DNA of 64,000 nt, from NCBI GenBank assembly GCA_022729235.1, contig JALDAJ010000001.1, positions 948,442-1,012,441 on the forward strand. Direction: 5' to 3'. The translations under genes and the position numbers were made by a program. The notes beneath the pieces are model-generated. The model searched no databases and had not been told where the DNA came from. It worked only from the letters and a program-made list of their open reading frames with translations. The stretch comes from Candidatus Nanohalarchaeota archaeon (GTDB lineage Archaea; Nanohalarchaeota; Nanosalinia; Nanosalinales; Nanosalinaceae). Positions 1-64,000 of this stretch are shown piece after piece. The number at the start of each line of letters is the position of its first letter. Within the stretch, counting starts at the first letter, position 1.

Positions 1-781
1 GGTAAATTCCTGTGAGCCCGTGGTTGACCTGCATCTTTTCCGTCTTGCCAACTGCGCGCGTCAGGAAACCTATCGGGAGTAAAAGAACGGCAGCGAGAAA
101 AATCCTGTAGGAAGAAGGCTTTATCCTCTCAGTTATGTCCTCCTTTTCATCAAGTTCAAGAGGCGTTTTTTCGGCAGCCTCCTCCAGATCGTCCGTGTGA
201 ATTAGTCCTTCAAGCAGCCATCCTCGGCACATCTTGTTCTCCAGGTATCTCTCGAGCCCCGACTTTTCATCTAGATCCGTGAAACCGTCGGAGAGGATTA
301 GAATTCCGTCTTCTTTCAGCAGGTCCGAGAACTGAGAGACCGTGCCCTCGATGTCTTTGCAGTAACAGAAAGTCTCTATGCCGAATATAAGGTCGAAGCT
401 TTCTTCGGTGTCGATCGACTCAAAATCCGTCTCCCGGAACTCTATCAAGTCCTCGACTCCTTCCTCCTGCGCTTTCTCTCTGGCTATCTCCAGCGCTTCA
501 CCGTTGATGTCGATACCTATGAACTTCGCACCGGTTAACTTTGCCAGCCTGATGGCGTTACCTCCCATTCCACACCCTATCTCCAGAATTTTGCTGTCCT
601 CGTTGAGTTCGGCTTTTTCCAGTATCCTTTCCGCCCTTCTCTTCACGGCATCGTCAAAGCCGTCCGCCTCACCATCGTGGATGCCATAGTGCATCATCCC
701 ATGAGAATCAGAGTTCCAGACAAGGTTGTAATGGTAGCGTGAAAGGTTATAGTACTTATTGAGTTCCTCTCTCCCGTACAT
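1..781 (-). CDS. class I SAM-dependent methyltransferase, 3' end beyond window
   Basis: The reading frame is open from an ATG at 781 to the window edge (260 codons), so the C-terminus is missing. Residues 65-74 read ILEIGCGMGG, the SAM-binding motif I of Rossmann-fold methyltransferases. GIDINGEAL follows as the acidic end of strand beta2, and a FDLIFGIETF segment fits motif IV. A hydrophobic stretch (AAVLLLPIGFLT, near residue 235) suggests a C-terminal membrane contact. The substrate cannot be told from sequence; small-molecule or lipid methylation of the methyltransferase-11 type is the nearest guess. It lies directly downstream of tRNA-Ala on the same strand. Confidence 0.8.
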   Translation of the reverse strand, partial: MYGREELNKYYNLSRYHYNLVWNSDSHGMMHYGIHDGEADGFDDAVKRRAERILEKAELNEDSKILEIGCGMGGNAIRLAKLTGAKFIGIDINGEALEIAREKAQEEGVEDLIEFRETDFESIDTEESFDLIFGIETFCYCKDIEGTVSQFSDLLKEDGILILSDGFTDLDEKSGLERYLENKMCRGWLLEGLIHTDDLEEAAEKTPLELDEKEDITERIKPSSYRIFLAAVLLLPIGFLTRAVGKTEKMQVNHGLTGIY

Positions 782-809
782 CGCTGTTCACTTCCCAAGC
801 TTATTCTTA

Positions 810-883
810 TGGACTCTCGGGGATTTGAACCCCGGGCCTCTTCCATGCCAAGGAAGCGTTCTGCCAGGCTGAACTAAGAGCCC
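810..883 (-). tRNA. tRNA-Ala(GGC)
   Basis: Read on the minus strand, the acceptor stem GGGCTCT pairs with AGAGTCC and includes the G3:U70 wobble that is the main identity element for AlaRS. The D arm is GTTC/GAAC, the anticodon stem CTTCC/GGAAG is perfect, the loop is TTGGCAT (anticodon GGC) and the T arm is CGGGG-TTCAAAT-CCCCG. Discriminator is A and no CCA is encoded. No intron is present. Confidence 0.96.
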
Positions 884-934
884 CTTAACTTACATACGAA
901 ACTCAGCAGGTAAAACCTAAATAACCTGTTGGAG

Positions 935-1657
935 CTAAAGCCTCTGCTTGATTTTATCGACATACTTATCCGCGAGCCTTGTCGGCTCCGGAAGCTTGTA
1001 TCCTCCGCCCGTCTTCTCGACTAAATCGACTGCAGTGTCCTCGCTGACACGATGACCGGAACTGATGTAGAGCGGGTTGATACCTCTCGAAGTCTGTCTG
1101 GACTGGTAGGCATAGCCTATGAGCTCTCCGTCCCCAGTTTCAACTGAATCATCCGCAACTACTGGTACTCTTTCTCCCTCGTCCAGATCATTTACCTCAT
1201 CAGTTGTTCGTCCACAAAGCAGTTTTTTCGCAACACCGATAGCAGGAATGTCGAAAAGAACCCCTATGTGGGTGGCGATCCCTGCCTGCCGGAAATGGAT
1301 ACGCCCGGAGCCGTCGAGCATCAGTAAGTCTGGTTTAGCGGACAGGCTTTCGAGCGCCTCGATGATGCAGGAACCCTCTCTGAACGCGAGGAGACCTGGG
1401 ATGTAAGATATCTCGAGCTCCGCAACCCCGTGACCCCTCTCCATGACCTCCCCGTTCTCCATCACCACGACTCCACTGACCGCTTTCTCATCTATGAATG
1501 CCTGGTCGATGCCCGCGACCTTAACATCTTCCAGCGACCGCGGGAAGTCAAAGTTGTCCTCGAAGACTGCTTCTTCTGCTATTTCATACTGGAGTTTTTC
1601 CATCTCTTTCCGTGATAGTCCGGGCGAGGGCAGGTACTGGGGTTTCTCCGGTTTCAT
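935..1657 (-). CDS. nfi: endonuclease V (deoxyinosine 3' endonuclease)
   Basis: Endonuclease V nicks DNA one phosphate 3' of deoxyinosine, starting repair of deaminated adenine; some family members act on inosine in RNA. The 240-residue length is normal. Family motifs are all visible: DQAF at 51-54 with the first catalytic Asp, YIPGLLAFREG at 85-95 with the catalytic Glu, DGSGRIHFRQAG at 115-126 with the third acidic residue, GVAKK at 141-145 and a late NPLYISSGHRVS segment. The gene is monocistronic or the last gene of a short minus-strand run. The start ATG at 1657 leaves a short N-terminal lead, as in relatives. Confidence 0.95.
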   Translation of the reverse strand: MKPEKPQYLPSPGLSRKEMEKLQYEIAEEAVFEDNFDFPRSLEDVKVAGIDQAFIDEKAVSGVVVMENGEVMERGHGVAELEISYIPGLLAFREGSCIIEALESLSAKPDLLMLDGSGRIHFRQAGIATHIGVLFDIPAIGVAKKLLCGRTTDEVNDLDEGERVPVVADDSVETGDGELIGYAYQSRQTSRGINPLYISSGHRVSEDTAVDLVEKTGGGYKLPEPTRLADKYVDKIKQRL

Positions 1658-1705
1658 GTTTGTTTCCTTACTGTGTGAAAAATAAAAGAGAAAAGATAGA
1701 CAGAG

Positions 1706-3151
1706 TTACTCCTTCATCATCGGGAAGAGGATGACATCTCTTATCGACTGCTGGTTGGTGAGGAGCATCACTAAACGGTCAATACCGATACCGAGTCCTC
1801 CTGTCGGCGGCATCCCCAGTCCCAGTGCGTTCACAAAGTCCATGTCTATAGGATGTACCTCGTCATCGCCTTCCTGCTGGCGACGTTGTTCCTCCTCGAA
1901 GAGCTCTCTCTGCTGGACCGGGTCACGTAACTCGGTGTAGGCGTTGGTCAGCTCCATTCCTGCGACGAATGACTCGAACCTCTCTATCAGCCCCTCTTCT
2001 TCTCTATGACCCATGCATAGGGGTGTGGTCTCCTGCGGATGATCAACGATATGTGTCGGCTGGACGAGGTGCTCCTCGGCGACTTCTTCGAAGAGCTCAG
2101 CTACTGCTAGTCCCCGTTCATAGTCTGAGTCGAGTTCCGCGCCATGTTCTTCCATTCTCTGCTGTATTTCCTGATCGCTCAACTCCTCTACGTCGAAACC
2201 GCCGTATTCCCGGATCGCTTCTCTCATGGTAAGCCTTCGCCAGGGAGCGGAGAAGTCGATTATCTGTCCGCCGTACTCTACCTCCGTGGACCCTGTGACC
2301 TGAACAGCTATGTGCTCGACCATCTCTTCTGTCAGCTCCATCATGTCCTCGTAATCGGCGTAAGCCTGGTAGAGCTCCATCATGGTGAACTCCGGGTTGT
2401 GCGTGGTGTCTATCGACTCGTTCCTGAAGTTCCTCGCGACTTCGAATATCCGCTCGAATCCGCCTATAACAAGTCTCTTGAGGTACAGCTCCGGCGATAT
2501 CCTGAGGTAGGCATCCATATCCCGGTCGTTGACGTAGGTCTCGAACGGTCTTGCGTTTGCACCTCCGTACACCGGCTGGACCACAGGCGTCTCTACCTCA
2601 ATGAAGTCCCGTTCCTCGAGGAACCGTCTCATCTCTCTGATCACCCGGCTTCTCGTCCTGAAGGTTTCACGTGCGTCCATATCCACTGTAAGGTGGAGCG
2701 GTCTGTCCCGGTATCTCGTTTCCTCATCTTCAAGACCATAGTAATCAGAAGGGATCGTACGGACGCCTTTTGTCAGGACCTCCAGTTCGGAGACGTCTAG
2801 GGATAGTTCTCCTCTGTCTGTGTAGGTCAGTGTTCCCGTAACTCCGATGATGTCTCCCCTGTGAAGTCGCTCCTCGATGGATTCAAGGACGGCTTCTTGA
2901 CGTACCACTGCCTGGATATCCTCTCTTTCGCCTCTGAGATCAAGGAAGGTCAAGTTTCCGAACTCCCGGATTTCCATCACTCTCCCGGCGATTCTGAACT
3001 CGCGGTCAGGCAGCTCCTCATCATTTCCATATTCGACTGCGTCTTCTATCCTGTGCGAGCGCTCGAAGTTGTAGGCAAAAGCCTCTTCCTGCTCACGTAA
3101 CTGATGCAGAAGCTCTTCTCTCACTTCTCTTTCAGAACTCACTGGAGACAC
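1706..3151 (-). CDS. lysS: lysyl-tRNA synthetase, class II
   Basis: Charges tRNA-Lys with lysine. The first about 150 residues form an OB-fold anticodon-binding domain (FRIAGRVMEIREFG and following). The class II core carries motif 2 (FEVARNFRNE) and motif 3 (GGLGIGIDRL, about residues 451-460), and the protein ends RDVILFPMMKE as bacterial-type LysRS does. The 481-residue length fits. Most euryarchaea, including haloarchaea, use the unrelated class I enzyme, so the class II form is informative about lineage or transfer. It sits head-to-head with the dapA operon across a 195-bp spacer, so a lysine-using gene faces a lysine-making operon. Confidence 0.96.
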   Translation of the reverse strand: MSPVSSEREVREELLHQLREQEEAFAYNFERSHRIEDAVEYGNDEELPDREFRIAGRVMEIREFGNLTFLDLRGEREDIQAVVRQEAVLESIEERLHRGDIIGVTGTLTYTDRGELSLDVSELEVLTKGVRTIPSDYYGLEDEETRYRDRPLHLTVDMDARETFRTRSRVIREMRRFLEERDFIEVETPVVQPVYGGANARPFETYVNDRDMDAYLRISPELYLKRLVIGGFERIFEVARNFRNESIDTTHNPEFTMMELYQAYADYEDMMELTEEMVEHIAVQVTGSTEVEYGGQIIDFSAPWRRLTMREAIREYGGFDVEELSDQEIQQRMEEHGAELDSDYERGLAVAELFEEVAEEHLVQPTHIVDHPQETTPLCMGHREEEGLIERFESFVAGMELTNAYTELRDPVQQRELFEEEQRRQQEGDDEVHPIDMDFVNALGLGMPPTGGLGIGIDRLVMLLTNQQSIRDVILFPMMKE

Positions 3152-3270
3152 CGGTATAGCTGGGACTAGAAGGATTTTGAAGGGTTCTATACGTGTTCGA
3201 CCTTAAAGCAGTCACCAGTCATTGCAGAACAAGATTAAACAGCAAGCCTTAAAAATCATTACTTTATCTA

Positions 3271-3282
3271 CGAATATCGTAA
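3271..3282 (+). promoter_or_regulatory. putative Lrp-family operator, copy 1 (dapAB side)
   Basis: CGAATATCGTAA lies about 75 bp before the start of the membrane protein-dapA-dapB unit and about 33 bp upstream of its TATA-like element. The core is part of the inverted repeat TACGA-ATA-TCGTA. The same 12-mer with one or two A/T changes recurs at 6198 and 11340, each time in a promoter region of lysine/arginine genes. The link to the Lrp/AsnC protein encoded at 5761-6162 is inference. Confidence 0.6.
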
Positions 3283-3313
3283 AAATATTCATATCTGGAT
3301 ACGAATTTAGAAA

Positions 3314-3324
3314 GACTATATAAA
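3314..3324 (+). promoter_or_regulatory. TATA-like promoter of the dapAB unit
   Basis: An actatataaaa element lies about 25-33 bp upstream of the ATG at 3347, the right place for an archaeal TATA box giving a leaderless or very short-leader transcript. Confidence 0.6.
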
Positions 3325-3346
3325 AGTTAACTCAAATCCTCAAAAC

Positions 3347-4078
3347 ATGGTTCTTGGAAACCTTGATCAGGGTACCCGGAAGCTGATATTTATCTTATGT
3401 CTTCCTTTAATAGACGGAGTATTTCCTACGTTACTCGTAACAGGAGCTGTTTCAACGTTTTCTGATATACTGGCTATAGCCATTACGATATTCGCAGGTG
3501 CCGGGGCGCTTGCAGTTCTTTACTCCTATTCGGATTCAGTAAGAGATGCCCAGAGAATGGTTATCCAATCAGCACCGCTACTTTTGGCAGGAGTTTTCCT
3601 GACTGCGTTGGTAGCCCCGATTTTCGAGCAATTATTTTACATCGAGAGACTTAGGTATGCGGCAGGTCTCGCACTGATAATTATAGGCGCTCAACTGGCA
3701 GAAGTATCGCTATCAGAAAGTATACCTGCTTCGGCAATAATAATCGCAGGGATGACCGTGTCTGTAAAGAACCCTTCCGCATTTGTTATTAACCTTGGAT
3801 ACGTGGCTCCAGCACTAGCAACTGCAATAGCCTCTCTTACTCTTCTGTACCTTGCAACTTTCCTGAGAAATATTGAGATGTCAATAACACGTCTCCAGAG
3901 AGGCTCTGCGATCGTATTATTCACAGTAAGCCTCTCGATGTTCGGATTTAACGTACCAACCGAGTTAGGACTTGCGATCTTTGGCGGAGCATTCATCATG
4001 TCACTTCAAAGACCTGATATATCCGAAATCAATCCTTTTTACAGAATACTAGAGATGATTAACAATGGCAGAATTTGA
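3347..4078 (+). CDS. multi-pass membrane protein (DUF5794-like), first gene of the dapAB unit
   Basis: A 243-residue very hydrophobic protein with roughly seven or eight transmembrane segments and few charged loops. It resembles the haloarchaeal DUF5794 family, whose function is unknown; I recognise the general pattern rather than a diagnostic motif. Its 3' end overlaps dapA by 14 nt, so the two are translationally coupled and share the promoter and putative Lrp operator upstream. That context makes a role in amino-acid movement or membrane sensing plausible, but nothing in the sequence proves transport. Base composition is more AT-rich than that of dapA. Confidence 0.75.
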   Translation: MVLGNLDQGTRKLIFILCLPLIDGVFPTLLVTGAVSTFSDILAIAITIFAGAGALAVLYSYSDSVRDAQRMVIQSAPLLLAGVFLTALVAPIFEQLFYIERLRYAAGLALIIIGAQLAEVSLSESIPASAIIIAGMTVSVKNPSAFVINLGYVAPALATAIASLTLLYLATFLRNIEMSITRLQRGSAIVLFTVSLSMFGFNVPTELGLAIFGGAFIMSLQRPDISEINPFYRILEMINNGRI

Positions 4079-5015
4079 ACCAGTAGGGATCTTTCCCGCA
4101 CTCCCTACACCCATCACCGATGATGGATCGATCAATTACGAAGCAGCACAAAACCATATAGAATTTCTCGAAGAGCAGGGCGTCCACGGGATAGTGCCCG
4201 CCGGGTGTACTGGACACGCCGCAACACTGGGAGACCAGGGAGAGGAAGTGTACGATGAACACGTCGAGTTTGTTTCCCGTATCGCAGACATGACCTCGCT
4301 ACCCATTATCGCAGGAGACGGCATGAACTCGACGGAACAGACGCTTGAGCTCGCATCCAGGATAGAGGAAGAGGCGGATATCGACGCCCACCTCGTGATC
4401 TCGCCTTACCAGAACTGTCCTCCACAGGACCTTATAGTCGAGCACTACCGTAGACTCGCGGAAGAACTTGAGAAACCGATTATCGCATACAACGTTCCGG
4501 GGCGGACAGGAAGGAACATCGAGGCAGAGACTACGCTGGAGCTGGCGAGGATTGATGGTGTAATAGGCATCAAGGAGGCGTCACTTGACTACCACCAGAT
4601 ACACAGGATAGGAAGGATGCTCCAGGCAGAAGGAATCGACGACTTCTATCTTGGTTCAGGCGACGACTCTGCGAACCACTTCGTCTTCGAGCAGGGCGGA
4701 AGTTTCGCGATTTCAGTATCCGGGAACGTACACCCTGAAGCAGTGGTGGAAGTATGGAGAGAAGGATACGAGAACCAGGACGCCGTAGCAGCTTACGAGA
4801 GAAACCAGGAACTTATGCCTTTACATGACGCGATGTTCCAGCCCGGCGAGAAAAACCCTATCTCGGTACAGTATGCGTTGAATCTGGTAGGATTCGACTT
4901 TGGAACTCCGCGGGCACCGCTGGACAGGATGCCAAGGCAGGACGATGAATACAGTAACCAGGAAGAGTTGAGAAACGTACTTGATAGTTACTCCCTCCTT
5001 GATGCGGTACAGTGA
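4065..5015 (+). CDS. dapA: 4-hydroxy-tetrahydrodipicolinate synthase family protein
   Basis: Condenses pyruvate with aspartate semialdehyde, the first committed step of the diaminopimelate route to lysine. The 316-residue TIM barrel shows YNVPGRTG (Tyr142, Arg147) and IGIKEAS with the Schiff-base Lys170. The usual GTTGE loop is GCTGH at 47-51, so the second Thr is kept while the first Thr becomes Cys and the Glu becomes His. The family also includes sugar-acid aldolases and N-acetylneuraminate lyase; here the next gene is dapB with 4 nt between stop and start, which strongly favours the lysine role. The start overlaps the upstream membrane gene. Confidence 0.9.
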   Translation: MAEFEPVGIFPALPTPITDDGSINYEAAQNHIEFLEEQGVHGIVPAGCTGHAATLGDQGEEVYDEHVEFVSRIADMTSLPIIAGDGMNSTEQTLELASRIEEEADIDAHLVISPYQNCPPQDLIVEHYRRLAEELEKPIIAYNVPGRTGRNIEAETTLELARIDGVIGIKEASLDYHQIHRIGRMLQAEGIDDFYLGSGDDSANHFVFEQGGSFAISVSGNVHPEAVVEVWREGYENQDAVAAYERNQELMPLHDAMFQPGEKNPISVQYALNLVGFDFGTPRAPLDRMPRQDDEYSNQEELRNVLDSYSLLDAVQ

Positions 5016-5019
5016 TAGA

Positions 5020-5760
5020 ATGCTGAAAATAGCTGTTACCGGTGCAGAGGGCAGAATGGGGTCTGAGGTAAGGGATGCTATCGCGGAAAAAAGCGGCGTG
5101 CAGACAGTTCTGGCAGTTGACCAATCACCTACAGAAGCCGAAGACGAGGAGAACTTTCAGGAGCTTATAAGTGAACACAACGCGGATATAGTGATAGATT
5201 TCACCACCCCCGAAGCTACTCTTCGCTACGCCGAGATATGCGCTGGGGAAGAAGTACCCCTGGTTACCGGGACCACTGGCTTAAGCGAGGAAGAGTTTGA
5301 ACAACTGGAGGAGCTCTCACTTGATACAGCGATACTCCACGCCTCGAACTTCTCACAGGGTATACAGGCGCTCAGGAACGCTCTTCAAGACGCCGTGTCA
5401 TCACTCCCAGGATATGATATAGAGATAGTCGAGACCCACCATAACAGGAAAACTGACGCGCCGAGCGGGACCGCGAAGACGATACTGGAAGATGTACAGG
5501 CGCAGAGAGAGGTAGAATCGACGGTTCACGGCAGAGAAGGCGAACAGCCGAGAGATGACGGAGAAATCGGTGTTCACGCGGTCCGGGCTGGTAATGTGAG
5601 AGGAGAGCACAGAGTGATAATCGCAGGAAATGATGAAGTTCTCTCTATCAACCACCGATCCGAGTCCCGCCAGGTATTTGCACAGGGTGCTATAGAAGCA
5701 GCGGAATGGCTTGTAAAGCAGGATAAAGGATTCTACAGTTTCGAGGAAGTACTGGAATAG
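5020..5760 (+). CDS. dapB: 4-hydroxy-tetrahydrodipicolinate reductase
   Basis: Reduces the DapA product to tetrahydrodipicolinate with NAD(P)H. The start was placed at the ATG at 5020 because the protein then begins MLKIAVTGAEGRMG, the cofactor-binding glycine loop expected at the extreme N-terminus; upstream in-frame Met codons would add about 13 unrelated residues overlapping dapA. The catalytic segment THHNRKTDAPSGTA (His pair and Lys) is intact and the length of 246 residues is normal. The stop abuts the stop of the convergent Lrp gene with no spacer. Confidence 0.95.
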   Translation: MLKIAVTGAEGRMGSEVRDAIAEKSGVQTVLAVDQSPTEAEDEENFQELISEHNADIVIDFTTPEATLRYAEICAGEEVPLVTGTTGLSEEEFEQLEELSLDTAILHASNFSQGIQALRNALQDAVSSLPGYDIEIVETHHNRKTDAPSGTAKTILEDVQAQREVESTVHGREGEQPRDDGEIGVHAVRAGNVRGEHRVIIAGNDEVLSINHRSESRQVFAQGAIEAAEWLVKQDKGFYSFEEVLE

Positions 5761-6162
5761 TCACGTGCTCCGGGTGTTGAGAACCGTAAATGTTGTCGTG
5801 TCGGAGACTCCATCTAGGGCTCTGATAGCGTCGAGAACACTGTTGACCTGCTGCATGCTCTCACGGGAAAACCGGACTATAAGATCGTACCCTCCAGCGA
5901 CCTCGTATACCTCAAGACTTCCAGGCATCTCCTCGGAGAGACCGTTTATGTTCACATTGGGCTCGAGATCGACCATCACTACCGCTGATGCTTCATCAGA
6001 TACCTCGACCGTAAATCTCTCTATCGCTCCTTCCTCCTTTAAACTTTCAACCCGGTTCCTGACGGTTCCCTCGGAGACCCCGAGTTCATCCGCTATATCG
6101 GTGTAGGGTGTCCGGGCGTCCTCTTTCAAAACATCCAGTATCTTTCGATCAGTCTCGTCCAT
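5761..6162 (-). CDS. Lrp/AsnC-family transcriptional regulator, probable LysM-like regulator
   Basis: A 133-residue protein with an N-terminal winged helix-turn-helix (about residues 1-50: DRKILDVLKEDAR, then ADELGVSEGTVRNRV) and a C-terminal RAM ligand-binding domain (VVMVDLEPNVN through FTVLNT). In Sulfolobus the related LysM controls lysW-X-J-K; here the gene is divergent from lysW and convergent with dapB, so a local role in lysine/arginine control is likely. The shared 12-mer CGAWTWTCGTAA upstream of three units is its candidate binding site, including its own promoter (autoregulation). Effector identity is not visible. Confidence 0.9.
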   Translation of the reverse strand: MDETDRKILDVLKEDARTPYTDIADELGVSEGTVRNRVESLKEEGAIERFTVEVSDEASAVVMVDLEPNVNINGLSEEMPGSLEVYEVAGGYDLIVRFSRESMQQVNSVLDAIRALDGVSDTTTFTVLNTRST

Positions 6163-6197
6163 ACAGTTACACTCTCACCCGACGGTTAAATATATTT

Positions 6198-6209
6198 CGA
6201 TTTTCGTAA
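6198..6209 (+). promoter_or_regulatory. putative Lrp-family operator, copy 2 (lrp/lysW divergent promoter)
   Basis: CGATTTTCGTAA lies between the divergent promoters of the Lrp gene (minus, AAATATATTTAA at about 6186-6197) and lysW (plus, tttaaaatat at about 6224-6233). It abuts both TATA-like elements, so one bound dimer could affect both. It matches the copies at 3271 and 11340. Confidence 0.6.
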
Positions 6210-6267
6210 TAATATTAGAGAAGTTTTAAAATATTTGGACATATATCTTCGATTTACAGGTGATAAG

Positions 6268-6444
6268 ATGACAAATCAAACAGCAGAATGTGTTGAATGC
6301 GGTTCAAGCTTGGAAATCCCGGAAGATGTTGAAAGAGGCGAGATTATCGACTGCAGTACGTGCGGAGCAGAACTGGAAGTAGTTGAAGAAGATCCGGTAG
6401 ATATCGAGGAAGCTCCTGAACTCGAAGAGGACTGGGGGGAATAG
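6268..6444 (+). CDS. lysW: LysW amino-group carrier protein
   Basis: A 58-residue carrier whose C-terminal Glu is ligated to the alpha-amino group of glutamate or alpha-aminoadipate, protecting it through the later steps. Zinc-ribbon cysteines are at 8, 11, 29 and 32, and the protein ends EDWGE, the diagnostic LysW tail. The ATG at 6268 follows an AGGTGAT ribosome-binding site by about 4 nt; an in-frame start 33 nt further upstream would add residues not found in the family. It is first in lysW-lysX-lysY. Confidence 0.96.
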   Translation: MTNQTAECVECGSSLEIPEDVERGEIIDCSTCGAELEVVEEDPVDIEEAPELEEDWGE

Positions 6445-6447
6445 ATT

Positions 6448-7305
6448 TTGCATATCGGATTCCTTTACTCCCGTATAAGAAAGGACGAGAAGCTCCTCCT
6501 CAATGAATTACGAGACAGAGGTCACGAAGTGACCAAGATAGATATTAGAGAGCAGCAGTTCGGGCTTTCCGGACCTAAAGGAGATTCTGTGGATGTCAGC
6601 GATCTCGATATAATACTGAACCGGTGTATGTCGACGTCCCGGGGTATATACGCCACCAGGATGTACGAATCATACGGCGTAAAAGTTGTGAACAGCTCTG
6701 GCACAGCAGAAACCTGTGCAGACAAGGTCGAGACCAGCCTTACGTTAAAAGAAGCTGGAGTACCTACTCCCCGGACCGAGGTCGCATTCACAGAAGAAAG
6801 TGCGCTCGAGGTTATCGAGAGGTTCGGTTACCCATGTGTCGTGAAACCAGTCACAGGGTCGTGGGGAAGACTGCTTGCAAAGGTGGACAGCCGTCATTCA
6901 GCAGAGGCTGTTCTTGAACACAAGTCTACCCTTGGTCACTACGAGCACAGTATTTTCTATATACAGGAGTTCGTAGAGAAACCCGGCCGCGACATAAGAG
7001 TACTCGCCGTCGACGGCGAACCTGTAGCTTCTATCGCGAGAAAGGCTGACCACTGGATAACCAATACTTCACGCGGGGCAGAATCCGAACAGTTCGAACT
7101 GGACGAAGAAGCCAGGGAAATAGTCAGGGACGCAAACAACGCAGTTGGAGGAGGACTCCTGGGAATCGATCTCATGGAGACCGGTGACAGCTATACTGTC
7201 CACGAGGTAAACCACGGCACGGAGTTCAAGAACATACACCGCGTTACCGATGTCGATGTCCCTGCAGGTATAATTAACTGGATAGAGTCAGAGGTGGAAA
7301 GATGA
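6448..7305 (+). CDS. lysX: LysX/ArgX-type LysW ligase (ATP-grasp)
   Basis: An ATP-grasp ligase that joins LysW to alpha-aminoadipate (lysine route) or glutamate (arginine route). Visible features are KPVTGSWGR at 133-141, RDIRVLAVDG at 181-190, WITNTSRGAE at 203-212 and the metal/ATP segment HEVNHGTEFKN near 252-262. It starts at TTG, 3 nt after the lysW stop, since the protein then begins MHIGFLYSRIRKDEK as relatives do. Whether it prefers aminoadipate or glutamate cannot be decided here; the nearby dapA-dapB suggest that lysine may be made from diaminopimelate, which would free this enzyme for glutamate. Confidence 0.93.
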   Translation: MHIGFLYSRIRKDEKLLLNELRDRGHEVTKIDIREQQFGLSGPKGDSVDVSDLDIILNRCMSTSRGIYATRMYESYGVKVVNSSGTAETCADKVETSLTLKEAGVPTPRTEVAFTEESALEVIERFGYPCVVKPVTGSWGRLLAKVDSRHSAEAVLEHKSTLGHYEHSIFYIQEFVEKPGRDIRVLAVDGEPVASIARKADHWITNTSRGAESEQFELDEEAREIVRDANNAVGGGLLGIDLMETGDSYTVHEVNHGTEFKNIHRVTDVDVPAGIINWIESEVER

Positions 7306-8321
7306 GTGAGTACACCGCATCGATAATAGGCGGGAGCGGTTACACTGGAGGCGAACTACTGAGAATACTCCGGAAACACCCTGACTTCGAAGCAGTCCAG
7401 ACTACAAGCCGTAGTTACTCTGGTAGAAAGGTAGGCTCGATACACCCCGACCTGAGAGATGCAGACCTGAGATTTTCAGAAGGTGAAGAACTCGAAGAGG
7501 TAGATGTGCTTTTCTCTGCAACGCCAAAAGGCGTGACGATGGAGAATATCGACAGGTACAGGGCGGTGGCGGATAAGGTTGTAGACTTGAGCTCTGACTT
7601 CAGGCTTAACGATATAGACGCGTACCGTGAATGGTACGGAGAGCACGAACGACCAGACATTATCCAGCAGTTCGAGTACGCACTGCCAGAAGTCAACCGG
7701 GAAAACCTCTCCAGTGCAGACCTCATCGCAGCAGGCGGGTGCAACGCGACAGCATCCATTCTCGGTCTCTACCCGCTGAGAGAGATACTGTCGGAGGATA
7801 TAAAGATCATAGTTGACGCAAAGGTCGGGTCGTCAGAGGGCGGTTCCGGTGGCGGAAGGTCGTCTTCGCATGCCGAAAGGTCGGGTATTATCCGTCCGTA
7901 TGCACCCACAGAACACAGGCACGCCGCCGAGGTCAGCCAGGCAGTAGGTGTTGAAGCAGACTTCACAGCCCACGCCGTGGAGATGGTGAGAGGTGCGTAC
8001 GCGACGATTCACGTTATGCAGGATATTGAGAAAAAGGATATGTGGAAAAGGTTCAGGGAAGAATATGGGGAAGAACCCTTTGTACGGTTCACCTCAGGCT
8101 CCGGCATCTACAGGTATCCCCAGCCGAAGAACGTTGCAGGCACTAACTACGGCGAAATCGGTTTTGAGACAGGTGAAGGAAGGGTCGTGATTTTCTCGGC
8201 TATAGACAACCTGGTGAAAGGTTCAGCAGGACAGGCTGTCCAGGCAGTAAACATATCTCTCGGTCTCGAAGAGACTCGTGGTCTTGGATTTGAAGGTATA
8301 CACCCCTCTGGAACGCCTTAA
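7302..8321 (+). CDS. lysY: LysW-aminoadipate/glutamate semialdehyde reductase (ArgC family)
   Basis: Reduces the LysW-linked acyl phosphate to the semialdehyde with NADPH. GGSGYTGGELL (10-20) is the nucleotide-binding loop, AAGGCNATAS (143-152) holds the catalytic Cys147, and a glycine/serine-rich loop SSEGGSGGGRSSSHAER follows, as in the LysY/ArgC family. The length of 339 residues is normal. The start overlaps the lysX stop by 4 nt (ATGA), so the two are coupled. The 3' end overlaps the convergent lysK by 4 nt. Confidence 0.95.
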   Translation: MSEYTASIIGGSGYTGGELLRILRKHPDFEAVQTTSRSYSGRKVGSIHPDLRDADLRFSEGEELEEVDVLFSATPKGVTMENIDRYRAVADKVVDLSSDFRLNDIDAYREWYGEHERPDIIQQFEYALPEVNRENLSSADLIAAGGCNATASILGLYPLREILSEDIKIIVDAKVGSSEGGSGGGRSSSHAERSGIIRPYAPTEHRHAAEVSQAVGVEADFTAHAVEMVRGAYATIHVMQDIEKKDMWKRFREEYGEEPFVRFTSGSGIYRYPQPKNVAGTNYGEIGFETGEGRVVIFSAIDNLVKGSAGQAVQAVNISLGLEETRGLGFEGIHPSGTP

Positions 8322-9334
8322 TCCGTTAGTTCTTCGACCAGGTTCTCAAGCACGCGGACCGACTTTTCAAAATCTCCAAGGTCCAGCCGCTCACCAGGAG
8401 TGTGGTCCAGCTCAGAGTTGCCAGGACCATACGTGGCCATGGGGCAGTCCCAGACCTCTGCGTACCGGTTCATGTCGCAGGTCCCTGTCTTCCTGATCAT
8501 CCGGGGCTCACCGCCTATATCCCTGATACCGGAGCGGAAGATACGTGCTATCTCGCTTCTTGGACTCTTCATAACGGGTGGCGTACTCCTTAACCATTCG
8601 ATACTTCCGTTCTCCATGTGTTCCTCTATACGATTCTTCACATCCTCTATTTTCTCTGCTGGCGGTACACGTACCTGGAAACGGATACTTGCTCTGGTGG
8701 ATAGTCCTTCTTCCTGTCCGCCATCGATAGATAGAGGTTTGACATTAACAGCTTCAAAACCGTCTCCCGCGAACTCGTCTTCGATACGTGACCAGAAACT
8801 GACTGCTCTCTGTATCGCGTTCGGCTCGGGGCGCGAGGAATGGAAGAGTTCTTCCTCGACACTGTACACCCCGACAATAGAACCTCTATACCCCAGTGCA
8901 ATGCCATTCCAACCGGTCGGCTCGCCGTTTATCACGTAACCCGGCTCCTCCATGTCCTGGGTCAGGTACTCTGCGCCTTTCGAATCCGTCTCCTCTCTCA
9001 CGACGCCGGCAAAGTCTGCTCCGGTATTCACCGCAACTACGGCCATCGTAGCGAGAGGTCCTTTTGCGTCGACACTCCCTCTGCCGTGTAAAGTACCGTC
9101 CTCAACCTTTACCTCAAGGTCGCCGGGAACGGTGTCGATGTGCGAGGTCAGGAGAACCTCGTTTCCCGGAGCCCGGACGTTTCCTACCCCATCTATCCAG
9201 ACCTCTCTATCATTGTTTTCAAAGAACTCTACAAGCAGCTCCGCGCATTTTCTCTCCTCACCAGATGGCGAAGGCGTATCAACCAGTTCTACAAGCAACT
9301 CTCTAGCCTCTTCTAGACCGACTTCACTCGTAAT
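8318..9334 (-). CDS. lysK: LysW-lysine/ornithine hydrolase (M20 family)
   Basis: Releases lysine or ornithine from LysW. M20 metallopeptidase features are PSPSGEE near the N-terminus, SHIDTVPG, GRGSVDAKGP, EETDSKGAEYL and a late LDHTPGERLDL histidine. The first canonical start, TTG at 9298, would leave only seven residues before PSPSG and cut the usual N-terminal helix. The frame stays open upstream through EVGLEEARE to an ATT at 9334, which follows GGTGA by 6 nt inside the end of lysJ, so I give the ATT start; it is a proposal. It would overlap lysJ by 11 nt. Third gene of lysZ-lysJ-lysK. Confidence 0.9.
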   Translation of the reverse strand: MTSEVGLEEARELLVELVDTPSPSGEERKCAELLVEFFENNDREVWIDGVGNVRAPGNEVLLTSHIDTVPGDLEVKVEDGTLHGRGSVDAKGPLATMAVVAVNTGADFAGVVREETDSKGAEYLTQDMEEPGYVINGEPTGWNGIALGYRGSIVGVYSVEEELFHSSRPEPNAIQRAVSFWSRIEDEFAGDGFEAVNVKPLSIDGGQEEGLSTRASIRFQVRVPPAEKIEDVKNRIEEHMENGSIEWLRSTPPVMKSPRSEIARIFRSGIRDIGGEPRMIRKTGTCDMNRYAEVWDCPMATYGPGNSELDHTPGERLDLGDFEKSVRVLENLVEELTD

Positions 9335-10460
9335 CCTCTATCACCTTCTCAAGCGCCTCAACGAACTTGTCGACGTGACCCTCTTCTATAGTTAGTGGCG
9401 GTAGAAGTCTGAGGACTGTCCTACCAGTCGGTAGCGCCAGAACGCCGTGCTCCAGCGCGAGATTCTTCAATACCTTGTTGGCATCCCTTCTTAATTCAAC
9501 TCCGACCATCAGACCCTCTCCCCTCACATCTCTTATGAAGGAGTGCCTGTTTTCAAGTTCTTCCAGCCGAGACATCATGTAGCTCCCGACCTCAGAGGCA
9601 TTCTCTACCAGACCCTCGTCTTCTATAACGGACAGAGTGGCTCTACCGGCGGCAGTCACGGCAGGGCTGCCACTGAACGTCGATCCGTGAGGTCCCGCGT
9701 TTTCTGCTATCCAGTCCCTGCATATTGTGGCTCCTAGCGGGAAGCCTCCTGCAAGACCTTTCGCAACTGTGATTATATCGGGGGTTACCTCCACTGACTC
9801 ACATCTCCACATCTCTCCTGTCCTGCCGAGACCTGTCTGTATCTCATCCAGTACAAGTACCGCATCGTTCTCTTCAGTTATCTCTCTCGCTGTCTGCAGG
9901 TATTCCCGGGTCGCAGGGTGTAATCCGCCCTCTCCCTGGATGGGCTCCAGTATAACTGCTGCGGTATCCTCGTCAACCACCGCCTCTAGTTCTTCAATAT
10001 CATTGTACCTTACAAACTCTGCATCGAGAAGTGGTTCAAATGGCTCCCTGTACTTTTTCTTCCACGTGGCGGATAGAGAACCTGCTGTCCTGCCGTGGAA
10101 ACCTCTCTTCGCCGCCACTATCTTTGACCCTGTGGTCGCGCTCCTGGCAAACTTTAATGCTGCCTCGTTAGCCTCGGAACCGGAGTTCGATAGCCAGACG
10201 TTAGATAACCCCTCCGGCGCAGCTGATACCAGTTCCTCCTCGAAGCTCTTGCGGACGCTGTTGGGATAGGATGACTGGACGTAGATAAGTTCATCGAGCT
10301 GGTCTTTTACGGCTTCAACCACTTGGGGATGGTTGTGACCTGTTACAGTAACGGCGTAGCTCGCGCCGAAGTCCAGGTATTCTTCTCCGTTTTCGTCATA
10401 AAGATATGGACCGTCACCTTTCTCTACCTGTATCGGCTTCTTGTTGATTACAAATCCCAT
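9324..10460 (-). CDS. lysJ: LysW-semialdehyde aminotransferase (ArgD/LysJ family)
   Basis: A class III PLP aminotransferase that converts the LysW-linked semialdehyde to LysW-lysine or LysW-ornithine. Expected features are present: an early DENGEEYLDFGASYAV segment, GFHGRTAGSLSAT, LDEIQTGLGRTG and the PLP lysine in VAKGLAGGFPLGA. I chose the ATG at 10460, one nucleotide after the lysZ stop (TAGAATG), which gives 379 residues; the longer frame would overlap lysZ by 74 nt. Related ArgD enzymes also act on succinylaminoketopimelate, so this protein could serve a diaminopimelate branch as well. Confidence 0.94.
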   Translation of the reverse strand: MGFVINKKPIQVEKGDGPYLYDENGEEYLDFGASYAVTVTGHNHPQVVEAVKDQLDELIYVQSSYPNSVRKSFEEELVSAAPEGLSNVWLSNSGSEANEAALKFARSATTGSKIVAAKRGFHGRTAGSLSATWKKKYREPFEPLLDAEFVRYNDIEELEAVVDEDTAAVILEPIQGEGGLHPATREYLQTAREITEENDAVLVLDEIQTGLGRTGEMWRCESVEVTPDIITVAKGLAGGFPLGATICRDWIAENAGPHGSTFSGSPAVTAAGRATLSVIEDEGLVENASEVGSYMMSRLEELENRHSFIRDVRGEGLMVGVELRRDANKVLKNLALEHGVLALPTGRTVLRLLPPLTIEEGHVDKFVEALEKVIEDYE

Positions 10461-10461
10461 T

Positions 10462-11280
10462 CTAGACTGCTCCCGGAGTGAATCCTGTTCCGCGCCCTCC
10501 CAGCGCTTCTGTAACAGGTTTTTCTGTGTCTGCATCTGATATGGTTACCGATTCAGCGCCTTCCTCAAGCGCCTCGCCTGAGGCCATCACTTTCTTGGTC
10601 ATAAAGCCTTCTGCTGCTTCCCGGGCACGTTCCATGTCTTCCGGGGTTTCAATGTCCTCTATAAGCGTGTCCATGTCCTCTGGATCCTCGAAAACACCGG
10701 GTACGTCAGTGATTATCACAAGATCTGCTTCCATCTCACCTGCTATAGCCGCTGCCGCCCTATCTCCGTCCGCGTTTACGGGGGTTCCGTCGTCAGCCAG
10801 CATAGGGAGAGAGATGACAGGCAGGTATTCCCTGTCCATAAGTGTGCGGAGTAAGTCCGTATTAACTTCTTCTACTTTCCCAGAGTGTTCTCCTCTTCTT
10901 ATCTTTTTACGGCCGTTTTCCATAACCTTTACCGCGGACTTTCTCGGTCCAGTAAGCAGTGCCCCATCGACACCTGAAAGACCTACTGCGTTGACATCAA
11001 GATCCTGTAGCCGGGATGTGTAATCCACGTTAAGCTCCCCTGCCATGACCATGTTGAAAACTTTCATCGTCTCTTCATCAGTAAAACGGCTTTTAACTCC
11101 ACCCGGTGTCTCGACGTATTCCGGTTCTTCTCCCATAAGCTCAAGCACCTCATCGAGCCTGCCGGAACCCCCGTGCACTACTATTAACTCTCTACCACTT
11201 TCCCATAATCCTGCGATGTCTTCGATTACAGCTCCCATTTCTAAATCACTGGATCCACTTATTTTTACGACTACAGCCAT
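10462..11280 (-). CDS. lysZ: LysW-aminoadipate/glutamate kinase (ArgB family)
   Basis: Phosphorylates the free carboxylate of the LysW-bound substrate. The 272-residue amino-acid-kinase fold shows VVVKISGSS at the N-terminus, the IVVHGGSGRL glycine loop, PVNADGDRAAAAIA and a C-terminal GTGF. It is the first gene of lysZ-lysJ-lysK, preceded by a TATA-like TTTATAATA about 25 bp upstream and by the shared operator-like 12-mer at 11340. The unit converges on lysW-lysX-lysY, so the six genes are split over two strands. Confidence 0.95.
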   Translation of the reverse strand: MAVVVKISGSSDLEMGAVIEDIAGLWESGRELIVVHGGSGRLDEVLELMGEEPEYVETPGGVKSRFTDEETMKVFNMVMAGELNVDYTSRLQDLDVNAVGLSGVDGALLTGPRKSAVKVMENGRKKIRRGEHSGKVEEVNTDLLRTLMDREYLPVISLPMLADDGTPVNADGDRAAAAIAGEMEADLVIITDVPGVFEDPEDMDTLIEDIETPEDMERAREAAEGFMTKKVMASGEALEEGAESVTISDADTEKPVTEALGGRGTGFTPGAV

Positions 11281-11339
11281 ATTATATCACAGAAAACGTA
11301 AATTTATTATAAATACTCATAATTCTACTTGTTTTGATT

Positions 11340-11351
11340 CGAATTTCGTAA
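11340..11351 (+). promoter_or_regulatory. putative Lrp-family operator, copy 3 (lysZJK side)
   Basis: CGAATTTCGTAA lies 60 bp upstream of the lysZ start and 57 bp upstream of the divergent unknown gene at 11409. It matches the copies at 3271 and 6198 at all fixed positions. TATA-like elements flank it on both sides (lysZ about 11302-11312; the 11409 gene atataaaag about 11378-11386). Confidence 0.6.
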
Positions 11352-11408
11352 GAAAAAGCCAGAACTCAGTAATATCAATATAAAAGTTTATCCGAGATCA
11401 AGTAGATT

Positions 11409-12281
11409 ATGGCGACCTCTACATCCACGCAGGACTACGATCTACAATCAGAACTGGAAGAACTGAGTGAGGAAAACCCTTATCCCGGTTACCAGGATTC
11501 CTGGTCCATGGGAGAGGATTTACTCGGCATATTCTCCCGCTCGATAGTAGGCACCTGGGCCGAGTGGTTAGGAGAGCACGGACATGACGCCTATGAAGAA
11601 TTAGATGAAGTTGTAGAGGACTATACTACCTTTATGTCAACAGTATATGATAGAGACGTGGACAGGTCAGACGCCATAGACTTCATGAGAGCAGCCTATG
11701 ACGATGAGGTCGACATCGATTCTAGCCAGTTCGATGCTATCTCTTTCGCCTTTTACCACAATATTTTCGATGTGTTTCCCGGCCGGAAACGCGAGTTCGC
11801 GGAAGAGGTTGGAAGGAGGTTTTACAGCCAGCTTGAAGACGAGTTAGGACTTGACTTACCAGAAGAGCGCCATACAGAGGAACAGCTTGAAAGCGCAAAA
11901 GAAAACATTAACGTCATAGGAGAGTTTTTGGGACAACAAGGATACCTGGGAGCTGATGAAGAACCGTTTGAGTTTAAATTTGAAGTAGAAGCTGAAAGAG
12001 ATGGAGAAAATGTTTGCCAGGGTGAAGAAGAGTTCATCACTAACCTCGATGAAAATGGAAGAGCCTACGCACAATACGTCATGAGTCTTCCTGGGATACT
12101 ACCTTCAGCAGTCTACCTTTTCAACATAGAAGGAGAGGCACAGCACCACTCCTCACGTATCTTCCAGGAGCTGTTCGACCAGATGGATCTTGACGCCGCG
12201 GAAACAGATGATTTCGACCCGACAGGTCACGATTCGGAAAAAGTAGTAGAGTTCTGGATTATAGAGGATAGAGAGCAGTAG
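11409..12281 (+). CDS. acidic protein of unknown function
   Basis: A 290-residue soluble, strongly acidic protein that I do not recognise. It has no signal peptide or membrane segment. Residues 1-150 look mostly helical, with several Tyr/Trp-rich patches (SWSMGEDLLG, GTWAEWLGEHGH); the rest is mixed, with a late HHSSRIFQELFDQ segment. It is divergent from lysZ and shares a promoter region that contains the third CGAWTWTCGTAA box, so it may belong to the same regulon. A clear TATA-like atataaaag lies about 25 bp upstream of the ATG. Confidence 0.75.
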   Translation: MATSTSTQDYDLQSELEELSEENPYPGYQDSWSMGEDLLGIFSRSIVGTWAEWLGEHGHDAYEELDEVVEDYTTFMSTVYDRDVDRSDAIDFMRAAYDDEVDIDSSQFDAISFAFYHNIFDVFPGRKREFAEEVGRRFYSQLEDELGLDLPEERHTEEQLESAKENINVIGEFLGQQGYLGADEEPFEFKFEVEAERDGENVCQGEEEFITNLDENGRAYAQYVMSLPGILPSAVYLFNIEGEAQHHSSRIFQELFDQMDLDAAETDDFDPTGHDSEKVVEFWIIEDREQ

Positions 12282-12292
12282 AAGTTCTGACC

Positions 12293-12916
12293 TTAATCAA
12301 GTAACTCAACTTCTTCTATTTTTTCTGCACCATCGTCACCCATGACAATCTTGAATCCTTTACCCGTTTCTTCGGAGGCGCTGTTGATGACTGGAGTCCC
12401 CATAAGCTCCCGCTTTCCAAAGTCTTCGTGAACGTGACCGTTCATCCATACCGCGGGCTTGTGTCGGAGGATTAACTCGCGGAACTGTTCAAAACCTATC
12501 CGGCGCCCGGAGTGGATCTGGTCGCCTACTTTATGTGGCGGGTAGTGAGATCCTACGATAATCTTTGAAGGGTCGCCGTGTTCTTCTATAAGAGCTCCTA
12601 CCTTCTCGTTCACATCCTCCGGGAAGTCTCCACCGATAAGGATAACAAGATATTCGTCGTCTATTTCTGCCTCCAAGAAGTTGAATACCGGGACCTTATC
12701 CAGAAAATCGGCGTCAAACATCATATCCCGGTTGCCTGTGCAACCTATAGCAGGTATTTCAACGCGCTCGAACAGGTCTACCGCGTACTCCTCGTCCATG
12801 TAGTCGCCGAGGTTGATGTAAAGATCGTATTCACCAGAATTTGCCTCTTCTATCGCGGCTTCCTTAAGTTCCTCTTTCGAGTGGAAGTCGCTGGTGACGA
12901 GGATTGTCAGGGACAT
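12293..12916 (-). CDS. YfcE/MJ0936-like metallophosphoesterase
   Basis: A calcineurin-like phosphoesterase. The two-metal site motifs appear in order: TSDFHS at the N-terminus, NLGDYMDEE, CTGNRDMMF, VGSHYPPH and NGHVHEDFG. The start was placed at the ATG at 12916 (MSLTILVTSDFHS) because the first beta strand should begin there; the longer frame adds seven residues. At 207 residues it is slightly longer than MJ0936-type phosphodiesterases. The substrate is unknown. It converges with the unknown gene at 11409, with 11 nt between stop codons. Confidence 0.88.
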   Translation of the reverse strand: MSLTILVTSDFHSKEELKEAAIEEANSGEYDLYINLGDYMDEEYAVDLFERVEIPAIGCTGNRDMMFDADFLDKVPVFNFLEAEIDDEYLVILIGGDFPEDVNEKVGALIEEHGDPSKIIVGSHYPPHKVGDQIHSGRRIGFEQFRELILRHKPAVWMNGHVHEDFGKRELMGTPVINSASEETGKGFKIVMGDDGAEKIEEVELLD

Positions 12917-13011
12917 GCATAATCTCTGTTTTATCAAAATCTTATAAGCTCATCGTTGCCTGACCTCTCCATAGATAATCGGTTGCCATAATAAAAAGAA
13001 AAGAGAATTTT

Positions 13012-13965
13012 TTACCGGGACTGGGCGTCCTCAACTTCTTCTTCTAGACCGAGTCCGTCTATCAGGTTCTGGTAACCTTTCCTGATAGTTACCTCGGTCA
13101 CGCCGACCGTGTCCGCGATCTTTTTCTGGGAGATATCCTCTCCTTCAAGGATAGATGCAAGATACAGCGCGGATGCAACGATGCTATCTGGGCTTCTACC
13201 TGCTAGAAGATCCTGTTCTCTGGAACTGGACACGATATCTCGCGCCCTGCCCTGTGACTCCCCGCTCATCCCGAGCCGTGAGGAGAACCTGGGTATGAAG
13301 TCTTCAGGGTTGACCGGTACAATCCTGAGGTCGAGCTCCCTCGCAACGTAACGGTAAGTCTTTCCTAGCTCACGTTCCGAGAGGTCTGCCTCATCTGCGA
13401 TTTCCGACATCGTCCGGGGCACGCCATGGTTTCTTGCAACGAGGTAGACCAGTGAGGCGACTATCGCCTCTATCTTCCTTCCCTTGACTACATCTCCTTC
13501 CAGCGCCTTTTCATATAGGCGGGCGGCTTCCTCAGTAACGGATTCAGGAAGCCCGAGAACATCCACTATACTCTCCATTTCTTCCAGCGCGAACTTCATA
13601 CGCCTGTCACGGGACTCGTCCAGCCTGCGGTGCCATTTCCTCATCCTGTAGTACTGGCTCCTCTTGCTCGGAGAAACCTGGGACATGTTACCATATCCAC
13701 GACCGATTTCTGTCCTTACACCCCTGGACGGCTCAGTATACGTGATAGGGGCGCCTGTCCTCTCTTTTCTCTCCCTCTCCTCGGCTGTAAATGCACGGGG
13801 TCCTGCCGACTCCTGGACTCGCTCATCGTCCAGAACTGTACCACACTCCTGGCATATCAGCTCTGCTTCCCGCGTCTCTCTTATACGGGTCGATCCGCAC
13901 TCCGGGCACTGGAGCACATGGTCTTCTTGCGACCTATCCTCTTGATTTTCATCATTCTCAGGCAT
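13012..13965 (-). CDS. tfb: transcription initiation factor IIB (TFB)
   Basis: Bridges TBP-bound promoters and RNA polymerase. The N-terminal zinc ribbon has Cys20, Cys23, Cys38 and Cys41. The B-reader/linker region follows (GPRAFTAEERERKERTGAP), then two cyclin-like repeats from about 115 to 310. The C-terminal repeat contains ISQKKIADTVGVTEVTIRKGY, a helix-turn-helix that contacts the BRE. At 317 residues it is a normal full-length TFB. Only one copy is seen in this window; haloarchaea often carry several. Confidence 0.97.
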   Translation of the reverse strand: MPENDENQEDRSQEDHVLQCPECGSTRIRETREAELICQECGTVLDDERVQESAGPRAFTAEERERKERTGAPITYTEPSRGVRTEIGRGYGNMSQVSPSKRSQYYRMRKWHRRLDESRDRRMKFALEEMESIVDVLGLPESVTEEAARLYEKALEGDVVKGRKIEAIVASLVYLVARNHGVPRTMSEIADEADLSERELGKTYRYVARELDLRIVPVNPEDFIPRFSSRLGMSGESQGRARDIVSSSREQDLLAGRSPDSIVASALYLASILEGEDISQKKIADTVGVTEVTIRKGYQNLIDGLGLEEEVEDAQSR

Positions 13966-14091
13966 TGTGCATCACCAATTCACAGTCTTTTTGGTTTCAA
14001 GCTGATTCGCCTTCTAACAGTTAAATGCCTATGGGGGTACCCGGGAAAAATAAAGTGGTATAAGAAAATAGCTGTGGCGTTCTGTACCTGT

Positions 14092-16752
14092 TCAGAACTC
14101 GTCTGGCATGTGGTCGTTCACTAACTTCTTCAGCCCCTCGATAAAGAGGAATGTAACAACAGCTGCTGCCAAGACGACTCCCCATTCCCACAGTCCGATA
14201 GGTGTGTGTGGGAACAATCCTTCCCGCGTGAAGAACGGTAGGTAGATAACTGCAAACCATGCTGGGGCGATTACGGATACAGATGCCAACAGTAGCTTGT
14301 TCCCGAATAGAGTCTCTCGTAGACCCATGTCGAACACGGACTCTCTCAGCGACCTGAAGTTGAATGTGGTGATAAATATGAGCGCTGCAATCGCCGAGAA
14401 CTTCATGGTCCTCGCTCTATCCAGGGACTCTTCTGGCGGGAATGGATTCCCGAGCAGGAAGATTACAAGTCCTGTGATAGCCACGAAAAATGCGAGTGGA
14501 ACTGAAAGGAGCAGATTCCGCGGGCTCAGGATTTTCTGGCCAGGATCACGTGGTTCTCTGTCCATAACGTCCTCGATTTCAGGGTCAAGACCCAGGGATA
14601 TCGCAGGGAACTCCTGACCTATAACGTTGATGAAGAGTATCTGTAAACCTACCAGAGGTATGTACGCGAACCCAGAGTACCCGAATAGTAAGGGGAAAGT
14701 AAGTACCGCGAGCATGAGCGTGATTACCTCGGCAAAGTTCCTGGAGACCAGGTAAACTGTAAACTTCTCCAGGTTATCGTAGATACGTCGACCGTCTTTT
14801 ACAGCCTCTACTATGGTATGAAAGTTATCGTCTTCAAGTACTATTTCACTCGCCTCTCGGGTCACATCAGTCCCTTTCTCTCCCATCCCTACACCGATGT
14901 CTGCCCTTTTCACCGCTGGCGCGTCGTTGATGCCGTCACCGGTCATAGCTACTATCTCATCGTTTTCCTGGAGAGCCTCAACGATATGCAGTTTCTGCTC
15001 TGGTCTAGTCCGTGCGTAGATATCGACTTCAGGTATCCTCTCGTGAAGCTCGTCCTCCGACATCTCCTCGAGTTCGTCACCGGTCACCACTTCAGGATTA
15101 TCGGTCAGCTCTATATCCTCAGCGATAGCTTTCGCGGTCTCAGGGTTATCTCCTGTCACCATCTTAACATTGATACCTGCGCTTTCACACATCGCGATAG
15201 AGTCCTTTACCTCGGGGCGTGGAGGATCGATCATCCCTGCAAGACCGAGAAGAGTCATGTCCTGCTCAACGTTGTCTTCCTGGAACGGCTTCTCCACACC
15301 CTCTCTGTAAGCCAGCGCCAGAACTCTCAACGCATCCTCCGCGAACTCACTGTTCTTCTCAAGTAACTCGTGTTTATCCTCCTCCGTCAGTTCCCTCCTG
15401 TCACCGTCAACCATGATGTGAGAGCACCTATCGAGCACGACTTCCGGGGCGCCCTTCATGAACGCCCAGTTCTCACCGTCCACATCGTTTATCGTTGTCA
15501 TCCTCTTCCGTCCGGATGAGAACATGATCTCCTTCTTTCTCTCATGTTTTCCCTCAAGATCTTCTTTCTTGAAGTCTGCTTTCTCCCCGAGAACCACTAA
15601 CGCGCCTTCTGTAGGATCGCCGTTCATCTCGTAGTTGCCTTCTTCCACGTGCAGTTCCGCATTATTGCAGAGCATCCCTGTCTTCAGGAAGAGTCCAAGA
15701 GTCTCCGACTTGTCCGGCGTGTAGGGCTGCGCCTTGTACTTGATATCTCCCTGCGGAACGTATCCGCTACCATCGACCTCGACCTCTTTCCCGTCGAGAT
15801 ACATCTTCTTCACGGTCATCTCGTTTTTCGTTAGAGTCCCCGTCTTGTCAGTACAGATAACCGTCGTGCTCCCGAGACCTTCTACGGCGAGCATCTTTCT
15901 AACTATCGCGTTCTTCTCCGCCATATCCTTCATGCCGTGTGAGAGCGTGACGGTGACTGCGAGAGGTAGACCTTCTGGAACCGCTGCAACTGCCAGTGCA
16001 AGTGTAACGATAAGCAGGTCGAAGATCTGCGCCTGCTCCCATAGACCAAGCCCAAAGAATACTGTAAGAGTGACTAGTGACAGATAGGCAAAACGCTTCG
16101 CCAGCATCTTTATCCTTTTCTGGAGCGGTGTCTCTGGTTCTTCCTCCTGTATCTCATCCGCTATCTTCCCGAGCTCTGTCTCCATCCCTGTCGCGGTTAC
16201 TTCAGCCCTGCACTTACCCTCAGTAATCGTTGTCCCCGAGTAGAGCTCGTCACCCTCTTCTTTCCCTACAGGGTTGCTTTCACCAGTAAGTACTGCCTCG
16301 TTCACGTGCAGGTCATTTGCTTCTACTACCTCTGCATCCGCAGGAATCTTTGCACCTCTATCAAGAACAAGCAGGTCCCCGGGAACTACGTCGATACTGG
16401 GGATTTCCTTCAGCTTACCATCCCGCTCCACAGTCGTGGTAGGCTCCACCATCGCCTCAAGCTCCTCCATCGCCTTCTCGGCTTTCCACTCCTGTACGTA
16501 TCCGCTTACAACGATGATGCCGACGATGACGTTAACGAAGTAAAAAGTGTAAATCTTCCCGGGGTCGTATATCGAGGCGATGTAGGATATAACAGCCGCA
16601 GCGATAAGAATCCAGACAAGAAAGTTCTTACTGAACTGCCGGATAAAAATATCTAGTCTAGAGGTACCTTCCTCTTTTTCCAGCTCATTAGACCCATACT
16701 CCTCCAGTCTATCCTTTGCCTCTTCTTTCGTGAGACCTTCCTGTTCGGGCAT
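14092..16752 (-). CDS. P2-type cation-transporting ATPase
   Basis: An 886-residue P-type ATPase with an N-terminal cation-ATPase domain, a TGES actuator loop (156-159), M4 PEGLP (259-263), the phosphorylated Asp302 in DKTGTLT, TGDGINDAPA and about ten membrane helices. Overall layout is that of SERCA/PMCA calcium pumps. In M6 the calcium-ligand run NLVTD of SERCA appears replaced by NVIGQE, so two ligand positions (Thr799 and Asp800 in SERCA numbering) seem altered; calcium specificity is therefore uncertain and a monovalent ion or proton is possible. It stands alone on the minus strand. Confidence 0.93.
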   Translation of the reverse strand: MPEQEGLTKEEAKDRLEEYGSNELEKEEGTSRLDIFIRQFSKNFLVWILIAAAVISYIASIYDPGKIYTFYFVNVIVGIIVVSGYVQEWKAEKAMEELEAMVEPTTTVERDGKLKEIPSIDVVPGDLLVLDRGAKIPADAEVVEANDLHVNEAVLTGESNPVGKEEGDELYSGTTITEGKCRAEVTATGMETELGKIADEIQEEEPETPLQKRIKMLAKRFAYLSLVTLTVFFGLGLWEQAQIFDLLIVTLALAVAAVPEGLPLAVTVTLSHGMKDMAEKNAIVRKMLAVEGLGSTTVICTDKTGTLTKNEMTVKKMYLDGKEVEVDGSGYVPQGDIKYKAQPYTPDKSETLGLFLKTGMLCNNAELHVEEGNYEMNGDPTEGALVVLGEKADFKKEDLEGKHERKKEIMFSSGRKRMTTINDVDGENWAFMKGAPEVVLDRCSHIMVDGDRRELTEEDKHELLEKNSEFAEDALRVLALAYREGVEKPFQEDNVEQDMTLLGLAGMIDPPRPEVKDSIAMCESAGINVKMVTGDNPETAKAIAEDIELTDNPEVVTGDELEEMSEDELHERIPEVDIYARTRPEQKLHIVEALQENDEIVAMTGDGINDAPAVKRADIGVGMGEKGTDVTREASEIVLEDDNFHTIVEAVKDGRRIYDNLEKFTVYLVSRNFAEVITLMLAVLTFPLLFGYSGFAYIPLVGLQILFINVIGQEFPAISLGLDPEIEDVMDREPRDPGQKILSPRNLLLSVPLAFFVAITGLVIFLLGNPFPPEESLDRARTMKFSAIAALIFITTFNFRSLRESVFDMGLRETLFGNKLLLASVSVIAPAWFAVIYLPFFTREGLFPHTPIGLWEWGVVLAAAVVTFLFIEGLKKLVNDHMPDEF

Positions 16753-16802
16753 TCTAACTAGATTAAGTCAAGCCTATTGAAAAAAGGTTACTAATTACCT
16801 TC

Positions 16803-17411
16803 TCAAACACCCACGCCTGTATCGGCTTCCGGTAAATCGTGTTTCTCATAGTCGATACCAAGCTCTTCCAGCGCCACCTCCATGTGCCTGTCTTCCGCGT
16901 ACTCCGAGCCCTCGCTCTCTCTAATTTCCTGGGTGGTCGCCAGTACCTCCCCGCGCCTGTCATCAGGAATACTGTATTTGTCCGCGCTCAGCTCTATGAC
17001 GAGCCCGTTGTTGTCGGTGGTGTAAATCGAGTGGAAGATACCGCGGTCAAAAACGTTGTAGCTGTACCCGTTTTCATCCAGCGCATCCATGATATCCTCG
17101 AACTCCGCCGGGTCGATCTTGAAGGAAATGTGGTGAACCGCCCCGGTTCGGGTGGTCTGCCTGTCAACTGAGTCGCGGTCGTCATTGACGAAAAATGTTA
17201 GTATACGTCCGTCGCCGGTATCGAAAAACAGGTGGGTCTGCCGGGGATCGTCGAGGTTCGGCTGTTTCAGGACGAGGGGCATCCCGAGGATGTCGCGGTA
17301 GAACTCAACAGTGTCTTCCTCGTTGCTCCCCCATAAAGTTATGTGGTCCACGCCCCGGGTTTTGAACGCGCTGTCCGGCTCCTCGCTGGTAATAGGTGTT
17401 TTGTCGGTCAT
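16803..17411 (-). CDS. VOC-family metal-dependent protein (glyoxalase/dioxygenase fold)
   Basis: A 202-residue protein with paired beta-alpha-beta-beta-beta modules. GVDHITLWGSNEEDTVEFYRD opens the first half, VHHISFKIDP the second and GLVIELS holds the usual terminal Glu ligand. Metal-ligand histidines at the start of each half are present. A 40-residue C-terminal tail follows the core. The start at 17411 (MTDKTP) was chosen because the longer frame extends through the upstream gene's promoter. The reaction is unknown; the fold covers glyoxalase, extradiol dioxygenase and antibiotic-binding proteins. Its 5' region is shared with the divergent coiled-coil gene. Confidence 0.85.
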   Translation of the reverse strand: MTDKTPITSEEPDSAFKTRGVDHITLWGSNEEDTVEFYRDILGMPLVLKQPNLDDPRQTHLFFDTGDGRILTFFVNDDRDSVDRQTTRTGAVHHISFKIDPAEFEDIMDALDENGYSYNVFDRGIFHSIYTTDNNGLVIELSADKYSIPDDRRGEVLATTQEIRESEGSEYAEDRHMEVALEELGIDYEKHDLPEADTGVGV

Positions 17412-17509
17412 GTCCGGTAATGCGGTTTCAAAGGTTAAAATCTTTGACGTCTCGGGAAGAGAAAGATAAGACCTTGATAAATCTCGACGGACAAAACTTC
17501 CACAGAATA

Positions 17510-18724
17510 ATGATAGACAAGCTTCTATCACGTTTCCGTGAACCACTGGAAACAAGTCTTGAGGATGCCGAAGATTTTTTCCGGGAACAGAGACAGGAAG
17601 AGCTCAGGGAGGCGGAGAAACGTTTCAAAGAGCTGGAGCATCGGCTGGAGGAAGACCTTGAAGAACTGAAGGCTGACCTGGAAGAGTTAGAGGGTTACGA
17701 TGACTACAAGGACAGAACAGTGATAGAGGACGTGGTTGATAATATCTCCCGGGACAGGCAGAAACTGCTGGAAGAGCTTGAGCTCCCAGGACACCCGGAG
17801 GAGCTGCTGGACGCGCTTGAGGAACTGCTCGAGGATTTCAACGATCTCTCGCGCAAGGAAGCAGCGGTCATCAAGGAAGCTAACCTGATGAACGAGATAC
17901 AGGAGCCGATGACGGATATACAGGAGGTAAGAAAAGAGCTGGAAGACTTTCTCGAAGACGAGTACAAAGTGAGGAAGACGCTGGAACAGCTGGAAGAACT
18001 GTCTGGACAGAGGGAGCAACTCCAGCTAGAGATAGAGGAGAGAGAACTGGAGCTAGAAGATATCGACCGGGAGAGCGTGGACCAGGCAATCGAGAGCAAT
18101 GAGCGCGAGGTAGAAAATCTTCTTGATAGCGGGGAGTGGCAGGACTACCAGGGATTGCAGGAACAGCTGGAAGAAGCAAGAAGGCGCAAGAAAGAGCAGG
18201 AGCAGGAGCTTGGCAAGGCGGTTAACAGGATGGAGCGCGGGATGAAGAAACTGGTCTACCAGATAAAAAACGGTGACATAGAGTTCGAGGGCGATGTTTC
18301 AGTCCTTGAAGACATACGCGACGGTAACACGGGAGAACTCGTGGAAAAACCAGGGGAGGTGGTCAAGGCAGCGGAAGACGCCACGGGCGTACTACCGATG
18401 GACCTGCTTGACGACGCCTCGCATAGAAAGTTCATGGACGGCGCCGAGTTCCTGATGGGTCTTCCCTCTCACCACCAGGAATTAATGGAGATCAACGACC
18501 GTATCGAAGAACTGGAAGAAAAGGTCGATAACCACTCTGCCAGAGAGAAGAAAAAGGAGCTGGAAGAGGAGCGAGAAGAGCTGGAGCAGGAGATAGCGGA
18601 ACTCGAGAAGAAACGAAACAGACTTGAGAAAGAGATAGAGGAGAAAGAAAAGAAACTGTCAGACACCGAACAGCAGATAAAAGAGACCTTAACCTCTTCT
18701 TTCAGGCGCAGGGTAGTGTTCTAG
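17510..18724 (+). CDS. long coiled-coil protein of unknown function
   Basis: A 404-residue protein dominated by heptad-rich Glu/Lys/Leu segments (about residues 15-215 and 320-390) around a more globular middle (about 225-315) that includes VLPMDLLDDASHRKFMDGAEF. It has no ATPase motifs, so it is not a Rad50/SMC protein, and no membrane helix. The start at 17510 gives MIDKLLSRFREPLETSLE; the longer frame would run back over the divergent VOC gene. A structural or scaffolding role is possible but unproven. Confidence 0.8.
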   Translation: MIDKLLSRFREPLETSLEDAEDFFREQRQEELREAEKRFKELEHRLEEDLEELKADLEELEGYDDYKDRTVIEDVVDNISRDRQKLLEELELPGHPEELLDALEELLEDFNDLSRKEAAVIKEANLMNEIQEPMTDIQEVRKELEDFLEDEYKVRKTLEQLEELSGQREQLQLEIEERELELEDIDRESVDQAIESNEREVENLLDSGEWQDYQGLQEQLEEARRRKKEQEQELGKAVNRMERGMKKLVYQIKNGDIEFEGDVSVLEDIRDGNTGELVEKPGEVVKAAEDATGVLPMDLLDDASHRKFMDGAEFLMGLPSHHQELMEINDRIEELEEKVDNHSAREKKKELEEEREELEQEIAELEKKRNRLEKEIEEKEKKLSDTEQQIKETLTSSFRRRVVF

Positions 18725-18729
18725 GCGGA

Positions 18730-19089
18730 CTACAGATAATCCTCTACACAGTCAAGCCCTAACTCCTCTATGAGAACCTCGTATGCTTTCTCTCTAGTAG
18801 CGTATGTTTCAGTTTCAGGAGACCCGAACCTTTCCTTTCTGATTCTGACTTCAAACCTTTCGCACAACTCGGTTTGGTTTTCGCCGTATAACCTGTAGTT
18901 ATCTCTTATGTACACTGCTCCCCCTCCTGCGTTAGGCTCTACTGCGTGGAAAATGTGAGAGGCGGGATTACTTTGTGTTGAAACGTATTCTGAATCCTCT
19001 ATTATGGAGTAGTTATCGATAACGAGGTTATGTGCTTTTGACGTGTTTGGAGTATCTGGGCTTCCAGAGTCTTCAGCTGATTTAGCCAT
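18730..19089 (-). CDS. small protein of unknown function
   Basis: A 119-residue protein starting at MAKSAEDSG (ATG at 19089; two more Met codons lie just upstream). The middle has SHIFHAVEPNAGGGAVYIRDN and a beta-rich look, followed by a helical tail ending LGLDCVEDYL. I do not recognise a family. It converges with the coiled-coil gene across 5 nt and is downstream of two other small minus-strand genes. Confidence 0.6.
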   Translation of the reverse strand: MAKSAEDSGSPDTPNTSKAHNLVIDNYSIIEDSEYVSTQSNPASHIFHAVEPNAGGGAVYIRDNYRLYGENQTELCERFEVRIRKERFGSPETETYATREKAYEVLIEELGLDCVEDYL

Positions 19090-19190
19090 CCTTCCCGTCC
19101 TTAACATATGCAAAGGTCGCTTTTCAACGTCCCCGAGAATTTTTAACTGTGCCGAGTCAATAACTCAAGCAGTAGTCCTCTCACAAATTG

Positions 19191-19457
19191 CTATACTAAG
19201 GAGGTCCATGCGTCATCCTCCAGATCCAGGTCGTGTTCCTCTATGATTCTACCTGTCTTCTCCATCCTATCCGTCATGGAATTATAGTCAAATCCCTCCT
19301 TCAGACCATCGGTATACAAGTCAACGAACTCCCAGTAATCCCTGCTATCTTCAGCTAGCTCTCTTGCCATCTCTTCTTCAGTATCAAACCTGTCGAAATC
19401 TATATCCCGGGACTCTATCTCGTTTATGTGTTCCGGGGTGTAACTCTTGGAACTCAT
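19191..19457 (-). CDS. small acidic protein of unknown function
   Basis: An 88-residue helical acidic protein (MSSKSYTPEHINEIE at the start) with no recognised motif. It lies 111 bp downstream of the AbrB-like gene on the same strand, so a toxin-antitoxin style pairing was considered, but there is no sequence evidence for a toxin. Its stop is about 100 bp from the next small gene. Confidence 0.55.
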   Translation of the reverse strand: MSSKSYTPEHINEIESRDIDFDRFDTEEEMARELAEDSRDYWEFVDLYTDGLKEGFDYNSMTDRMEKTGRIIEEHDLDLEDDAWTSLV

Positions 19458-19568
19458 CCTGTATCGACCACGAAGTTAGTATCCAGTAACTCCTATTTAG
19501 AAAATCTTACACAGGAACAAAACCGTTCATCGATACGTATCCAATATCTCATAAAACGGAGCAACCCT

Positions 19569-19778
19569 CTATACATCCCGACCACCTCTCGCCACGAGGA
19601 CGTCTACTTCCTCGCCCTTTTCAAGCTGGAGTTTATCGCGGACGCGAGAAGGAATCACGATACGTCCACGAGAATCGGTTCTAGCAGTAAAGCACGACAG
19701 CTCATCGGGTACTGAACTGTCTTCTGTAAACGCGTCCACCCTTCGAGGATGGCTTCCTGGTATGTGTCTCCATATCAA
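19569..19778 (-). CDS. AbrB/SpoVT-type DNA-binding protein
   Basis: A 69-residue protein whose second half is a swapped-hairpin AbrB domain: RTDSRGRIVIPSRVRDKL followed by EKGEEVDVLVARGG. Such proteins are dimeric DNA-binding regulators, often antitoxins in archaea. The N-terminal 28 residues are not part of the domain, and a start nearer VPDELS is possible. No adjacent PIN or MazF toxin is visible. Confidence 0.7.
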   Translation of the reverse strand: MIWRHIPGSHPRRVDAFTEDSSVPDELSCFTARTDSRGRIVIPSRVRDKLQLEKGEEVDVLVARGGRDV

Positions 19779-19894
19779 TCACGTCTAACCAACTTTTAGC
19801 ACAGACACAGTTTTAACATTTTGTGGGGAGAAGACCAGGGCTGAAGGTAATCCTACGGAAAAGTATATTATAGAGCACATATAACGCTTTGTAG

Positions 19895-20305
19895 ATGGCT
19901 ATATCTGCCCAGAACAGCAGCTTGCCCGGCGTAAAGCAGGCGAGAAACAGAGAATACGCTGAGATAGAACAAGACAGTGATCTTAGCGGAAAACTGGAGG
20001 AAGTAGCTAAATCCGCTCTTTCACAGAAAGACAATGAGATAGATGGCATCGAAACAGTCTTGGAAACAGGGACCTGCGTGACCATGCTAAGAGACAATGG
20101 GGATAGTGCATCCGCACTTCTGTACGGCAAACACAGCGGAATATACTTTCCTGTGATCCGCATCCAGCTGAACAAGTGCGGATTCAGCAAGAACATAAAG
20201 AACAGGGAAAACCTACCAGACCAGTACAAAGTACCTATCAATAACGAAGCAGTCGAGATGGATGAGGGAAGTATACTAGCTATGCAGAAGATGAAAAGAT
20301 ACTGA
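19895..20305 (+). CDS. small protein of unknown function
   Basis: A 136-residue protein beginning MAISAQNSSLPGVKQ and ending MQKMKRY. It is less acidic than its neighbours, with a Cys/Lys-rich stretch (LNKCGFSKNIKNREN). A TATA-like tatattatag lies about 30 bp upstream. No family is recognised. The downstream DUF502 gene follows after 46 bp on the same strand and may have its own promoter. Confidence 0.6.
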   Translation: MAISAQNSSLPGVKQARNREYAEIEQDSDLSGKLEEVAKSALSQKDNEIDGIETVLETGTCVTMLRDNGDSASALLYGKHSGIYFPVIRIQLNKCGFSKNIKNRENLPDQYKVPINNEAVEMDEGSILAMQKMKRY

Positions 20306-20351
20306 CCTCTCCCGAACAGACTAAAAGTTTACGGGACCGGACAGCCCAGGG

Positions 20352-21026
20352 ATGCCGGACAACAGGTTCATAGATGAGGAGAAACTGGAGTACTACCGCG
20401 ACAGGAGGAACACGATACTGCGTGGTCTTTCATCAGGCGTCGACCGGTCAAAGGAGCCCGCCAAGTCCGGTGTCGTAGTCCTTTTCCCAGTCTTCGTCCT
20501 TGGACTGGTTATTTACTGGCTTGCCGGCGTCCTTGATAACATCCCTCTACTCCTCGAGGTTCCGATAACAGGATTATACACCGTTGACATGATACTGCAG
20601 ATGCTGACCGTCCTCGTAATGGCAAGTCTTGCAACAGCAGTGACCGGACAGCTTGTCACAACCGAGAGAGGTTTCCGCGTTGAGAAGGCACTGGACAGGA
20701 CAGCAGAAAAAATACCTGTCCTTGGCACGGTCTACAGGATTTCAAAAGTGACTGCGGACACCGTAGTGAAAGGTCCGGAAGAACTCAGGGAACCGGTCAA
20801 ACTCGACTTTAACGGTGTGAGGCTGAACGCTTTCAGAACCGGCAACACCACCATCGATGGGAGAAAAATCCTGGTCCTGCCGACCGCACCGAACGTCACC
20901 TCCGGCCTCGTCCTGGAGGTCGACCCTGAAAGGTACGGGGAACCAGGCGAGGACACCGAGGAGATACTCACCCGGATCTTCAGCGCAGGGTTCGGGCACT
21001 CGAAGAACGGCGAGAAAGACAGCTAG
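20352..21026 (+). CDS. DUF502-family membrane protein
   Basis: A 224-residue protein with two transmembrane helices (about residues 42-62 and 78-98) followed by a soluble domain carrying the family hallmarks IPVLGTVYRISK and VLPTAPNVTSGLVLEV. DUF502 proteins are widespread in haloarchaea and bacteria; their role is unknown. The last 25 residues are polar. The next gene, MAT, is convergent with 6 nt between stop codons. Confidence 0.85.
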   Translation: MPDNRFIDEEKLEYYRDRRNTILRGLSSGVDRSKEPAKSGVVVLFPVFVLGLVIYWLAGVLDNIPLLLEVPITGLYTVDMILQMLTVLVMASLATAVTGQLVTTERGFRVEKALDRTAEKIPVLGTVYRISKVTADTVVKGPEELREPVKLDFNGVRLNAFRTGNTTIDGRKILVLPTAPNVTSGLVLEVDPERYGEPGEDTEEILTRIFSAGFGHSKNGEKDS

Positions 21027-21032
21027 CGCCCG

Positions 21033-22181
21033 CTAGAAAGTCGAGATATCTCCCTGGATACACCTATCTGTCACGTCTTCTACAGAATCAAACTTTCTCG
21101 CCACGACCTCGTTAACAGTCTTCTCGTCCGCCGATGTCTCCACTTCAACCGCCCGCGGCTCGTCTACAGGGACGCCTATCTGCGATAACAGCTTGACTTC
21201 CGCGAACCCTCCTGTCCTCTCGTAAATCGCGCGGGCGATGTCGTCCGCGAGCAGGTTGTAGATCTTGCCGACGTGCGTCACCGGGTTTTTACCGGAGGCG
21301 GCCTCGAGCGACATGGAGCGGTGAGGCGTGATGAGCCCATTGACCCTGTTTCCTCTGCCGACGCTGCCATCGTCTCCCATCTCCGCGGAAGTTCCGGTGA
21401 CGGTCAGGTAGACCGCGTCCTCCTTCGGCTCGTCGGCAGTATTAACATGTATAACAGGTTCCAGCAGGGTGTTCTCCTCGACTATTTCTTTCACGACTGC
21501 CTCGACCTGGCGGGTAACATCAAGGTACTCATCCAGCCCCGGGACCTCTCGGGCGATAACTGCGGTCGCCACGGTCAGGTCCAGCTCTTCTCCTTTCCTG
21601 AACCCCATGACTTTCACATCTTCACCTACCGCATCTATCCTTCTATGTAGCTCGGCCTCGACTTCCCTCACCGCGAGCTCTGCATCACTTAATGGCGCGT
21701 GCCCCACACCAAAACTGGTATCGTTTGATTTACGCGATTCACCGGAGAATACCTCTTTAAGATCAGTCGAAGTCTCACCTATTCTCGACTCTAACTCGAT
21801 GTCATCAGAGCTAAGCACCTTGAAATTACTGTCTATATAGTCTTTCGCGGCGTCCAAAGCTATCCGGTCCACTGGGATTTTCTTGCCATCAAACTCTCTT
21901 GTCGCTCTGCCGGCAAGTAAAAGAAAAATCGGTTCAATTACCTCGCCAGAACTGAACCTGGGGTTACTGCTCCCCGCCACCAGCTGCACCTCGTCGGTGT
22001 TGTGGTGCAGAACTTTTCCGAAACGGTCGCGGTACTCCTTACTGAGTGCGCGGGAAACGGCCTCCGCCACGCCATCGCTTATGGAGTCGGGGTGTCCAAG
22101 TCCTTTCCTCTCCACGAGCTCGGTTTCTCTCTGTTTTACCGGGTCTTCATCTACACGGTGTATAACCGGTCCTGCTGTCAT
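21033..22181 (-). CDS. mat: S-adenosylmethionine synthetase, archaeal type
   Basis: Makes S-adenosylmethionine from methionine and ATP. The archaeal MAT family differs strongly from the bacterial enzyme. Visible features are ERKGLGHPDSISDGVAEAV near residue 25, HHNTDEVQLVAG, a glycine-rich VTGTSAEMGDDGSVGRGNR block and GKIYNLLADDIA. The length of 382 residues is slightly short of the usual 400 but both ends align with expectation. It supplies the methyl donor for the methyltransferases seen elsewhere in the window. Confidence 0.96.
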   Translation of the reverse strand: MTAGPVIHRVDEDPVKQRETELVERKGLGHPDSISDGVAEAVSRALSKEYRDRFGKVLHHNTDEVQLVAGSSNPRFSSGEVIEPIFLLLAGRATREFDGKKIPVDRIALDAAKDYIDSNFKVLSSDDIELESRIGETSTDLKEVFSGESRKSNDTSFGVGHAPLSDAELAVREVEAELHRRIDAVGEDVKVMGFRKGEELDLTVATAVIAREVPGLDEYLDVTRQVEAVVKEIVEENTLLEPVIHVNTADEPKEDAVYLTVTGTSAEMGDDGSVGRGNRVNGLITPHRSMSLEAASGKNPVTHVGKIYNLLADDIARAIYERTGGFAEVKLLSQIGVPVDEPRAVEVETSADEKTVNEVVARKFDSVEDVTDRCIQGDISTF

Positions 22182-22367
22182 CCTCTACCTTCACACACCG
22201 TAGTAGTCGGCCAGGTTGTGAAGCCCGGTTTCTCTCCTGTTTCTTCTATCTTTTTTACCTGCAGAACATTTTCCATCGATACGTTCGGCTGTCGCTGTCA
22301 TCTCAGGGAAGAGTTGGTTGCGGTACAGGATAATAGTTAAAAAATATTCTTGCTCTATATTCAATCC

Positions 22368-22907
22368 ATGAATCTTGTCCCCCGGGAGGAACTGGCGAAG
22401 ATGCTAAGGAGGAAGCGCCAGCGCATCGGCGTGAAACAGAAGAAGGCTGCCTCTGTTGCAGGCCTAAGTGCGAGCCACGTCAACCGCATCGAGAACGACA
22501 CCACCAACCCCAGCTATAACTCTGTCTACCAGTTATGGAAGGCGCTCGACCAGCTGGAGCAGAAAGAGGTGAAGACCGCGTCTGACCTGATGAACGCTCC
22601 TGTTGCCAGTGCCTTGAAAACAGACATACTTGAGGAAATCGCCCGTAAAATGCGGGAGGGAAACTTCTCCCAGCTCCCAGTAATGGAAAACGACGAATGT
22701 GTCGGCAGGATAACTGAGTCTGCGATTATAGAAGCTGGAGATCCTGATATTCAAGTGAAAGAGGTAATGGGCTCGCGTCTCATGGAAGTCCAGAAGTCTA
22801 CTCCTGCGGACGCGATAAGGGAGATACTGAAGAACGAGCCCGCGATACTTGTCACCAGTGGAAGCGGGGAACCAGAGGGCATCATAACCAAGGCCGACCT
22901 GCTGTAG
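22368..22907 (+). CDS. XRE-family helix-turn-helix protein with CBS pair
   Basis: A 179-residue protein: an N-terminal XRE-type HTH (about residues 5-62, with KQKKAASVAGLSASHVNRIEN) followed by two CBS motifs (about 70-125 and 128-178). CBS pairs bind adenylates such as AMP, ATP or SAM. The location head-to-head with the SAM synthetase gene raises the possibility that it senses SAM or an adenosine derivative; that is inference. The start at 22368 is used because the first Met of the longer frame precedes the HTH by extra unconserved residues. Confidence 0.85.
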   Translation: MNLVPREELAKMLRRKRQRIGVKQKKAASVAGLSASHVNRIENDTTNPSYNSVYQLWKALDQLEQKEVKTASDLMNAPVASALKTDILEEIARKMREGNFSQLPVMENDECVGRITESAIIEAGDPDIQVKEVMGSRLMEVQKSTPADAIREILKNEPAILVTSGSGEPEGIITKADLL

Positions 22908-22981
22908 ACACAGACCCCGGAAGCCTGCAGTCCCGCGTTTCTCGAGGCATTAATTATTAACGGGGAGTACGAAGCTTACTC

Positions 22982-23359
22982 ATGTCAGAGTACAGGCCCG
23001 GGAGACAGCCCAGGGACACGGATATCGAAAAGTTGAGAGGCAGGAACTTCAGGTTCACGAGACCTGACTACGGTGAGCTTGATGTCCAGGACTACGATAT
23101 CGTCGCGGAAGTGTCCGGGGAACAACTGGATGTCCACGAGGTTTCAGGTGATGTCACGAGCGTGGAGTTCAACGGCAGGACCGCCAACGTCACAATCAAC
23201 GCCAGCTCCTATCACGACTTCTCGGAGAGAGACACGAGGCTGCTGGAGTACGTATCCGAAAATTTCTACACATCCGGCAGGTACGCCAAAGGCGCGGCTG
23301 CGGTTGTAGGCGTCGCCACCTTCGCCGGGATCGCACACTACCTCGACCGCAGGCAGTGA
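22982..23359 (+). CDS. small protein with C-terminal hydrophobic helix
   Basis: A 125-residue protein with a basic/acidic N-terminal part (RPGRQPRDTDIEKLRGRNF), a beta-rich middle (VAEVSGEQLDVHEVSGDVTS) and a C-terminal hydrophobic helix AKGAAAVVGVATFAGIAHYL that could be a membrane anchor. The ATG at 22982 is 74 bp after the XRE-CBS gene. No family is recognised. Confidence 0.6.
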   Translation: MSEYRPGRQPRDTDIEKLRGRNFRFTRPDYGELDVQDYDIVAEVSGEQLDVHEVSGDVTSVEFNGRTANVTINASSYHDFSERDTRLLEYVSENFYTSGRYAKGAAAVVGVATFAGIAHYLDRRQ

Positions 23360-23400
23360 CCACGTAAACCGGTAAAAAGCTATTCTCGCATACAGACCAC

Positions 23401-23760
23401 ATGGAACTCTCACAGCTACAGGAGAAGTACATCAAGTTCATAGAGGAACGGGACTGGCAGAAGTTCCACCAGCCGAAGAACGTCGCGATGGCACTATCCG
23501 TAGAAGCCTCCGAGTTAATGGAACTGTTCCAGTGGAAGGACAACGTCGCCATAGAGAAAATCAAAGACGACGAGGAACTGATGGAGAACATCCGCGGCGA
23601 ACTCGCCGACGTAACACTGTATGCGATGAGCCTCGCCCACCACCTCGACATCGACCTCGAACAGGCAGTCAACGACAAGCTCGACCACATCCACGACCGC
23701 TACGACAAAGAAACAGCGGAAGAAATGACAGAAGAACTGGAAGAATGGCGGAGAGAGTAA
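23401..23760 (+). CDS. MazG-type nucleotide pyrophosphohydrolase
   Basis: A 119-residue all-helical NTP pyrophosphatase of the MazG/dCTPase type, which hydrolyses (d)NTPs to monophosphates. The metal-binding residues are Glu35, Glu38, Glu67 and Asp70 (EASELMELFQW and GELADVTLY). KNVAMALSVEASEL is the typical first helix. The final EEMTEELEEWRRE is notable because near-copies of the DNA encoding it occur again at 28310 and 28959 without the rest of the gene. Confidence 0.9.
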   Translation: MELSQLQEKYIKFIEERDWQKFHQPKNVAMALSVEASELMELFQWKDNVAIEKIKDDEELMENIRGELADVTLYAMSLAHHLDIDLEQAVNDKLDHIHDRYDKETAEEMTEELEEWRRE

Positions 23761-23813
23761 ACATTTGAAGTTCAGCTAACCTTTGACAGAGTGCCACTTA
23801 CCTTTAAAGTCTG

Positions 23814-23832
23814 TATCCCGTGTATTGGGATA
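23814..23832. promoter_or_regulatory. inverted repeat before the 58-residue gene
   Basis: TATCCC-GTGTATT-GGGATA forms a 6-bp inverted repeat with a 7-nt centre, between a TATA-like ctttaaagt (about 23802) and the ATG at 23849. Its place over the likely transcription start fits an operator; this is inference. Confidence 0.4.
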
Positions 23833-23848
23833 TAGAGGTTGAGACCCT

Positions 23849-24025
23849 ATGGGCGCCACAAAGAAGGAGATTGTTAAGCAGGTTATAGAGGACAACCAGA
23901 AGGGTTTTGAGAGACTGGCTAGAGAAGAACCTGCTGCTGAGAGAAGAAGCAGATTGAAGCGTTTAGAGCGCAAGATCAAGGATTTTCTACAGAACGAGAA
24001 AGAAGTAGGACATATTAGAGCCTAA
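23849..24025 (+). CDS. small basic helical protein of unknown function
   Basis: A 58-residue Lys/Arg/Glu-rich protein (MGATKKEIVKQVIEDNQKG at the start, HIRA at the end) that is unusually basic for this genome. It looks like a short helical DNA-binding or antitoxin-like protein, but no motif proves that. It converges with the broken Fic/Doc gene and overlaps it by 4 nt, so it is not a classical co-transcribed antitoxin. Confidence 0.5.
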   Translation: MGATKKEIVKQVIEDNQKGFERLAREEPAAERRSRLKRLERKIKDFLQNEKEVGHIRA

Positions 24026-24555
24026 TCGGTTAGTTTTTGCTTTAGATAGTCGTAAAAATCCTCTCTACTCATCGTGTCTTCGTTATCTGTACCATCTATT
24101 GCTAAAGCCGATAATTTATCCGTGAAATCACGCGTAAGACGCGGATATACCGCATCCTCATCCTTCATTATCTGGCATTCGATAAGGAAGAGAACTCCTG
24201 TCATGTATGCTGTTCTCTTGTTTCCCTCTCCAAAAGCCTGGTTCTGTGCTATCTCCGACATTATCACCGATGTGAGCCAGAGAACAGAATTATCCTCTCT
24301 ACATTCACGGGGTAGTATCTGCTCAATCAGTGTTTCTATCCGTCCCGGATCCCTGAAGTCGTGGTAGTCCTCTGACCGGTTAGTTTCCAATCCCTCTCCT
24401 TCAATACCATCATTAGCCAGCTTTTCTACAAAACCCTATTTTTCACGGTCTTTAAGGTTCTCCGGATCGGTTATCATGTTATTTATGACCGCCACTTCCT
24501 CTACAGAAACTAATTCTGGAACCTTATCGCACTCGACGGTCAGGTCTTCAATCAT
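24022..24555 (-). pseudogene. decayed Fic/Doc-family gene
   Basis: The intact 3' part (from about 24390) encodes the Doc-like core with AQNQAFGEGNKRTAYM, where the Fic motif normally reads HPFxxGNKRT; the catalytic His is Gln. Upstream the same frame continues through a TAG at 24436-24438 into SVEEVAVINNMI, which resembles the N-terminal part of Doc proteins, starting at ATG 24555. FRDPGRIETLIEQ matches the usual GIRDxGLLESAL segment. Another frame just upstream (about 24590-24650) encodes VLCDEASPLVDTYYDLKL and may be a further displaced piece. The gene is therefore both interrupted and catalytically dead. Confidence 0.7.
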
Positions 24556-24665
24556 TTCAAGAACTATTGGTAACTCAACAGCCTTTTAGTTTTAGGTCGT
24601 AGTATGTATCGACCAATGGAGATGCCTCATCACAGAGGACGATTTCCTTTAAGCGTTATGCAGTT

Positions 24666-25373
24666 CTACAGTATCTCGACTATCTCCCCTAATTCTTTGT
24701 TAGGACGGTAGAGTTTGGCCGGTCTGTGAGACACGTTCTTGGTCTTCTCGCCAGTGTATTCTACTAAATCCTGTTTCTTGACCTTCTTCCTGAAGTTTCT
24801 CTTGTCGAACTCCCTGTCGAAAACTGTTTCGTAGACGTCCTGGAGGTCTGTAAGGGTAAACCTGTCGGGCAGGAACGAGAACGCGGCTGTCGTGTACTCC
24901 ATCTTCCACCTCAGCCGTTTAACCGCGTAGTCAAGTATGTCTTTATGGTCGAAAGCCAGTTCCGGATGATCCTTAACAGGGTACCATTCAACGTCTGCGA
25001 CATCGTCTGTCTTGCTGATGTTAACTTCCTCTGAGTTGACGAGCGCGAAGTAACCGACTGTTATGATGTAGGTTTCCGGGTTCCTGTCAGGCTCACCGAA
25101 CGTGTAGAGCTGTTCCAGGTAAACGTCTTCCTTTACCCCGGTCTGTTCGTGAAGCGCTCTCTCCGCGGCGGTTTCAACTGATTCATCCATCTTGATGAAC
25201 CCTGTTGGGAGCGCCCATTCTCCCTTAACCGGTTCGTACTTCCTGTTGATGAGGAGTGCTTTGAGCTCGCCGTCTTCCACCGTGAAGATTGTCAGCGTTA
25301 CCGTTACAGACGGCCTGTTGAAGTCTGTCTCGTAGTAGTCCTTCGGACCCTCGAATTTTTTGTCCTCGACCAT
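24666..25373 (-). CDS. NrtR-like Nudix-fold transcriptional regulator
   Basis: A 235-residue protein with an N-terminal Nudix domain (about 20-150) and a C-terminal winged-helix region (about 165-235). The Nudix box GFIKMDESVETAAERALHEQ lacks the canonical REUxEE run (R-A-L-H-E-Q), as in NrtR regulators that bind ADP-ribose-type ligands without hydrolysis. PSVTVTLTIFTVEDGELKA and WALPTGFI are typical. It lies downstream of nicotinamidase and nicotinate phosphoribosyltransferase genes, so it probably regulates NAD salvage. The tandem palindromes at 28207 and 28230 are candidate targets. Confidence 0.85.
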   Translation of the reverse strand: MVEDKKFEGPKDYYETDFNRPSVTVTLTIFTVEDGELKALLINRKYEPVKGEWALPTGFIKMDESVETAAERALHEQTGVKEDVYLEQLYTFGEPDRNPETYIITVGYFALVNSEEVNISKTDDVADVEWYPVKDHPELAFDHKDILDYAVKRLRWKMEYTTAAFSFLPDRFTLTDLQDVYETVFDREFDKRNFRKKVKKQDLVEYTGEKTKNVSHRPAKLYRPNKELGEIVEIL

Positions 25374-25449
25374 AACTTCGTGTACGCTCTACAATAATAA
25401 AAAGTGAATGGAGGGGTTAGAAGATAACATCCACCGGTTTTTGGTTTTA

Positions 25450-26196
25450 TTATCGGCGTCCTCCAAGCAGTTCTACGACCTCACTGGATTTCACCATGTG
25501 GACGTTATCGTGTTCCTCCCACTGTTCTCTCGCCGGGTCTGCGAGTTCATCGGCCAGTCTCTCGATCCCGTCCTCAAGGACGTAGACCTCGACTCCTCTT
25601 TCCGCGTGTCCCATAACGTTCTCGTTTACGCACACACCTTCTGTTACCCCACCGGTTATGGTCACGTCATAGTCCAGCTCCTCATATAATGGATCCATGT
25701 GCGGCGAGCCCTCGAACACGTTGAACTCGTTCTTGAGCACGACCGGCTCTAGCGGGACTCCTCCATCAGCAGCCACTCTCCTTATCTTACCGTCCACGTC
25801 TTCTTCTCTCCAGTCCAGGTAAACCGGATTCACTGGCGCTGTCTCTTCTATAAAGTCCGCGCCACCAGGTTCTACACCCATCACCTCTGCGTATCCGTCG
25901 GCAGGGCAGTGAGGCGGAAAAGTGTTCACTCCATCAGGTTCCTCATCCTCGTAAGGCATGATGATCTCATCGTCCCGGGGTTCGTGCCAGTCCCCGGTGT
26001 GGACCACGGTGTACCCGTTTTCTCTAAGTGCCCCGAAGACATTGCCGAGATTATACCTGAGCTCAGGGTCCTCTGCCCCCTCAACGTAGAGGTTCCTGCC
26101 TTCGACCATGAAACCGATTTGTGTGTCGACGTTCATCCCGACAACAGTGAATTCCGGGTTTTCAAGGTATTGTCCTAGGTGTTGGATCGCGCTCAT
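25450..26196 (-). CDS. pncA: nicotinamidase (isochorismatase fold)
   Basis: Converts nicotinamide to nicotinate in NAD salvage. The catalytic triad is visible as the Asp in MNVDTQIGFM, the Lys in VLKNEFNVFEGS and the Cys in GVTEGVCVNENVMG. The metal site reads GDWHEPRDDE followed by FPPHC. The length of 248 residues is longer than usual because of an acidic insertion between these elements. The start was set at MSAIQHLGQ (26196); four more residues are possible. It is in a minus-strand unit with the nicotinate phosphoribosyltransferase and the NrtR-like regulator. Confidence 0.9.
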   Translation of the reverse strand: MSAIQHLGQYLENPEFTVVGMNVDTQIGFMVEGRNLYVEGAEDPELRYNLGNVFGALRENGYTVVHTGDWHEPRDDEIIMPYEDEEPDGVNTFPPHCPADGYAEVMGVEPGGADFIEETAPVNPVYLDWREEDVDGKIRRVAADGGVPLEPVVLKNEFNVFEGSPHMDPLYEELDYDVTITGGVTEGVCVNENVMGHAERGVEVYVLEDGIERLADELADPAREQWEEHDNVHMVKSSEVVELLGGRR

Positions 26197-26234
26197 ACTG
26201 TTTTTCACCTCTAATACTGTTTTCCCGCCCTGGT

Positions 26235-26846
26235 TCAGTTGAAGCCGCGTCTGTAGGACGGCACATCGTTGACACCTTGCTCTAGGTTTTGAAGCCTCTG
26301 TGAAAGTTTCCCTACGAATTCTGGTCTTTTTCTCCTACCCGTAAGATACTCCGTCTCTATGTCGAGAGGTTCATTTTCTGCAGGCCAGCCGTACATCTCC
26401 CCGGGTTCTGCGTCCCGGTACTTATCTTCCCCACGTATCTCATACTGCTCCGGTACATCGCTATCATCGAGCTGGACCTTTTCGCCATCCTCGAAAGTGT
26501 AACCGTGTCCACTGAATTTTCTCTCAACATCTCTTGCGACAACGCCCTCATGGGTCAGTACTTCGTTGAACTCGTAGTGCCCACCGCGGCTCCACTCCTC
26601 GGAGTCTACCAGGACGACCGCTTCGCCTTCACTCAAAGCCTCCTGGACTGCGTAAAGTGTTTCTACAACATACTCTCTTCTCTCATCATTCAGCCCTGAG
26701 ACCTCTTCTCTCTTCTGCCGGAGTTCTTCACGTTTCTCACCGAGAATGCTTTCCACCTCCTCAAGCCCCCTATTTCTTTCTTCAAGTACATGCGAGAAGA
26801 CCGGTTCTCCGTCTTCTCCTGGAGCTTCTCTACTAGAAGCAACCAT
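26235..26846 (-). CDS. unknown protein of the NAD-salvage unit
   Basis: A 203-residue acidic protein whose ATG directly follows the stop of the nicotinate phosphoribosyltransferase gene (TAGATG), so the two are co-transcribed and probably coupled. Residues 20-75 are a Glu/Arg-rich helix or coiled coil; the middle (EAVVLVDSEEWSRGGHYEF) is a predicted alpha/beta segment; the tail has GRRKRPEFVG. No family is recognised. Sitting between pncB and pncA, it may be an unrecognised NAD-salvage or NAD-signalling factor. Confidence 0.7.
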   Translation of the reverse strand: MVASSREAPGEDGEPVFSHVLEERNRGLEEVESILGEKREELRQKREEVSGLNDERREYVVETLYAVQEALSEGEAVVLVDSEEWSRGGHYEFNEVLTHEGVVARDVERKFSGHGYTFEDGEKVQLDDSDVPEQYEIRGEDKYRDAEPGEMYGWPAENEPLDIETEYLTGRRKRPEFVGKLSQRLQNLEQGVNDVPSYRRGFN

Positions 26847-28187
26847 CTATACCACCGCCGCCTGACTGTTGTATTCGACCATGTTTTGATCGACGTAGAC
26901 CTGGAAGTCTCCACCGACCTCGTCCTCGAGTTTTCCTAGCCTTCCATCCTTACCCAGCGGTTCTCCATCGACCCTGACTATGTCGGAGGTCGTGTACAGG
27001 TTGTCCGTGGTGTCGAACGATCCGGCGCCGACGCCATCGAACAGCTTGTATTCATTTTCCTCATAGAAGTCGATGCAAGCCTCTTTCCATTCCTCCATTT
27101 CGTCGACATAGCCTTTACCGCTGGATACCAGAAAGTTGATGTTGTCCCTGTAGCCTTCCTCGATCATCACTTCGTTCCAGGCCTTCGCTGCCTCTACACT
27201 GACACCCATGTCTTCTGGGTCGCCTGTTTCCACGCCCTGCGCGTAGTTAGCGCCGTTTGTGTCGATTCTTACTGTTAAATCGAAGTCTTCCCCGTAGTTC
27301 TCTTCCATCCACTCACATACCGCTAAAGTGTCGTCTATCTCCGCGTTAGCGGTGTCTATCAGAACCGGTGTCGGTGTCCCCGGCATCTCTTCCTGGAAGA
27401 AGTCGTGGTAGTTCTTGAAGGCCTCGAGTGTCGCGTCTTCCTTCCCGTGCTCCGAGGCGTGCGGTATGACAAAGGCGTGGTTCATAGTGCCGCTCGGGCT
27501 GGCCTCCTCTCCTTCAAGCATCTCGTTTATCGCTTCCACGCCGACTGGTGTCGAGTGCCCTACAACGTCGTCTTCAAACATCTCGAAGCTCTGGTAGGCT
27601 TCCTGGGCTGCCTTCGCCAGTTCTCTCTGCTGGGCAGGGTGGTAGTGTCTCGCCCCGAAGTCTGCAAAACCTATCTTCTCTTCATCCTGTAGACCAAGTT
27701 CCTGGTTTAAATCGACAAGTATCTCTACTACGTTCTCGATACCCTCCCTGTACTCATCAGGGTCAACGTGCTCGTAGTCATCCTGGTTAGCCTCTGTCAA
27801 ATGGTATGAGAGGCTTCCAAGTATCACTGTCTCTGGAACGAAGAGTTCCTGCAGAGGGCCTTCAACTATCATAAGCGGTTCCCTGTTTTCAGGACTGTCT
27901 TCCGGCACGAAGATGTCTACCTCATCACCTGTCATCTCGTCGTAGATCTCCGCGGTCTCCTCTATTCCTGCGACTTCCGTGTCTTCCCCAAGTCCTGCGT
28001 GGATATGCTTCGTAACCGTAGGATTGAACTCCGCCTTTTCAGCCGCTTTCTTCGACCAGTAGAATTATATGTCGCTGAACTTCTCCAGGTTTAACTCAGA
28101 GAGGTTCTCCTGGAACTCTTCTACTCTCTGCTCCAGCCCCTCTTCTCGTCCAACTCCGCGTCTTTCAAGTCGTGTTTCGTCCACCAT
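26847..28187 (-). CDS. pncB: nicotinate phosphoribosyltransferase with in-frame stop
   Basis: Converts nicotinate and PRPP to nicotinate mononucleotide. From 27935 downstream the frame is open (362 residues), with RHYHPAQQRELAK, STPVGVEAINEML, TVRIDTNGANYAQG and LVSSGKGYVDE. The same frame continues upstream to an ATG at 28187, but a TAA at 28065-28067 interrupts it within FSDI-stop-FYWSKKAA. Archaeal relatives read DIYF here, so the stop seems to replace a conserved Tyr. The residues between the stop and 27935 belong to the enzyme, so restart at 27935 would give a truncated protein. Nonsense mutation and base-call error are both possible. Confidence 0.8.
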
Positions 28188-28206
28188 CGTCTTTCACCCC
28201 ACCGCT

Positions 28207-28225
28207 TATTGTCTTTTCTACAATA
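28207..28225. promoter_or_regulatory. palindromic operator candidate, copy 1, before pncB
   Basis: TATTGT-N7-ACAATA (extended to TTATTGT/ACAATAA) lies just upstream of the pncB start and downstream of a TATA-like AGTATAAAAA (minus strand, about 28252-28262). A second copy with the same spacing lies 23 bp away, about two helical turns, which suits side-by-side dimers. The NrtR-like protein at 24666 is the natural candidate binder. Confidence 0.65.
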
Positions 28226-28229
28226 AGCA

Positions 28230-28248
28230 TATTGTGGTTTTTACAATA
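28230..28248. promoter_or_regulatory. palindromic operator candidate, copy 2, before pncB
   Basis: Second TATTGT-N7-ACAATA palindrome, centre to centre 23 bp from the first. It overlaps the likely transcription start of the NAD-salvage unit, so binding would be expected to repress. Confidence 0.65.
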
Positions 28249-28309
28249 AGCATTTTTATACTTTTTGTAAGAAGTACACAAAGACCTGTGGTTTTTTGAC
28301 CCAGACCCT

Positions 28310-28351
28310 GAAGAACTAGTAGAAGACTTGGAGGAGTGGCGGAGAGATTAA
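28310..28351 (+). repeat. mazG 3'-tail copy 2
   Basis: 42 nt matching the mazG end at 23719-23760 at 33 positions, including tggcggagaga; it encodes EELVEDLEEWRRD and then a stop, with VHKDLWFFDPDP upstream but no recognisable MazG body. It is probably the remnant of a gene end at a recombination point. Confidence 0.5.
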
Positions 28352-28957
28352 CTACTCACTGCGCTTTTGCTTGAGCTGGGAAGGAACGTACCCCAGGGCA
28401 AAGTTATCGGAGTGCCCGAGCCAGCATTCGAGTTCACCAGCGACCTCTCTGGCGCGGTGTTCGCTACTGTTACCATCTAATCCGCTGTAGGTCTCAGCAT
28501 ATCTGACGCTGTAGAACTCCGGTCCTCCCGGAGAAACAATATCAAGCGCCGAGGTAAGATTTAGGTCTTCCGGAGCTTCATTGACAGGAATCTTTTCCAG
28601 CCTTAGACCCTGTGCCCTTCCATCGTAGACCTCTACGTCTGTAACCCAGTCACCTCTGTTATCCGTGACACGCCAACAGTCCTGTTCCTCACTGACATCG
28701 AGACCGTGCTCACCATCCAGCAATCTTGCGGCTTCACAGATATCTTCACCACGGACATCCTGGAAAAAGGAACCTTCACCAGGCGAGTACCAGGCATCAC
28801 CCGGAAACGCGTAGGACCTATTCACATTCCCTATAATAACTGATTCTCCCTCGTCAAGCTGCTCCACAAGCTCCACGACTCCCGGAGACGCCACGTCTTC
28901 AGTACCCATAACCAAACCTAACACCACCAAAAAGATAAATAGATCCTCCAACATCAT
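28352..28957 (-). CDS. secreted or membrane-anchored protein of unknown function
   Basis: A 201-residue acidic protein with a hydrophobic N-terminus (LFIFLVVLGLVMG, residues 6-18) that could be a signal peptide or anchor. Three Cys are scattered in the rest (DICEAARLL, DCWRVTDN, ELECWLG). No family is recognised. The gene is enclosed by two mazG-tail copies (28310 and 28959), as if it had been inserted between them. Confidence 0.65.
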   Translation of the reverse strand: MMLEDLFIFLVVLGLVMGTEDVASPGVVELVEQLDEGESVIIGNVNRSYAFPGDAWYSPGEGSFFQDVRGEDICEAARLLDGEHGLDVSEEQDCWRVTDNRGDWVTDVEVYDGRAQGLRLEKIPVNEAPEDLNLTSALDIVSPGGPEFYSVRYAETYSGLDGNSSEHRAREVAGELECWLGHSDNFALGYVPSQLKQKRSE

Positions 28958-28958
28958 C

Positions 28959-29000
28959 GAAGAACCGACAGAAGAACTGGAGAAGTGGCGGAGAGAATCA
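28959..29000 (+). repeat. mazG 3'-tail copy 3
   Basis: 42 nt matching the mazG end at 35 positions (gaagaaccgacagaagaact and onward to tggcggagaga). Its frame reads EEPTEELEKWRRESKG and has no MazG body before it. It lies immediately before the restriction-modification island. Confidence 0.5.
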
Positions 29001-29023
29001 AAAGGGATTAAAGGTTCTGAAAG

Positions 29024-30166
29024 TTGAAAGAAAACTATATGCTCCGTATCAAAGCGAAGATTGAAGACTTAACTTATAACCCGACTATGTGCAAAAATCT
29101 AAACAAATACAGCCTCAATGAATTTTATTCCGGGAAATCTTTCCAAGATGCTGCCTTTAGAGTCCAACCAGAAGAAAACGAGTACGCAATAAGTTGGTGG
29201 GTATCGCCAAAAAGAACGAGAAGCTATCCGAGGGCAAGAGTATACGACACCTATAACCACAAAAACAGGGTCACCATAATCCCTCTGGTTAAGGATGAAG
29301 GAAAAGACGGAGAGAGGGACTACCTACAGTGGGATACTCTATCGCTGATGAGCCTCTTACAAGTAAACGTTATCATAGCTCCCTACAAGAATGCTGAGAA
29401 AAACGATAACTACGATAACAAGATAACTAACCAGAAATTCGACTTTGAATACATAAAGGAAAAATTTGAAGAACTACAGAACTATCAGTCCGATGCTCTG
29501 CACTGGAATTTAAAACAGGCCTCAGAACTTGGAGAAGTAGCTGAACTAAGCAAGAAATATTACTACGATAAGATTTCCTCCAAAACAGGGGTAAAGATGC
29601 ATAGTAAGAAGCACTTCGAGAAACGGATGGATAAAATAACAGAAGAAGCAGATAGGTTCAAGAAAATGTCCAGGAACCTTGCAGAAGAAGCGCAGAATAG
29701 AGAAGCCCTGACACTACAACCTAAAGAGAGTACAAGAACAGACAAATGCGTGATCACAATCCAGAACCACCTGGGCGGAGAGTACTACTTTACCTCTGAC
29801 GAGGTCATGAGATCAGAAGATAAAGTATTCCTGATAGAGAAAAAACATACAAGAGACGTGTTTCCTAGCCTAGCAGATATTAAAAACGGCTTGGTAAGAA
29901 TGATGTTATTCAAGAATCTGAGTACCGTAAAGGCAGAAGGTGACGAACTGGAAGCAGTTCCAGTCCTCGGAATTACGGGTGATGAGTTAGAAGGTTACTG
30001 CTCCAACTCAGAAAATATAGAAGATAATCTAGGAGACGGCATCTCTGATAAGAAAATTGACGATATCAACTCCTTAATGCAGGAAGCAAACGAAAACGAT
30101 TTCACAGTGATAATCTCTCAGAACAACGACTCAGTTGAAGATAAACTATACAGTAATATTATGTGA
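29024..30166 (+). CDS. putative type II restriction endonuclease
   Basis: A 380-residue protein starting at TTG 29024, or 375 residues from ATG 29039. The N-terminal region WWVSPKRTRSYPRARVYDTY then IIPLVKDEGKDG and QWDTLSLMSLLQVNVI is a block I associate with restriction endonuclease-like proteins. Later, GGEYYFTSDEV and KVFLIEKKHT resemble the acidic and ExK parts of a PD-(D/E)XK site. Two DNA methyltransferase genes follow on the same strand, which supports a restriction role. Composition is AT-rich with heavy AGA/AAA use, unlike neighbours, which suggests recent acquisition. The assignment rests partly on context. Confidence 0.6.
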   Translation: MKENYMLRIKAKIEDLTYNPTMCKNLNKYSLNEFYSGKSFQDAAFRVQPEENEYAISWWVSPKRTRSYPRARVYDTYNHKNRVTIIPLVKDEGKDGERDYLQWDTLSLMSLLQVNVIIAPYKNAEKNDNYDNKITNQKFDFEYIKEKFEELQNYQSDALHWNLKQASELGEVAELSKKYYYDKISSKTGVKMHSKKHFEKRMDKITEEADRFKKMSRNLAEEAQNREALTLQPKESTRTDKCVITIQNHLGGEYYFTSDEVMRSEDKVFLIEKKHTRDVFPSLADIKNGLVRMMLFKNLSTVKAEGDELEAVPVLGITGDELEGYCSNSENIEDNLGDGISDKKIDDINSLMQEANENDFTVIISQNNDSVEDKLYSNIM

Positions 30167-30238
30167 TCTATATAGAGGTATACCTCATAAGAATAGGACC
30201 CGCGTTAACCTTTGGAACCTCTCCCTCAGGAGATAATT

Positions 30239-31456
30239 ATGAAGGATAACATAGCCTACACAAACAGTTATGAGCTTGAGAACAGCTATAAGAAAGCTAT
30301 TGATGACTGGCAACATCCCTTACATAGAACCTGTTCTCGTTTAGGTTCATTTCCACCGGAACTGGCACATTACTTCATCCAGAAATATTCAGATAAAGGA
30401 GACAGAGTACTGGACCCTTTCGCTGGCAAGGGTACAGCCCCCCTAGAAGCCTATCTTACTGATAGAATAGGTGTAGGAAACGATGCGTCCCCTGACGCCT
30501 ACATTCTAACACACGCCAAAGTCAAGCCTTCCAGTATCGAAGATGTTGAAAAGCGGCTGAAAGAACTAGAAAACAACTATGACGAACCAGATATAGAAAA
30601 TGTCGATGAGGATGTCAAGATTTTTTTCAGCGATCACAACCTCAGACAGATAGTATATCTGAAACGTGAATTGGGAGATAGCGATCTCGAGATATTCATT
30701 AAATCTCTGGTTCTCGGCATTCTTCACGGAAAGGGTGAACTCGCGCTATCTCTTCCAATGTCACATTCCTACTCGATGTCACCCTCCTACGTAGAAAAAT
30801 ATTCGGAGGAGAATGATCTAGAGAAACCGGAGAAAAACGTTTTCGAGGCGGTAAGAAAGAAGGCGGATAGGGTACTGGGTAGGCCTCTTAAAGAGACGAA
30901 AGGTGAAGCTTACTGTGAGGAGATTCTGGACTTGGAGTTTGATGAAAAGTTCGACCTGATAGTTACTTCGCCCCCGTACTACCACGCGCTTACTTATGCT
31001 TGGGATAACTGGCTCAGACTATGGTTCCTCGGCCACAACTTCAAGCAAGTCAGAGAGAAACTAATTCAGACCTCCGACGAAGAGAAATATGAGAACTACA
31101 TGAAAGATAGCCTGAGAAAAATGTACAAATGGCTCAAACCAGACTCTGCCTGCATTGTCGTTGTGGGAGACGTCACCAAGAAAGTGACCGAAAATGGAGA
31201 AAAAAAGAAGAAGATTATAAATACAGCGGAAAGGCTTGTGGAACCTGCTAAAGACGTAGGATTTGAAACCGATATACGCATCATAAATGACGAAGTGCCT
31301 GAAGAAGACAAGTACTCAGATTATATAGAATCAGAGCAAGGAGTTAAGATAGATCGAATACTTGAACTAAAGAAGGGGGATCCTGAAGAGACCGAGGTAA
31401 AAACTAACTGGAAGATACCCTTTATGTCAAGTCAAGACACGCTCGAAGATTTCTAA
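30239..31456 (+). CDS. DNA methyltransferase (SPPY type, N4C or N6A)
   Basis: A 405-residue methyltransferase. VLDPFAGKGTAPLEA (about residue 60) is the SAM-binding motif I and VTSPPYYHAL (about 240) is catalytic motif IV, so motif I precedes motif IV. TSPPY is most common in N4-cytosine enzymes. The ATG at 30239 was chosen because AGGAGAT lies 6-7 nt upstream; the longer frame adds nine residues. It follows the putative endonuclease by 72 bp and has the same AT-rich composition. The recognition sequence cannot be read from the protein. Confidence 0.9.
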   Translation: MKDNIAYTNSYELENSYKKAIDDWQHPLHRTCSRLGSFPPELAHYFIQKYSDKGDRVLDPFAGKGTAPLEAYLTDRIGVGNDASPDAYILTHAKVKPSSIEDVEKRLKELENNYDEPDIENVDEDVKIFFSDHNLRQIVYLKRELGDSDLEIFIKSLVLGILHGKGELALSLPMSHSYSMSPSYVEKYSEENDLEKPEKNVFEAVRKKADRVLGRPLKETKGEAYCEEILDLEFDEKFDLIVTSPPYYHALTYAWDNWLRLWFLGHNFKQVREKLIQTSDEEKYENYMKDSLRKMYKWLKPDSACIVVVGDVTKKVTENGEKKKKIINTAERLVEPAKDVGFETDIRIINDEVPEEDKYSDYIESEQGVKIDRILELKKGDPEETEVKTNWKIPFMSSQDTLEDF

Positions 31457-31594
31457 ACTTATGAAGTTTTTAAGACTTGATAAGACTGCTAGAGAGCTTA
31501 AATAAGTTAAAAGCATCTATAAACAATTTAAAGCAAATATGGATATACCAAAAGCATTGGTAATCTATAAAAGCCCTAAAAATAATCGATTAAC

Positions 31595-32479
31595 ATGGAA
31601 TTTAACGAGTTTGAAACATACGGAGAAAGAGATAGAGTAGTCAGAGGAGACTGCTTAGAGATAATGAAGAAAATGCCTTCTGACTCCATAACTCTTGGTT
31701 TTACTTCACCCCCTTACTTCAACGCGATTAATTACGATGCGCACATAGAGAAGCTAAATGATGAAAAAGATAGATGGGAGCGAGAAGATATTTCTTACAG
31801 CGAATATAGGCAGTTCCTCGTAGAACGCTTTGAAGAGCTTTTCAGAGTTATCAGGCCTGGCGGATATAACGTAGTTAACATAGCTCCTGTTTCCTGGAAT
31901 GGCAACAGAGTGCCATTACCGTTCCACTTCGTCACTTGGATGGAAGAAATCGGCTGGGAGTTTCAAGAGGATATAGTCTGGGAAAAACCAGTCGCAAGAG
32001 ACAGAAGATCAGGAGTCCTGATGCAAAATCCTTACCCTGGCTACTACTACCCAAGCCTGGTGACTGAATATGTTTTCGTATTCCAGAAACCGACAGACAG
32101 CGAGTCGAAACAGAATATTTACTGGCACCGGAGCGACCAGGAGAAAGAAGAAAACAAGCTTGATCTCTCCAATTATCAGGGAGAACAGAGCAAGAACAAC
32201 TGGAAGATAAGACCTTGTGCGCCGCAGGAGACAGATCATCCCTGCCCATTCCCAGTAGAATTAGCGGAGAGAGTCATCAAGTTCTACTCCTACAAAGGCG
32301 ATAAAGTCATCGATATTTTCGCTGGAAGCGGCAGCTCCTTGGTCGCAGCTGAAAAACGCGACAGAGATTACATAGGTATAGAAACACAACAAGAATACAT
32401 AGAGCAATCGTTGAACAGGCTGAATAAGATTAGAGAAAGCTCAAGCCAGAAGGAGATAAATCAGTTCTCCAAATCCTAG
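31595..32479 (+). CDS. beta-class DNA methyltransferase (SPPY type)
   Basis: A 294-residue methyltransferase with FTSPPYFNAINY at about residue 36 (motif IV) before DIFAGSGSSLVAAEKR at about residue 248 (motif I), the beta-class order and opposite to the preceding enzyme. EDIVWEKP and HPCPFPVELAERVI are typical of N4C/N6A beta enzymes. It is separated by a 138-bp AT-rich spacer from the first methyltransferase and may have its own promoter, a common arrangement for protective methylation before restriction. Two methyltransferases of different class suggest a non-palindromic target or two overlapping specificities. Confidence 0.92.
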   Translation: MEFNEFETYGERDRVVRGDCLEIMKKMPSDSITLGFTSPPYFNAINYDAHIEKLNDEKDRWEREDISYSEYRQFLVERFEELFRVIRPGGYNVVNIAPVSWNGNRVPLPFHFVTWMEEIGWEFQEDIVWEKPVARDRRSGVLMQNPYPGYYYPSLVTEYVFVFQKPTDSESKQNIYWHRSDQEKEENKLDLSNYQGEQSKNNWKIRPCAPQETDHPCPFPVELAERVIKFYSYKGDKVIDIFAGSGSSLVAAEKRDRDYIGIETQQEYIEQSLNRLNKIRESSSQKEINQFSKS

Positions 32480-32550
32480 AACGCATATCCCTCTCCTCCG
32501 TCGACACACCCTTTAAGTACAATCCCTGCTAATCCTCACGTAGAACTACC

Positions 32551-32937
32551 ATGACCTCTGTTTTCGTAGCTGAGTTGTTGGGTTGGTTTGTTATTGTGTC
32601 GTGTGTGGTGTTCTTGTTGCGGAGGGAGAGGTTTATGGAGTACGCGCGGGAGTTCGCGGAGAATATTTCGCTTAGGTACACCGTGGCGTTTCTTGAGCTG
32701 GCGGTGGGGCTGGCGATCGTTCTGTCGCACAGGAGTCTGGCGCTGGGTTATGAAGGTGTGATAACTGTTATAGGCGGGTTGATGGTTGCAGAAAGTGTTT
32801 TCCACCTGCTGGCGTCGGAGGAGCAGGAGAGGAGAGTGATTGAAAGTATCGATAACGAGCTGTTCCTGAAAGGTTCCGCTACCGTTGGACTCGCGCTAGG
32901 GTTCTACCTGGTGACGAAAGGGTTCACGTGTTTCTAA
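32551..32937 (+). CDS. small integral membrane protein
   Basis: A 128-residue protein with about four transmembrane helices (residues 5-23, 43-60, 67-85 and 107-124) and short charged loops (LLRRERFMEYAREF). No family is recognised. It starts at an ATG 71 bp after the second methyltransferase and returns to the higher-GC composition of the host genome, so it is probably outside the island. Confidence 0.7.
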   Translation: MTSVFVAELLGWFVIVSCVVFLLRRERFMEYAREFAENISLRYTVAFLELAVGLAIVLSHRSLALGYEGVITVIGGLMVAESVFHLLASEEQERRVIESIDNELFLKGSATVGLALGFYLVTKGFTCF

Positions 32938-33010
32938 ATCGTGGGGGGTTCTCTATACCACACTGCAGTACTATTCTTATAGCCAGAGAACTCCTTGTAA
33001 TGGTGTCGTG

Positions 33011-33045
33011 TGCCGGAGAGTGGGGTGTGGTAGCCTTCTCCGGCA
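33011..33045. terminator. 9-bp hairpin in a convergent intergenic region
   Basis: TGCCGGAGA and TCTCCGGCA form a perfect 9-bp stem around a 17-nt loop in the 194-bp gap between the convergent genes ending at 32937 and 33132. It could be a bidirectional terminator or part of a small RNA; there is no T-tract next to it. Nothing else is seen in the gap. Confidence 0.35.
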
Positions 33046-33131
33046 TCCAGTAGGTTTTCCCAGTGCAGGAGAGGAATGTTTAAAGTGTTTTACGTACTGG
33101 AGAGGAGCATTTGTTTGACGGCGGTCAGATA

Positions 33132-33689
33132 TTACTCCATTGGATCATCTAGATAGGTGAATTCTTCTCCATCAGGCAGGAGATGGATGACTTTGTCCTC
33201 GGTTATTAGGTCCCACGTGGCAAGGTGGGGAGGTATGCTGGGGTGGAGGACAGGGTTGTATGTGAATGAGTTTATCCCTGTTTCCTGCTTCAGTTCATTC
33301 ATCAGGTTGTTCATCTCGGTCCTAGGTACGGGCCGGGCTTTGGTCCAAGTCTCTCCTTCATAGGGTTCTACGGTCTGTCCGTGGATCTCGACCTCAACAG
33401 GGAATAGACCGAAGTCGATTAAACTCCGGAAACCTTCCTGGTGTTCCTCGTAAACCATGTTAAGCTCGTCGACGTACTGCTCTACGCTCGAACCGGTCTT
33501 GATGGCAGGGATCTCCTGGCTGGTCGTTAGCTCCACTGTCTGGTACAGGTAGTCTTCTCCCGCGTGTTCTATGGTTTCAGCGGGTCTGTAGAATCCTATG
33601 TATTCTTCATCTTCAAGAGGTGAATCCTGTTCTGAAGCGCTGTAGTAGGATTCAAATCGGGCGTCAAGTGGTCCGACTTCCTTGATCAT
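33132..33689 (-). CDS. protein of unknown function
   Basis: A 185-residue acidic protein without membrane segments, rich in Tyr and Glu. Segments such as VPRTEMNNLMNELKQETG and PPHLATWDLITEDKV have no family I can name. The start ATG is at 33689, close to the divergent FAD-dependent oxidoreductase gene at 33786. Confidence 0.65.
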   Translation of the reverse strand: MIKEVGPLDARFESYYSASEQDSPLEDEEYIGFYRPAETIEHAGEDYLYQTVELTTSQEIPAIKTGSSVEQYVDELNMVYEEHQEGFRSLIDFGLFPVEVEIHGQTVEPYEGETWTKARPVPRTEMNNLMNELKQETGINSFTYNPVLHPSIPPHLATWDLITEDKVIHLLPDGEEFTYLDDPME

Positions 33690-33785
33690 GCTATAGGATA
33701 GCTGTCAGGACTAATAATCATTCACCTGATCCAGGATTCATCAAGACCGGAAAAGATTTCAGGGTGTTAGTTCTTAGTGTTCTGT

Positions 33786-34496
33786 ATGAGAGATGTTATC
33801 GTAATCGGAGCGGGGCCGGCAGGGCTTTCCGCCAGTGTATTTACTTCTAGGAACGGGATGGATACGTTGATACTTGAAAGCAGGGACTCGATTCTGAGGA
33901 GGAACGCGCACCTGGAGAACTTCCTGGGGTTTCCGAAAGGTGTGAACTCGAACCTACTCCTGGAGATGGGTCGTGACCAGGCGGAGGAAAGTGGCTGTGA
34001 TATAGTAGAGGGTTTTGTTACCGGTATCGAGATAGAAGGAGATGCGTTCACGGTAGAGACCCGGGACGGTGAAACTCACGAGGCACGGCATATTATCGTG
34101 GCGACTAAAAACGAGACGCGGTTCCTTCCCGGGGATGTTGAGACGTACCAGGACGGGAAGACCTTTATCAAGACTGATGGAGAGGGTAGAACCTCCGTGG
34201 ATAGGCTTTACGCGGCTGGACGTGTAGCAGGCAAGCCCCACCAGACCATCATCAGTGCAGGTCACGGGGCAGAAGTAGCTGTTACACTGCTGGAAGATGA
34301 GAACCCGGATTTTTACAGGGACTGGGTTGTGCCGAAAGGCTACTTCACGATGAGAGGGCGCGAGGTTCCGGGAGGATGTGAGGAGATAGAAGAAGAGGAA
34401 CGCAGGAGGAGAGAGGAAGAATCAATCAAGGCCATGAAGGAATACTTCTCGGAGCTGTTCTCCCGCCCCGACCAGCACCCGTCGGTGGGGGAGTGA
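33786..34496 (+). CDS. FAD-dependent oxidoreductase (thioredoxin reductase-like, no CxxC)
   Basis: A 236-residue flavoprotein. The N-terminal dinucleotide fold begins RDVIVIGAGPAGLSAS at once, so the ATG at 33786 is preferred to one three codons upstream. AAGRVAGKPHQTIISAGHGAEVAV is the second FAD-binding signature of the thioredoxin reductase superfamily. The redox CxxC and a separate NADPH domain are absent, so it is not a thioredoxin reductase itself. The C-terminus adds an Arg/Glu-rich helix (EEEERRRREEESIKAMKEYF). Similar short flavoproteins occur in haloarchaea with unknown substrates. Confidence 0.85.
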   Translation: MRDVIVIGAGPAGLSASVFTSRNGMDTLILESRDSILRRNAHLENFLGFPKGVNSNLLLEMGRDQAEESGCDIVEGFVTGIEIEGDAFTVETRDGETHEARHIIVATKNETRFLPGDVETYQDGKTFIKTDGEGRTSVDRLYAAGRVAGKPHQTIISAGHGAEVAVTLLEDENPDFYRDWVVPKGYFTMRGREVPGGCEEIEEEERRRREEESIKAMKEYFSELFSRPDQHPSVGE

Positions 34497-34569
34497 CCCC
34501 AGCTTCCTACCGGTGGCAGAACTGATACTGTTATTAATTTTCCTGACAAGTTTGTATGTGGTATAGTAC

Positions 34570-34941
34570 ATGGGTTTACATAGCCAGATATCGCGGGAAA
34601 GCTGCGGCGAGGAAACAGTTTACGTGATAGAGAGCCTGGAAGACGAAAACACCGATATTGACCTGGCGGACGTCGAGAGAGTCCTGAGGGAACAGGACTT
34701 TGAGGAGGTAGGTTCAGGCGGGATGGATATGTCACTGTGGTACTCCGGACTCGATATAACATTCAACTACAACCCGGAAAAGGATCGTGCAACGCTGAAC
34801 ACGGGTGTCGAGCTATCTCCTACTAAAGAAGGCTTCCTTGACGAGGCGTTGTCGACTACGTACGGATACTCGATCCCGGAACTGGTCGGCTACCAGAAAG
34901 ACCCGGATAAAGAGGTCTACACTATCGGGCAGGATATCTAG
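34570..34941 (+). CDS. small acidic protein of unknown function
   Basis: A 123-residue acidic protein (MGLHSQISRESCGEE at the start) with a mixed alpha/beta appearance (LADVERVLREQDFEEVGSGG, then WYSGLDITFNYNPEKDR). No family is recognised. It lies between the flavoprotein and the unknown gene at 35026, all on the plus strand with separate spacers. Confidence 0.6.
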   Translation: MGLHSQISRESCGEETVYVIESLEDENTDIDLADVERVLREQDFEEVGSGGMDMSLWYSGLDITFNYNPEKDRATLNTGVELSPTKEGFLDEALSTTYGYSIPELVGYQKDPDKEVYTIGQDI

Positions 34942-35025
34942 GACTCCCTCCTATACCGGACTGTAGTTATGGTTATATGGGGCGGGCTTTCGTTAAACCG
35001 TGGAGAAGATAGGGGGTGAACTGTT

Positions 35026-35778
35026 ATCAGAGAGTTTTCAGAGCAGGCTTCCCACTCGGGGGAGCTTCCGCAGGACATTATAGAAAATCTTCCGGTAGAG
35101 GATCTGCTGGAACTGGACGTGGAGAGAAACGTGGACACGGAGCTGGTCGATGACCACTACTTCCCTGACTACGTAGATTTCTTGAACTCCGCGACACCGG
35201 GTTACACGGTTCACAACGGTTCGGAAGTAGTGATGGCGGAGATCATCAATATAGCTGAGGACTATGTTGATATGATGCCTGGTCTTCTAGTTGATGTCAA
35301 GAATATGGGTGATGAAGACATCACGGCTCCCGGCGGAAGAGAGCCTTACCTGGTCAACGTTAACGTTAGAGAATATAACTACGGCGATCTTGACTACATC
35401 GGCTGGTCGTTCTTCGACAGCCTGAACAGTATACTGTTCGACTGGGATACTCTCTGGGGTATAAGAGGGAAATCCGGCACCACCATCGAGAACAGGTTCG
35501 AGCGCGGGGTTGATGGAACGCTTGACGATGACGCGCAGAGAGAGTATATATCACACGTCGACCGGATAATCGAGGAGGCGAAGAACCAGTTCTACCCTGC
35601 AAGAGCTGATGTTATACGGGAGGATATGATGCCTAGCGACGACCCAGAGAGCTACCAGCACACCTACCCGCCGGAAGTCGTTGACCTGGTCTTTGAAAAC
35701 GCCGATCTACAGTTCAAGTTCGAGCGGGCGGCTCACAGTATCGCGGACAGGTTCGGTGAGTACCTGGACAGGCTATAG
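35026..35778 (+). CDS. protein of unknown function with probable ATC start
   Basis: The frame is open from just after a TGA at 35017. The first GTG is at 35119 (219 residues), but the 31 codons before it read as a normal helical sequence (REFSEQASHSGELPQDIIEN, then LPVEDLLELD). The only start-like codon behind the strong GGGGGTGA (35012-35019) is an ATC at 35026, 6 nt downstream, giving 250 residues. The protein is acidic and soluble, with GREPYLVNVNVREYNYGD in the middle and a helical tail; no family is recognised. Confidence 0.55.
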   Translation: MREFSEQASHSGELPQDIIENLPVEDLLELDVERNVDTELVDDHYFPDYVDFLNSATPGYTVHNGSEVVMAEIINIAEDYVDMMPGLLVDVKNMGDEDITAPGGREPYLVNVNVREYNYGDLDYIGWSFFDSLNSILFDWDTLWGIRGKSGTTIENRFERGVDGTLDDDAQREYISHVDRIIEEAKNQFYPARADVIREDMMPSDDPESYQHTYPPEVVDLVFENADLQFKFERAAHSIADRFGEYLDRL

Positions 35779-35784
35779 ACACGG

Positions 35785-36132
35785 TCAAGCCACCAGTGCG
35801 TGCCTGTATTCGTCAGGCTCGTACTCTTCAGGTTCGTATAGAGGTCCCTGCCACGGATCATCAAGTTTTTCTCCAGGTGCCGGGTCGATTTCGAAGATGT
35901 TCCTCGGCTCCAGTTCGAGGTCTCCCTCTTTAGGTGGGCGGCGGAAGCCGGGCGCCACGTCCTCTATTAGTTCTTCGATTCCTCTCTCCGTGCGCTCGTC
36001 CAGCAGAGAAAAGACCTGTTCCTCCTCTTCCTCCAGGAGATCTGTGTCCTCCTGCTCTAGCATCTCTTCTATCGCATCCTGGTGTTCCTTGCTTATCCTA
36101 TCTTCGAGCCCTCGAAAGTTCATTCCCAGCAT
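35785..36132 (-). CDS. small acidic protein of unknown function
   Basis: A 115-residue protein with an acidic helical N-terminal half (EEMLEQEDTDLLEEEEEQVF) and a Pro-rich C-terminal half (GFRRPPKEGD, then DPAPGEKLDDPWQG). It converges with the preceding gene with 6 nt between stop codons. A start at the second Met (four codons in) is equally likely. No family is recognised. Confidence 0.55.
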   Translation of the reverse strand: MLGMNFRGLEDRISKEHQDAIEEMLEQEDTDLLEEEEEQVFSLLDERTERGIEELIEDVAPGFRRPPKEGDLELEPRNIFEIDPAPGEKLDDPWQGPLYEPEEYEPDEYRHALVA

Positions 36133-36286
36133 GTAGGGTCCTAGTGGCGTGAGGGTTCAAATGTTGGTATCTGATGTAGTGTACATAAGCAGGAAAAATT
36201 ACAGATTTTTCGATTATAAGTAAGTCACTGCCTGAGAAGACATATATACAACAGATTAATATTAGTAAAAAGTAACAACGTCTTTG

Positions 36287-37075
36287 ATGGCTGTCTCCAG
36301 CGAACATGGTGAAACTGATACACGCATCCTGAGTTTTGATGCCGGTGTCTACGTTGAACAGGATTCTCCTGGTACACTCGATACCCTCTTGAACAGAGCT
36401 AGGTTCTACGCCGAACGCTTCAACAGTATACAGGCTATAATGGAGAGAGCGGAGACTGAGTACAGGGTCATCGCGTCCAACGAGGAGTGGAGCGAGGTCT
36501 ACGGGCGTAACTCGGGAGAGTACGAGGAGGATAACCGGCAGGCGGAGAGGTCACTTGAAGAGTTCGAAAAACTGCTGGAGGACGAAATCGAACTTATCGA
36601 GCATTACGCTTCCTGGAGTGACGGTCCGAAGGATGCATTACACGAGGGCTTGATTACCTACGCAGGGGTGCATGTCGCGACCGTGAATGAAAACCACTAC
36701 CTTGACTACGAGGACGAGATAGACTTCCGGAACGTATCCGAGCTCCGCGCGTTCTCCGAGGGGAGCCTGATGAGAAATCCTTCTGATTATCCTCTCCAGG
36801 GAATGGTGGAGAGCTTTGATGAGGAGAAAGGGACTATCCACATGGTAATGGATACAGACAACCTCTACGGTTTGCTGGAGAGGTTCCTTGACGGCGACAG
36901 CCTCTTCGAGATGCTGGATGACACTACCATTGCAGAGGAGGAAAAGGATAAAGTGAGGATAGAACACGAGGCTTATGAGAGCGAGTTACCGGCGATATAC
37001 GTGCGTAACCGTTTAAACGTGGACAGCGAGTTCGGCACCAATCACTGGGACAACGACCCGCGTTACATACACTAG
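36287..37075 (+). CDS. protein of unknown function
   Basis: A 262-residue acidic protein. The first half is mainly helical (LDTLLNRARFYAERFNSIQ, then ERSLEEFEKLLEDEIELIEH); the second half contains VHVATVNENHYLDYEDE and TIHMVMDTDNLYGLLE. No signal peptide or known motif is seen. A TATA-like acatatatac lies about 45 bp upstream of the ATG at 36287. It may form a run with the nuclease gene that starts 63 bp downstream. Confidence 0.65.
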   Translation: MAVSSEHGETDTRILSFDAGVYVEQDSPGTLDTLLNRARFYAERFNSIQAIMERAETEYRVIASNEEWSEVYGRNSGEYEEDNRQAERSLEEFEKLLEDEIELIEHYASWSDGPKDALHEGLITYAGVHVATVNENHYLDYEDEIDFRNVSELRAFSEGSLMRNPSDYPLQGMVESFDEEKGTIHMVMDTDNLYGLLERFLDGDSLFEMLDDTTIAEEEKDKVRIEHEAYESELPAIYVRNRLNVDSEFGTNHWDNDPRYIH

Positions 37076-37138
37076 TTACCGGAACTCCCAGACTTCTGCG
37101 GGGAAGTTTGATAAATAGAGTAGAGAAATCCGCGGTTT

Positions 37139-37810
37139 ATGAGCTACAAGTTATCGCCGTCGCGGATCAACCTGTTCTTCGAGTGCAAAAGGTGTTTCTG
37201 GCTGAGGGTTAACGAGAAAGTGAAGAGACCGAGCGGTCCGTTCCCGTCACTACCCAGCGGGATGGACCGGGAGATAAAGGAGCACTTCGACCGTTTCCGC
37301 AGTAATGGCGGGACGCCCCCGGAACTTGAAGAGGCGGATATCGATGCAGAGCCCCTGGAAGATAAAGAGTTCCTGGAGAAGGCGCGGTCGTGGAGGTCGG
37401 AGCCGAAATGGAAGGATCCGGAGACCGGCGCCGTACTGAGAGGCGGGGTCGACGACCTGTTGAGAAGTGAGTCTGGCGATATCATAGTGATGGACTACAA
37501 GACCCGGGGCTACCCGCCGAAGCAGGATAACGGTGCGCCCGACTACTACAGGAGACAGGTCAACCTGTACAACTTGATACTCCGGGAGAACGGTTACGGT
37601 ACCGAGGACTTCGGGCTTATACTTTACTACTATCCCGACCGCGTGTTAGAAAACGGCGACTTCGTGTTCCACCGCGAATTAAGACGGGTAGAAGTGGACA
37701 TTGAGAGGTCGAAAGGACTGGTCAGGAATGCAGTAGGAGTCCTTGACGGTGACATCCCGCCCCACAGTGGAGATTGCGATTTCTGTGGTTGGAACGCGGC
37801 AGGGCGCTAG
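37139..37810 (+). CDS. PD-(D/E)XK nuclease with predicted Fe-S cluster (Cas4/RecB-like)
   Basis: A 223-residue nuclease. The catalytic core shows RGGVDDLLR (101-109) and IIVMDYKTRGY (115-125), with Asp105, Asp119 and Lys121 as metal-site residues. Four Cys at 16, 19, 213 and 216 (ECKRC and CDFC) bracket the core as in Cas4 and AddB, where they hold a 4Fe-4S cluster. There are no cas genes or repeats nearby, so a repair or mobile-element role is as likely as a CRISPR one. The next gene begins 50 bp downstream on the same strand. Confidence 0.85.
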   Translation: MSYKLSPSRINLFFECKRCFWLRVNEKVKRPSGPFPSLPSGMDREIKEHFDRFRSNGGTPPELEEADIDAEPLEDKEFLEKARSWRSEPKWKDPETGAVLRGGVDDLLRSESGDIIVMDYKTRGYPPKQDNGAPDYYRRQVNLYNLILRENGYGTEDFGLILYYYPDRVLENGDFVFHRELRRVEVDIERSKGLVRNAVGVLDGDIPPHSGDCDFCGWNAAGR

Positions 37811-37860
37811 AACAGACACGAGATTTTTATCTGTTTTCTAGTAACAACACATGTGGTATA

Positions 37861-39216
37861 GTGGATAGGTTTGTCATAGAACTCGATCAGGAGGAGAAAG
37901 AGGAACTCTTCGAACTTGCGAGCTTTCACTTTACACGGCAGAAAGACCTCCTGGAAGCGATAGATCTAGATAGGACGGTCCTTACTGAGCATCTTGAAGG
38001 CGACCTGGAAGCCATAGGCATTGACACTTTTGACAGATTACTGGGAATCGTCAATCGCTCAGCGCCCCGGTTCCCGCTTGACAACTCTGAAACCTACGTG
38101 GAAGATACTCTGAAACATCAGGGAGAGAAGAGGGTTAAGCTAGATGATGAGTTCCAGAGGTTCCTGTTCGAGCCCTACACGATAGCGGAGCTCGAAGATA
38201 TCACGGGAAAATCAGAGCAGACCCTGATAAAGTACCGGAACAACACCGCAAAGACTGTCCCGCGCGAGAGCTATGAGGAACTACTAGAGGATACCATAGA
38301 ACATTATAAAACAGTGATTAATCCCTCAGGAGATATCCATTTCAGGGGACCCCATAACAACAGTTTCTGTGGAGAAGAGGATTCCTTTCTTGTGGATGGT
38401 GGACCGTTCGAAGTACAGACTATCAAACAGGTGAGAGAGTACCTGAGAGAGATAGAGGACGAATCACCTTACCACTTCGGGATTCTTAAGAGTAAGTACG
38501 AGCACTTTGAAAGTGCCATAGAGAGGTTGGAAGAAGGAAAATCATATATAAAAGCCAGAGATAAATCTGAGGGGAAATTCTTCAGAGCTCTATCAGAACT
38601 TGGTCTAACGGAGAGATGGGGAGGTAAAGAATCTCCTTGGATGATGATCACAGAACCATATGTCTATGAAGTTGTGAAGAAGGAAGTTGAGGAGTTCATA
38701 GACGAGGAGGAAAACAGCTTTATCACCTACACAGTAGAAGAGCTACGTCAGACCGTCCAAGAGGCTTCAAAAGAAAGTGGCGATTCTCTGACCCGCGAAG
38801 GTTTTGACGAATGGGTCGATGAACAAGATGAAGATTATCCTAAGAGCCGCACAGTCAATGACAAACTCGGATGGCGCAATGCGCTCCAGGAAATAGGACA
38901 GAAACCTTCTATAAGAGAATATGACCGCGATATTATCATCGATCAGTTGCTAGAGAAGACACAAGAGCTAGGCTACGTCCCAACCATGACCGAGATCGAT
39001 GAGGATTCCGAGATGTTCTCTAGAAGCACGATGAAAAGTCACGACTTCGACAGCTACGATGACCTCCTGGAAGAGGCCGGCCTCTACACCAGAAAGAAGG
39101 TTGAAGAAAAGGTAGAGCCGTATGAAGAAATCGTAGAGGAGAGTATTGAGGACGATCCTTACTTTGTATCCCAGAGAGACAGCTCTCCACAGAAAGCCAC
39201 TGTGTCATCTGAATAA
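37861..39216 (+). CDS. protein with homing-endonuclease-associated repeat
   Basis: A 451-residue protein with GTG start at 37861; an in-frame ATG at 37774 would overlap the nuclease gene. Near the C-terminus, YDRDIIIDQLLEKTQELGYV then PTMTEIDEDSEMFSRSTM and FDSYDDLLEEAGL match the pattern of the HNH/homing-endonuclease-associated DNA-binding repeat common in haloarchaea. An earlier segment (EDYPKSRTVNDKLGWRNALQ) looks like a second, diverged copy. The N-terminal region includes TIAELEDITGKSEQTLIKYR, a possible HTH. No nuclease active site is seen, so DNA binding is the likely role. It may work with the PD-(D/E)XK nuclease upstream. Confidence 0.65.
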   Translation: MDRFVIELDQEEKEELFELASFHFTRQKDLLEAIDLDRTVLTEHLEGDLEAIGIDTFDRLLGIVNRSAPRFPLDNSETYVEDTLKHQGEKRVKLDDEFQRFLFEPYTIAELEDITGKSEQTLIKYRNNTAKTVPRESYEELLEDTIEHYKTVINPSGDIHFRGPHNNSFCGEEDSFLVDGGPFEVQTIKQVREYLREIEDESPYHFGILKSKYEHFESAIERLEEGKSYIKARDKSEGKFFRALSELGLTERWGGKESPWMMITEPYVYEVVKKEVEEFIDEEENSFITYTVEELRQTVQEASKESGDSLTREGFDEWVDEQDEDYPKSRTVNDKLGWRNALQEIGQKPSIREYDRDIIIDQLLEKTQELGYVPTMTEIDEDSEMFSRSTMKSHDFDSYDDLLEEAGLYTRKKVEEKVEPYEEIVEESIEDDPYFVSQRDSSPQKATVSSE

Positions 39217-39218
39217 CG

Positions 39219-39359
39219 CTAGTCCCTGGTTACAGGCGTGAAAACAGTATGGTTGCATTCCGGGCAGGAGCTTCTGTTGCCGCGGAACTCGTTGCCGCAG
39301 TTGTTGCACCTGTACTTCCTGCCCAGTATCTTCTCCTTGAGCCAGTCGGCTATGCCCAT
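39219..39359 (-). CDS. 46-residue zinc-ribbon protein
   Basis: A short protein, MGIADWLKEKILGRKY followed by a four-Cys zinc ribbon (Cys18, 21, 32, 35: CNNCGNEF and CPECNHT). It begins at ATG 39359 and ends 3 nt beyond the convergent repeat-protein stop. The composition and single ribbon look like the small regulatory zinc proteins common in halophilic archaea. It lies downstream of the phosphoribosyltransferase on the same strand, with a 24-bp gap. Confidence 0.7.
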   Translation of the reverse strand: MGIADWLKEKILGRKYRCNNCGNEFRGNRSSCPECNHTVFTPVTRD

Positions 39360-39383
39360 GTAACTGGTTTGGATTTCCCAGAT

Positions 39384-40025
39384 TTAAGTCATGGAGGCAT
39401 CAGATACAAACCGGTCCTGCACCTGCAGTTCTTCCTGGCTTCTCAGTATACCGTAGTAGCTGTCCACTGAGTCCAGGAACCTGACCCGCTCCAGGAATAC
39501 CGATTTGTCAACGAGCGGTTCAAGTTTATCCTGTGCGTAGCTGGAGATAACCGGTGTTGCGAGCGTTACTTCTTCCGGCGCTGCCTTTATGACCTGTCCG
39601 ATGCACGCCGACATTTTGAGTCCTGAAGATACGCCGTCGTCTACTACGACGACTTTTTTACCTTTCAGGCGTGGACGACCAGTCTTACCACGGTATTTTT
39701 CCAGCCTCTCCCTGACTCTTCCAAGTTCTTTATCTATCTCCTGAGAAAGGTATTCCTCAGTCACCATAAGCTCGTCTATGAGCTGGTCCTTGAGCCAGAT
39801 AGTTCTGTCGTTCGAGACCGCCCCCATCGGTATCTCAGGTTCTCCCGGCGCGGATACTTTACCTGCGAGCACCATGTCGATAGGCACGTTCAGCCTTCTT
39901 GAAACATAGTCTCCTACCGGTATACCTCTCTTCGAGACCACGATGACCACGTCAGGTTTGATATTTTCGCTCTCTATTTTTTGTGCAAGTTTTTCCCCTG
40001 CCCCCATTCTGTCTTTGAACATCAT
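39384..40025 (-). CDS. phosphoribosyltransferase-family protein
   Basis: A 213-residue type I PRTase-like protein. VVVVDDGVSSGLKMSA (about 127-142) is the PRPP-binding loop, and IVVSKRGIPVGDYVSRRL is the upstream segment where Lys/Arg normally contact pyrophosphate. The long middle (KELGRVRERLEKYRGKTGRP) resembles stand-alone archaeal PRTase-like proteins rather than nucleotide-salvage enzymes. The substrate is unknown. Confidence 0.8.
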   Translation of the reverse strand: MMFKDRMGAGEKLAQKIESENIKPDVVIVVSKRGIPVGDYVSRRLNVPIDMVLAGKVSAPGEPEIPMGAVSNDRTIWLKDQLIDELMVTEEYLSQEIDKELGRVRERLEKYRGKTGRPRLKGKKVVVVDDGVSSGLKMSACIGQVIKAAPEEVTLATPVISSYAQDKLEPLVDKSVFLERVRFLDSVDSYYGILRSQEELQVQDRFVSDASMT

Positions 40026-40211
40026 CGGTATCCATTTCTAATCTCTCTGAAGTTTAAATGGGGTATTACAAGCCTAAACATGTTATAAAATGAATACAAC
40101 AGTCTGGAGAAGCAAATATTCAAAAGACGATATATGTACATGATTTAACCCTTTTTGAACCTGTTAGAAAATAAAATAAAGTATTAAAATACGTGTAATA
40201 GACTTTGACCG

Positions 40212-40316
40212 CTAGAACCTGGCGACAGCTATAGGATCGATCCGGACTGCCCGTCTTTCAGCCTCAAGCATACTCGCCTGCAGTTCGATCTCAAAATCCT
40301 TGAAGTTAGGACTCAT
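40212..40316 (-). CDS. possible 34-residue peptide
   Basis: An ATG at 40316 behind a good GAGGTG ribosome-binding site encodes MSPNFKDFEIELQASMLEAE and stops at 40212. No family is recognised. If it is not real, the stretch 40026-40482 holds only AT-rich promoter-like sequence: I see no RNA gene there, only a possible TATA element near 40420 (tatattataaacc). Confidence 0.4.
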   Translation of the reverse strand: MSPNFKDFEIELQASMLEAERRAVRIDPIAVARF

Positions 40317-40482
40317 TTGTTACACCTCATTGATCTCTCAGTTTTTCCGGAGTTTTCAGACATCATCCGCTATTCTTAGTTTAATTGGAAGCGTATAATA
40401 GGATTATTTCCCAAGAAAATATATTATAAACCACTACAATAAATTTAGAGTGTTCCTAGGGAGTAAAAACCCCCTAGACACA

Positions 40483-40764
40483 CTAATAATCTATTTCTCT
40501 CCCTTCGAAACAGTTCAAAAGCTCTATAAAGTTGTCCGCGTATTTTTCTCCCTTCGGAGTCAGGCTTAGAAGCTTTTTCCTCCCTGCTTTCTCGGTTTCG
40601 ATGAGGCTTGCGTCCTCCATCTCCGATAATATTTTCACGGTATGGGCATAGGTAGTATCGATTTTCTTCGAAACCTTTGTCCCATATGTCTCTCCACGGT
40701 CCTGGCGTATGACCACGAGAGCCATAACAGGTTTCTCATTAAGGAAAAACGATTTTTCATTCAT
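40483..40764 (-). CDS. winged-helix transcriptional regulator
   Basis: A 93-residue winged helix: PVMALVVIRQDRGETYGTKV is helix 1-2, TTYAHTVKILSEMEDASLIE the recognition helix region and ETEKAGRKKLLSLTPKGEKY the wing, as in MarR/PadR-like archaeal proteins. It lies 13 bp downstream of the phosphoribosyltransferase-like gene on the same strand, so the two are almost certainly one transcript. Confidence 0.8.
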   Translation of the reverse strand: MNEKSFFLNEKPVMALVVIRQDRGETYGTKVSKKIDTTYAHTVKILSEMEDASLIETEKAGRKKLLSLTPKGEKYADNFIELLNCFEGREIDY

Positions 40765-40777
40765 GATTTTTCACCTC

Positions 40778-41437
40778 CTACGTGTTGTTGTTAGGATTTT
40801 TTCCATAGTTGTTGATGATTTCAGTTGCAGCAGTGTTCCCTTCCAGTTCCTGGTCGTTCTTCTTTCCTTCAAGACCTAGTCCCAGGCACACACAGGCCAC
40901 CTTGTTGGCACCAGCCCTGTAGAGTTCCTGGACTGCGTGCATCATTGAGGTCCCTGATAGCGTGATGTTGTCAGCCACTATCACATTCTTGCCTTCCACA
41001 TCACCAGTGATGTCTATCGAGTCCTCAAGATTCAACACCTTCTTTCTAACAGAGTTGATCTCATGGTTCTCCTCGATGTTCCTGTTCCTGAATATCACCT
41101 GGTCGTAGTCTATACTGCTGCCGTCAATCACTTCCTCGAACAGCTTCCTGAGATTCGTATTGACTTCTCCCTCGGTGCTGGTCGGGTACAGCGTGAGGAT
41201 GTCCCAGTTCTCACTGTCCTCCTCGAAGAGATGTTCGAAGAGATACTCCATCGAGCCTCTGAACTCTGCTCTTATATCCTCGTCGCCGTAGACGTAGAAC
41301 CATATGAGTTTGCGGGAGAAATCATCTTCCCCCTTGGAGTCCCTGTCATAGTAGTCAATCCCGAACACGTGGGCCTCCCGGTCATAGTGCTCGGATTCTG
41401 TTGGGCGGTACAGTATACTATCAATCATGAATATCAA
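40778..41437 (-). CDS. phosphoribosyltransferase-like protein
   Basis: A 219-residue protein. Its C-terminal half has a PRTase-like core, ending with NVIVADNITLSGTSMMHAVQ, in which the acidic pair and the GTS loop of the PRPP site are partly kept (ADN instead of DD). WDILTLYPTSTEGEVNTNL resembles the ComF-like segment that precedes the core. The first 70 residues are unique. It is co-transcribed with the winged-helix gene, a pairing that suggests a nucleotide- or DNA-damage-linked switch, but this is inference. The start may be the second Met, three codons in. Confidence 0.65.
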   Translation of the reverse strand: MIFMIDSILYRPTESEHYDREAHVFGIDYYDRDSKGEDDFSRKLIWFYVYGDEDIRAEFRGSMEYLFEHLFEEDSENWDILTLYPTSTEGEVNTNLRKLFEEVIDGSSIDYDQVIFRNRNIEENHEINSVRKKVLNLEDSIDITGDVEGKNVIVADNITLSGTSMMHAVQELYRAGANKVACVCLGLGLEGKKNDQELEGNTAATEIINNYGKNPNNNT

Positions 41438-41562
41438 CGCATTACTCTAATTCCCTACGCTGTACTTTTAACCATGTATATAGCAGACCACATATGTGAT
41501 ATTCATAGGTATCCTAGAGAAGGCGCTGCACCCTAGTTTTCTCATCGCCCTCCAGGGAGATT

Positions 41563-41578
41563 TTTTCTTTAAAGAAAA
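41563..41578. promoter_or_regulatory. 16-bp perfect palindrome
   Basis: TTTTCTTTAAAGAAAA lies in the 216-bp region between the divergent phosphoribosyltransferase-like unit and the 3' end of the acidic gene at 41654. It could be an operator or a terminator; nothing else is visible in that region. Confidence 0.35.
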
Positions 41579-41653
41579 GCTTGATACGTCGCTTATAACC
41601 TGTCTAAAAGCGATAAAGGTATAGAACATTATGGCTCTCACCTACATCTTAAT

Positions 41654-42553
41654 CTAGATCGAATCGAGAGATATATCTGCAGCGAGTTCGTGACCGCCTC
41701 CGCCCCCAAATTCACCGTTATCATCTATTTCGTGATATCCACCGCATCCACCGCATTTCGCATACACGTCTCCATCATCACCAACTATCGTGTCGGGCTC
41801 TCCCGCGCCAGCCATATCATCCTGGTAACCTCCTTCACCATCTATCTCGGGTGCACGTAGCTCGACTGTTTCCTCGTCCATGTAGTCGTCTGCTGGCTCA
41901 AGTTCGCCACCGAACGTATCCGTGTCTGAAACAACTTCTCCCGATTCTTCGGCATGCTCTGCATAAGACTCTTCCATCCCGCTTTGATCATATACATCCA
42001 TATCCCCTGACTCGCCAGGTTCTAGTAAATCATCGTATCCCTCTCCGCCAAAGACATCTACTGTTCCCACTCCTGTCTCCGCCGTAAGTTCTTCGTAAGC
42101 TCCTGCAAGATCATCACCGTACTCATCGACTAATTCCTCAGCCGCGTACGATCCGTCTTCAAGCCCTTCAAGAAGTGCGTATGCTCCTTCCTGAGTTATA
42201 TTTAGAGAGTCATAGACCTCCTCATCGACTTCCCCCTCTGCTATAGACTCCAGTATATCCTTCAGTTCTTCCTCGCTTTCAACGTCCCCTATCTCAATTT
42301 CTCCTAGCTCATCCGATGTATTGCTCTCGTCATCAGAATCCTCTTCATCCTCACTTTCAAAACTAAACTGACCTTCTTTACCATCCTTTTTTATCCTCTC
42401 CAGCAGCTCTTCCAGCTCTTCCTTACTAAACTCCTCGTCATCCAAATCCTCGAGATCCAGCTCTTCTAGCTCTTCTTCTATACCCATCAGTTCTTCCGAG
42501 GGCTCAAGAGACAAATCCTGGAAATTGTTAATAATTTGTGCGACCTCAGTCAT
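41654..42553 (-). CDS. highly acidic protein with C-terminal CGGCGGYH motif
   Basis: A 299-residue protein, one third Asp/Glu. Residues 15-90 are almost pure acidic helix or coil (EELEELDLEDLDDEEFSKEE), the middle is low-complexity, and the C-terminus has YAKCGGCGGYHEIDD followed by GGGGGHEL, a compact set of Cys and His that could bind a metal. No signal peptide. It lies 86 bp downstream of the His-rich gene with a probable own promoter (ATTAATAAATAA near 42575). No family is recognised; it appears related in style to the two upstream proteins. Confidence 0.7.
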   Translation of the reverse strand: MTEVAQIINNFQDLSLEPSEELMGIEEELEELDLEDLDDEEFSKEELEELLERIKKDGKEGQFSFESEDEEDSDDESNTSDELGEIEIGDVESEEELKDILESIAEGEVDEEVYDSLNITQEGAYALLEGLEDGSYAAEELVDEYGDDLAGAYEELTAETGVGTVDVFGGEGYDDLLEPGESGDMDVYDQSGMEESYAEHAEESGEVVSDTDTFGGELEPADDYMDEETVELRAPEIDGEGGYQDDMAGAGEPDTIVGDDGDVYAKCGGCGGYHEIDDNGEFGGGGGHELAADISLDSI

Positions 42554-42638
42554 TATTCGTTATTAAGAACCACATTATTTATTAATATAGCGGAGAGCCT
42601 GTTATTCTCCTTTATCCCGGTAAAATAGAAGGGAAATA

Positions 42639-43727
42639 TCAGCTGTAAGCCAGTTCCTTGCCTTCATGATCCGCCAGGAAACTCTGGTATTCCTGTTCGA
42701 GTTCTTCGTCAACATCGTACCTGAGCTCCTTTTCCTTCATACCTCCGTACGCCAGGAGCCCTACTCCAGCTCCTAACAACAGCCCTGCAGGACCTAACAA
42801 GCTGGCTCCCAATGTGTAGGTGAGCCCTCCTAGACCCATGATACCTGCCCCTGCCGCACCATGCTTTCTTCCGCCAGAAAGCAGCTCGCTCATATCTTCA
42901 AGATCGTATTCTTCCTCCAGGACTATTTCTTCTCCAGTGATTTCATCGATATCATCCTTTATCTGCTCATACTGCTTTGCCCCTATATCCTCTATACTCA
43001 GATCAAGGTATCCTATCTCGCCACCCTGTCCCGCCTGATGTTCGTGATCATGGTCGTGATCATGGTCGTGATCATGGTCGTGAGAACAGCCCTCATGATC
43101 ATGCGCATGGTCTCCGTGATCATGGTCGTGACTGCATTCGCCATGACCGTGTTCATGATCATCGTGACCATCCTCCGCATGTTCGTCGGCAGGCAGTTCT
43201 TCATCCTCTTCTAAATACTCCTCTGCAGGTTCTATGTCCACCTCCAGGCTTGGACTCTTGTATTTTGCCTCTCCATCACTATTTATCATGTGGAAGGAAA
43301 GCTCTGTTGACCCCGGCTCAACTCCCTTGAGTTCAAGCAGCTCCTCGTCTGGAAGCCACTCGGTTTCTATCATGTCCTCATCTCCTGAACTCAGATACCC
43401 TACTTCCTCGTAAGGTACCTCGGCATCATATTCCGAGGCGTATTCGCTCTCATCAAATCCTGGTACCGCCTGATCAAACCCCAATCTGATATCCCCATCG
43501 ACCTCCAGAGGCTTATCCGCCACAGGTCCGCTGTGCCAGTGATCTCCAGAGACCCCGCCTAGCTCATCTCCTTCTTCATCTAAAATCCTGAATGATGCGA
43601 CTCCGAATCCGTCCTCCTGTTCAAGAGAGTCTTCTCCTTCGAAAGAACTCGGGTCGTGGTCACATCCCCCGCCACGAGAACCAGACAACTCGAATTCATC
43701 CGGTGAAGGAGGTGCCGGAGCGCTCAT
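42639..43727 (-). CDS. His-Asp-rich metal-binding protein with C-terminal membrane hairpin
   Basis: A 362-residue acidic protein in four parts: an N-terminal GGGCDHD motif (about 20-26); a beta-rich region (about 45-175) with an Ig-like look (EPGSTELSFHMINSDGE); a His-rich linker (about 185-235) in which His-Asp pairs recur and two CSHDHDH units occur, a likely zinc or nickel sink; and a C-terminal Gly-rich hydrophobic stretch (about 290-335, GLGGLTYTLGASLLGPAGLL) resembling a glycine-zipper hairpin, followed by an acidic tail. The start overlaps the upstream stop by 4 nt (ATGA), so the two genes are coupled. Confidence 0.75.
   Translation of the reverse strand: MSAPAPPSPDEFELSGSRGGGCDHDPSSFEGEDSLEQEDGFGVASFRILDEEGDELGGVSGDHWHSGPVADKPLEVDGDIRLGFDQAVPGFDESEYASEYDAEVPYEEVGYLSSGDEDMIETEWLPDEELLELKGVEPGSTELSFHMINSDGEAKYKSPSLEVDIEPAEEYLEEDEELPADEHAEDGHDDHEHGHGECSHDHDHGDHAHDHEGCSHDHDHDHDHDHDHEHQAGQGGEIGYLDLSIEDIGAKQYEQIKDDIDEITGEEIVLEEEYDLEDMSELLSGGRKHGAAGAGIMGLGGLTYTLGASLLGPAGLLLGAGVGLLAYGGMKEKELRYDVDEELEQEYQSFLADHEGKELAYS
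43044..43085. repeat. 12-bp tandem repeat encoding His-Asp pairs
   Basis: The unit gatcatggtcgt is repeated about three times in tandem and partly again to about 43135. It is a coding repeat for alternating His and Asp in the gene at 42639, not a CRISPR array: there are no spacers. Confidence 0.6.
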
Positions 43728-44116
43728 CGACGACCACCGAATTCAGTATCGTGAACAGTTTGAACATCATAATCTGTATCCCTCTTTACAGGAAGTTTTG
43801 CCTCATATCTTTCTCCTCGAGAGCCTACCGCTTCTATATGCACCCACGCATCAGGATTTTCAGACTGGCTCTGTAGACAGAAATAATCACGATTATCTCT
43901 AGTATCTGTATTTACCTCCACATCTCCAGATGCTTCAACACGATTTAGCTCTCCTCCCTCCTCCAGCATGTACCACGTCCAATTCTCCTCTTTACCTGCG
44001 TAGACAGCATCTTCTCCCGCGTGTCCTCCTCCGGAGTGCAAACATCCGCCGCCACAGGGCTCCAGATCTCTCATCGGATCAGGATCTCCGTTCTCATCCA
44101 GGAACTTGAATACCAT
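43724..44116 (-). CDS. small acidic protein with CGGGC-x2-H motif
   Basis: A 130-residue protein (start MVFKFLDENGDPDP at 44116; a longer frame adds six residues). DLEPCGGGCLHSGGGHAGED near the N-terminus is a compact Cys/His cluster; the remainder is beta-rich (WTWYMLEEGGELNRVEASGD, then AWVHIEAVGSRGERYEAKLP). It is the first gene of the coupled pair with the His-rich protein. The shared Gly-Cys-His motif in all three neighbouring proteins points to a common metal or cofactor. No family is recognised. Confidence 0.65.
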   Translation of the reverse strand: MVFKFLDENGDPDPMRDLEPCGGGCLHSGGGHAGEDAVYAGKEENWTWYMLEEGGELNRVEASGDVEVNTDTRDNRDYFCLQSQSENPDAWVHIEAVGSRGERYEAKLPVKRDTDYDVQTVHDTEFGGRR

Positions 44117-44319
44117 ATTGTTAATATGTATCAAAAAATTTAATAATACATGCTACATCTAACCATCCGAATTATTAACCGTTCTTTAAAAAATCTGGCT
44201 TTCCGGAACACTAAGAAACAGGAAATGTCCGATTTCAAAAACCTCTGTTTACCTCATCAAGGCTTTTGATACACTCTAACACCGGTTAGTATTTCAGTAA
44301 TGACGAAGCCTCAAACACG

Positions 44320-44445
44320 ATGAACCTGAAAGGACTACTCCTCATAGCCCTCGGGATAGTATTCCTCTTCATACCTCTGCCCCCTGTCGCCACCATAATC
44401 GGCATCTTGCTGATAATCGCAGGGATAATGGTGATGGCAAAATAA
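44320..44445 (+). CDS. 41-residue membrane peptide
   Basis: ATG at 44320 encodes a short, almost entirely hydrophobic protein (MNLKGLLLIALGIVFLFIPL, then two or more turns through the membrane) ending MVMAK. Such small two-helix proteins with a central Pro-rich turn (PLPPVA) are common in archaea. It is 12 bp before the convergent tRNA-Ile gene. Confidence 0.6.
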   Translation: MNLKGLLLIALGIVFLFIPLPPVATIIGILLIIAGIMVMAK

Positions 44446-44457
44446 CGCTCTCTACGA

Positions 44458-44587
44458 TGGTCCACCCGGGATTCGAACCCGGGACCGCCGCCTCACTCAT
44501 GGAGGCAACACACAGCCCTTCCGGGACAGTATTTTCCTGTGTGAGGTCCTTATAAGGACGGTGCTCTAACCCCTGAGCTAGTGGACC
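44458..44587 (-). tRNA. tRNA-Ile(UAU) with 57-nt intron
   Basis: Acceptor GGTCCAC pairs with GTGGACC, discriminator A, no CCA encoded. The D arm is GCTC/GAGC and the T arm CCGGG-TTCGAAT-CCCGG. The anticodon stem CCGTC/GGCGG forms only after removing an intron at 44494-44550, inserted after position 37; the loop is then CTTATAA with anticodon UAU. Pairing of loop bases CTTA with intron TGAG and of GGA with TCC gives a relaxed bulge-helix-bulge at the splice sites, and the intron has a CACACAG/CTGTGTG hairpin. Most archaea read AUA with an agmatidine-modified CAU tRNA instead. Confidence 0.8.
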
Positions 44588-44689
44588 ACGATTCGATTGG
44601 TCAAGCCCCGTTCGATAAATCGAAGCGGCTTTCGGAAGTCTGCCCTACGTAGAATGAGTTAGAGATGTAATTCTAAAAAAGGCTTTCTG

Positions 44690-45879
44690 TCAAACATTAG
44701 TCTTTTCCCTTTCCTTACTTTCTTGAGAAAGAAACTCTTCTTGATCAATCACTTCACGACCCCACGCTTCAAGAAGTATCTGGGCCATATGTTTCCTTGC
44801 CGGTATCTCCCAAGCCCGATGTGCATCACTGCTGTAAGCTATATCCATATCGCTCTCTAAGAGTTTCCGGATAAAAACTGTCTCTTCCCTTACAGCCACG
44901 TCATTTATCAACTTTCTAGCAATTTTATCATCTACTCTATCCTTATTTCCATTGTACACCTTCTCGAACTCGCCCTTTATCTCTTCCGATACCTGTCTTT
45001 CAATTCCCTTACCTGAAAAATCAGGAACTGCCTCGGAATTTGAAAACGCGTCGATAAGCTCCTTATAATGCACCTCATCCGCGTAAGTAGTAAGAACCTC
45101 GTTACGCTCTATAAGACCTGGGTGGCAGACCAGCACGTTCTCATCCGCGACAATACTTGAGTCAAGCAAGGAGTGTAGCTGATCAAAGTAGCTTTCAACA
45201 AAGTTTCTCTTCTCCTCTTCTACCTCTCTGATGACTTTACGCGCTTCTTTATTAGAGAGTTCTTCATCCATCTCATCCGGATTATAGCCGAGCTTTTCAT
45301 AGAAGATACTGTCTAGGACTTCCTCTGCATCCTTGATGTATGCTCCATCAATGAAGTGAACACTAATCGCCGGGTAGTCGAAATCATTGTCATCAAGAAA
45401 CGCTTCTATACTCTCCTCGCCAGACTCGTAATCTATTTCGGCGCTATCTAGTAGAGTTGGTGGCGGACGGTGCTCCTCAACCAGTTCATTGATTAGTTTA
45501 TAGTCCTCCTCTTCATCAGCCACTCTCAAAGCCCGGAGAACATCTTCCTCTTCAAGAACTTCATAGTCATCTCGCTCATTGTAGTTGTCAATTACCTCTT
45601 TTCTAGCCTTGATAATCTCTTCATCTCTGAAGGGCACATCATTTGAATCAGTGTCGTGATCTGTCTCTCTATCCGAGAGATTGATATGATCTGCAGCGCC
45701 ATAGCTCCCTAGTCTCGCTTCCAATCCTGCAGCTATTATTTCTTTAAAATTAGGGCCATCAGAAGTACGGGATGCCCGTGGAAGTCATCTGATATGTAGA
45801 CAAGTGTTTCAGGTCTAGTGTAATCTGATTTCTGATCTTCTTCAACAGAATAGCTTACTCTCTCCACGCTTGCAGACAT
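44690..45879 (-). pseudogene. PHP-domain phosphoesterase, frameshifted
   Basis: Two overlapping frames together give one PHP-domain protein. The first frame, from ATG 45879, reads LVYISDDFHGHPV and then runs off; the second, from about 45770, reads TSDGPNFKEIIAAGLEARLG. Joined by adding one base they give the PHP signature DFHGHPVTSDG. Later parts (SVHFIDG, VLVCHPGLIERNEVL, DIAYSSDAHRAWEIP) carry the remaining metal-site His and Asp residues. The break is at about 45766-45771. It could be a real mutation, a read error or, less likely, programmed frameshifting. PHP proteins include histidinol phosphatases and nucleases; the substrate is unknown. Confidence 0.75.
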
Positions 45880-45993
45880 AGTAAAATATGTCCGGTAACA
45901 TATAAAAACGAATTATTATGCCACAGCACTCCTTTTTTCAAGATTCTCTATTCAATACAAACGATCGAAGCAAGGCGCTAGGTTAATAAAACT

Positions 45994-46003
45994 TCTATAA
46001 AAG
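45994..46003 (+). promoter_or_regulatory. TATA-like promoter of psmA
   Basis: ctataaaaga lies 38-47 bp upstream of the psmA ATG, with an AGGAGGT ribosome-binding site at 46023-46029 between them. Confidence 0.55.
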
Positions 46004-46040
46004 ATTCAGTACATAAAGTTTCTAGGAGGTAATTAAAACA

Positions 46041-46751
46041 ATGCAGATGTCTCAACAGCAACAGGCTCAGTACGACCGCGGTATAACCATTTTCTCACCT
46101 GACGGTCGACTGTTCCAGGTAGAATACGCCAAAGAAGCAGTTAAAAAAGGAGCTACAGCCCTCGGTATCGCCTATGACAAAGGAGTGGTACTCGCGGCAA
46201 CGAGGAACACCGGGGAGCTCAGGGTGAGGAACCCGGAGAAAGTGTTCAAAGTCGATGAACACATAGGGATCGCAACCTCAGGACTGGTCGCGGATGGAAG
46301 AACTCTTGTAGAAGAGACCCGGAACGAGGCACAGCGCTACATGATGACGTACGATGAGGAGATCCCAACTCCTGTACTTGCGACGTTCGTAGCTGATCGA
46401 TGCCAGCAGTTCACCCAGGTAGGAGGAGTAAGACCGTACGGAGTCTCAACGATCTCCGGCGGTGTCAAGGATGGAAATCCGAAGGTTTACCACACCGATC
46501 CTTCAGGAACCCTCAACCAGTACAACGCAGTCGCGATAGGTAAAGGCGGCAACGAAGCTACGGAACACCTGGAAGCGAACTGGGAGGAAGAAATGGAAGA
46601 AGATGCAGCAATCAACCTTGCAGTAAACGCACTGCAAGCCGGAGAAGAAGATATCGAAACGGAGAACATCGAACTCGCGGTAGTTGACGTGGAAAACAAC
46701 TACAGGCGAGTAGAGCCGGAAGAACTGGAAGAACGTGAACTCGGAGCCTAA
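46041..46751 (+). CDS. psmA: proteasome subunit alpha
   Basis: Forms the outer rings of the 20S proteasome and gates substrate entry. The N-terminal gate segment YDRGITIFSPDGRLFQVEYA is typical, followed by VKKGATALGIAYDKGVVLAA. The ATG at 46041 is preferred because AGGAGGT lies 11 nt upstream; an ATG six nt later would give MSQQQQAQ. The 236-residue length is normal. It opens the conserved proteasome/exosome superoperon and is followed by SBDS after 35 bp; the beta subunit is encoded separately at 57010. Confidence 0.97.
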   Translation: MQMSQQQQAQYDRGITIFSPDGRLFQVEYAKEAVKKGATALGIAYDKGVVLAATRNTGELRVRNPEKVFKVDEHIGIATSGLVADGRTLVEETRNEAQRYMMTYDEEIPTPVLATFVADRCQQFTQVGGVRPYGVSTISGGVKDGNPKVYHTDPSGTLNQYNAVAIGKGGNEATEHLEANWEEEMEEDAAINLAVNALQAGEEDIETENIELAVVDVENNYRRVEPEELEERELGA

Positions 46752-46786
46752 ATAGGTTTAAGTCTCGGAAACGTTAAGGATTAACC

Positions 46787-47473
46787 ATGGACACATCCGA
46801 CGCCATCAAAGTCCGTTACTCAGGGGACAAAGAGTTCGAGATACTTGTAGAGCCTGACCTCGCGAAAGAGGCAAAACTCGAGGGTGAAGACCACGACATC
46901 CAGCGCCTGCTTTTTGTACAGGAGATCTTCACTGACGCAGGTGAAGGTGAACGGGCGGGCGCCGGCGAACTTGAAGACGAGTTCAACACCCGCCAGGTAA
47001 TAGAGGCTGCAGAAGAGATTTTTGAACGCGGAGAAATGCAGCTGACAACAGACCAGAAAGCGGAGATGCGGGAAGACAAGTACAGACAAGTTGTGGACAT
47101 GATTTCCAGACGTGCACAGGACCCGAAGACCGGTAACCCTCACCCACCACAGCGTGTGGAGAACGCACTTGAAGAAGCAGGGTTCCACGTCAACGCCTTC
47201 GACGACGTAGAAGAGAAGTTCCAGGAGGCTGTTGACGAGATAAGACCTATCATCCCTATCTCGCTCGAAGAGAAAACTGTCGCGATCAGGATACCTGCGG
47301 AAAATGCAGGGCAGGCATACGACAAGTTACAGAAAGCGGGCGATATGGAAGAGGAGCAGTGGGGTAACGAGTACTTCATGTGCAAGATGACACTACCCGC
47401 CGGAGTACTCAGTGAACTGATAGAGGAAGTACAGGACATGACATCCGGCAAAGCAGAGATGCAGGAAGTCTAG
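46787..47473 (+). CDS. sbds: ribosome maturation protein SBDS/Sdo1
   Basis: Needed for late 60S-type ribosomal subunit maturation (release of aIF6). The N-terminal FYSH domain (SDAIKVRYSGDKEFEILVEP, about 1-90), the middle helical domain with MISRRAQDPKTGNPHPPQRV and the C-terminal ferredoxin-like domain are all present in 228 residues. The position after psmA and before the exosome genes is the classic archaeal order. Its stop overlaps the stop of the opposite-strand protease gene by 4 nt. Confidence 0.96.
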   Translation: MDTSDAIKVRYSGDKEFEILVEPDLAKEAKLEGEDHDIQRLLFVQEIFTDAGEGERAGAGELEDEFNTRQVIEAAEEIFERGEMQLTTDQKAEMREDKYRQVVDMISRRAQDPKTGNPHPPQRVENALEEAGFHVNAFDDVEEKFQEAVDEIRPIIPISLEEKTVAIRIPAENAGQAYDKLQKAGDMEEEQWGNEYFMCKMTLPAGVLSELIEEVQDMTSGKAEMQEV

Positions 47474-48252
47474 AAAAGTCTTTCCGCGAACCGCTCTAGC
47501 TGTTCATCAGAGAAATTTTGCTCCTTAGAGAATAGGATTTCTTCATACATCAAATTGTTCTCATCATCAACATGCACCTCACCCAGAATGTGTCCTATCT
47601 CATGAAGCACGACATCTCTCAGACGTGGAGAATACCTGTTGAAACCATCCTCCAGAAGCCTGACTACCGCTCGGTCATATACCGCAGCACCTGCAGCCCC
47701 ACTATCCGAGCTTTCACAGCAACCCGGCTTTATCTCCCAAGGAACCATGAAAACTTGGATAGCAGCATATCTGTACCGAGAATCTATATCATTGTATACT
47801 ATATCCTGCAGACCAAGTATCTCTTCTAAATTTCTGGTGGATCCTATCAGCTGAGATACAACATCTTCTGACGTATCCAATTTCTGACGCGAAAATTTCT
47901 CCTTGTGTTCTAGGACCAGTGCGTTTATCTCCGGAGAGAATGCTTCCTCAATATCATCATAGACATCATACGATACTTCTACGCCTTCAGAAAGCCTTAC
48001 ATCCATCATCATGTTTGGTTCACCCTTCTTTAAGACATCTTCATGATAGCGATTGAAATCCTGCTCCACATCCTGCCAGAATTCATCATCCTCGAAATAG
48101 GTATCCGGCACACCATAGTACCCAAAACTGTCTGAAAGCACTAGTCCTGCGTTTTCTCCGAAGTATTTGAACGCTAGAGGACCCTTTATAGCGGAAAGAA
48201 CCGCTCCTCCAACCCATATTGCGGTGTCTCTGCGGGATATTTCCCGTTCCAT
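47470..48252 (-). CDS. metzincin-like zinc metalloprotease (matrixin type)
   Basis: A 260-residue protein with VVLHEIGHILGEVHVDD (about 215-231), the HExxHxxGxxH zinc motif of metzincins with catalytic Glu, and NNLMYEE just after it as the Met-turn. The N-terminus (ISRRDTAIWVGGAVLSAIKG) has twin Arg before a hydrophobic stretch, suggesting Tat export and an extracellular role. About 180 residues separate the signal from the catalytic site and contain YFEDDEFWQDVEQDFNRYH. It is inserted antisense between SBDS and rrp4 and is a diverged paralog of the next gene. Confidence 0.8.
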   Translation of the reverse strand: MEREISRRDTAIWVGGAVLSAIKGPLAFKYFGENAGLVLSDSFGYYGVPDTYFEDDEFWQDVEQDFNRYHEDVLKKGEPNMMMDVRLSEGVEVSYDVYDDIEEAFSPEINALVLEHKEKFSRQKLDTSEDVVSQLIGSTRNLEEILGLQDIVYNDIDSRYRYAAIQVFMVPWEIKPGCCESSDSGAAGAAVYDRAVVRLLEDGFNRYSPRLRDVVLHEIGHILGEVHVDDENNLMYEEILFSKEQNFSDEQLERFAERLF

Positions 48253-48297
48253 AAAGTTTGACAGGAAAATATAATCATAAATCAGTTGTGAACGGTA

Positions 48298-49182
48298 CTA
48301 CTCTCTCCACTGATCTTCCACAACCTTCCATTCTTCAGGAGTAAAGCTCAGGTCGGAGTCGGCCTGTACTCCTTCCTCGGCGTACATCACGTCCTGCGGG
48401 TTATCAGAGTGTTCCAGATCAAAGGCATGCCCTATATCATGCAAAGCCACCCTCTTCGTTCCCTCAATATACTCATCGCCGTAGAAATGTTTGAACCCTT
48501 CCTCAGGCGCCATAACGATATTCGTACCGCTGGCAATCGCCATGTAGACGCAGCCGTGGTCGTTATCGCAGTACTCCTCCTCCCAGTCAAGATCCTCTGT
48601 GAACTCCAGCGCACCCTCTGGTAGATCATATGAAGAACTCTGCACGCCCGGTGTCCGGAGTACCTGGATCGCGGCAACTCTTAGCTCCGCCGGTACCTCT
48701 CTTTCAAAGAAATCATCGTACCCTTCCTTGACACCGTGTATCATGGCTGCATCACCTCCGTACTCGTTGACAAACTCGTCCTCGGGATACGCGTATTCAG
48801 GTTTTCTCCGCCCTACAAACGCGTTTATCCCCTCATCTCCGACAGGCGCCTCGTTGTGTACCTCCTCAATGGCACGAGCCACTTCTTCCTCAAGTTGGTG
48901 GTCGCCTACAGGTATGACATCGACAAGGACATTAGGACGGTCAGGATCAAAACCCTCAAAATCCTCGATATATAGGTCTTCAAGCTCTGCCTCAAAGCGA
49001 GAGTTATCCTTCAGGTAATCAGGCACCCCTGTATAGTAAGGCGTCAGTAAGGTCTCCGGCGTCCCCTCAAGAGATCCATGTATCATAGCAGCCATACCTA
49101 CGCCCAGAGACTCCAGTAATCGCCTCCTCGTAGAGTTCAATCTCTCGGCGTATGATCCCAGACTACCCCGATCGAGAACCAT
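48298..49182 (-). CDS. metzincin-like paralog with altered catalytic residue
   Basis: A 294-residue paralog of the preceding gene. The zinc motif reads HDIGHAFDLEHSD with Asp where the catalytic Glu should be, followed by DVMYAEE as the Met-turn. Three zinc His are kept, so it may bind zinc with weak or no proteolysis. The N-terminus STRRRLLESLGVGMAAMIHG also looks Tat-like. Shared segments with its partner include a tyrosine-rich N-terminal region (YTGVPDYLKDN versus YGVPDTYFEDDE) and RVAAIQVLRTPG versus YAAIQVFMVPW. It precedes its partner in a two-gene antisense unit 45 bp apart. Confidence 0.75.
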   Translation of the reverse strand: MVLDRGSLGSYAERLNSTRRRLLESLGVGMAAMIHGSLEGTPETLLTPYYTGVPDYLKDNSRFEAELEDLYIEDFEGFDPDRPNVLVDVIPVGDHQLEEEVARAIEEVHNEAPVGDEGINAFVGRRKPEYAYPEDEFVNEYGGDAAMIHGVKEGYDDFFEREVPAELRVAAIQVLRTPGVQSSSYDLPEGALEFTEDLDWEEEYCDNDHGCVYMAIASGTNIVMAPEEGFKHFYGDEYIEGTKRVALHDIGHAFDLEHSDNPQDVMYAEEGVQADSDLSFTPEEWKVVEDQWRE

Positions 49183-49337
49183 ATTAAATCACCGGGTGGA
49201 CAGGAAGCGGAACACTCAAAAACCTACCAGACATACCAGAGCACCACATATCCTATTTAAAAGTTGTGTTTCCTTTCCTGTATATAAAGCAGATTCATTT
49301 CTGTGTGAAAGAACTAACTCAAAGAGGTAAACGTAAA

Positions 49338-50015
49338 ATGTCACGTGTAAAAGAAGAATCAGACATAGTTGCACCTGGAGACACCCTAACCGAGGAGGAC
49401 GATGTCCGCCCGGGAGACGGAGTTTTCCAGGAAAACGGCAAAATCATTTCAAAATACATCGGATCAGTAAGGTACGACAACGGCTACGTAAACGTAACGC
49501 CGATGTCCGGTCGATACATCCCGAGCGAAGGCGACATAGTGATAGGAGAAGTAGAACATGTCAGCTACAATAACTGGAAAGTAAGTCTCGCCTCACCCTA
49601 CGAAGGGATGCTCAGGATTGACACCGCGGTCGACGAATACATCGACCTTGACGAAGACGACCTTACAGATTATTATGACGTAGGCGATGCGATCGTCGTC
49701 AAAGTCACCTCGGTAAACGCAGGTATGGATGTCAACCTGTCCATGATGGATAAGAGGTGCAGGAAACTCGAAGGAGGACGAATCATCCAGATCCCTCCAA
49801 GTAAAGTCCCGAGAGTTATCGGGAAACAGGGAACCATGGTCAAACAGATCAAAGAACAGACCGGCTGCAAGATAATCGTCGGACAGAACGGCCAGGTATG
49901 GATCCGGGGAGAGAAAGAAAATCTCGCCGCAAGAGCAGTCAAAAAAGTCGAGCGGGAAGCCCACCAATCAGGTCTCACCGACAAAATCGGTGAATGGCTT
50001 GAGGAGCAGAGGTGA
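49338..50015 (+). CDS. rrp4: exosome complex RNA-binding subunit Rrp4
   Basis: Cap subunit of the archaeal exosome that feeds RNA into the Rrp41-Rrp42 ring. An N-terminal domain (to about 60) is followed by an S1 domain (about 65-145, DIVIGEVEHVSYNNWKVSLA) and a KH domain with VIGKQGTMVKQIKEQTGCKI. The ATG at 49338 follows AGAGGTAAACGTAAA; the longer frame is an unrelated lead. The 225-residue length is normal. A TATA-like tatttaaaag lies at about 49254. The stop overlaps the extended start of the next gene. Confidence 0.96.
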   Translation: MSRVKEESDIVAPGDTLTEEDDVRPGDGVFQENGKIISKYIGSVRYDNGYVNVTPMSGRYIPSEGDIVIGEVEHVSYNNWKVSLASPYEGMLRIDTAVDEYIDLDEDDLTDYYDVGDAIVVKVTSVNAGMDVNLSMMDKRCRKLEGGRIIQIPPSKVPRVIGKQGTMVKQIKEQTGCKIIVGQNGQVWIRGEKENLAARAVKKVEREAHQSGLTDKIGEWLEEQR

Positions 50016-50023
50016 ACAGGAAA

Positions 50024-50758
50024 ATGACAGAACAAGAAATTCAATGGTTTGACGAAGACGGAAAACGTGTTGACGGAAGAGAAAAAGATGAAGTAAGAGA
50101 GACGAAGATGGAAGTCGGAGTCCTCGACGAAGCGGACGGTTCCGCGATGGTCGAGACCGGGAACACCCGCGTAGTAGCTTCCGTTTTCGGACCACAGGAA
50201 CTACACCCACAGCACCTTCAAAAATCAGACCGCGCAGTCATCAAGATGCGGTACAACATGGCACCTTTCTCCGTGGATGACCGGATGAGACCCGGTCCGA
50301 ACCGGAGGGCGAAAGAAATCGGGCTCGTAGCTAGAAGAGCTTTAGAACCAGCAATCGAGCTGGAAAACTTCCCGAAAGCAGGGATCGACATCTCGATGGA
50401 GATAATCGAGAGCGATGGCGGATCACGTGTAACCGGTATCAACGCCGCAGCACTAGCGCTGGCGGACGCAGGAATCCCGATGAAGGGTCTTGTATCCGCG
50501 TGTGCAGCAGGAGTGATAGACGACACCGCAGTCCTCGATGTCAACGGTAAAGAGGATAAGGAAGGAAACGCAGACATCCCTATAGCAGTCATCAATGGAG
50601 AAGACGAGATAACGCTTCTCCAGATGGACGGTGACATCGACCAGGAGATGCTTGACGAATGCATCTCACTCGCAAGAGACGGCTGCAACCAGCTCTACGA
50701 ACAGCAACGCAGGACATTAGTTGAAAAATACGAAGAAATCAAAGGAGGTGACCAGTAA
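50024..50758 (+). CDS. rrp41: exosome complex exonuclease Rrp41
   Basis: Catalytic RNase PH-fold subunit that degrades RNA phosphorolytically with Rrp42. RRAKEIGLVARRALEPAIEL and the active-site region GSRVTGINAAALALADAGIP are typical. The ATG at 50024 gives MTEQEIQWFDEDGKRVDGR, the expected N-terminus, behind GAGGTGA; a GTG at 50012 overlapping the rrp4 stop is the alternative. 244 residues. The stop and the rrp42 start share a nucleotide (TAATG). Confidence 0.96.
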   Translation: MTEQEIQWFDEDGKRVDGREKDEVRETKMEVGVLDEADGSAMVETGNTRVVASVFGPQELHPQHLQKSDRAVIKMRYNMAPFSVDDRMRPGPNRRAKEIGLVARRALEPAIELENFPKAGIDISMEIIESDGGSRVTGINAAALALADAGIPMKGLVSACAAGVIDDTAVLDVNGKEDKEGNADIPIAVINGEDEITLLQMDGDIDQEMLDECISLARDGCNQLYEQQRRTLVEKYEEIKGGDQ

Positions 50759-51549
50759 TGAAACTTAACCAGAAAACAATCCGGAAGATTATAGAAGACG
50801 GAGAAAGACTTGACGAGAGAGAACTCGATGAGTACAGGGACATAGAGGTCGAAGCCGATTACATCAACGAGACAGCGGAAGGATCCGCAAAAGTCTCTAT
50901 CGGTAAAACACAGGTCGTTGTAGGACTGTCAATCGATGTAGAATCACCTTACGACGACAGACCTGGCAGAGGGACTCTCGTAACCAACGCAGAACTCGCG
51001 CCGATGGCTCACAGGGAGTACGAGTCAGGACCTCCACAGGAGCCTGGAGTCGAACTCGCAAGAGTTGTCGACCGGGGTATCCGTGAAGCAGAGGCAGTAG
51101 ATCTAGAAGAACTCTGTATAGAGGAAGGAGAGAATGTCTACACCCTCTTTATCGACATTCACGTCCTGAACGATGACGGCAACCTCATAGACGCCGCATC
51201 ACTCGGCGCCATGACAGCGCTGAAGACAGGGTTCATCCCAGAATATGACGAGGAGACAGGAGAAATCCTGCGAGACGAGAAGGCGATGGACATTCCTCTT
51301 GTCAAGGAACCAGTCACGGTTACCGGACGCAAGATCGGTAACACCCTTCTCTGGGACACTAACGGCGATGAAGAAGAGGCGCTCGACGCACGACTGACCG
51401 TTTCACTGCTTGAGAACGGGAACATCGTTGCGATGCAGAAAGGAGAGGAGCAACCTTACTCACAGGAAGAAGTCATGGAAACCGTGGAAAAAGCAGAGGA
51501 GATATCATCCCGGCTACGGGAGAAACTCCACGAAGCGGCGGGAGAATAA
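50758..51549 (+). CDS. rrp42: exosome complex subunit Rrp42
   Basis: The inactive RNase PH-fold partner that alternates with Rrp41 in the hexameric exosome ring. DGERLDERELDEYRDIEVE, GPPQEPGVELARVVDRGIRE and LFIDIHVLNDDGNLIDAA are typical. 263 residues. Its ATG shares a nucleotide with the rrp41 stop, behind GGAGGTGA, so it is translationally coupled. Confidence 0.96.
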   Translation: MKLNQKTIRKIIEDGERLDERELDEYRDIEVEADYINETAEGSAKVSIGKTQVVVGLSIDVESPYDDRPGRGTLVTNAELAPMAHREYESGPPQEPGVELARVVDRGIREAEAVDLEELCIEEGENVYTLFIDIHVLNDDGNLIDAASLGAMTALKTGFIPEYDEETGEILRDEKAMDIPLVKEPVTVTGRKIGNTLLWDTNGDEEEALDARLTVSLLENGNIVAMQKGEEQPYSQEEVMETVEKAEEISSRLREKLHEAAGE

Positions 51550-51596
51550 AAAAGATTCCCCCCTCTTTTACTTCCATATCAAGGTGAATTACAAAA

Positions 51597-51872
51597 ATGA
51601 GTAGAAGCTCAAAACGTTTTGGCGCCCGGTACGGGGCGAAGATAAGGAAAAACGTGGACGAGGCTGAATCACATGAAGGCGAATGCCCTGAATGTGAGGG
51701 CGAACTGGAAAGAGAAGCTGCAGGTATCTGGAAATGCACAGAATGCGGCTTAAAAGTTGCAGGAGGCGCATACAACCAGGATACAGGCGCAGATGAAACC
51801 CTCAGACGCGCACTGAACGTTGAAACCGAAGAACTTGAAGCTGCAAAAGAACAGATAGAAGAGGACGAATAA
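51597..51872 (+). CDS. rpl37ae: ribosomal protein L37Ae (eL43)
   Basis: A zinc-ribbon protein of the large ribosomal subunit. FGARYGAKIRKNVDEAESHE is the family N-terminus and the zinc site is CPECEGELEREAAGIWKC followed by CGLKVAGGAY. The 91 residues include an acidic C-terminal tail (LEAAKEQIEEDE) typical of halophiles. It follows rrp42 by 47 bp, the standard order in this superoperon. Confidence 0.96.
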   Translation: MSRSSKRFGARYGAKIRKNVDEAESHEGECPECEGELEREAAGIWKCTECGLKVAGGAYNQDTGADETLRRALNVETEELEAAKEQIEEDE

Positions 51873-51875
51873 CAA

Positions 51876-52016
51876 ATGGCAGGATATATTTGCGTGAAAT
51901 GTGAGGAAGAAGTCGATATCAACCCTGTAGAAGAGAAAGTTATCTGCCCTAACTGCTCACACCGGGTTCTGATGAAGGCACGACCAGACGACCCTGACAG
52001 GGTCGAAGCAGTCTGA
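51876..52016 (+). CDS. rpoP: DNA-directed RNA polymerase subunit P (Rpo12)
   Basis: A 46-residue zinc-ribbon subunit of RNA polymerase. MAGYICVKCEEEVDI and VICPNCSHRVLMKARP are the two halves of the ribbon and the conserved end. It starts 3 nt after the L37Ae stop, within the superoperon. Confidence 0.95.
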   Translation: MAGYICVKCEEEVDINPVEEKVICPNCSHRVLMKARPDDPDRVEAV

Positions 52017-52067
52017 AGCTTTCCAACGAAGGAAAGCCGCTCACAGAAGATCACGAGGCAACCCAGG

Positions 52068-52277
52068 ATGAAGACACAGCTCAGCATCGACGCGGAGCCA
52101 GGACTAAGACAGGTCGTAAATCCCAGCCTTGACAGCGACCGGAAAGTAAGTTACGTGGTAGAAGACGGTGAAGAACTGGAAATCACTATCGAAACCGATT
52201 CGCTCGGACCTTTGAGAGGTGCGACCGACACCGTGTTCAGGCTGGCGATGCTCGGAAACAAGATACTACAAAGGTGA
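52068..52277 (+). CDS. pcc1: KEOPS complex subunit Pcc1-like
   Basis: A 69-residue protein with the small Pcc1 fold: an N-terminal strand, VSYVVEDGEELEITIETDSL and a C-terminal helix TDTVFRLAMLGNKILQ. Pcc1 dimerises in the KEOPS complex that makes the t6A modification of tRNA. Similarity is weak at this length, but the location between rpoP and prefoldin beta is the standard archaeal position for pcc1. Confidence 0.8.
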   Translation: MKTQLSIDAEPGLRQVVNPSLDSDRKVSYVVEDGEELEITIETDSLGPLRGATDTVFRLAMLGNKILQR

Positions 52278-52285
52278 ACAAATAA

Positions 52286-52618
52286 ATGACAGATCAAGAA
52301 GACGCCCAGCAGATGATAATGGAGATGCAGCAGAAACAGCAGCAGCTCCAGCAAATCGTAGTTCAGAAAGAAGAAACCGAGGAAGAACTCCAGGAGTCAC
52401 AGAGAGCGCTTGACGAACTTGAAGAGGGAGAAGGTGACGTTTACCGGACAGTAGGTTCGATTTTTGTCCAGAGAGACCGGGAAGAACTCAAGGGAGAACT
52501 GGAAGAGAAAGTTGAAGACCTTGAAGTAAGGAAGAAGAGCCTGGACCGGAAGCAGGAGAAACTCGAGGAACAGATGGAAGAATCGAGACAGAAGTTCTCA
52601 CAGTCAATGGGCGGCTAA
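52286..52618 (+). CDS. pfdB: prefoldin subunit beta
   Basis: A 110-residue beta-class prefoldin: two long helices joined by a beta hairpin (VYRTVGSIFVQRDREE), with Q-rich N-terminal helix MIMEMQQKQQQLQQIVVQK and C-terminal helix ending SMGG. Prefoldin hands unfolded proteins to the thermosome. The ATG follows pcc1 by 8 nt. Confidence 0.95.
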   Translation: MTDQEDAQQMIMEMQQKQQQLQQIVVQKEETEEELQESQRALDELEEGEGDVYRTVGSIFVQRDREELKGELEEKVEDLEVRKKSLDRKQEKLEEQMEESRQKFSQSMGG

Positions 52619-52631
52619 AAGGTGATAAAAA

Positions 52632-52880
52632 ATGTCAAATCTTGAAGCAATAACAGCCAGGATGAGAGATATAGCCTCCCAGAACTCTATGCCATCCAAC
52701 GTTGCAGACATGCTTGAACAGGCAGCGGACAAGCTTGAAGAAGACGATGAAGACCTATCAGTACGGGTGAACACCGCAGCATCTATACTTGACGACATAT
52801 CCAACGACCCTAACATCCGTCAACATACCAGGACAGAGATCTGGAACCTCGCCTCAAAAGTGGAAAGCCTGAGCGAATAA
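52632..52880 (+). CDS. UPF0147 family protein
   Basis: An 82-residue helical protein (MRDIASQNSMPSNVADMLEQ, then SILDDISNDPNIRQHTRTE) matching the archaeal UPF0147 family of unknown function, which frequently sits beside prefoldin beta. It starts 13 nt after pfdB behind AAAGGTGATA. Confidence 0.9.
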   Translation: MSNLEAITARMRDIASQNSMPSNVADMLEQAADKLEEDDEDLSVRVNTAASILDDISNDPNIRQHTRTEIWNLASKVESLSE

Positions 52881-52964
52881 CCCTCTCAGAAACTCCAGAC
52901 CTACGGGACTAAAAAGCTATAAAAAGATACGTAAGGTGCTTATAACTAGGAGGCAAGGAATGCT

Positions 52965-53330
52965 ATGGCTCTAGATTTTCTCAAGAAGTCAGACAATAAA
53001 GAACAAGATATAGTCGAAGACGACTTCGTGGAACTCGATGCACAGATGCACGAAGGCGAAGACGAAATCGTTATACGGGCGGTGACACTCGAAGAGTTCG
53101 CAGATGTCGAAAACGCACAGGACCACCTGAGAGACGACCACATCGTCTGGATCAACATCGCACCACTGAAGAACCACAACATGGCCGACCTGAAAAGAGC
53201 GGTCAAGAGACTGAAGAAGACCGTCAAGAACATCAACGGCGACATGGCAGGAGTCGATGAGAACTGGATAGTTGCCTGCCCCGGCTACGCAACCATCGCG
53301 AGAAGTGATGAAGTAGAAGATACAGCTTAA
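52965..53330 (+). CDS. sepF: SepF-like cell division protein
   Basis: A 121-residue protein. It begins MALDFLKKSDNKEQD, a possible amphipathic membrane-targeting helix, then has the SepF core (EIVIRAVTLEEFADVEN, then VWINIAPLKNHNMADLKRAV, then VACPGYATIARS). In archaea SepF anchors FtsZ to the membrane. A TATA-like gctataaaaaga lies about 50 bp upstream, so it may have its own promoter at the end of the superoperon. No ftsZ is in the window. Confidence 0.88.
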   Translation: MALDFLKKSDNKEQDIVEDDFVELDAQMHEGEDEIVIRAVTLEEFADVENAQDHLRDDHIVWINIAPLKNHNMADLKRAVKRLKKTVKNINGDMAGVDENWIVACPGYATIARSDEVEDTA

Positions 53331-53427
53331 ACCAGTCTGGAATCAGCTTCTCAAACCCGTGCATCCAGATAGGACAACAGGATGAACTGCCATCACCATT
53401 AAATCCTCTTCTACATAATTCTAGTCC

Positions 53428-53766
53428 ATGGAGAAAGGCGACAAGGACTACGTTTACCTGCTCGACACATTGAAGAAAGGGCAGGAAAGGATACAGGAGT
53501 TGCAAACGGAGAACGAGAAGCTGGAAGAAGCAAACGAGAAACTTGTGCAGCTAGTGGAGAAACTTGAAACAATAATCGTCGAGGAACTCGACGACTTTGA
53601 CTGGGAGGACAACCAGTACGACTACCCGCACCAGTGGTCACCAGGAGACATCGTCCACGAGAAAAAACTCAAGCTTAACTCAAACCATGATATCAGCGAT
53701 CTCGACTCACAGATCAGTGAAGCTATAAAATCCCTTAAGAGAGCGCAAAAGTTTAAAAATAAGTAA
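53428..53766 (+). CDS. small coiled-coil protein of unknown function
   Basis: A 112-residue protein with a 35-residue coiled coil (LQTENEKLEEANEKLVQLVE) followed by WEDNQYDYPHQWSPGDIVHE and a basic C-terminal helix. No family is recognised. It follows sepF and precedes a zinc-finger coiled-coil protein on the same strand, so the two may work together. Confidence 0.65.
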   Translation: MEKGDKDYVYLLDTLKKGQERIQELQTENEKLEEANEKLVQLVEKLETIIVEELDDFDWEDNQYDYPHQWSPGDIVHEKKLKLNSNHDISDLDSQISEAIKSLKRAQKFKNK

Positions 53767-53798
53767 AAGACATTTCTCAATATACAGGTGATTAAACT

Positions 53799-54299
53799 AT
53801 TTCTGATGACGTAACATACGAGTGCCCTATCTGCGGCGACGAGTTCGACTCGGAGAAAGGAAGGAACGTCCACGAAGGACAGAAACATCCTAACCAGCGG
53901 GCGAAAGAGCTTAACGCGTTAGTAGATCGTTTCGAGGACGAAGCAGACCGAGCACTCGACATCAAGGAAGAGATGGAGCGACTAAAAGACAAGGTAAGAG
54001 AGCTCAAGGAAGAGAAGGCTAACCTTGAAGAAACAGTGGACGACCTCAGATCCACAAGGAAAGAGCTCAAGCAGAAGATAAGTGGTAAGGAGGAAGAGAT
54101 AAAGGACTTAGAGAACAAGCTTGACGAGATGAAAGATGATAAAGCAGAGGTAGAAACAGAAAAGCACTCACTTGAGAGAAAAGTAGGTAACCTGCAGGAA
54201 GAGAAACAGGGACTTGAAGAATCGCTTTCGCAGACAGAAGACCTACTGCTCAAGTTCAAGCACCAGGTCAGAGAGTTCGACGAAGAACTCGAGGGTTGA
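53799..54299 (+). CDS. zinc-finger coiled-coil protein with probable ATT start
   Basis: The first canonical start is the ATG at 53973, but the frame runs upstream from there to a TAA at 53793 and encodes SDDVTYECPICGDEFDSEKG and HEGQKHPNQRAKE, a clear zinc-finger or zinc-knuckle. The only start-like codon is the ATT at 53799, 7 nt after GGTGA at 53787-53791. With it the protein is 166 residues and begins (M)SDDVTYEC. Residues 55-160 are a continuous coiled coil. No family is recognised. Confidence 0.7.
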   Translation: MSDDVTYECPICGDEFDSEKGRNVHEGQKHPNQRAKELNALVDRFEDEADRALDIKEEMERLKDKVRELKEEKANLEETVDDLRSTRKELKQKISGKEEEIKDLENKLDEMKDDKAEVETEKHSLERKVGNLQEEKQGLEESLSQTEDLLLKFKHQVREFDEELEG

Positions 54300-54359
54300 A
54301 CTTCCCTCACTATTTAATCTTAAATCTGGGGCGAGATTAACTTTCTTCAAGAACATCTG

Positions 54360-54596
54360 TCATATCTCTAGATGCCGTTCAAGCCCGAGTTCATCCTCTA
54401 TCTTCTCTATAGCTTCCTGGAGTTCTTCTATCCAGGACATCACATCACCCGTCCCGAACTCGACGAACCGCTTCACGCAGTCCTTACAGTAAATATCGCC
54501 GTTGAACTCTATAGCATCTTCAGGAAGCCTCTCAGAGTCTTCACCACCAAAATCGATTAAGTCGCCACATTCAACGCATTTCTTCTCGTAGACCAT
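54360..54596 (-). CDS. small zinc-binding protein
   Basis: A 78-residue protein with two CxxC pairs (KKCVECGDLIDF and IYCKDCVKRF) that could form a LIM-like or treble-clef zinc site, followed by an acidic helix (ELQEAIEKIEDELGLERHL). No family is recognised. It lies antisense, convergent with the zinc-finger coiled-coil gene, 61 bp apart. Confidence 0.65.
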   Translation of the reverse strand: MVYEKKCVECGDLIDFGGEDSERLPEDAIEFNGDIYCKDCVKRFVEFGTGDVMSWIEELQEAIEKIEDELGLERHLEI

Positions 54597-54634
54597 GTGT
54601 AGATAGAAGGAAAACAGGGTAAAAAAGGTGTCGA

Positions 54635-54952
54635 TTAATCAGTTGCTGCAGGTTCACGTCCCTCAAGATACCATGCGGTATCGAAGCCGCCATTCAGTCG
54701 TGAAAGCCCGGGCTCACCAATACCCATACAGGTAGCCACATCCGCCTCATCCGCATTTTCCTCTAAAATACTCATATCCCAGACATACGGCTCGACCCGA
54801 TCCTTTTTCTCCGACGAAACCGCTAAATAACCAAAACCATTCCTGTAAGCGACTTCAAAGGACACACCTGTACTATATACCTGATTTTTTCGCTCTATCA
54901 GCTCTGCATCATCCATCCTTTTGCCGTAAACAGTAAAACCTTGTTGTTGCAT
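54635..54952 (-). CDS. small acidic protein of unknown function
   Basis: A 105-residue protein beginning MQQQGFTVYGKRMDDAELIE. It is beta-rich (VSFEVAYRNGFGYLAVSSEK, VEPYVWDMSIL) and ends with an acidic tail. No family is recognised. It is between the small zinc protein and the beta-CASP RNase on the minus strand. Confidence 0.6.
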   Translation of the reverse strand: MQQQGFTVYGKRMDDAELIERKNQVYSTGVSFEVAYRNGFGYLAVSSEKKDRVEPYVWDMSILEENADEADVATCMGIGEPGLSRLNGGFDTAWYLEGREPAATD

Positions 54953-55090
54953 CGAAAACAGCCTCTAAGACACGTAAGTCTTTGGACACCCTATTTATTA
55001 CCTGATATATGCTTTACCACAACAAAAACACAGACTATGTAATACAAACTCCTTACATAGGCGATATAATCCGGTAAATGTATTACAAAT

Positions 55091-56968
55091 CTACCTGACT
55101 CTCGTGACATCCAGGTTCTGCGGTGCCTCGGTATCTATGTGAAGTGCCTTATGGAGCGTTGACGCAAGCTGGAAGCACTTCTTCTCCTCACCGTGGTTAG
55201 TCAGCACCTTGTTAGGCGAGGATCTCAGGTTCTTGCAGTAGTTGATTATCTGCTGGCGGTCGCTGTGCGCCGAGAAACCGCTTACTGTAGAGACATCCAG
55301 GTTTACACTGACCCTATCCCCGTTTAAATTAACCGTTGACCGTCCCTGCTGTATCTTGTTACCGAGCGTCCCTGATGCCTGGTAACCAACAAAAATCATC
55401 GCGTTCTTTTCATCAGGAGCCAGCTCCTGCAGGTAAGATAGGACAGGACCTCCTGTAAGCATACCAGAAGTGGTCAGGATGACGCACGGTCCATCTCCGA
55501 AGACTTCCTGGCGCTCCTCGTAACTACCGACAGGCTTGAGCTGGTCGTGGATAAACGGCGAGTCATCTTCCTTGAATATCTTTTTCTGGACTTTCTTCGA
55601 CAGGAACTCAGGATACGCCGTGTGAAGTGCGTTCGCGTCTTTGATCATACCGTCCAGGTAGACGTTATAGTCGAAATAGTCCCTGTTAATCTCGTCCGCA
55701 AGCATTCCCAGTATCTCCTGTGAACGTCCGACCGCGAAGACAGGTATTATCACTTTTCCGCCCTTGCTCAGGGTCTGCTTGACCTTGGAGAGGAACTTCT
55801 TCTGCGCCTCCTCTCTCGGCTGCTGTTTGTCGTCCCGTCCTCCATACGTAGACTCTGTTATGAGCGTCTCAACACGTTTGAAATTGGTGTCCGCGGGTCT
55901 GAGCATCTCCGACTGGTCGTAGTTGTAGTCGCCCGTATAGAGGATGTTGTGAAGCCCTTCTCCTACGTGCAGGTGGCACAGAGACGAGCCCAGTATGTGT
56001 CCCGAGTTCTTCAAAGTCAATCTTATATCAGGCGTGATATCAGTTACCTCTCCGAAATCCGGGGTTATCGTCCTCTTGACCGCCTTCTTGATAGCATTTG
56101 AATCATAAGGCGCATCCGCCTGCTCCGAGTGGGCGATGCCTATGTAGTCTAGCGTAAGCATAATCATCAGATCACGCGTAGGCTTAGTACAGTAAAGAGG
56201 TCCATCGTAACCCATCTTGTACAGGTACGGTATCATTCCGCAGTGGTCCATGTGTGCGTGAGAGAGCACCACTGCATCAAGATCCTGTAAATCAAGCTCC
56301 GGGGCGTTGAGGTACGGGTAGTTATCAGTCGTGCCCGGTTCCGCGCTCGGGTTTATACCTGCATCCATGAGAACATTCGACTCCTCGGTCTGGACCAGGA
56401 CACATGAGCGCCCGACCTGCCGGAAACCTCCTAGAGAGGATATACGTACCCATTCATCTCCCGCAGATTTATCCAGTCTTATGTGTTGACCTACCTCGTG
56501 TAGGAAATCCTTTCTGAACTCAGGGTCTTCCACTGTTAACTCGCGCGCCCTGTCAACGATTTTCGAGTCGATAGCCGGCACGCGCTCCACCTGAGGAGAC
56601 CATAGCGTCTTCTCCCTTATCTCCTGAAGTCCAGACCCCTTGTCTCCTATAACCTTCCCAGGTCTTTCAGCCCTCACAATCATCTTCCCGAGTGATGGCT
56701 GGAATATAACGTTCTCAACTCCTGCCTCATCACTCACCGTATCGTAAAGCTTCTCTTCCGCCCTCTCCGGGTCCATAAAAAGCTTTCCAGAGGGACGTAC
56801 TTCGACCCTTTTCTTTAGCTTGGATACAATCTTTTTTACAGTATCAGAATTATCCAGGAAAAAATCCTTTGACGAGGTATAGATAACGATATCCGATGCC
56901 TCAAACCTGAGACTCTCTATCTCCGCATTCGGCGGCAAAAATTCTTTTACATCTTCAAGTTCTTCCAT
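55091..56968 (-). CDS. beta-CASP ribonuclease aCPSF1
   Basis: A 625-residue KH-MBL-beta-CASP nuclease that trims and cleaves RNA and, in several archaea, ends transcription. Two KH-like domains (about 1-150, with GKVIGDKGSGLQEIRE) precede the metallo-beta-lactamase core: VVLSHAHMDHCGMIPYL holds the HxHxDH zinc motif, then GHILGSSLCHL and LYTGDYNYD. The beta-CASP domain carries TESTYGGRD, VGRSQEIL and VSGFSAHSDRQQ, with the late LTNHGEEKKC. It is next to psmB and shares the minus strand with it. Confidence 0.96.
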   Translation of the reverse strand: MEELEDVKEFLPPNAEIESLRFEASDIVIYTSSKDFFLDNSDTVKKIVSKLKKRVEVRPSGKLFMDPERAEEKLYDTVSDEAGVENVIFQPSLGKMIVRAERPGKVIGDKGSGLQEIREKTLWSPQVERVPAIDSKIVDRARELTVEDPEFRKDFLHEVGQHIRLDKSAGDEWVRISSLGGFRQVGRSCVLVQTEESNVLMDAGINPSAEPGTTDNYPYLNAPELDLQDLDAVVLSHAHMDHCGMIPYLYKMGYDGPLYCTKPTRDLMIMLTLDYIGIAHSEQADAPYDSNAIKKAVKRTITPDFGEVTDITPDIRLTLKNSGHILGSSLCHLHVGEGLHNILYTGDYNYDQSEMLRPADTNFKRVETLITESTYGGRDDKQQPREEAQKKFLSKVKQTLSKGGKVIIPVFAVGRSQEILGMLADEINRDYFDYNVYLDGMIKDANALHTAYPEFLSKKVQKKIFKEDDSPFIHDQLKPVGSYEERQEVFGDGPCVILTTSGMLTGGPVLSYLQELAPDEKNAMIFVGYQASGTLGNKIQQGRSTVNLNGDRVSVNLDVSTVSGFSAHSDRQQIINYCKNLRSSPNKVLTNHGEEKKCFQLASTLHKALHIDTEAPQNLDVTRVR

Positions 56969-57009
56969 ATTATCAAATCCTAAAAGTATATTTTTCGTTC
57001 TAGAACCAG

Positions 57010-57660
57010 CTACTCCAGGCGCTTCTCGACTTCATGCTCCTCAAGTATCTCGAACCCGTCCTCGGTGATCTCCGCAACCATGATACCATCGCCAGAAGCA
57101 GTATCGCGCTCCATCGCAGACTGGACTGTTCTCACAGCTAGATCTCTGCCCTCCTCATGTTCCAGTCCGTCCTCCCAGGCATCCTCAAGCACTCCGTATG
57201 CGACCTGACTACCCGAACCTGTAGCAGTAAATTTCTCATGCTTCATTAGACCGCCGGCAGGGTCAAGATCATAAAGGATTCCTGAACCATCGGTTTCGAT
57301 ACCGCCCATAACGAACTGGTTGAAGAACGGCATCATCTTGTGATTGTGAAGTATATTAGCAAGTAGAGTACCTGCACCTTTGATAGAAAGCTCCTTGGTC
57401 TCAAGCCTGTGTAGCTTGAGCTGTGAGCGCATAACTCTTACAATCCTCTGCGCATCACCTACACTTCCTGCTATAGTAAAACCAATCCTGTCATCCAGCT
57501 TGTAAATCTTCTTGGCATACTTTGATGCAGTCAGACGCCCCATTGACGCTCTTCTGTCCGCTGCAAGTATCACTCCTCTGTCCGTCACTAGACCTACTGT
57601 TGTAGTACCAGTTTGAAACTCATCTACGTCTTTATTCTTCACTTCACGTTTCTGCTGCAT
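57010..57660 (-). CDS. psmB: proteasome subunit beta
   Basis: Catalytic subunit of the 20S proteasome. The start at 57660 gives a short propeptide (MQQKREVKNKDVDEFQTG) cleaved before the catalytic Thr in TTTVGLV. ILAADRRASMGRL and GSGSQVAYGVLE are conserved; total 216 residues. A longer frame from 57699 adds 13 hydrophobic residues not expected in the propeptide. It lies away from psmA, as is usual. Confidence 0.95.
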   Translation of the reverse strand: MQQKREVKNKDVDEFQTGTTTVGLVTDRGVILAADRRASMGRLTASKYAKKIYKLDDRIGFTIAGSVGDAQRIVRVMRSQLKLHRLETKELSIKGAGTLLANILHNHKMMPFFNQFVMGGIETDGSGILYDLDPAGGLMKHEKFTATGSGSQVAYGVLEDAWEDGLEHEEGRDLAVRTVQSAMERDTASGDGIMVAEITEDGFEILEEHEVEKRLE

Positions 57661-57716
57661 AGTATGACACCTGAGAAACCGTAACAGGTAATTAACCAAA
57701 CATTCACCTCCCAGAT

Positions 57717-59009
57717 TTAAATAGGTGTCCCGGACCTGTCATCAAATTTCCTGGTTCTGCCCCGTACCTTCCTGACCAGCCCGCTTTCATCGATATTAAC
57801 AACCTCTCCACCTCTCACAACGACCTCACCGTCAACTAAGGTATCCGAAACCTTGCCTGGGAACGAGTAAATCAGGTTCGAGATAAGCCCTCTCTTGCCG
57901 TAGACAGGATTCATCGAGAGTTCATCAAAATCGACTGTTACCAAATCCGCCTTCTTCCCGATTTGTACGGAGCCGATTTCGTCCTCCAGTCCCAGAGCCT
58001 TTGCTCCGTTAACAGTAAGCATGTCAAGCACATCCTGCTCCGTCAACCTGCGCGGATCGTTTCTCTTGTGCAGGAGAGCCGCAATTTTAGCTTCCTCGAA
58101 CAGGTTAAGATTGTTGTTTGAAGCAGCACCGTCCGTCCCGATAGCCACGTTGACACCGCGTTCCACCAACTCCGGCACGTCAGCGATTCCCGAGCCAAGC
58201 TTCAGGTTGGCAACCGGGTTATGTATGACCGAACCACCCTCCCTCGAAAGTATCTCGACATCCTCGTCGGTCAACCAGACACCGTGAGCTGCTATAAAGT
58301 CCTCATCAACCAGTCCCATGCTGTCCATGTACTGCACCGGCGTCAACCCTGTCTCCTCGATACAGTCCTCATTCTCCCTCTCTGTCTCCGAGACATGGAC
58401 GTGGTAGGGACAGTCAAATATCCTAGAATAGTCTTTCAGTTCCCGCAACGTCCCCTCCGAGGTCGTGTAGACGGCATGCGGTGCGATCGCAGGTTCTATA
58501 GTGCCGTGGTCCTGGTATTCTTTCACGAACTCCAGCGCCTCATCGATACGTTCCCGCCCGTTTCCATCCATGTCCAGGACCCCGCGCGCCAGTAACGCCC
58601 TGATACCAGTTTCGTCGACCGCGTCAGCCACCCTGTCCATGTAACCGTACATGTCGTTGAACGTCGTCGTACCCGTTTTCAGCATCTCCGTGATACCTAG
58701 CAATGCGCCGTAGTAGGCATCCTCACCATCCATCTCTTCCTCCGCAGGAAATATCTCTTCCTCCAGCCAGTTCTCCAGCAGTTTGTTATCGGAGATACCG
58801 CGGAAAAGCGCCATCGAGACATGGGTGTGCGCGTTCACCAGGCCCGGCATCACAACCTTCCGTGAGCAGTCAATAACATCGTGCCCTCGCGCATCAAGAC
58901 CTCTGCCGATACCCGCTATCTCGTCACCTTCAACCAGGATGTCAACGTTCTCCAGCACCTGCCTGTCCGCGTTCTGCGTCACCAAGTACCGGATATTTTT
59001 GAGTATCAC
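57717..59009 (-). CDS. TRZ/ATZ-family amidohydrolase, 5'-deoxyadenosine/SAH deaminase-like
   Basis: A 430-residue metal-dependent deaminase. PGLVNAHTHVSMALFRG holds the HxH metal motif, GTTTFNDMYGYMD is typical of the MtaD/DadD group, HVSETERENEDC has the third His and IGTDGAASNNNLNLFEE the Asp. Such enzymes deaminate S-adenosylhomocysteine, methylthioadenosine or 5'-deoxyadenosine, which matters in an organism with a SAM synthetase and several methyltransferases. The exact substrate is not readable from the sequence. It follows proS on the minus strand across a 118-bp gap with a stem-loop. Confidence 0.9.
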   Translation of the reverse strand: MILKNIRYLVTQNADRQVLENVDILVEGDEIAGIGRGLDARGHDVIDCSRKVVMPGLVNAHTHVSMALFRGISDNKLLENWLEEEIFPAEEEMDGEDAYYGALLGITEMLKTGTTTFNDMYGYMDRVADAVDETGIRALLARGVLDMDGNGRERIDEALEFVKEYQDHGTIEPAIAPHAVYTTSEGTLRELKDYSRIFDCPYHVHVSETERENEDCIEETGLTPVQYMDSMGLVDEDFIAAHGVWLTDEDVEILSREGGSVIHNPVANLKLGSGIADVPELVERGVNVAIGTDGAASNNNLNLFEEAKIAALLHKRNDPRRLTEQDVLDMLTVNGAKALGLEDEIGSVQIGKKADLVTVDFDELSMNPVYGKRGLISNLIYSFPGKVSDTLVDGEVVVRGGEVVNIDESGLVRKVRGRTRKFDDRSGTPI

Positions 59010-59116
59010 AGGGACTAATTATCGGAAAAAATACTAATTAGTGAAGAAAGAGAGAGGTAAAGAAGCGTTTCGCTAATAGTTTTTCGCGTGACCGGCTCCC
59101 TGCGGTGGCGGTCAAA

Positions 59117-59140
59117 GAAGAATTACGTTAGTAATTCTTC
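59117..59140. terminator. 10-bp hairpin spanning the proS stop codon
   Basis: GAAGAATTAC-GTTA-GTAATTCTTC is a perfect 10-bp stem with a 4-nt loop that includes the proS stop (59128-59130). Its place suggests transcription termination or a translation-end control. A short segment downstream (59070-59090) happens to encode GHAKNY then a stop, echoing the proS end FAKNY; I see no larger duplication. Confidence 0.4.
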
Positions 59141-60591
59141 GCGAAGTACGCCCATCTTTTCGCATCTTCTCCACAGACCGCGCATTCGCCGTCGATGTGC
59201 TCGTCTTCTTCCTGGAGCGTGGCGGGCTTGGAGTCTTCCTGGAACGGTAGGACGACGATCTCCGCCGCTACCTGATCCTTGATTTCTTCCTCACATGACT
59301 CTTTACCGCACCACCGGGTTTTGACGTATCCGCGGTTCTTGCCGATGGTTCCGAGGATTTCCTGCTTGCTTTCTGCTTCCCTGATGTTCTCATGGAGATA
59401 GTCTTCGAGTTCGTTGTACATCGATTCCTGTATCTCATCCATAAGCTCCGCGACCCGTTCATCCAGCTCATCGAACGGTATCTCCTCCTGTTCGCCTGTA
59501 TCCCTTCTTACCGCGGTAACGGTCTCGTCTTCCATCTCGTTAGGACCGACCTCCAGTCTCAGCGGGACGCCTTTCAGCTCCCACTCGTTGAACTTGTAGC
59601 CTGGTGTGCGGTGGTCGCGGTCGTCGAGCTCCGTTCTCTGGTTGATCTCGAACTCCGCGTCCTCCGCGTAACCGACGACTTCATCCTGGTTGTCCTCCTG
59701 GTAGATAGGTACTACCACTACCTGTACAGGTGCGATGCTTGGAGGCAGTCTCAGCCCGTCGTTGTCACCGTGCGCCATTATGAGCGCGCCTATGAGACGT
59801 GTGGATATGCCCCATGAAGTGGTGTAGCAGGTTTGCTCTTCCGCGTCCGCGTCCTCGTAGGTTATGTCGAACGCTTCGGCGAAGTGCTGCCCAAGGTTGT
59901 GTGATGTACCGGACTGGATAGATTTTCCATCAGGCATCAGGGTCTCTATAGTAGTCGTAAATTTGGCGCCCGGAAACTTGTCGTGCTCCGGCTTGTATCC
60001 GAGAAGAGATGGTATTCCCAGGTGGTCCTCGACTACTTCACGGTACTGTTCGAGACGTTTCATGGTCTCTTCCGATGCGTTTTCGTCGTTCTTATGGGCT
60101 GTATGCCCTTCCTGCCAGAGGAACTCCCGTGTTCTCAGGAACGGCCGTGTATCGGATACTTCCCATCTCACGATGTTCGCCCACTGGTTTATCCTGAAGG
60201 GCAGATCCCGGTGTGAGCGGATCCATTTACCCATGTAGTCGGATATGATAGACTCCGATGTAGGTCTCAGTGCTATGCGTTCCTCAGTATCTTTTTCTTC
60301 CTCTTCCTCAATCCAGGCGACTTCAAGTCCGAATCCTTCAACTATCTCCTCTTCCTTATCGAGTAGAGACTCCGGAATGAACATAGGGAAGTAGACAGGT
60401 TCTACCTCGCCCTCTATCTTCTCGTCGAAAGTATCTCTTATTGACTCCCAGAGCTTCATGCCGTACGGCTTGATGACCATGCACCCCTTTACAGGTGCGT
60501 AGTCCGCCAAATCAGCTTTCTGCACGACCTGCGTGTACCATTCCGAAGGGTTCTTCTGCTTGTCCGCTGTTATACCTAGTTCCTGTGACAT
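59128..60591 (-). CDS. proS: prolyl-tRNA synthetase, archaeal/eukaryotic type
   Basis: Charges tRNA-Pro. The class II core shows MVIKPYGMKLWESIRDTF, LRPTSESIISDYMGKWI (motif 2 region), WEVSDTRPFLRTREFLWQEG and the class II motif 3 in GISTRLIGALIMAHGDNDGL. The anticodon domain (about 280-385) is followed by a C-terminal zinc domain with GKESCEE and CAVCGED, ending FAKNY, the Tyr terminus of archaeal-type ProRS. The length of 487 residues is normal. Confidence 0.96.
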   Translation of the reverse strand: MSQELGITADKQKNPSEWYTQVVQKADLADYAPVKGCMVIKPYGMKLWESIRDTFDEKIEGEVEPVYFPMFIPESLLDKEEEIVEGFGLEVAWIEEEEEKDTEERIALRPTSESIISDYMGKWIRSHRDLPFRINQWANIVRWEVSDTRPFLRTREFLWQEGHTAHKNDENASEETMKRLEQYREVVEDHLGIPSLLGYKPEHDKFPGAKFTTTIETLMPDGKSIQSGTSHNLGQHFAEAFDITYEDADAEEQTCYTTSWGISTRLIGALIMAHGDNDGLRLPPSIAPVQVVVVPIYQEDNQDEVVGYAEDAEFEINQRTELDDRDHRTPGYKFNEWELKGVPLRLEVGPNEMEDETVTAVRRDTGEQEEIPFDELDERVAELMDEIQESMYNELEDYLHENIREAESKQEILGTIGKNRGYVKTRWCGKESCEEEIKDQVAAEIVVLPFQEDSKPATLQEEDEHIDGECAVCGEDAKRWAYFAKNY

Positions 60592-60715
60592 CTTTTGTTA
60601 ACCTCTATAGTGGTGAAAGACCCGAGAATTTATTTCAAGGTTTTGAAAGCTTTCCCTGGAAGCGGCTGAACAAAGTGAACGCCGTCTATGGTATGCAGAA
60701 AAAAATCTTATGTAC

Positions 60716-61411
60716 CTATCCGTTCAACAATCTTTCAACCAGTCCCGGCGACCTTTCTTCCCTATCAAGTCGTCTTCTTGTCCGGACTCCTGCCTTTCCA
60801 ACCTGCTCTCCTGTATCCCGGGCAGATCTCCCGCCTTCGAATCTCCCGTATTCAGCGTAGTAACTGGTTTCATCCTCCTCTCCCTCACCACCTTCAACTT
60901 CTTCCTCTAGGCGGTCAATACGTTCTGCGATTCTCTCCAGACCTTGTTCAATATTTTGCATCCTGTCTGTACTCTCTTCAAGTCGTTCCCCGATATCCCG
61001 GGTTGCCTCCTGTTCCCGTCCGGGTTCCCGGTAATCGGTATCGTCCCAGGCGCTGTTTCTCTGTCCTCGCGTCCCGGGACCGATCTCTCCTGTTCCACCA
61101 CCTCTCTTTACCGGGTCGCCGATAACCTCGGAACCGGGCCTGTCTTTCATACCGTCTGCAAGGCTCTGGTAAAAACTGTGGATTTCTCTTTTACTACCGA
61201 TACCGCTCTCTGAAAATACCGTGTTTGCGAGAGCAGATGCTTCGGTATAGTCAATACCGTCGATACTCATCTCTCCTTCGTAACCCTCGATTTCAAAACC
61301 TATTACTACCTCGTAACCTCTCTCCATATCGCCGTTGGCACGGATATACTCTGCGTTGCGGGTTATATCGCGCATCGCATCATCAGTTACGTCCTCGAAA
61401 ATATCATCCAC
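60716..61411 (-). CDS. unknown protein, paralog of the 61500 gene
   Basis: A 231-residue acidic protein. Its first about 95 residues (DDAMRDITRNAEYIRANGDM, then YEVVIGFEIEGYEGEMS and HSFYQSLADGM) align with the N-terminal domain of the 61500 gene product (IDDVIRNISPHARSVSVKGD, then YELVINFGSVEEGEYRGDF and FYDSLRM). The rest is an Arg/Gly/Glu-rich linker and a coiled coil (RMQNIEQGLERIAERIDRLE). No family is recognised. Upstream it carries the same 36-bp block as its paralog. Confidence 0.65.
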   Translation of the reverse strand: MDDIFEDVTDDAMRDITRNAEYIRANGDMERGYEVVIGFEIEGYEGEMSIDGIDYTEASALANTVFSESGIGSKREIHSFYQSLADGMKDRPGSEVIGDPVKRGGGTGEIGPGTRGQRNSAWDDTDYREPGREQEATRDIGERLEESTDRMQNIEQGLERIAERIDRLEEEVEGGEGEEDETSYYAEYGRFEGGRSARDTGEQVGKAGVRTRRRLDREERSPGLVERLLNG

Positions 61412-61436
61412 CTTCAGTGGACAACGAACGCTCGCT

Positions 61437-61472
61437 AATTAACTGTATTCAACCCAGGACAACGGATTCAAA
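61437..61472. repeat. paralog promoter block, copy 1
   Basis: On the minus strand TTTGAATCCGTT and CAGTTAATT flank a diverged centre; the same layout recurs at 62698-62732. The block ends 26 bp before the ATG at 61411, so it is probably a duplicated promoter or regulator site kept with the genes. Confidence 0.5.
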
Positions 61473-61499
61473 GGAGGACATGTAACGGCGTGCCTCCTA

Positions 61500-62684
61500 C
61501 TACTCATCCCGCCTTTCTTCAAGCCTTTCCTCAAACCACGTTTTCAGGGTAACCCTATCTTCTTCCTGCAGGAGCTGTTCGTAGTCTTCCCTGTCAATGA
61601 CGCCTTCATCTTCAAGTACGACTACTTTCTCCTTTACCTCGGGTATAGTCCTGTCAAGTATCTCCTCATAGTCAACTGGTTCTCTCCCAAGTACTCTTTC
61701 GACTTCTTCGATATCTTCGCCTATCATGTCGGTTCTTTCTTCGACAGTTTCCAGGTCTTCATACTCTCCTGCCCTTACGCGGGCGAGGTGCTCCTCGATG
61801 TCGGATTCCAGTACTTCTATGTCCCGTTCAAACCCTTCCATTTTCTTCCGGTCCTCACGGCTCCGGTCTCTTACCTCCCTGACCGTCTGGAGATAGCTTG
61901 ATAGCTCGCTTTCAAGACGTTCTCTTTCCTGCACCGCCTTCTCTCGGACCTGGATTTCTACAGATTCCTCCGGTGCTTCGCGCTGCAGACTGTTTACAAT
62001 AGCCTGGTAGAAGTCGTAATTTCTAGAATCCCAGTCAGGTACTCCGGCCCGGTCACCTTCTGCATACGCTACCGCTGCCAGGGTGCTGGCGCTTGCGTGG
62101 TGAGCGGCTTCCCGGGGCGTAGTATTTTTATCAAGACGCCCGTTAATGAGCCCTCTAAGGTTGACTGCCCATTCACCTGTCAACGGAGCCTCGAAATCAC
62201 CGGTGTAGAAGTGGTTTTCAGGACGTTCAGCATCACCAGGATTAATCCGTTCACCAAGCCTGCTTATCCTCGACTCCAGTTCTACTAATCTTTCACTGTA
62301 GTCCTCATCTTCCTCGCTAAGCTCCTCTTTCTCCTTTTTAAGCGCTCTATATCTATGTTCTGGAGACCGTGCCTCTGCCCAGTTCTCCTCTCCTTCAACA
62401 GTCGCTCTCTCCAGTTCGCCGGAGTTACCGAAAACAGTAACTAGAGGCGACGTAGGAGCCATCCTGAGAGAGTCATAAAACTCTCCTAGCTCTTCCGGGG
62501 AATCGATACCGTATGTAACCGTGAAATCTCCCCGGTACTCCCCCTCTTCTACACTTCCAAAATTTATTACCAGTTCATAACCTACCCTGTCGTCACCTTT
62601 AACACTGACAGAGCGGGCGTGGGGCGAAATATTTCTTATAACGTCATCTATGGCGTCGTAAATAACTCTCACCTCAGTAGACAC
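61500..62684 (-). CDS. unknown coiled-coil protein, paralog of the 60716 gene
   Basis: A 394-residue protein starting at GTG 62684, behind AAGGAGAGAGCTT. The N-terminal domain (about 1-85) is shared with the 60716 gene product; the middle includes HHASASTLAAVAYAEGDR and FYQAIVNSLQREAPEESVEI, and the C-terminal 140 residues are a long coiled coil (ERLESELSSYLQTVREVRDR). No family is recognised. The pair forms a tandem unit with similar promoter blocks. Confidence 0.65.
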   Translation of the reverse strand: MSTEVRVIYDAIDDVIRNISPHARSVSVKGDDRVGYELVINFGSVEEGEYRGDFTVTYGIDSPEELGEFYDSLRMAPTSPLVTVFGNSGELERATVEGEENWAEARSPEHRYRALKKEKEELSEEDEDYSERLVELESRISRLGERINPGDAERPENHFYTGDFEAPLTGEWAVNLRGLINGRLDKNTTPREAAHHASASTLAAVAYAEGDRAGVPDWDSRNYDFYQAIVNSLQREAPEESVEIQVREKAVQERERLESELSSYLQTVREVRDRSREDRKKMEGFERDIEVLESDIEEHLARVRAGEYEDLETVEERTDMIGEDIEEVERVLGREPVDYEEILDRTIPEVKEKVVVLEDEGVIDREDYEQLLQEEDRVTLKTWFEERLEERRDE

Positions 62685-62697
62685 AAGCTCTCTCCTT

Positions 62698-62732
62698 AAT
62701 TAACTGCATTCTTACAGAATAACGGTTTCAAA
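62698..62732. repeat. paralog promoter block, copy 2
   Basis: Minus strand TTTGAAACCGTT, a diverged centre and CAGTTAATT, matching the copy at 61437. It ends 14 bp before the GTG start at 62684. Confidence 0.5.
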
Positions 62733-62787
62733 CTAGAGCATACGATGAAGGGAAACTTGTTTTAAGAAACAGGATCAGTTTATCTCT

Positions 62788-63357
62788 ATGGCAGAGGAAC
62801 GTTACCAGTGCCCTCTATGTGAGAAATACTTCGGGTCTGAGGAAACATTCAGTGAACACGCCCGGATAGAGCACGATACAGAAGCCGTGGACATGGAGGA
62901 AGATGACCCGTTACTTGACGTGAACGGCTTAATGGCGAAGATTAGGTACAACTTCAACCGGTCGTTCCTGCTTGGTCTGGTACTAGGACTGGTGGTTTCC
63001 GGCGCCGCGTTTTCAGGCTATACCTACTGGGAATCACTCGACCACCGCGTAGAAGTCCCGGTAACAGTTGTCACGTGTGATGACTGCTCATACGGCGAGT
63101 TCCAGAACGCTACGGACAGGCTGTTTAACGCCGAGTACAGGCAGGTCGATTACCAGAGCAGTGAAGGCCAGGAACTAGTAGAGAAGTATGATCTCCAGTA
63201 CATTCCAGCATTCATCTTCGATCCCCAGGTAAAAGAGGCAGAGGACTTCTACAAAGTCGAACCTGTGATGATAGAGTACGAGGACGCCTACGTTATCCTG
63301 GACCGTGGCAACCTCGTCGCGCAAAGGCTGAGTGAAGGAATCGAGCTGGAGGAATAA
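62788..63357 (+). CDS. C2H2 zinc finger, membrane helix and thioredoxin-like domain protein
   Basis: A 189-residue protein with three parts: a C2H2 finger at the N-terminus (YQCPLCEKYFGSEETFSEHA with a second His in RIEHD), a transmembrane helix at about 60-78 (FLLGLVLGLVVSGAAFSGYT), and an outer domain with VTVVTCDDCSYGEF, a CxxC at the position of a thioredoxin-like active site, and LQYIPAFIF as the cis-Pro segment. By the positive-inside rule the zinc finger faces the cytoplasm. No family combining all three parts is known to me. A redox or assembly sensor spanning the membrane is possible. Confidence 0.75.
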   Translation: MAEERYQCPLCEKYFGSEETFSEHARIEHDTEAVDMEEDDPLLDVNGLMAKIRYNFNRSFLLGLVLGLVVSGAAFSGYTYWESLDHRVEVPVTVVTCDDCSYGEFQNATDRLFNAEYRQVDYQSSEGQELVEKYDLQYIPAFIFDPQVKEAEDFYKVEPVMIEYEDAYVILDRGNLVAQRLSEGIELEE

Positions 63358-63393
63358 CCCTAGTGTTACGCAGGATTTTTACTTTATACCTCT

Positions 63394-63409
63394 ACTGTAA
63401 AAAAACAGT
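63394..63409. promoter_or_regulatory. inverted repeat before the terminal winged-helix gene
   Basis: ACTGT-A6-ACAGT lies upstream of a TATA-like tttaatatttaag (63421-63432). A looser inverted pair, GTGTAAAATA at 63408 and TATTTTTACAA at 63446, brackets the TATA element. These could be autoregulatory operators of the gene at 63457. Confidence 0.4.
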
Positions 63410-63456
63410 GTAAAATATCCTTTAATATTTAAGTTTTGACACAGTATTTTTACAAT

Positions 63457-64000
63457 ATGGCTGATTTGTTAAAAGAACACGTGATGATGTACGTAGCAGA
63501 GAATGAAGTTAATACGGAAGAAGAACTTTTCTCACTGATAAAGAGAAACGTGATGTTCGAAGAAGTAACGGATAGAGTAATCAAGGATCGGCTGAGAACA
63601 CTCAGAGAGGAAAAACTTGTCAGAGATCTGGAAATCAACAGAGAAAACCCAAGAACTTTCGACACGCTAGGCTTCCTCTACTGGTCAAAACACAGAGATA
63701 TCGACTGGGAAGAACTGTTAGAGTATAACTGCGTGAAAGTATTCCATGCCCTGATAGAGCTACAAGAAGCAAAAATAGAAGAACTGATGGAGAATACAGG
63801 ACTTTCAAGACCAACTGTTTACAAGTATATAGATCTTCTCAGCGAGAACAGCTTCCTGGAAAAAACAAAGAAGAAGCCGATCATCCTGAAACCGCTTGTA
63901 AACGACTCCACAATACTATATATCAACCTGTTCGAAATCGGTCTGGAAAGCTTCTCGGAAAAATTTGATAGTCAAGACACCGAAATCGAGGTAGAACACG
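63457..64000 (+). CDS. winged-helix regulator, 3' end beyond window
   Basis: The frame is open from ATG 63457 to the window end (181 codons). The N-terminal region (EEELFSLIKRNVMFEEVTDR, then VIKDRLRTLREEKLVRDLEI) and a second region (IEELMENTGLSRPTVYKYID) both look like winged helices, so it may be a two-HTH regulator. Composition is AT-rich. The promoter contains inverted repeats consistent with autoregulation. The family is not certain. Confidence 0.6.
   Translation, partial: MADLLKEHVMMYVAENEVNTEEELFSLIKRNVMFEEVTDRVIKDRLRTLREEKLVRDLEINRENPRTFDTLGFLYWSKHRDIDWEELLEYNCVKVFHALIELQEAKIEELMENTGLSRPTVYKYIDLLSENSFLEKTKKKPIILKPLVNDSTILYINLFEIGLESFSEKFDSQDTEIEVEH

Follow-up and report, generated by a model that had tools for sequence, protein, structure and literature searches.

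A palindrome shared by lysine and arginine promoters of a nanohaloarchaeon as the predicted operator of a local Lrp regulon

In a nanohaloarchaeal genome (1,027,595 bases in one contig, estimated completeness 95 %), a short box is repeated in three promoter regions of a lysine/arginine locus that also encodes an Lrp-type regulator. Is the box the operator of that regulator, and how did the genes of the locus come under its control? The initial annotation, made on the 64,000-nucleotide stretch of DNA that includes the locus (the window), had taken a 12-mer as the motif and proposed a local regulon. The three 12-mers, CGAATATCGTAA (3271-3282), CGATTTTCGTAA (6198-6209) and CGAATTTCGTAA (11340-11351), were confirmed as exact, on the + strand and at the coordinates it had given, and all three are intergenic. 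The first was found between lysS and the DUF5794-dapA-dapB operon, the second between the divergent lrp and lysW genes, and the third between the divergent lysZ/argB and orf290 genes. The exact 12-mer was present four times in the window, compared with an expectation of 0.02. The fourth copy (3483-3494, minus strand) is within the DUF5794 gene, and the statement that there were no matches outside the promoters was therefore incorrect. A fifth exact copy was found elsewhere in the genome, at the start of a methyltransferase gene (position 212693).

The 12-mer proved to be an off-centre part of a 15-bp inverted repeat (3268-3282, 6195-6209 and 11337-11351). When one mismatch was allowed, the 12-mer was barely enriched across the genome, with 16 matches against 12 for a reversed-pattern control. 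As the contrast with one mismatch was poor and the core of the inverted repeat was rare genome-wide, the 12-mer was dropped as a motif in favour of the palindrome. Alignment of the sites found in relatives gave the full element as a 15-bp palindrome, YTWCGA-NNN-TCGWAR, with a 13-bp core, TWCGANNNTCGWA. In 12 sites from nine genomes, this core consisted of two 5-bp half-sites separated by a 3-bp, mostly AT centre. The features of the locus are listed in Table 1.

Table 1. Genes, putative promoter elements and predicted operators of the lysine/arginine locus, in window coordinates
Feature	Position	Strand	Remarks
Predicted distal dap operator CTACGAATATCGTAA	3268..3282		Centre 72 bp before ATG; 20.2 bits
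Predicted proximal dap operator, weaker, ATACGAATTTAGAAA	3299..3313		31 bp from distal, abuts BRE/TATA; 14.4 bits
Putative dap operon TATA box TATATAAA	3318..3325	+	Read from sequence; implies leaderless start at 3347
DUF5794 membrane protein gene, dap operon gene 1	3347..4078	+	PF19107
Weak possible intragenic site CTACGTTACTCGTAA	3426..3440		12.5 bits; may be chance
Palindrome-like intragenic site TTACGATATTCGCAG	3483..3497		15.7 bits; contains fourth 12-mer (3483-3494, minus)
dapA	4065..5015	+	PF00701, TIGR00674
dapB	5020..5760	+	TIGR00036 above cut-off
lrp, 133-aa Lrp/AsnC regulator	5761..6162	-	Best model LysM; nearest structure FL11/PH1519
Putative lrp TATA box, abutting operator	6187..6194	-	Read from sequence
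Predicted lrp/lysW operator TTTCGATTTTCGTAA	6195..6209		Centre 40 bp before lrp ATG, 66 bp before lysW ATG; 19.8 bits
Putative lysW TATA box	6225..6232	+	Read from sequence
lysW, carrier protein	6268..6444	+	TIGR01206 above cut-off
lysX/argX ligase	6448..7305	+	TIGR02144 above cut-off
argC/lysY reductase	7302..8321	+	TIGR01850 above cut-off
lysK hydrolase	8318..9298	-	NF003367 above cut-off
argD/lysJ aminotransferase	9324..10535	-	TIGR00707 above cut-off
argB/lysZ kinase	10462..11280	-	NF010661 above cut-off
Putative argB/lysZ TATA box	11306..11313	-	Read from sequence
Predicted argB/lysZ-orf290 operator ATTCGAATTTCGTAA	11337..11351		Centre 64 bp before one ATG and 65 bp before the other; 19.7 bits
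Putative orf290 TATA box	11378..11385	+	Read from sequence
orf290, acidic, 290 aa	11409..12281	+	Candidate further target

The core matched only five times in the 1.03-Mb genome. Three of the matches were the reported promoters, which span 8.1 kb around lrp, and the probability that three of five would fall within 8.1 kb by chance is 5e-6. Matches this few and this clustered are what a local Lrp regulon calls for. The fourth match (position 259649) was found beside a tRNA gene, in a stretch repeating the 3' end of that tRNA, and the fifth (position 155834) was intergenic, past a small ORF and ahead of a VapC-like ORF. The tRNA 3'-end repeat, upstream of a 23S rRNA gene (L153:1484-1730, near G000:C1:259649), creates the core match there.

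When the window was scanned with a matrix built from the sites of relatives alone, excluding those of this genome, the three promoters ranked highest, at 20.2, 19.8 and 19.7 bits, and only 0.02 hits of at least 19 bits are expected per 64 kb. The next-ranked sites, at 3483 (15.7 bits) and 3299 (14.4 bits), are also in the lysine/arginine locus. A site at 48513-48527 (12.6 bits) is inside a coding region and was set aside, as was a weak lead at 269403 (11.9 bits), which is near argG-argH and also in a coding region. The genome scan proposed in the initial annotation did not find the element spread over coding regions, and the proposed local regulon survives this test. It is very improbable that the three boxes arose by chance in AT-rich promoters. 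The one-mismatch counts of 16 and 12 would fit such an origin, but none of 2000 simulations using promoter composition reached at least 14 bits in all three promoters, and the site recurs at orthologous promoters in other genera. No family match was found in an Rfam search of the locus, hence no known riboswitch is indicated.

The DUF5794 coding sequence has two palindrome-like sites within its first 150 bp (3426-3440 and 3483-3497). An Lrp complex that extends into the gene could account for them, or they could be due to chance. orf290, for which no Pfam or NCBIfam family match was found, shares the promoter bearing the predicted operator with argB/lysZ.

Nine relatives from seven genera encode an Lrp that is 46-55 % identical to the window Lrp. 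The core pattern was defined using the window sites together with the lrp promoters of three of these relatives (G009, G013 and G007). Outside this defining set, genome-wide searches located the core at the dapA-side promoters of five relatives (G007, G002, G020, G003 and G012); in G006, it preceded a small ORF next to lrp. In 15 relatives that lack the Lrp, the background was 0-7 core matches per genome. For dapA promoters outside the pattern-defining set, the combined p was approximately 6e-8, with G009, G013 and G017 counted as failures. The scan was repeated with a matrix from which the tested genus was left out, and eight of the nine relatives, representing six of the seven genera, had a strong site in one or both of the lrp and dapA-side promoters. 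One of these was TTACGTTTTTCGTAA (15.6 bits) at the dapA of G013. The control promoters (lysS, mpe, tfb and lysA) did not exceed 4.6 bits. Two results of this analysis count against the palindrome as the Lrp operator. G017 (genus g2) had a site at neither the dapA nor the lrp promoter, despite having the closest DapA (77 %), and the leave-genus-out scan found no site in the lrp promoters of G003, G012, G006 and G020.

The distribution of dapA followed that of the regulator, with dapA found in eight of the nine genomes with Lrp and in none of the 17 without (Fisher p approximately 6e-6, ignoring kinship). The footprint in six of seven related genera and this co-occurrence support the proposal of a local Lrp regulon with the palindrome as its predicted operator. 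In G003 and G012, a small ORF of about 100 aa is found ahead of dapA (L133:3333-3650 and L137:10592-10909). The ORF that follows the predicted operator in G006, which has no dapA, is possibly related to it (L140:977-1279, 28 % identity).

The window Lrp matched PF13404 and PF01037 above their cut-offs, an AsnC-type HTH and, after it, an AsnC/RAM ligand-binding domain, and so belongs by domain content to the Lrp/AsnC family. The best NCBIfam model was LysM (NF040947), with a score of 123.2 bits that is below the equivalog cut-off of 180. The nearest solved structure was PH1519, which is FL11 of Pyrococcus horikoshii OT3, and both DNA-bound and arginine-bound structure entries have been described for it (PMC2995911). 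FL11 binds as a dimer to a 13-bp palindrome, has lysine and arginine as effectors and has targets that include lysJKYZ (PMC2995911). The core found here matches an FL11-type operator in both its 13-bp length, the site length reported for FL11 (PMC2995911), and its 5+3+5 layout. However, FL11 is a predicted global regulator of about 200 units, whereas the core occurs only five times in this genome. In Sulfolobus/Saccharolobus, a LysW-type cluster adjoins the gene for LysM, which acts on lysWXJK and is an activator with sites described just upstream of the BRE (PMC2995911; PMC8578740). The window lrp likewise adjoins the lysW operon, and the lysW promoter includes a candidate operator. Unlike that of LysM, the predicted window regulon also holds dapA-dapB, and the relatives have dapA without a LysW cluster, indicating that the ancestral target differs from that of LysM.

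Sequence comparison makes it very likely that the adjacent LysM/FL11-like Lrp has the boxes as its operator. The palindrome might instead be the operator of another regulator encoded elsewhere, with the neighbouring Lrp a bystander, and the lrp promoters without a site in several relatives are consistent with this. This is unlikely, as the site is found within the lrp promoter itself, at one position in four genera, its 5+3+5 layout equals that of FL11, the nearest structurally known relative, and Lrp and dapA co-occur.

The arrangement of the sites was also conserved. Dap-side promoters of the window, G003, G012 and G006 were alike in having their best secondary site on the gene side of the strong one, at a distance of exactly 31 bp. 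As G003 and G012 belong to one genus, this pairing counts as three genera. The chance of such a secondary-site score at one fixed position was about 1.5e-5 for the window, 1.4e-4 for G003/G012 and 6e-4 for G006. In the lrp promoters of the window, G009, G007 and G013, representing four genera, the centre of the site was 40-43 bp before the ATG. The lysW and argB promoters each had a single site that leaves the TATA box free. Judging from the positions of the putative TATA boxes, the transcripts would mostly be leaderless.

We infer that one Lrp dimer binds each 13-bp core. A spacing of 31 bp corresponds to three helical turns, so that at the dap promoter two dimers would lie along the same side of the helix, the inner one against the BRE/TATA region, while at the lrp promoter one dimer would abut the TATA box. 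The effector is most likely lysine and/or arginine, which would turn synthesis off. Effector-free dimers would activate, as described for LysM, and lrp would be subject to autorepression. We prefer this mode of activation to repression by octamers that carry effector, but give it only about an even chance. Repression, in which octamers with bound lysine or arginine would cover the promoters in the manner described for FL11, is somewhat less likely. At lrp and dap, the sites lie against the BRE/TATA region or overlap it, and FL11, the nearest solved relative, has effectors that are co-repressors (PMC2995911). On the other hand, the family model that fits best is LysM, an activator, activators are described with a site immediately ahead of the BRE (PMC2995911), and the sites at lysW and argB leave the TATA box free. 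These last two sites are more distant from the TATA box than in the described activators, and this counts against the main reading. Activation and repression have the operator in common and both are compatible with the palindrome as the Lrp operator.

Nanohaloarchaeota are reported to have genomes of about 1.0 Mbp and little capacity for amino-acid synthesis (PMC10266531), and the size of this genome, the similar size of its relatives and its acidic proteins point to that group. Family searches of the genome did not find ornithine carbamoyltransferase (TIGR00658, PF00185), lysA (TIGR01048, PF02784) or any HMGL-like protein, homocitrate synthase included (PF00682). The searches were positive in control genomes. 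With an estimated completeness of 95 %, these absences are not absolute. They count against the main reading with respect to the end product sensed. Because of the missing enzymes, dapAB and the LysW block are pieces of known pathways that are seemingly incomplete here. The haloarchaeal kin of the LysW block convert glutamate to ornithine in arginine synthesis. By analogy, the block probably makes ornithine from glutamate, and the gaps in the pathways are probably filled from a host or by unrecognised enzymes. The argG and argH genes are present elsewhere in the genome (G000:C1:270368-272867). The matrix scan found no operator at their promoter, which again counts against the main reading and means that arginine synthesis is only partly included in the regulon.

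In the relatives, lrp is found between dapA and mpe and adjoins both in the tightest cases. In the window, the LysW block and orf290 are found between lrp and mpe. LysX orthologues were not detected in those relatives from its family and order that were searched, where only distant ATP-grasp hits came up, and the closest LysX matches were haloarchaeal (approximately 65 %). The LysW/ArgW arginine cluster of Haloferax and other haloarchaea comprises the same genes, with roughly 50-67 % identity, but there all genes are in one direction, whereas the window block consists of two convergent units. In the block (6268-11280), the second half is inverted relative to haloarchaea. The haloarchaeal loci also differ in having no homologue of the window Lrp nearby and no core match, though the missing core is weak evidence alone because a match is less likely in DNA as GC-rich as theirs.

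In a LysX tree, the window protein was placed beside the sampled haloarchaea but not within them (support 90, quick method). With this position, old common inheritance with losses is a less likely alternative to transfer. The block has the same GC content (51-52 %) as dapA, dapB and lrp and hence did not come recently from GC-rich DNA. From these comparisons, we infer that acquisition of the LysW block by transfer is the likelier origin. The Lrp appears to be native to the archaeal family, and its ancestral role would have been autoregulation of lrp and control of the dapA operon. The regulon would then have been extended to the LysW block, lysW-lysX-argC and the opposite argB-argD-lysK, after its insertion beside lrp, with both outward promoters of the block bearing the predicted operator.

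In the open literature searched, we found neither an Lrp regulon nor an Lrp operator described for nanohaloarchaea. The operator proposed here is a short, exact and testable prediction that is kept across genera. The locus is a clear case of an added biosynthetic block that bears the predicted operator of the regulator beside its insertion point. On balance, we lean towards a history in which a genome-reduced, probably symbiotic archaeon took the LysW block from a haloarchaeon-like donor and placed it beside the native regulator of lysine genes, after which the native operator evolved in both new promoters and brought the block under pre-existing feedback control. The locus thus opens the regulatory capture of incoming genes to study.

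Follow-up and report, generated by a model that had tools for sequence, protein, structure and literature searches.

The window, a stretch of 64,000 nucleotides, belongs to a genome which consists of one contig of 1,027,595 bases and encodes a very acidic proteome. Its composition and its relatives point to a nanohaloarchaeon. Between positions 41654 and 44134, three co-oriented genes were found on the minus strand in the order P3, P2 and P1 (Table 1), as claimed by the original prediction of three adjacent ORFs for acidic proteins. The first two, P3 and P2, had also been predicted to be translationally coupled; the stop codon of P3 and the start codon of P2 indeed overlap as ATGA, which makes coupling plausible. 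P1 is separated from P2 by 85 bp and lies behind a TATA-like element of its own (TATATTAATAAATAA-like). Another TATA-like element is present upstream of P3. Since this element is located just upstream of the ATG at 44116 and fits this start better, the ATG is more likely to be used than the TTG at 44134. The codon usage of the trio is within about 1 standard deviation of the genome mean (mean of 338 genes) and thus typical of the genome, which supports the view that these are real genes.

Table 1. Features of the three-gene cluster. Positions refer to the window; residue numbers of the motifs were counted from the listed ORF starts.
Feature	Position	Strand	Description
P3	43724..44116	-	acidic protein of 130 aa (136 aa with the TTG at 44134 as start); perhaps a beta-sandwich, low confidence
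P2	42639..43727	-	acidic protein of 362 aa; disordered N-terminus, Ig/FnIII-like part, His-Asp tract, helix, hydrophobic hairpin, C-terminal helix
P1	41654..42553	-	extremely acidic protein of 299 aa; 35% D+E, 2.7% K+R; no hydrophobic segment
ATGA overlap of P3 stop and P2 start	43724..43727	-	likely translational coupling
P3 motif CGGGCLHSGGGH (C27, C31, H33, H38)	44021..44056	-	highest-scoring Gly/Cys/His stretch of the genome sample
P2 motif G19GGCDHD25	43653..43673	-	residues 19-25
P2 Ig/FnIII-like part	43224..43598	-	residues 44-168, low-confidence model
P2 His-Asp tract	43038..43181	-	residues 183-230, two Cys inside; 12-bp and 48-bp tandem repeats
P2 Gly-rich hydrophobic hairpin	42738..42860	-	residues 290-330, Lys/Arg on both flanks
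P1 motif C267GGCGGYH274	41732..41755	-	residues 267-274; H288 downstream

The motifs which had been described for the three neighbours (CGGGC-x2-H, GGGCDHD and CGGCGGYH) were all located, in P3, P2 and P1, respectively, and P2 contains both the long His-Asp run and the Gly-rich hairpin ascribed to it. The stretch in P3 reads C27-GGG-C31-L-H33-SGGG-H38, i.e. CGGGC-x-H-x4-H. P2 has 25 His in total, about 20 of which fall within the 48 residues of the His-Asp tract. At the DNA level, a 12-bp unit (ATGGTCGTGATC) is repeated in tandem in this tract (3.8 copies, 97% match), and this array lies within a larger repeat of 48 bp, which is present in 2.2 copies and carries C198SHDHDH and C214SHDHDH. The CGGCGG stretch of P1 is a 9-bp short tandem repeat.

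The rarity of these features was estimated from a background sample of 439 likely proteins, encoded in about 464 kb of the genome (the window plus 20 separate 20-kb stretches). A 12-residue window with at least four Gly, at least one Cys and at least two Cys plus His was used as a post hoc rule, which was passed by 12 of the 439 proteins. P3 obtained the highest score (10; runner-up, 7), and P2 barely passed. Three adjacent carriers would be expected under random placement with a p-value of about 0.006, a value obtained with a rule chosen after the data had been seen. The proteome contains 0.75% Cys. DNA encoding CGGGC-x(1-3)-H occurs twice in the whole genome, and the second copy of CGGGC-x-H was dismissed, as it is out of frame within a DNA polymerase D gene. 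A DNA polymerase D large-subunit-like ORF (L076:955-7308, 2117 AA) apparently contains two inteins, judged by eye. At least seven His within 20 residues were found in a single sampled protein besides P2, namely the zinc-uptake protein ZnuA (PF01297, E = 6.3e-74), next to which ABC transporter genes are located. The ZnuA region (L077:10025-13162) comprises ZnuA with its His-Asp loop, an ABC ATPase, a permease and, upstream, a CopG/NikR-like regulator (NikR assigned by eye).

Structures were modeled by single-sequence prediction, and the models are of poor quality, with a mean pLDDT of 46.5 for P3 and of 49.0 for P2. The low-confidence model of P2 residues 44-168 is beta-sandwich-like, and its fold is matched best by PKD, FnIII and Ig-like domains, with E-values no better than 0.04; CopC appeared lower in the list and was insignificant. 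No match at E < 0.001 was obtained in the fold searches. Two hydrophobic helices were modeled in the C-terminal part of P2 (about residues 294-332). The Kyte-Doolittle peak of the hairpin, 1.77 over 19 residues, is modest. Lys and Arg are present on both sides, which suggests that both hairpin ends are cytoplasmic.

Hydropathy did not reveal a signal peptide in P1, P2 or P3, and a membrane or hydrophobic segment was found neither in P3 nor in P1. Hence, the sorting signals, together with the Lys/Arg flanks of the P2 hairpin, give no support to a surface system, which had been suggested as one possible role of the cluster. The Lys plus Arg contents of P1 (2.7%) and P2 (4.1%) are among the lowest of the sample, which has a median of 11.2%, and most proteins at this Lys/Arg-poor end have an N-terminal hydrophobic or other membrane segment. 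Such a paucity is otherwise found in this genome mainly among exported or membrane proteins and speaks against a cytoplasmic location. The Lys/Arg content of P3 is ordinary.

No Pfam family could be assigned to P2 or P3, and NCBIfam, PHROGs and PADLOC gave nothing above the cut-off for the queries run. Six-frame searches detected no relative of the trio in the other 27 genomes of the phylum and, for P3 and P2, nothing beyond chance in 394 genomes from across the archaeal kin. Close relatives of P3 and P2 were absent from a scan of 84,980 species genomes, and those of all three proteins from the viral contigs scanned. Likewise, tblastn gave no hits for P2 and P3 in plasmids or for P3 and P1 in phages. 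Several weak matches were rejected. The C-terminus of P2 matched ORFs in about ten relatives which we read as TadC/ArlJ pilus-assembly-type membrane proteins, and hydrophobic residues alone align. P3 matched at chance level in the genomes G018 (E = 0.017) and G383 (E = 0.006, among the 394 genomes). For P1, a Pfam Rotamase hit (E = 0.007) was below the cut-off, and this hit as well as those in its own genome and in relatives mainly aligned acidic Glu/Asp stretches. A sequence relationship was detected neither between P1 and P2 nor between P2 and P3 (shuffled-alignment test for the latter pair, p = 0.155 local and 0.161 global), and a common Ig ancestry of P2 and P3, considered for the shared start ‘F-x-LDE-x-GD’, was not significant. 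Thus, the trio are orphans within the collections searched, in agreement with the original prediction, according to which the proteins match no recognised family and are otherwise different from each other.

In the relatives whose locus was compared, gene content is largely kept downstream of the proteasome alpha gene (psmA) and varies from genus to genus upstream of it. On the trio side of psmA lie a PHP/RNase P-like gene (putative function; weak matches in a few genomes), a tRNA gene with a large insert, the trio itself and then genes for two proteins with phosphoribosyltransferase domains and for one winged-helix protein. None of these neighbours is a metal transporter or a metal regulator, and more than 400 kb of the contig separate the trio from the ZnuA locus. 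The tRNA gene (44458-44587, minus strand; Rfam match of 52 bits, missed by ARAGORN) is about 130 bases long and, therefore, likely to contain an intron of some 55 bases. Integration at this tRNA was considered; a second copy of the tRNA 3' end was not found within the window and, hence, there is no sign of an integrated element.

Elsewhere in the window, two adjacent matrixin-like (M10) metalloproteases without an obvious signal peptide (47470-48252 and 48298-49182, minus strand) are located between SBDS-like and Rrp4-like genes, and, within the portion of the comparison covered, one relative (L060) has a partial counterpart. On the plus strand, a type II restriction enzyme (PADLOC PDLC03572, E = 5e-74) is followed by two type II methyltransferases (29024-32479) in the region of lowest GC content of the window (41-45%). 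At 37139-39216 (plus strand), a PD-(D/E)XK nuclease ORF overlaps an ORF of 480 AA in which a homing-endonuclease-associated HNH repeat is present. The protein encoded at 62788-63357 (plus strand) combines, by eye, an N-terminal C2H2-type zinc-finger-like motif, a membrane segment and a thioredoxin-like tail; a similar layout was seen, also by eye, at L078:10982-11968.

The reading we favour, tentatively and at somewhat less than an even chance, is that of a genus-restricted cluster in which P2 is an intracellular, membrane-tethered Zn/Ni buffer and P3 and P1 are candidate metal-site partners. Accordingly worded, a lineage-restricted, operon-like cluster of a nanohaloarchaeon would encode a protein, P2, which is tethered to the membrane by its C-terminal Gly-rich hairpin and exposes its N-terminal Ig/FnIII-like domain and the His-Asp tract on the cytoplasmic side. 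The tract would reversibly load several Zn2+ or Ni2+ ions and thereby act as a buffer. P3, produced from the same message as P2, and P1 would each have a single compact candidate site, formed by two Cys and two His; the two proteins may swap metal with P2 or may just be partners stabilised by Zn. The ORFs, their motifs and the ATGA overlap speak for this reading, as do the top rank of the P3 stretch and the low chance expectation for three adjacent carriers. Since the one other long His-Asp tract found in the sample belongs to ZnuA, the organism does employ tracts of this kind in handling metals. In proteins such as PA4063, His-rich loops have a share in the binding of zinc (PMC8561739). Homologs of the trio were not found, metal genes do not adjoin it, and neither P1 and P2 nor P2 and P3 are detectably related in sequence, all of which count against this reading, as does the fact that the P2 tract is an expanded simple sequence and could have arisen by slippage.

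The main rival is a strong alternative, although it also stays well below an even chance: the trio could be ordinary fast-evolving or new orphan genes at a variable spot upstream of psmA, with Gly/Cys/His stretches that reflect composition and repeat slippage rather than a role in metal binding. The change of gene content between genera on this side of psmA, the short tandem repeats behind the His-Asp tract (12 bp) and the P1 stretch (9 bp) and the complete lack of homologs are consistent with this explanation, and unassigned functions are common, concerning about 36-37% of the proteins of cultivated nanohaloarchaea (PMC10266531). It is weakened by the presence of rare Cys-containing motifs in three neighbouring proteins of a proteome with 0.75% Cys, and by the genome-typical codon usage.

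A role at the cell surface is unlikely. The proteins would be an adhesin or effector set for contact with the haloarchaeal host, exported by a non-classical route, in which the Ig-like domains bind and metal merely stabilises. Nanohaloarchaea are obligately associated with haloarchaea (PMC10266531), the P2 domain is weakly Ig/FnIII-like, and the paucity of Lys and Arg in P1 and P2 is shared with proteins that mostly have membrane segments; yet the trio is devoid of signal peptides, P1 and P3 have no hydrophobic segments, the charge around the P2 hairpin favours the inside and P3 is ordinary in Lys/Arg. Very improbable is a toxin/immunity-like or membrane-active peptide system, in which the P2 hairpin, as a Gly-zipper, would enter membranes and be neutralised by P3 or P1. 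Such a system would be in line with the Gly-rich hydrophobic hairpin, the coupled small gene and the species-specific distribution, but the hydrophobicity of the hairpin is modest, PADLOC, PHROGs and Pfam gave no match and viral or plasmid relatives were not found.

Transition-metal handling in tiny, host-dependent archaea is little described. As the set is small, comprises three easily expressed genes and presents clear candidate ligands, a metal role could be tested at low cost. Should this role fail, the trio would be a useful example of repeat-rich orphan genes mimicking functional motifs. In its furthest form, the metal-buffer reading would amount to an undescribed archaeal metal-buffering system of one nanohaloarchaeal genus, composed of an Ig-like protein that has a membrane hairpin and a His-Asp store and of two small C2H2-type partners, and perhaps serving to capture metal from the host cell; we consider this quite improbable.

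Among known systems, ZnuA of the same genome (PF01297, L077:10534-11640) is, like P2, an acidic protein with a His-Asp tract. In contrast to ZnuA, P2 lacks a signal peptide as well as neighbouring transporter genes, and it is not matched by PF01297. For the Ig/FnIII-like part of P2, a beta-sandwich topology as in FnIII/Ig-like modules (CbhA FnIII, 3pe9) and CopC (5icu) is suggested by Foldseek at E-values of about 0.05-0.09, with a model of the above low pLDDT and without a sequence match. SlyD/HypB-type proteins possess flexible His-rich tails which buffer Ni and Zn. A SlyD-type FKBP/PPIase domain was not found in P2 with Pfam and NCBIfam; an NCBIfam peptidylprolyl isomerase model aligned with residues 188-237, i.e. 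the His tract, alone (E = 0.97, 9.3 bits, cut-off 174). The His tract of P2 may work like the His-rich stretch of SlyD/HypB, in a protein which has neither the FKBP nor the GTPase domain.
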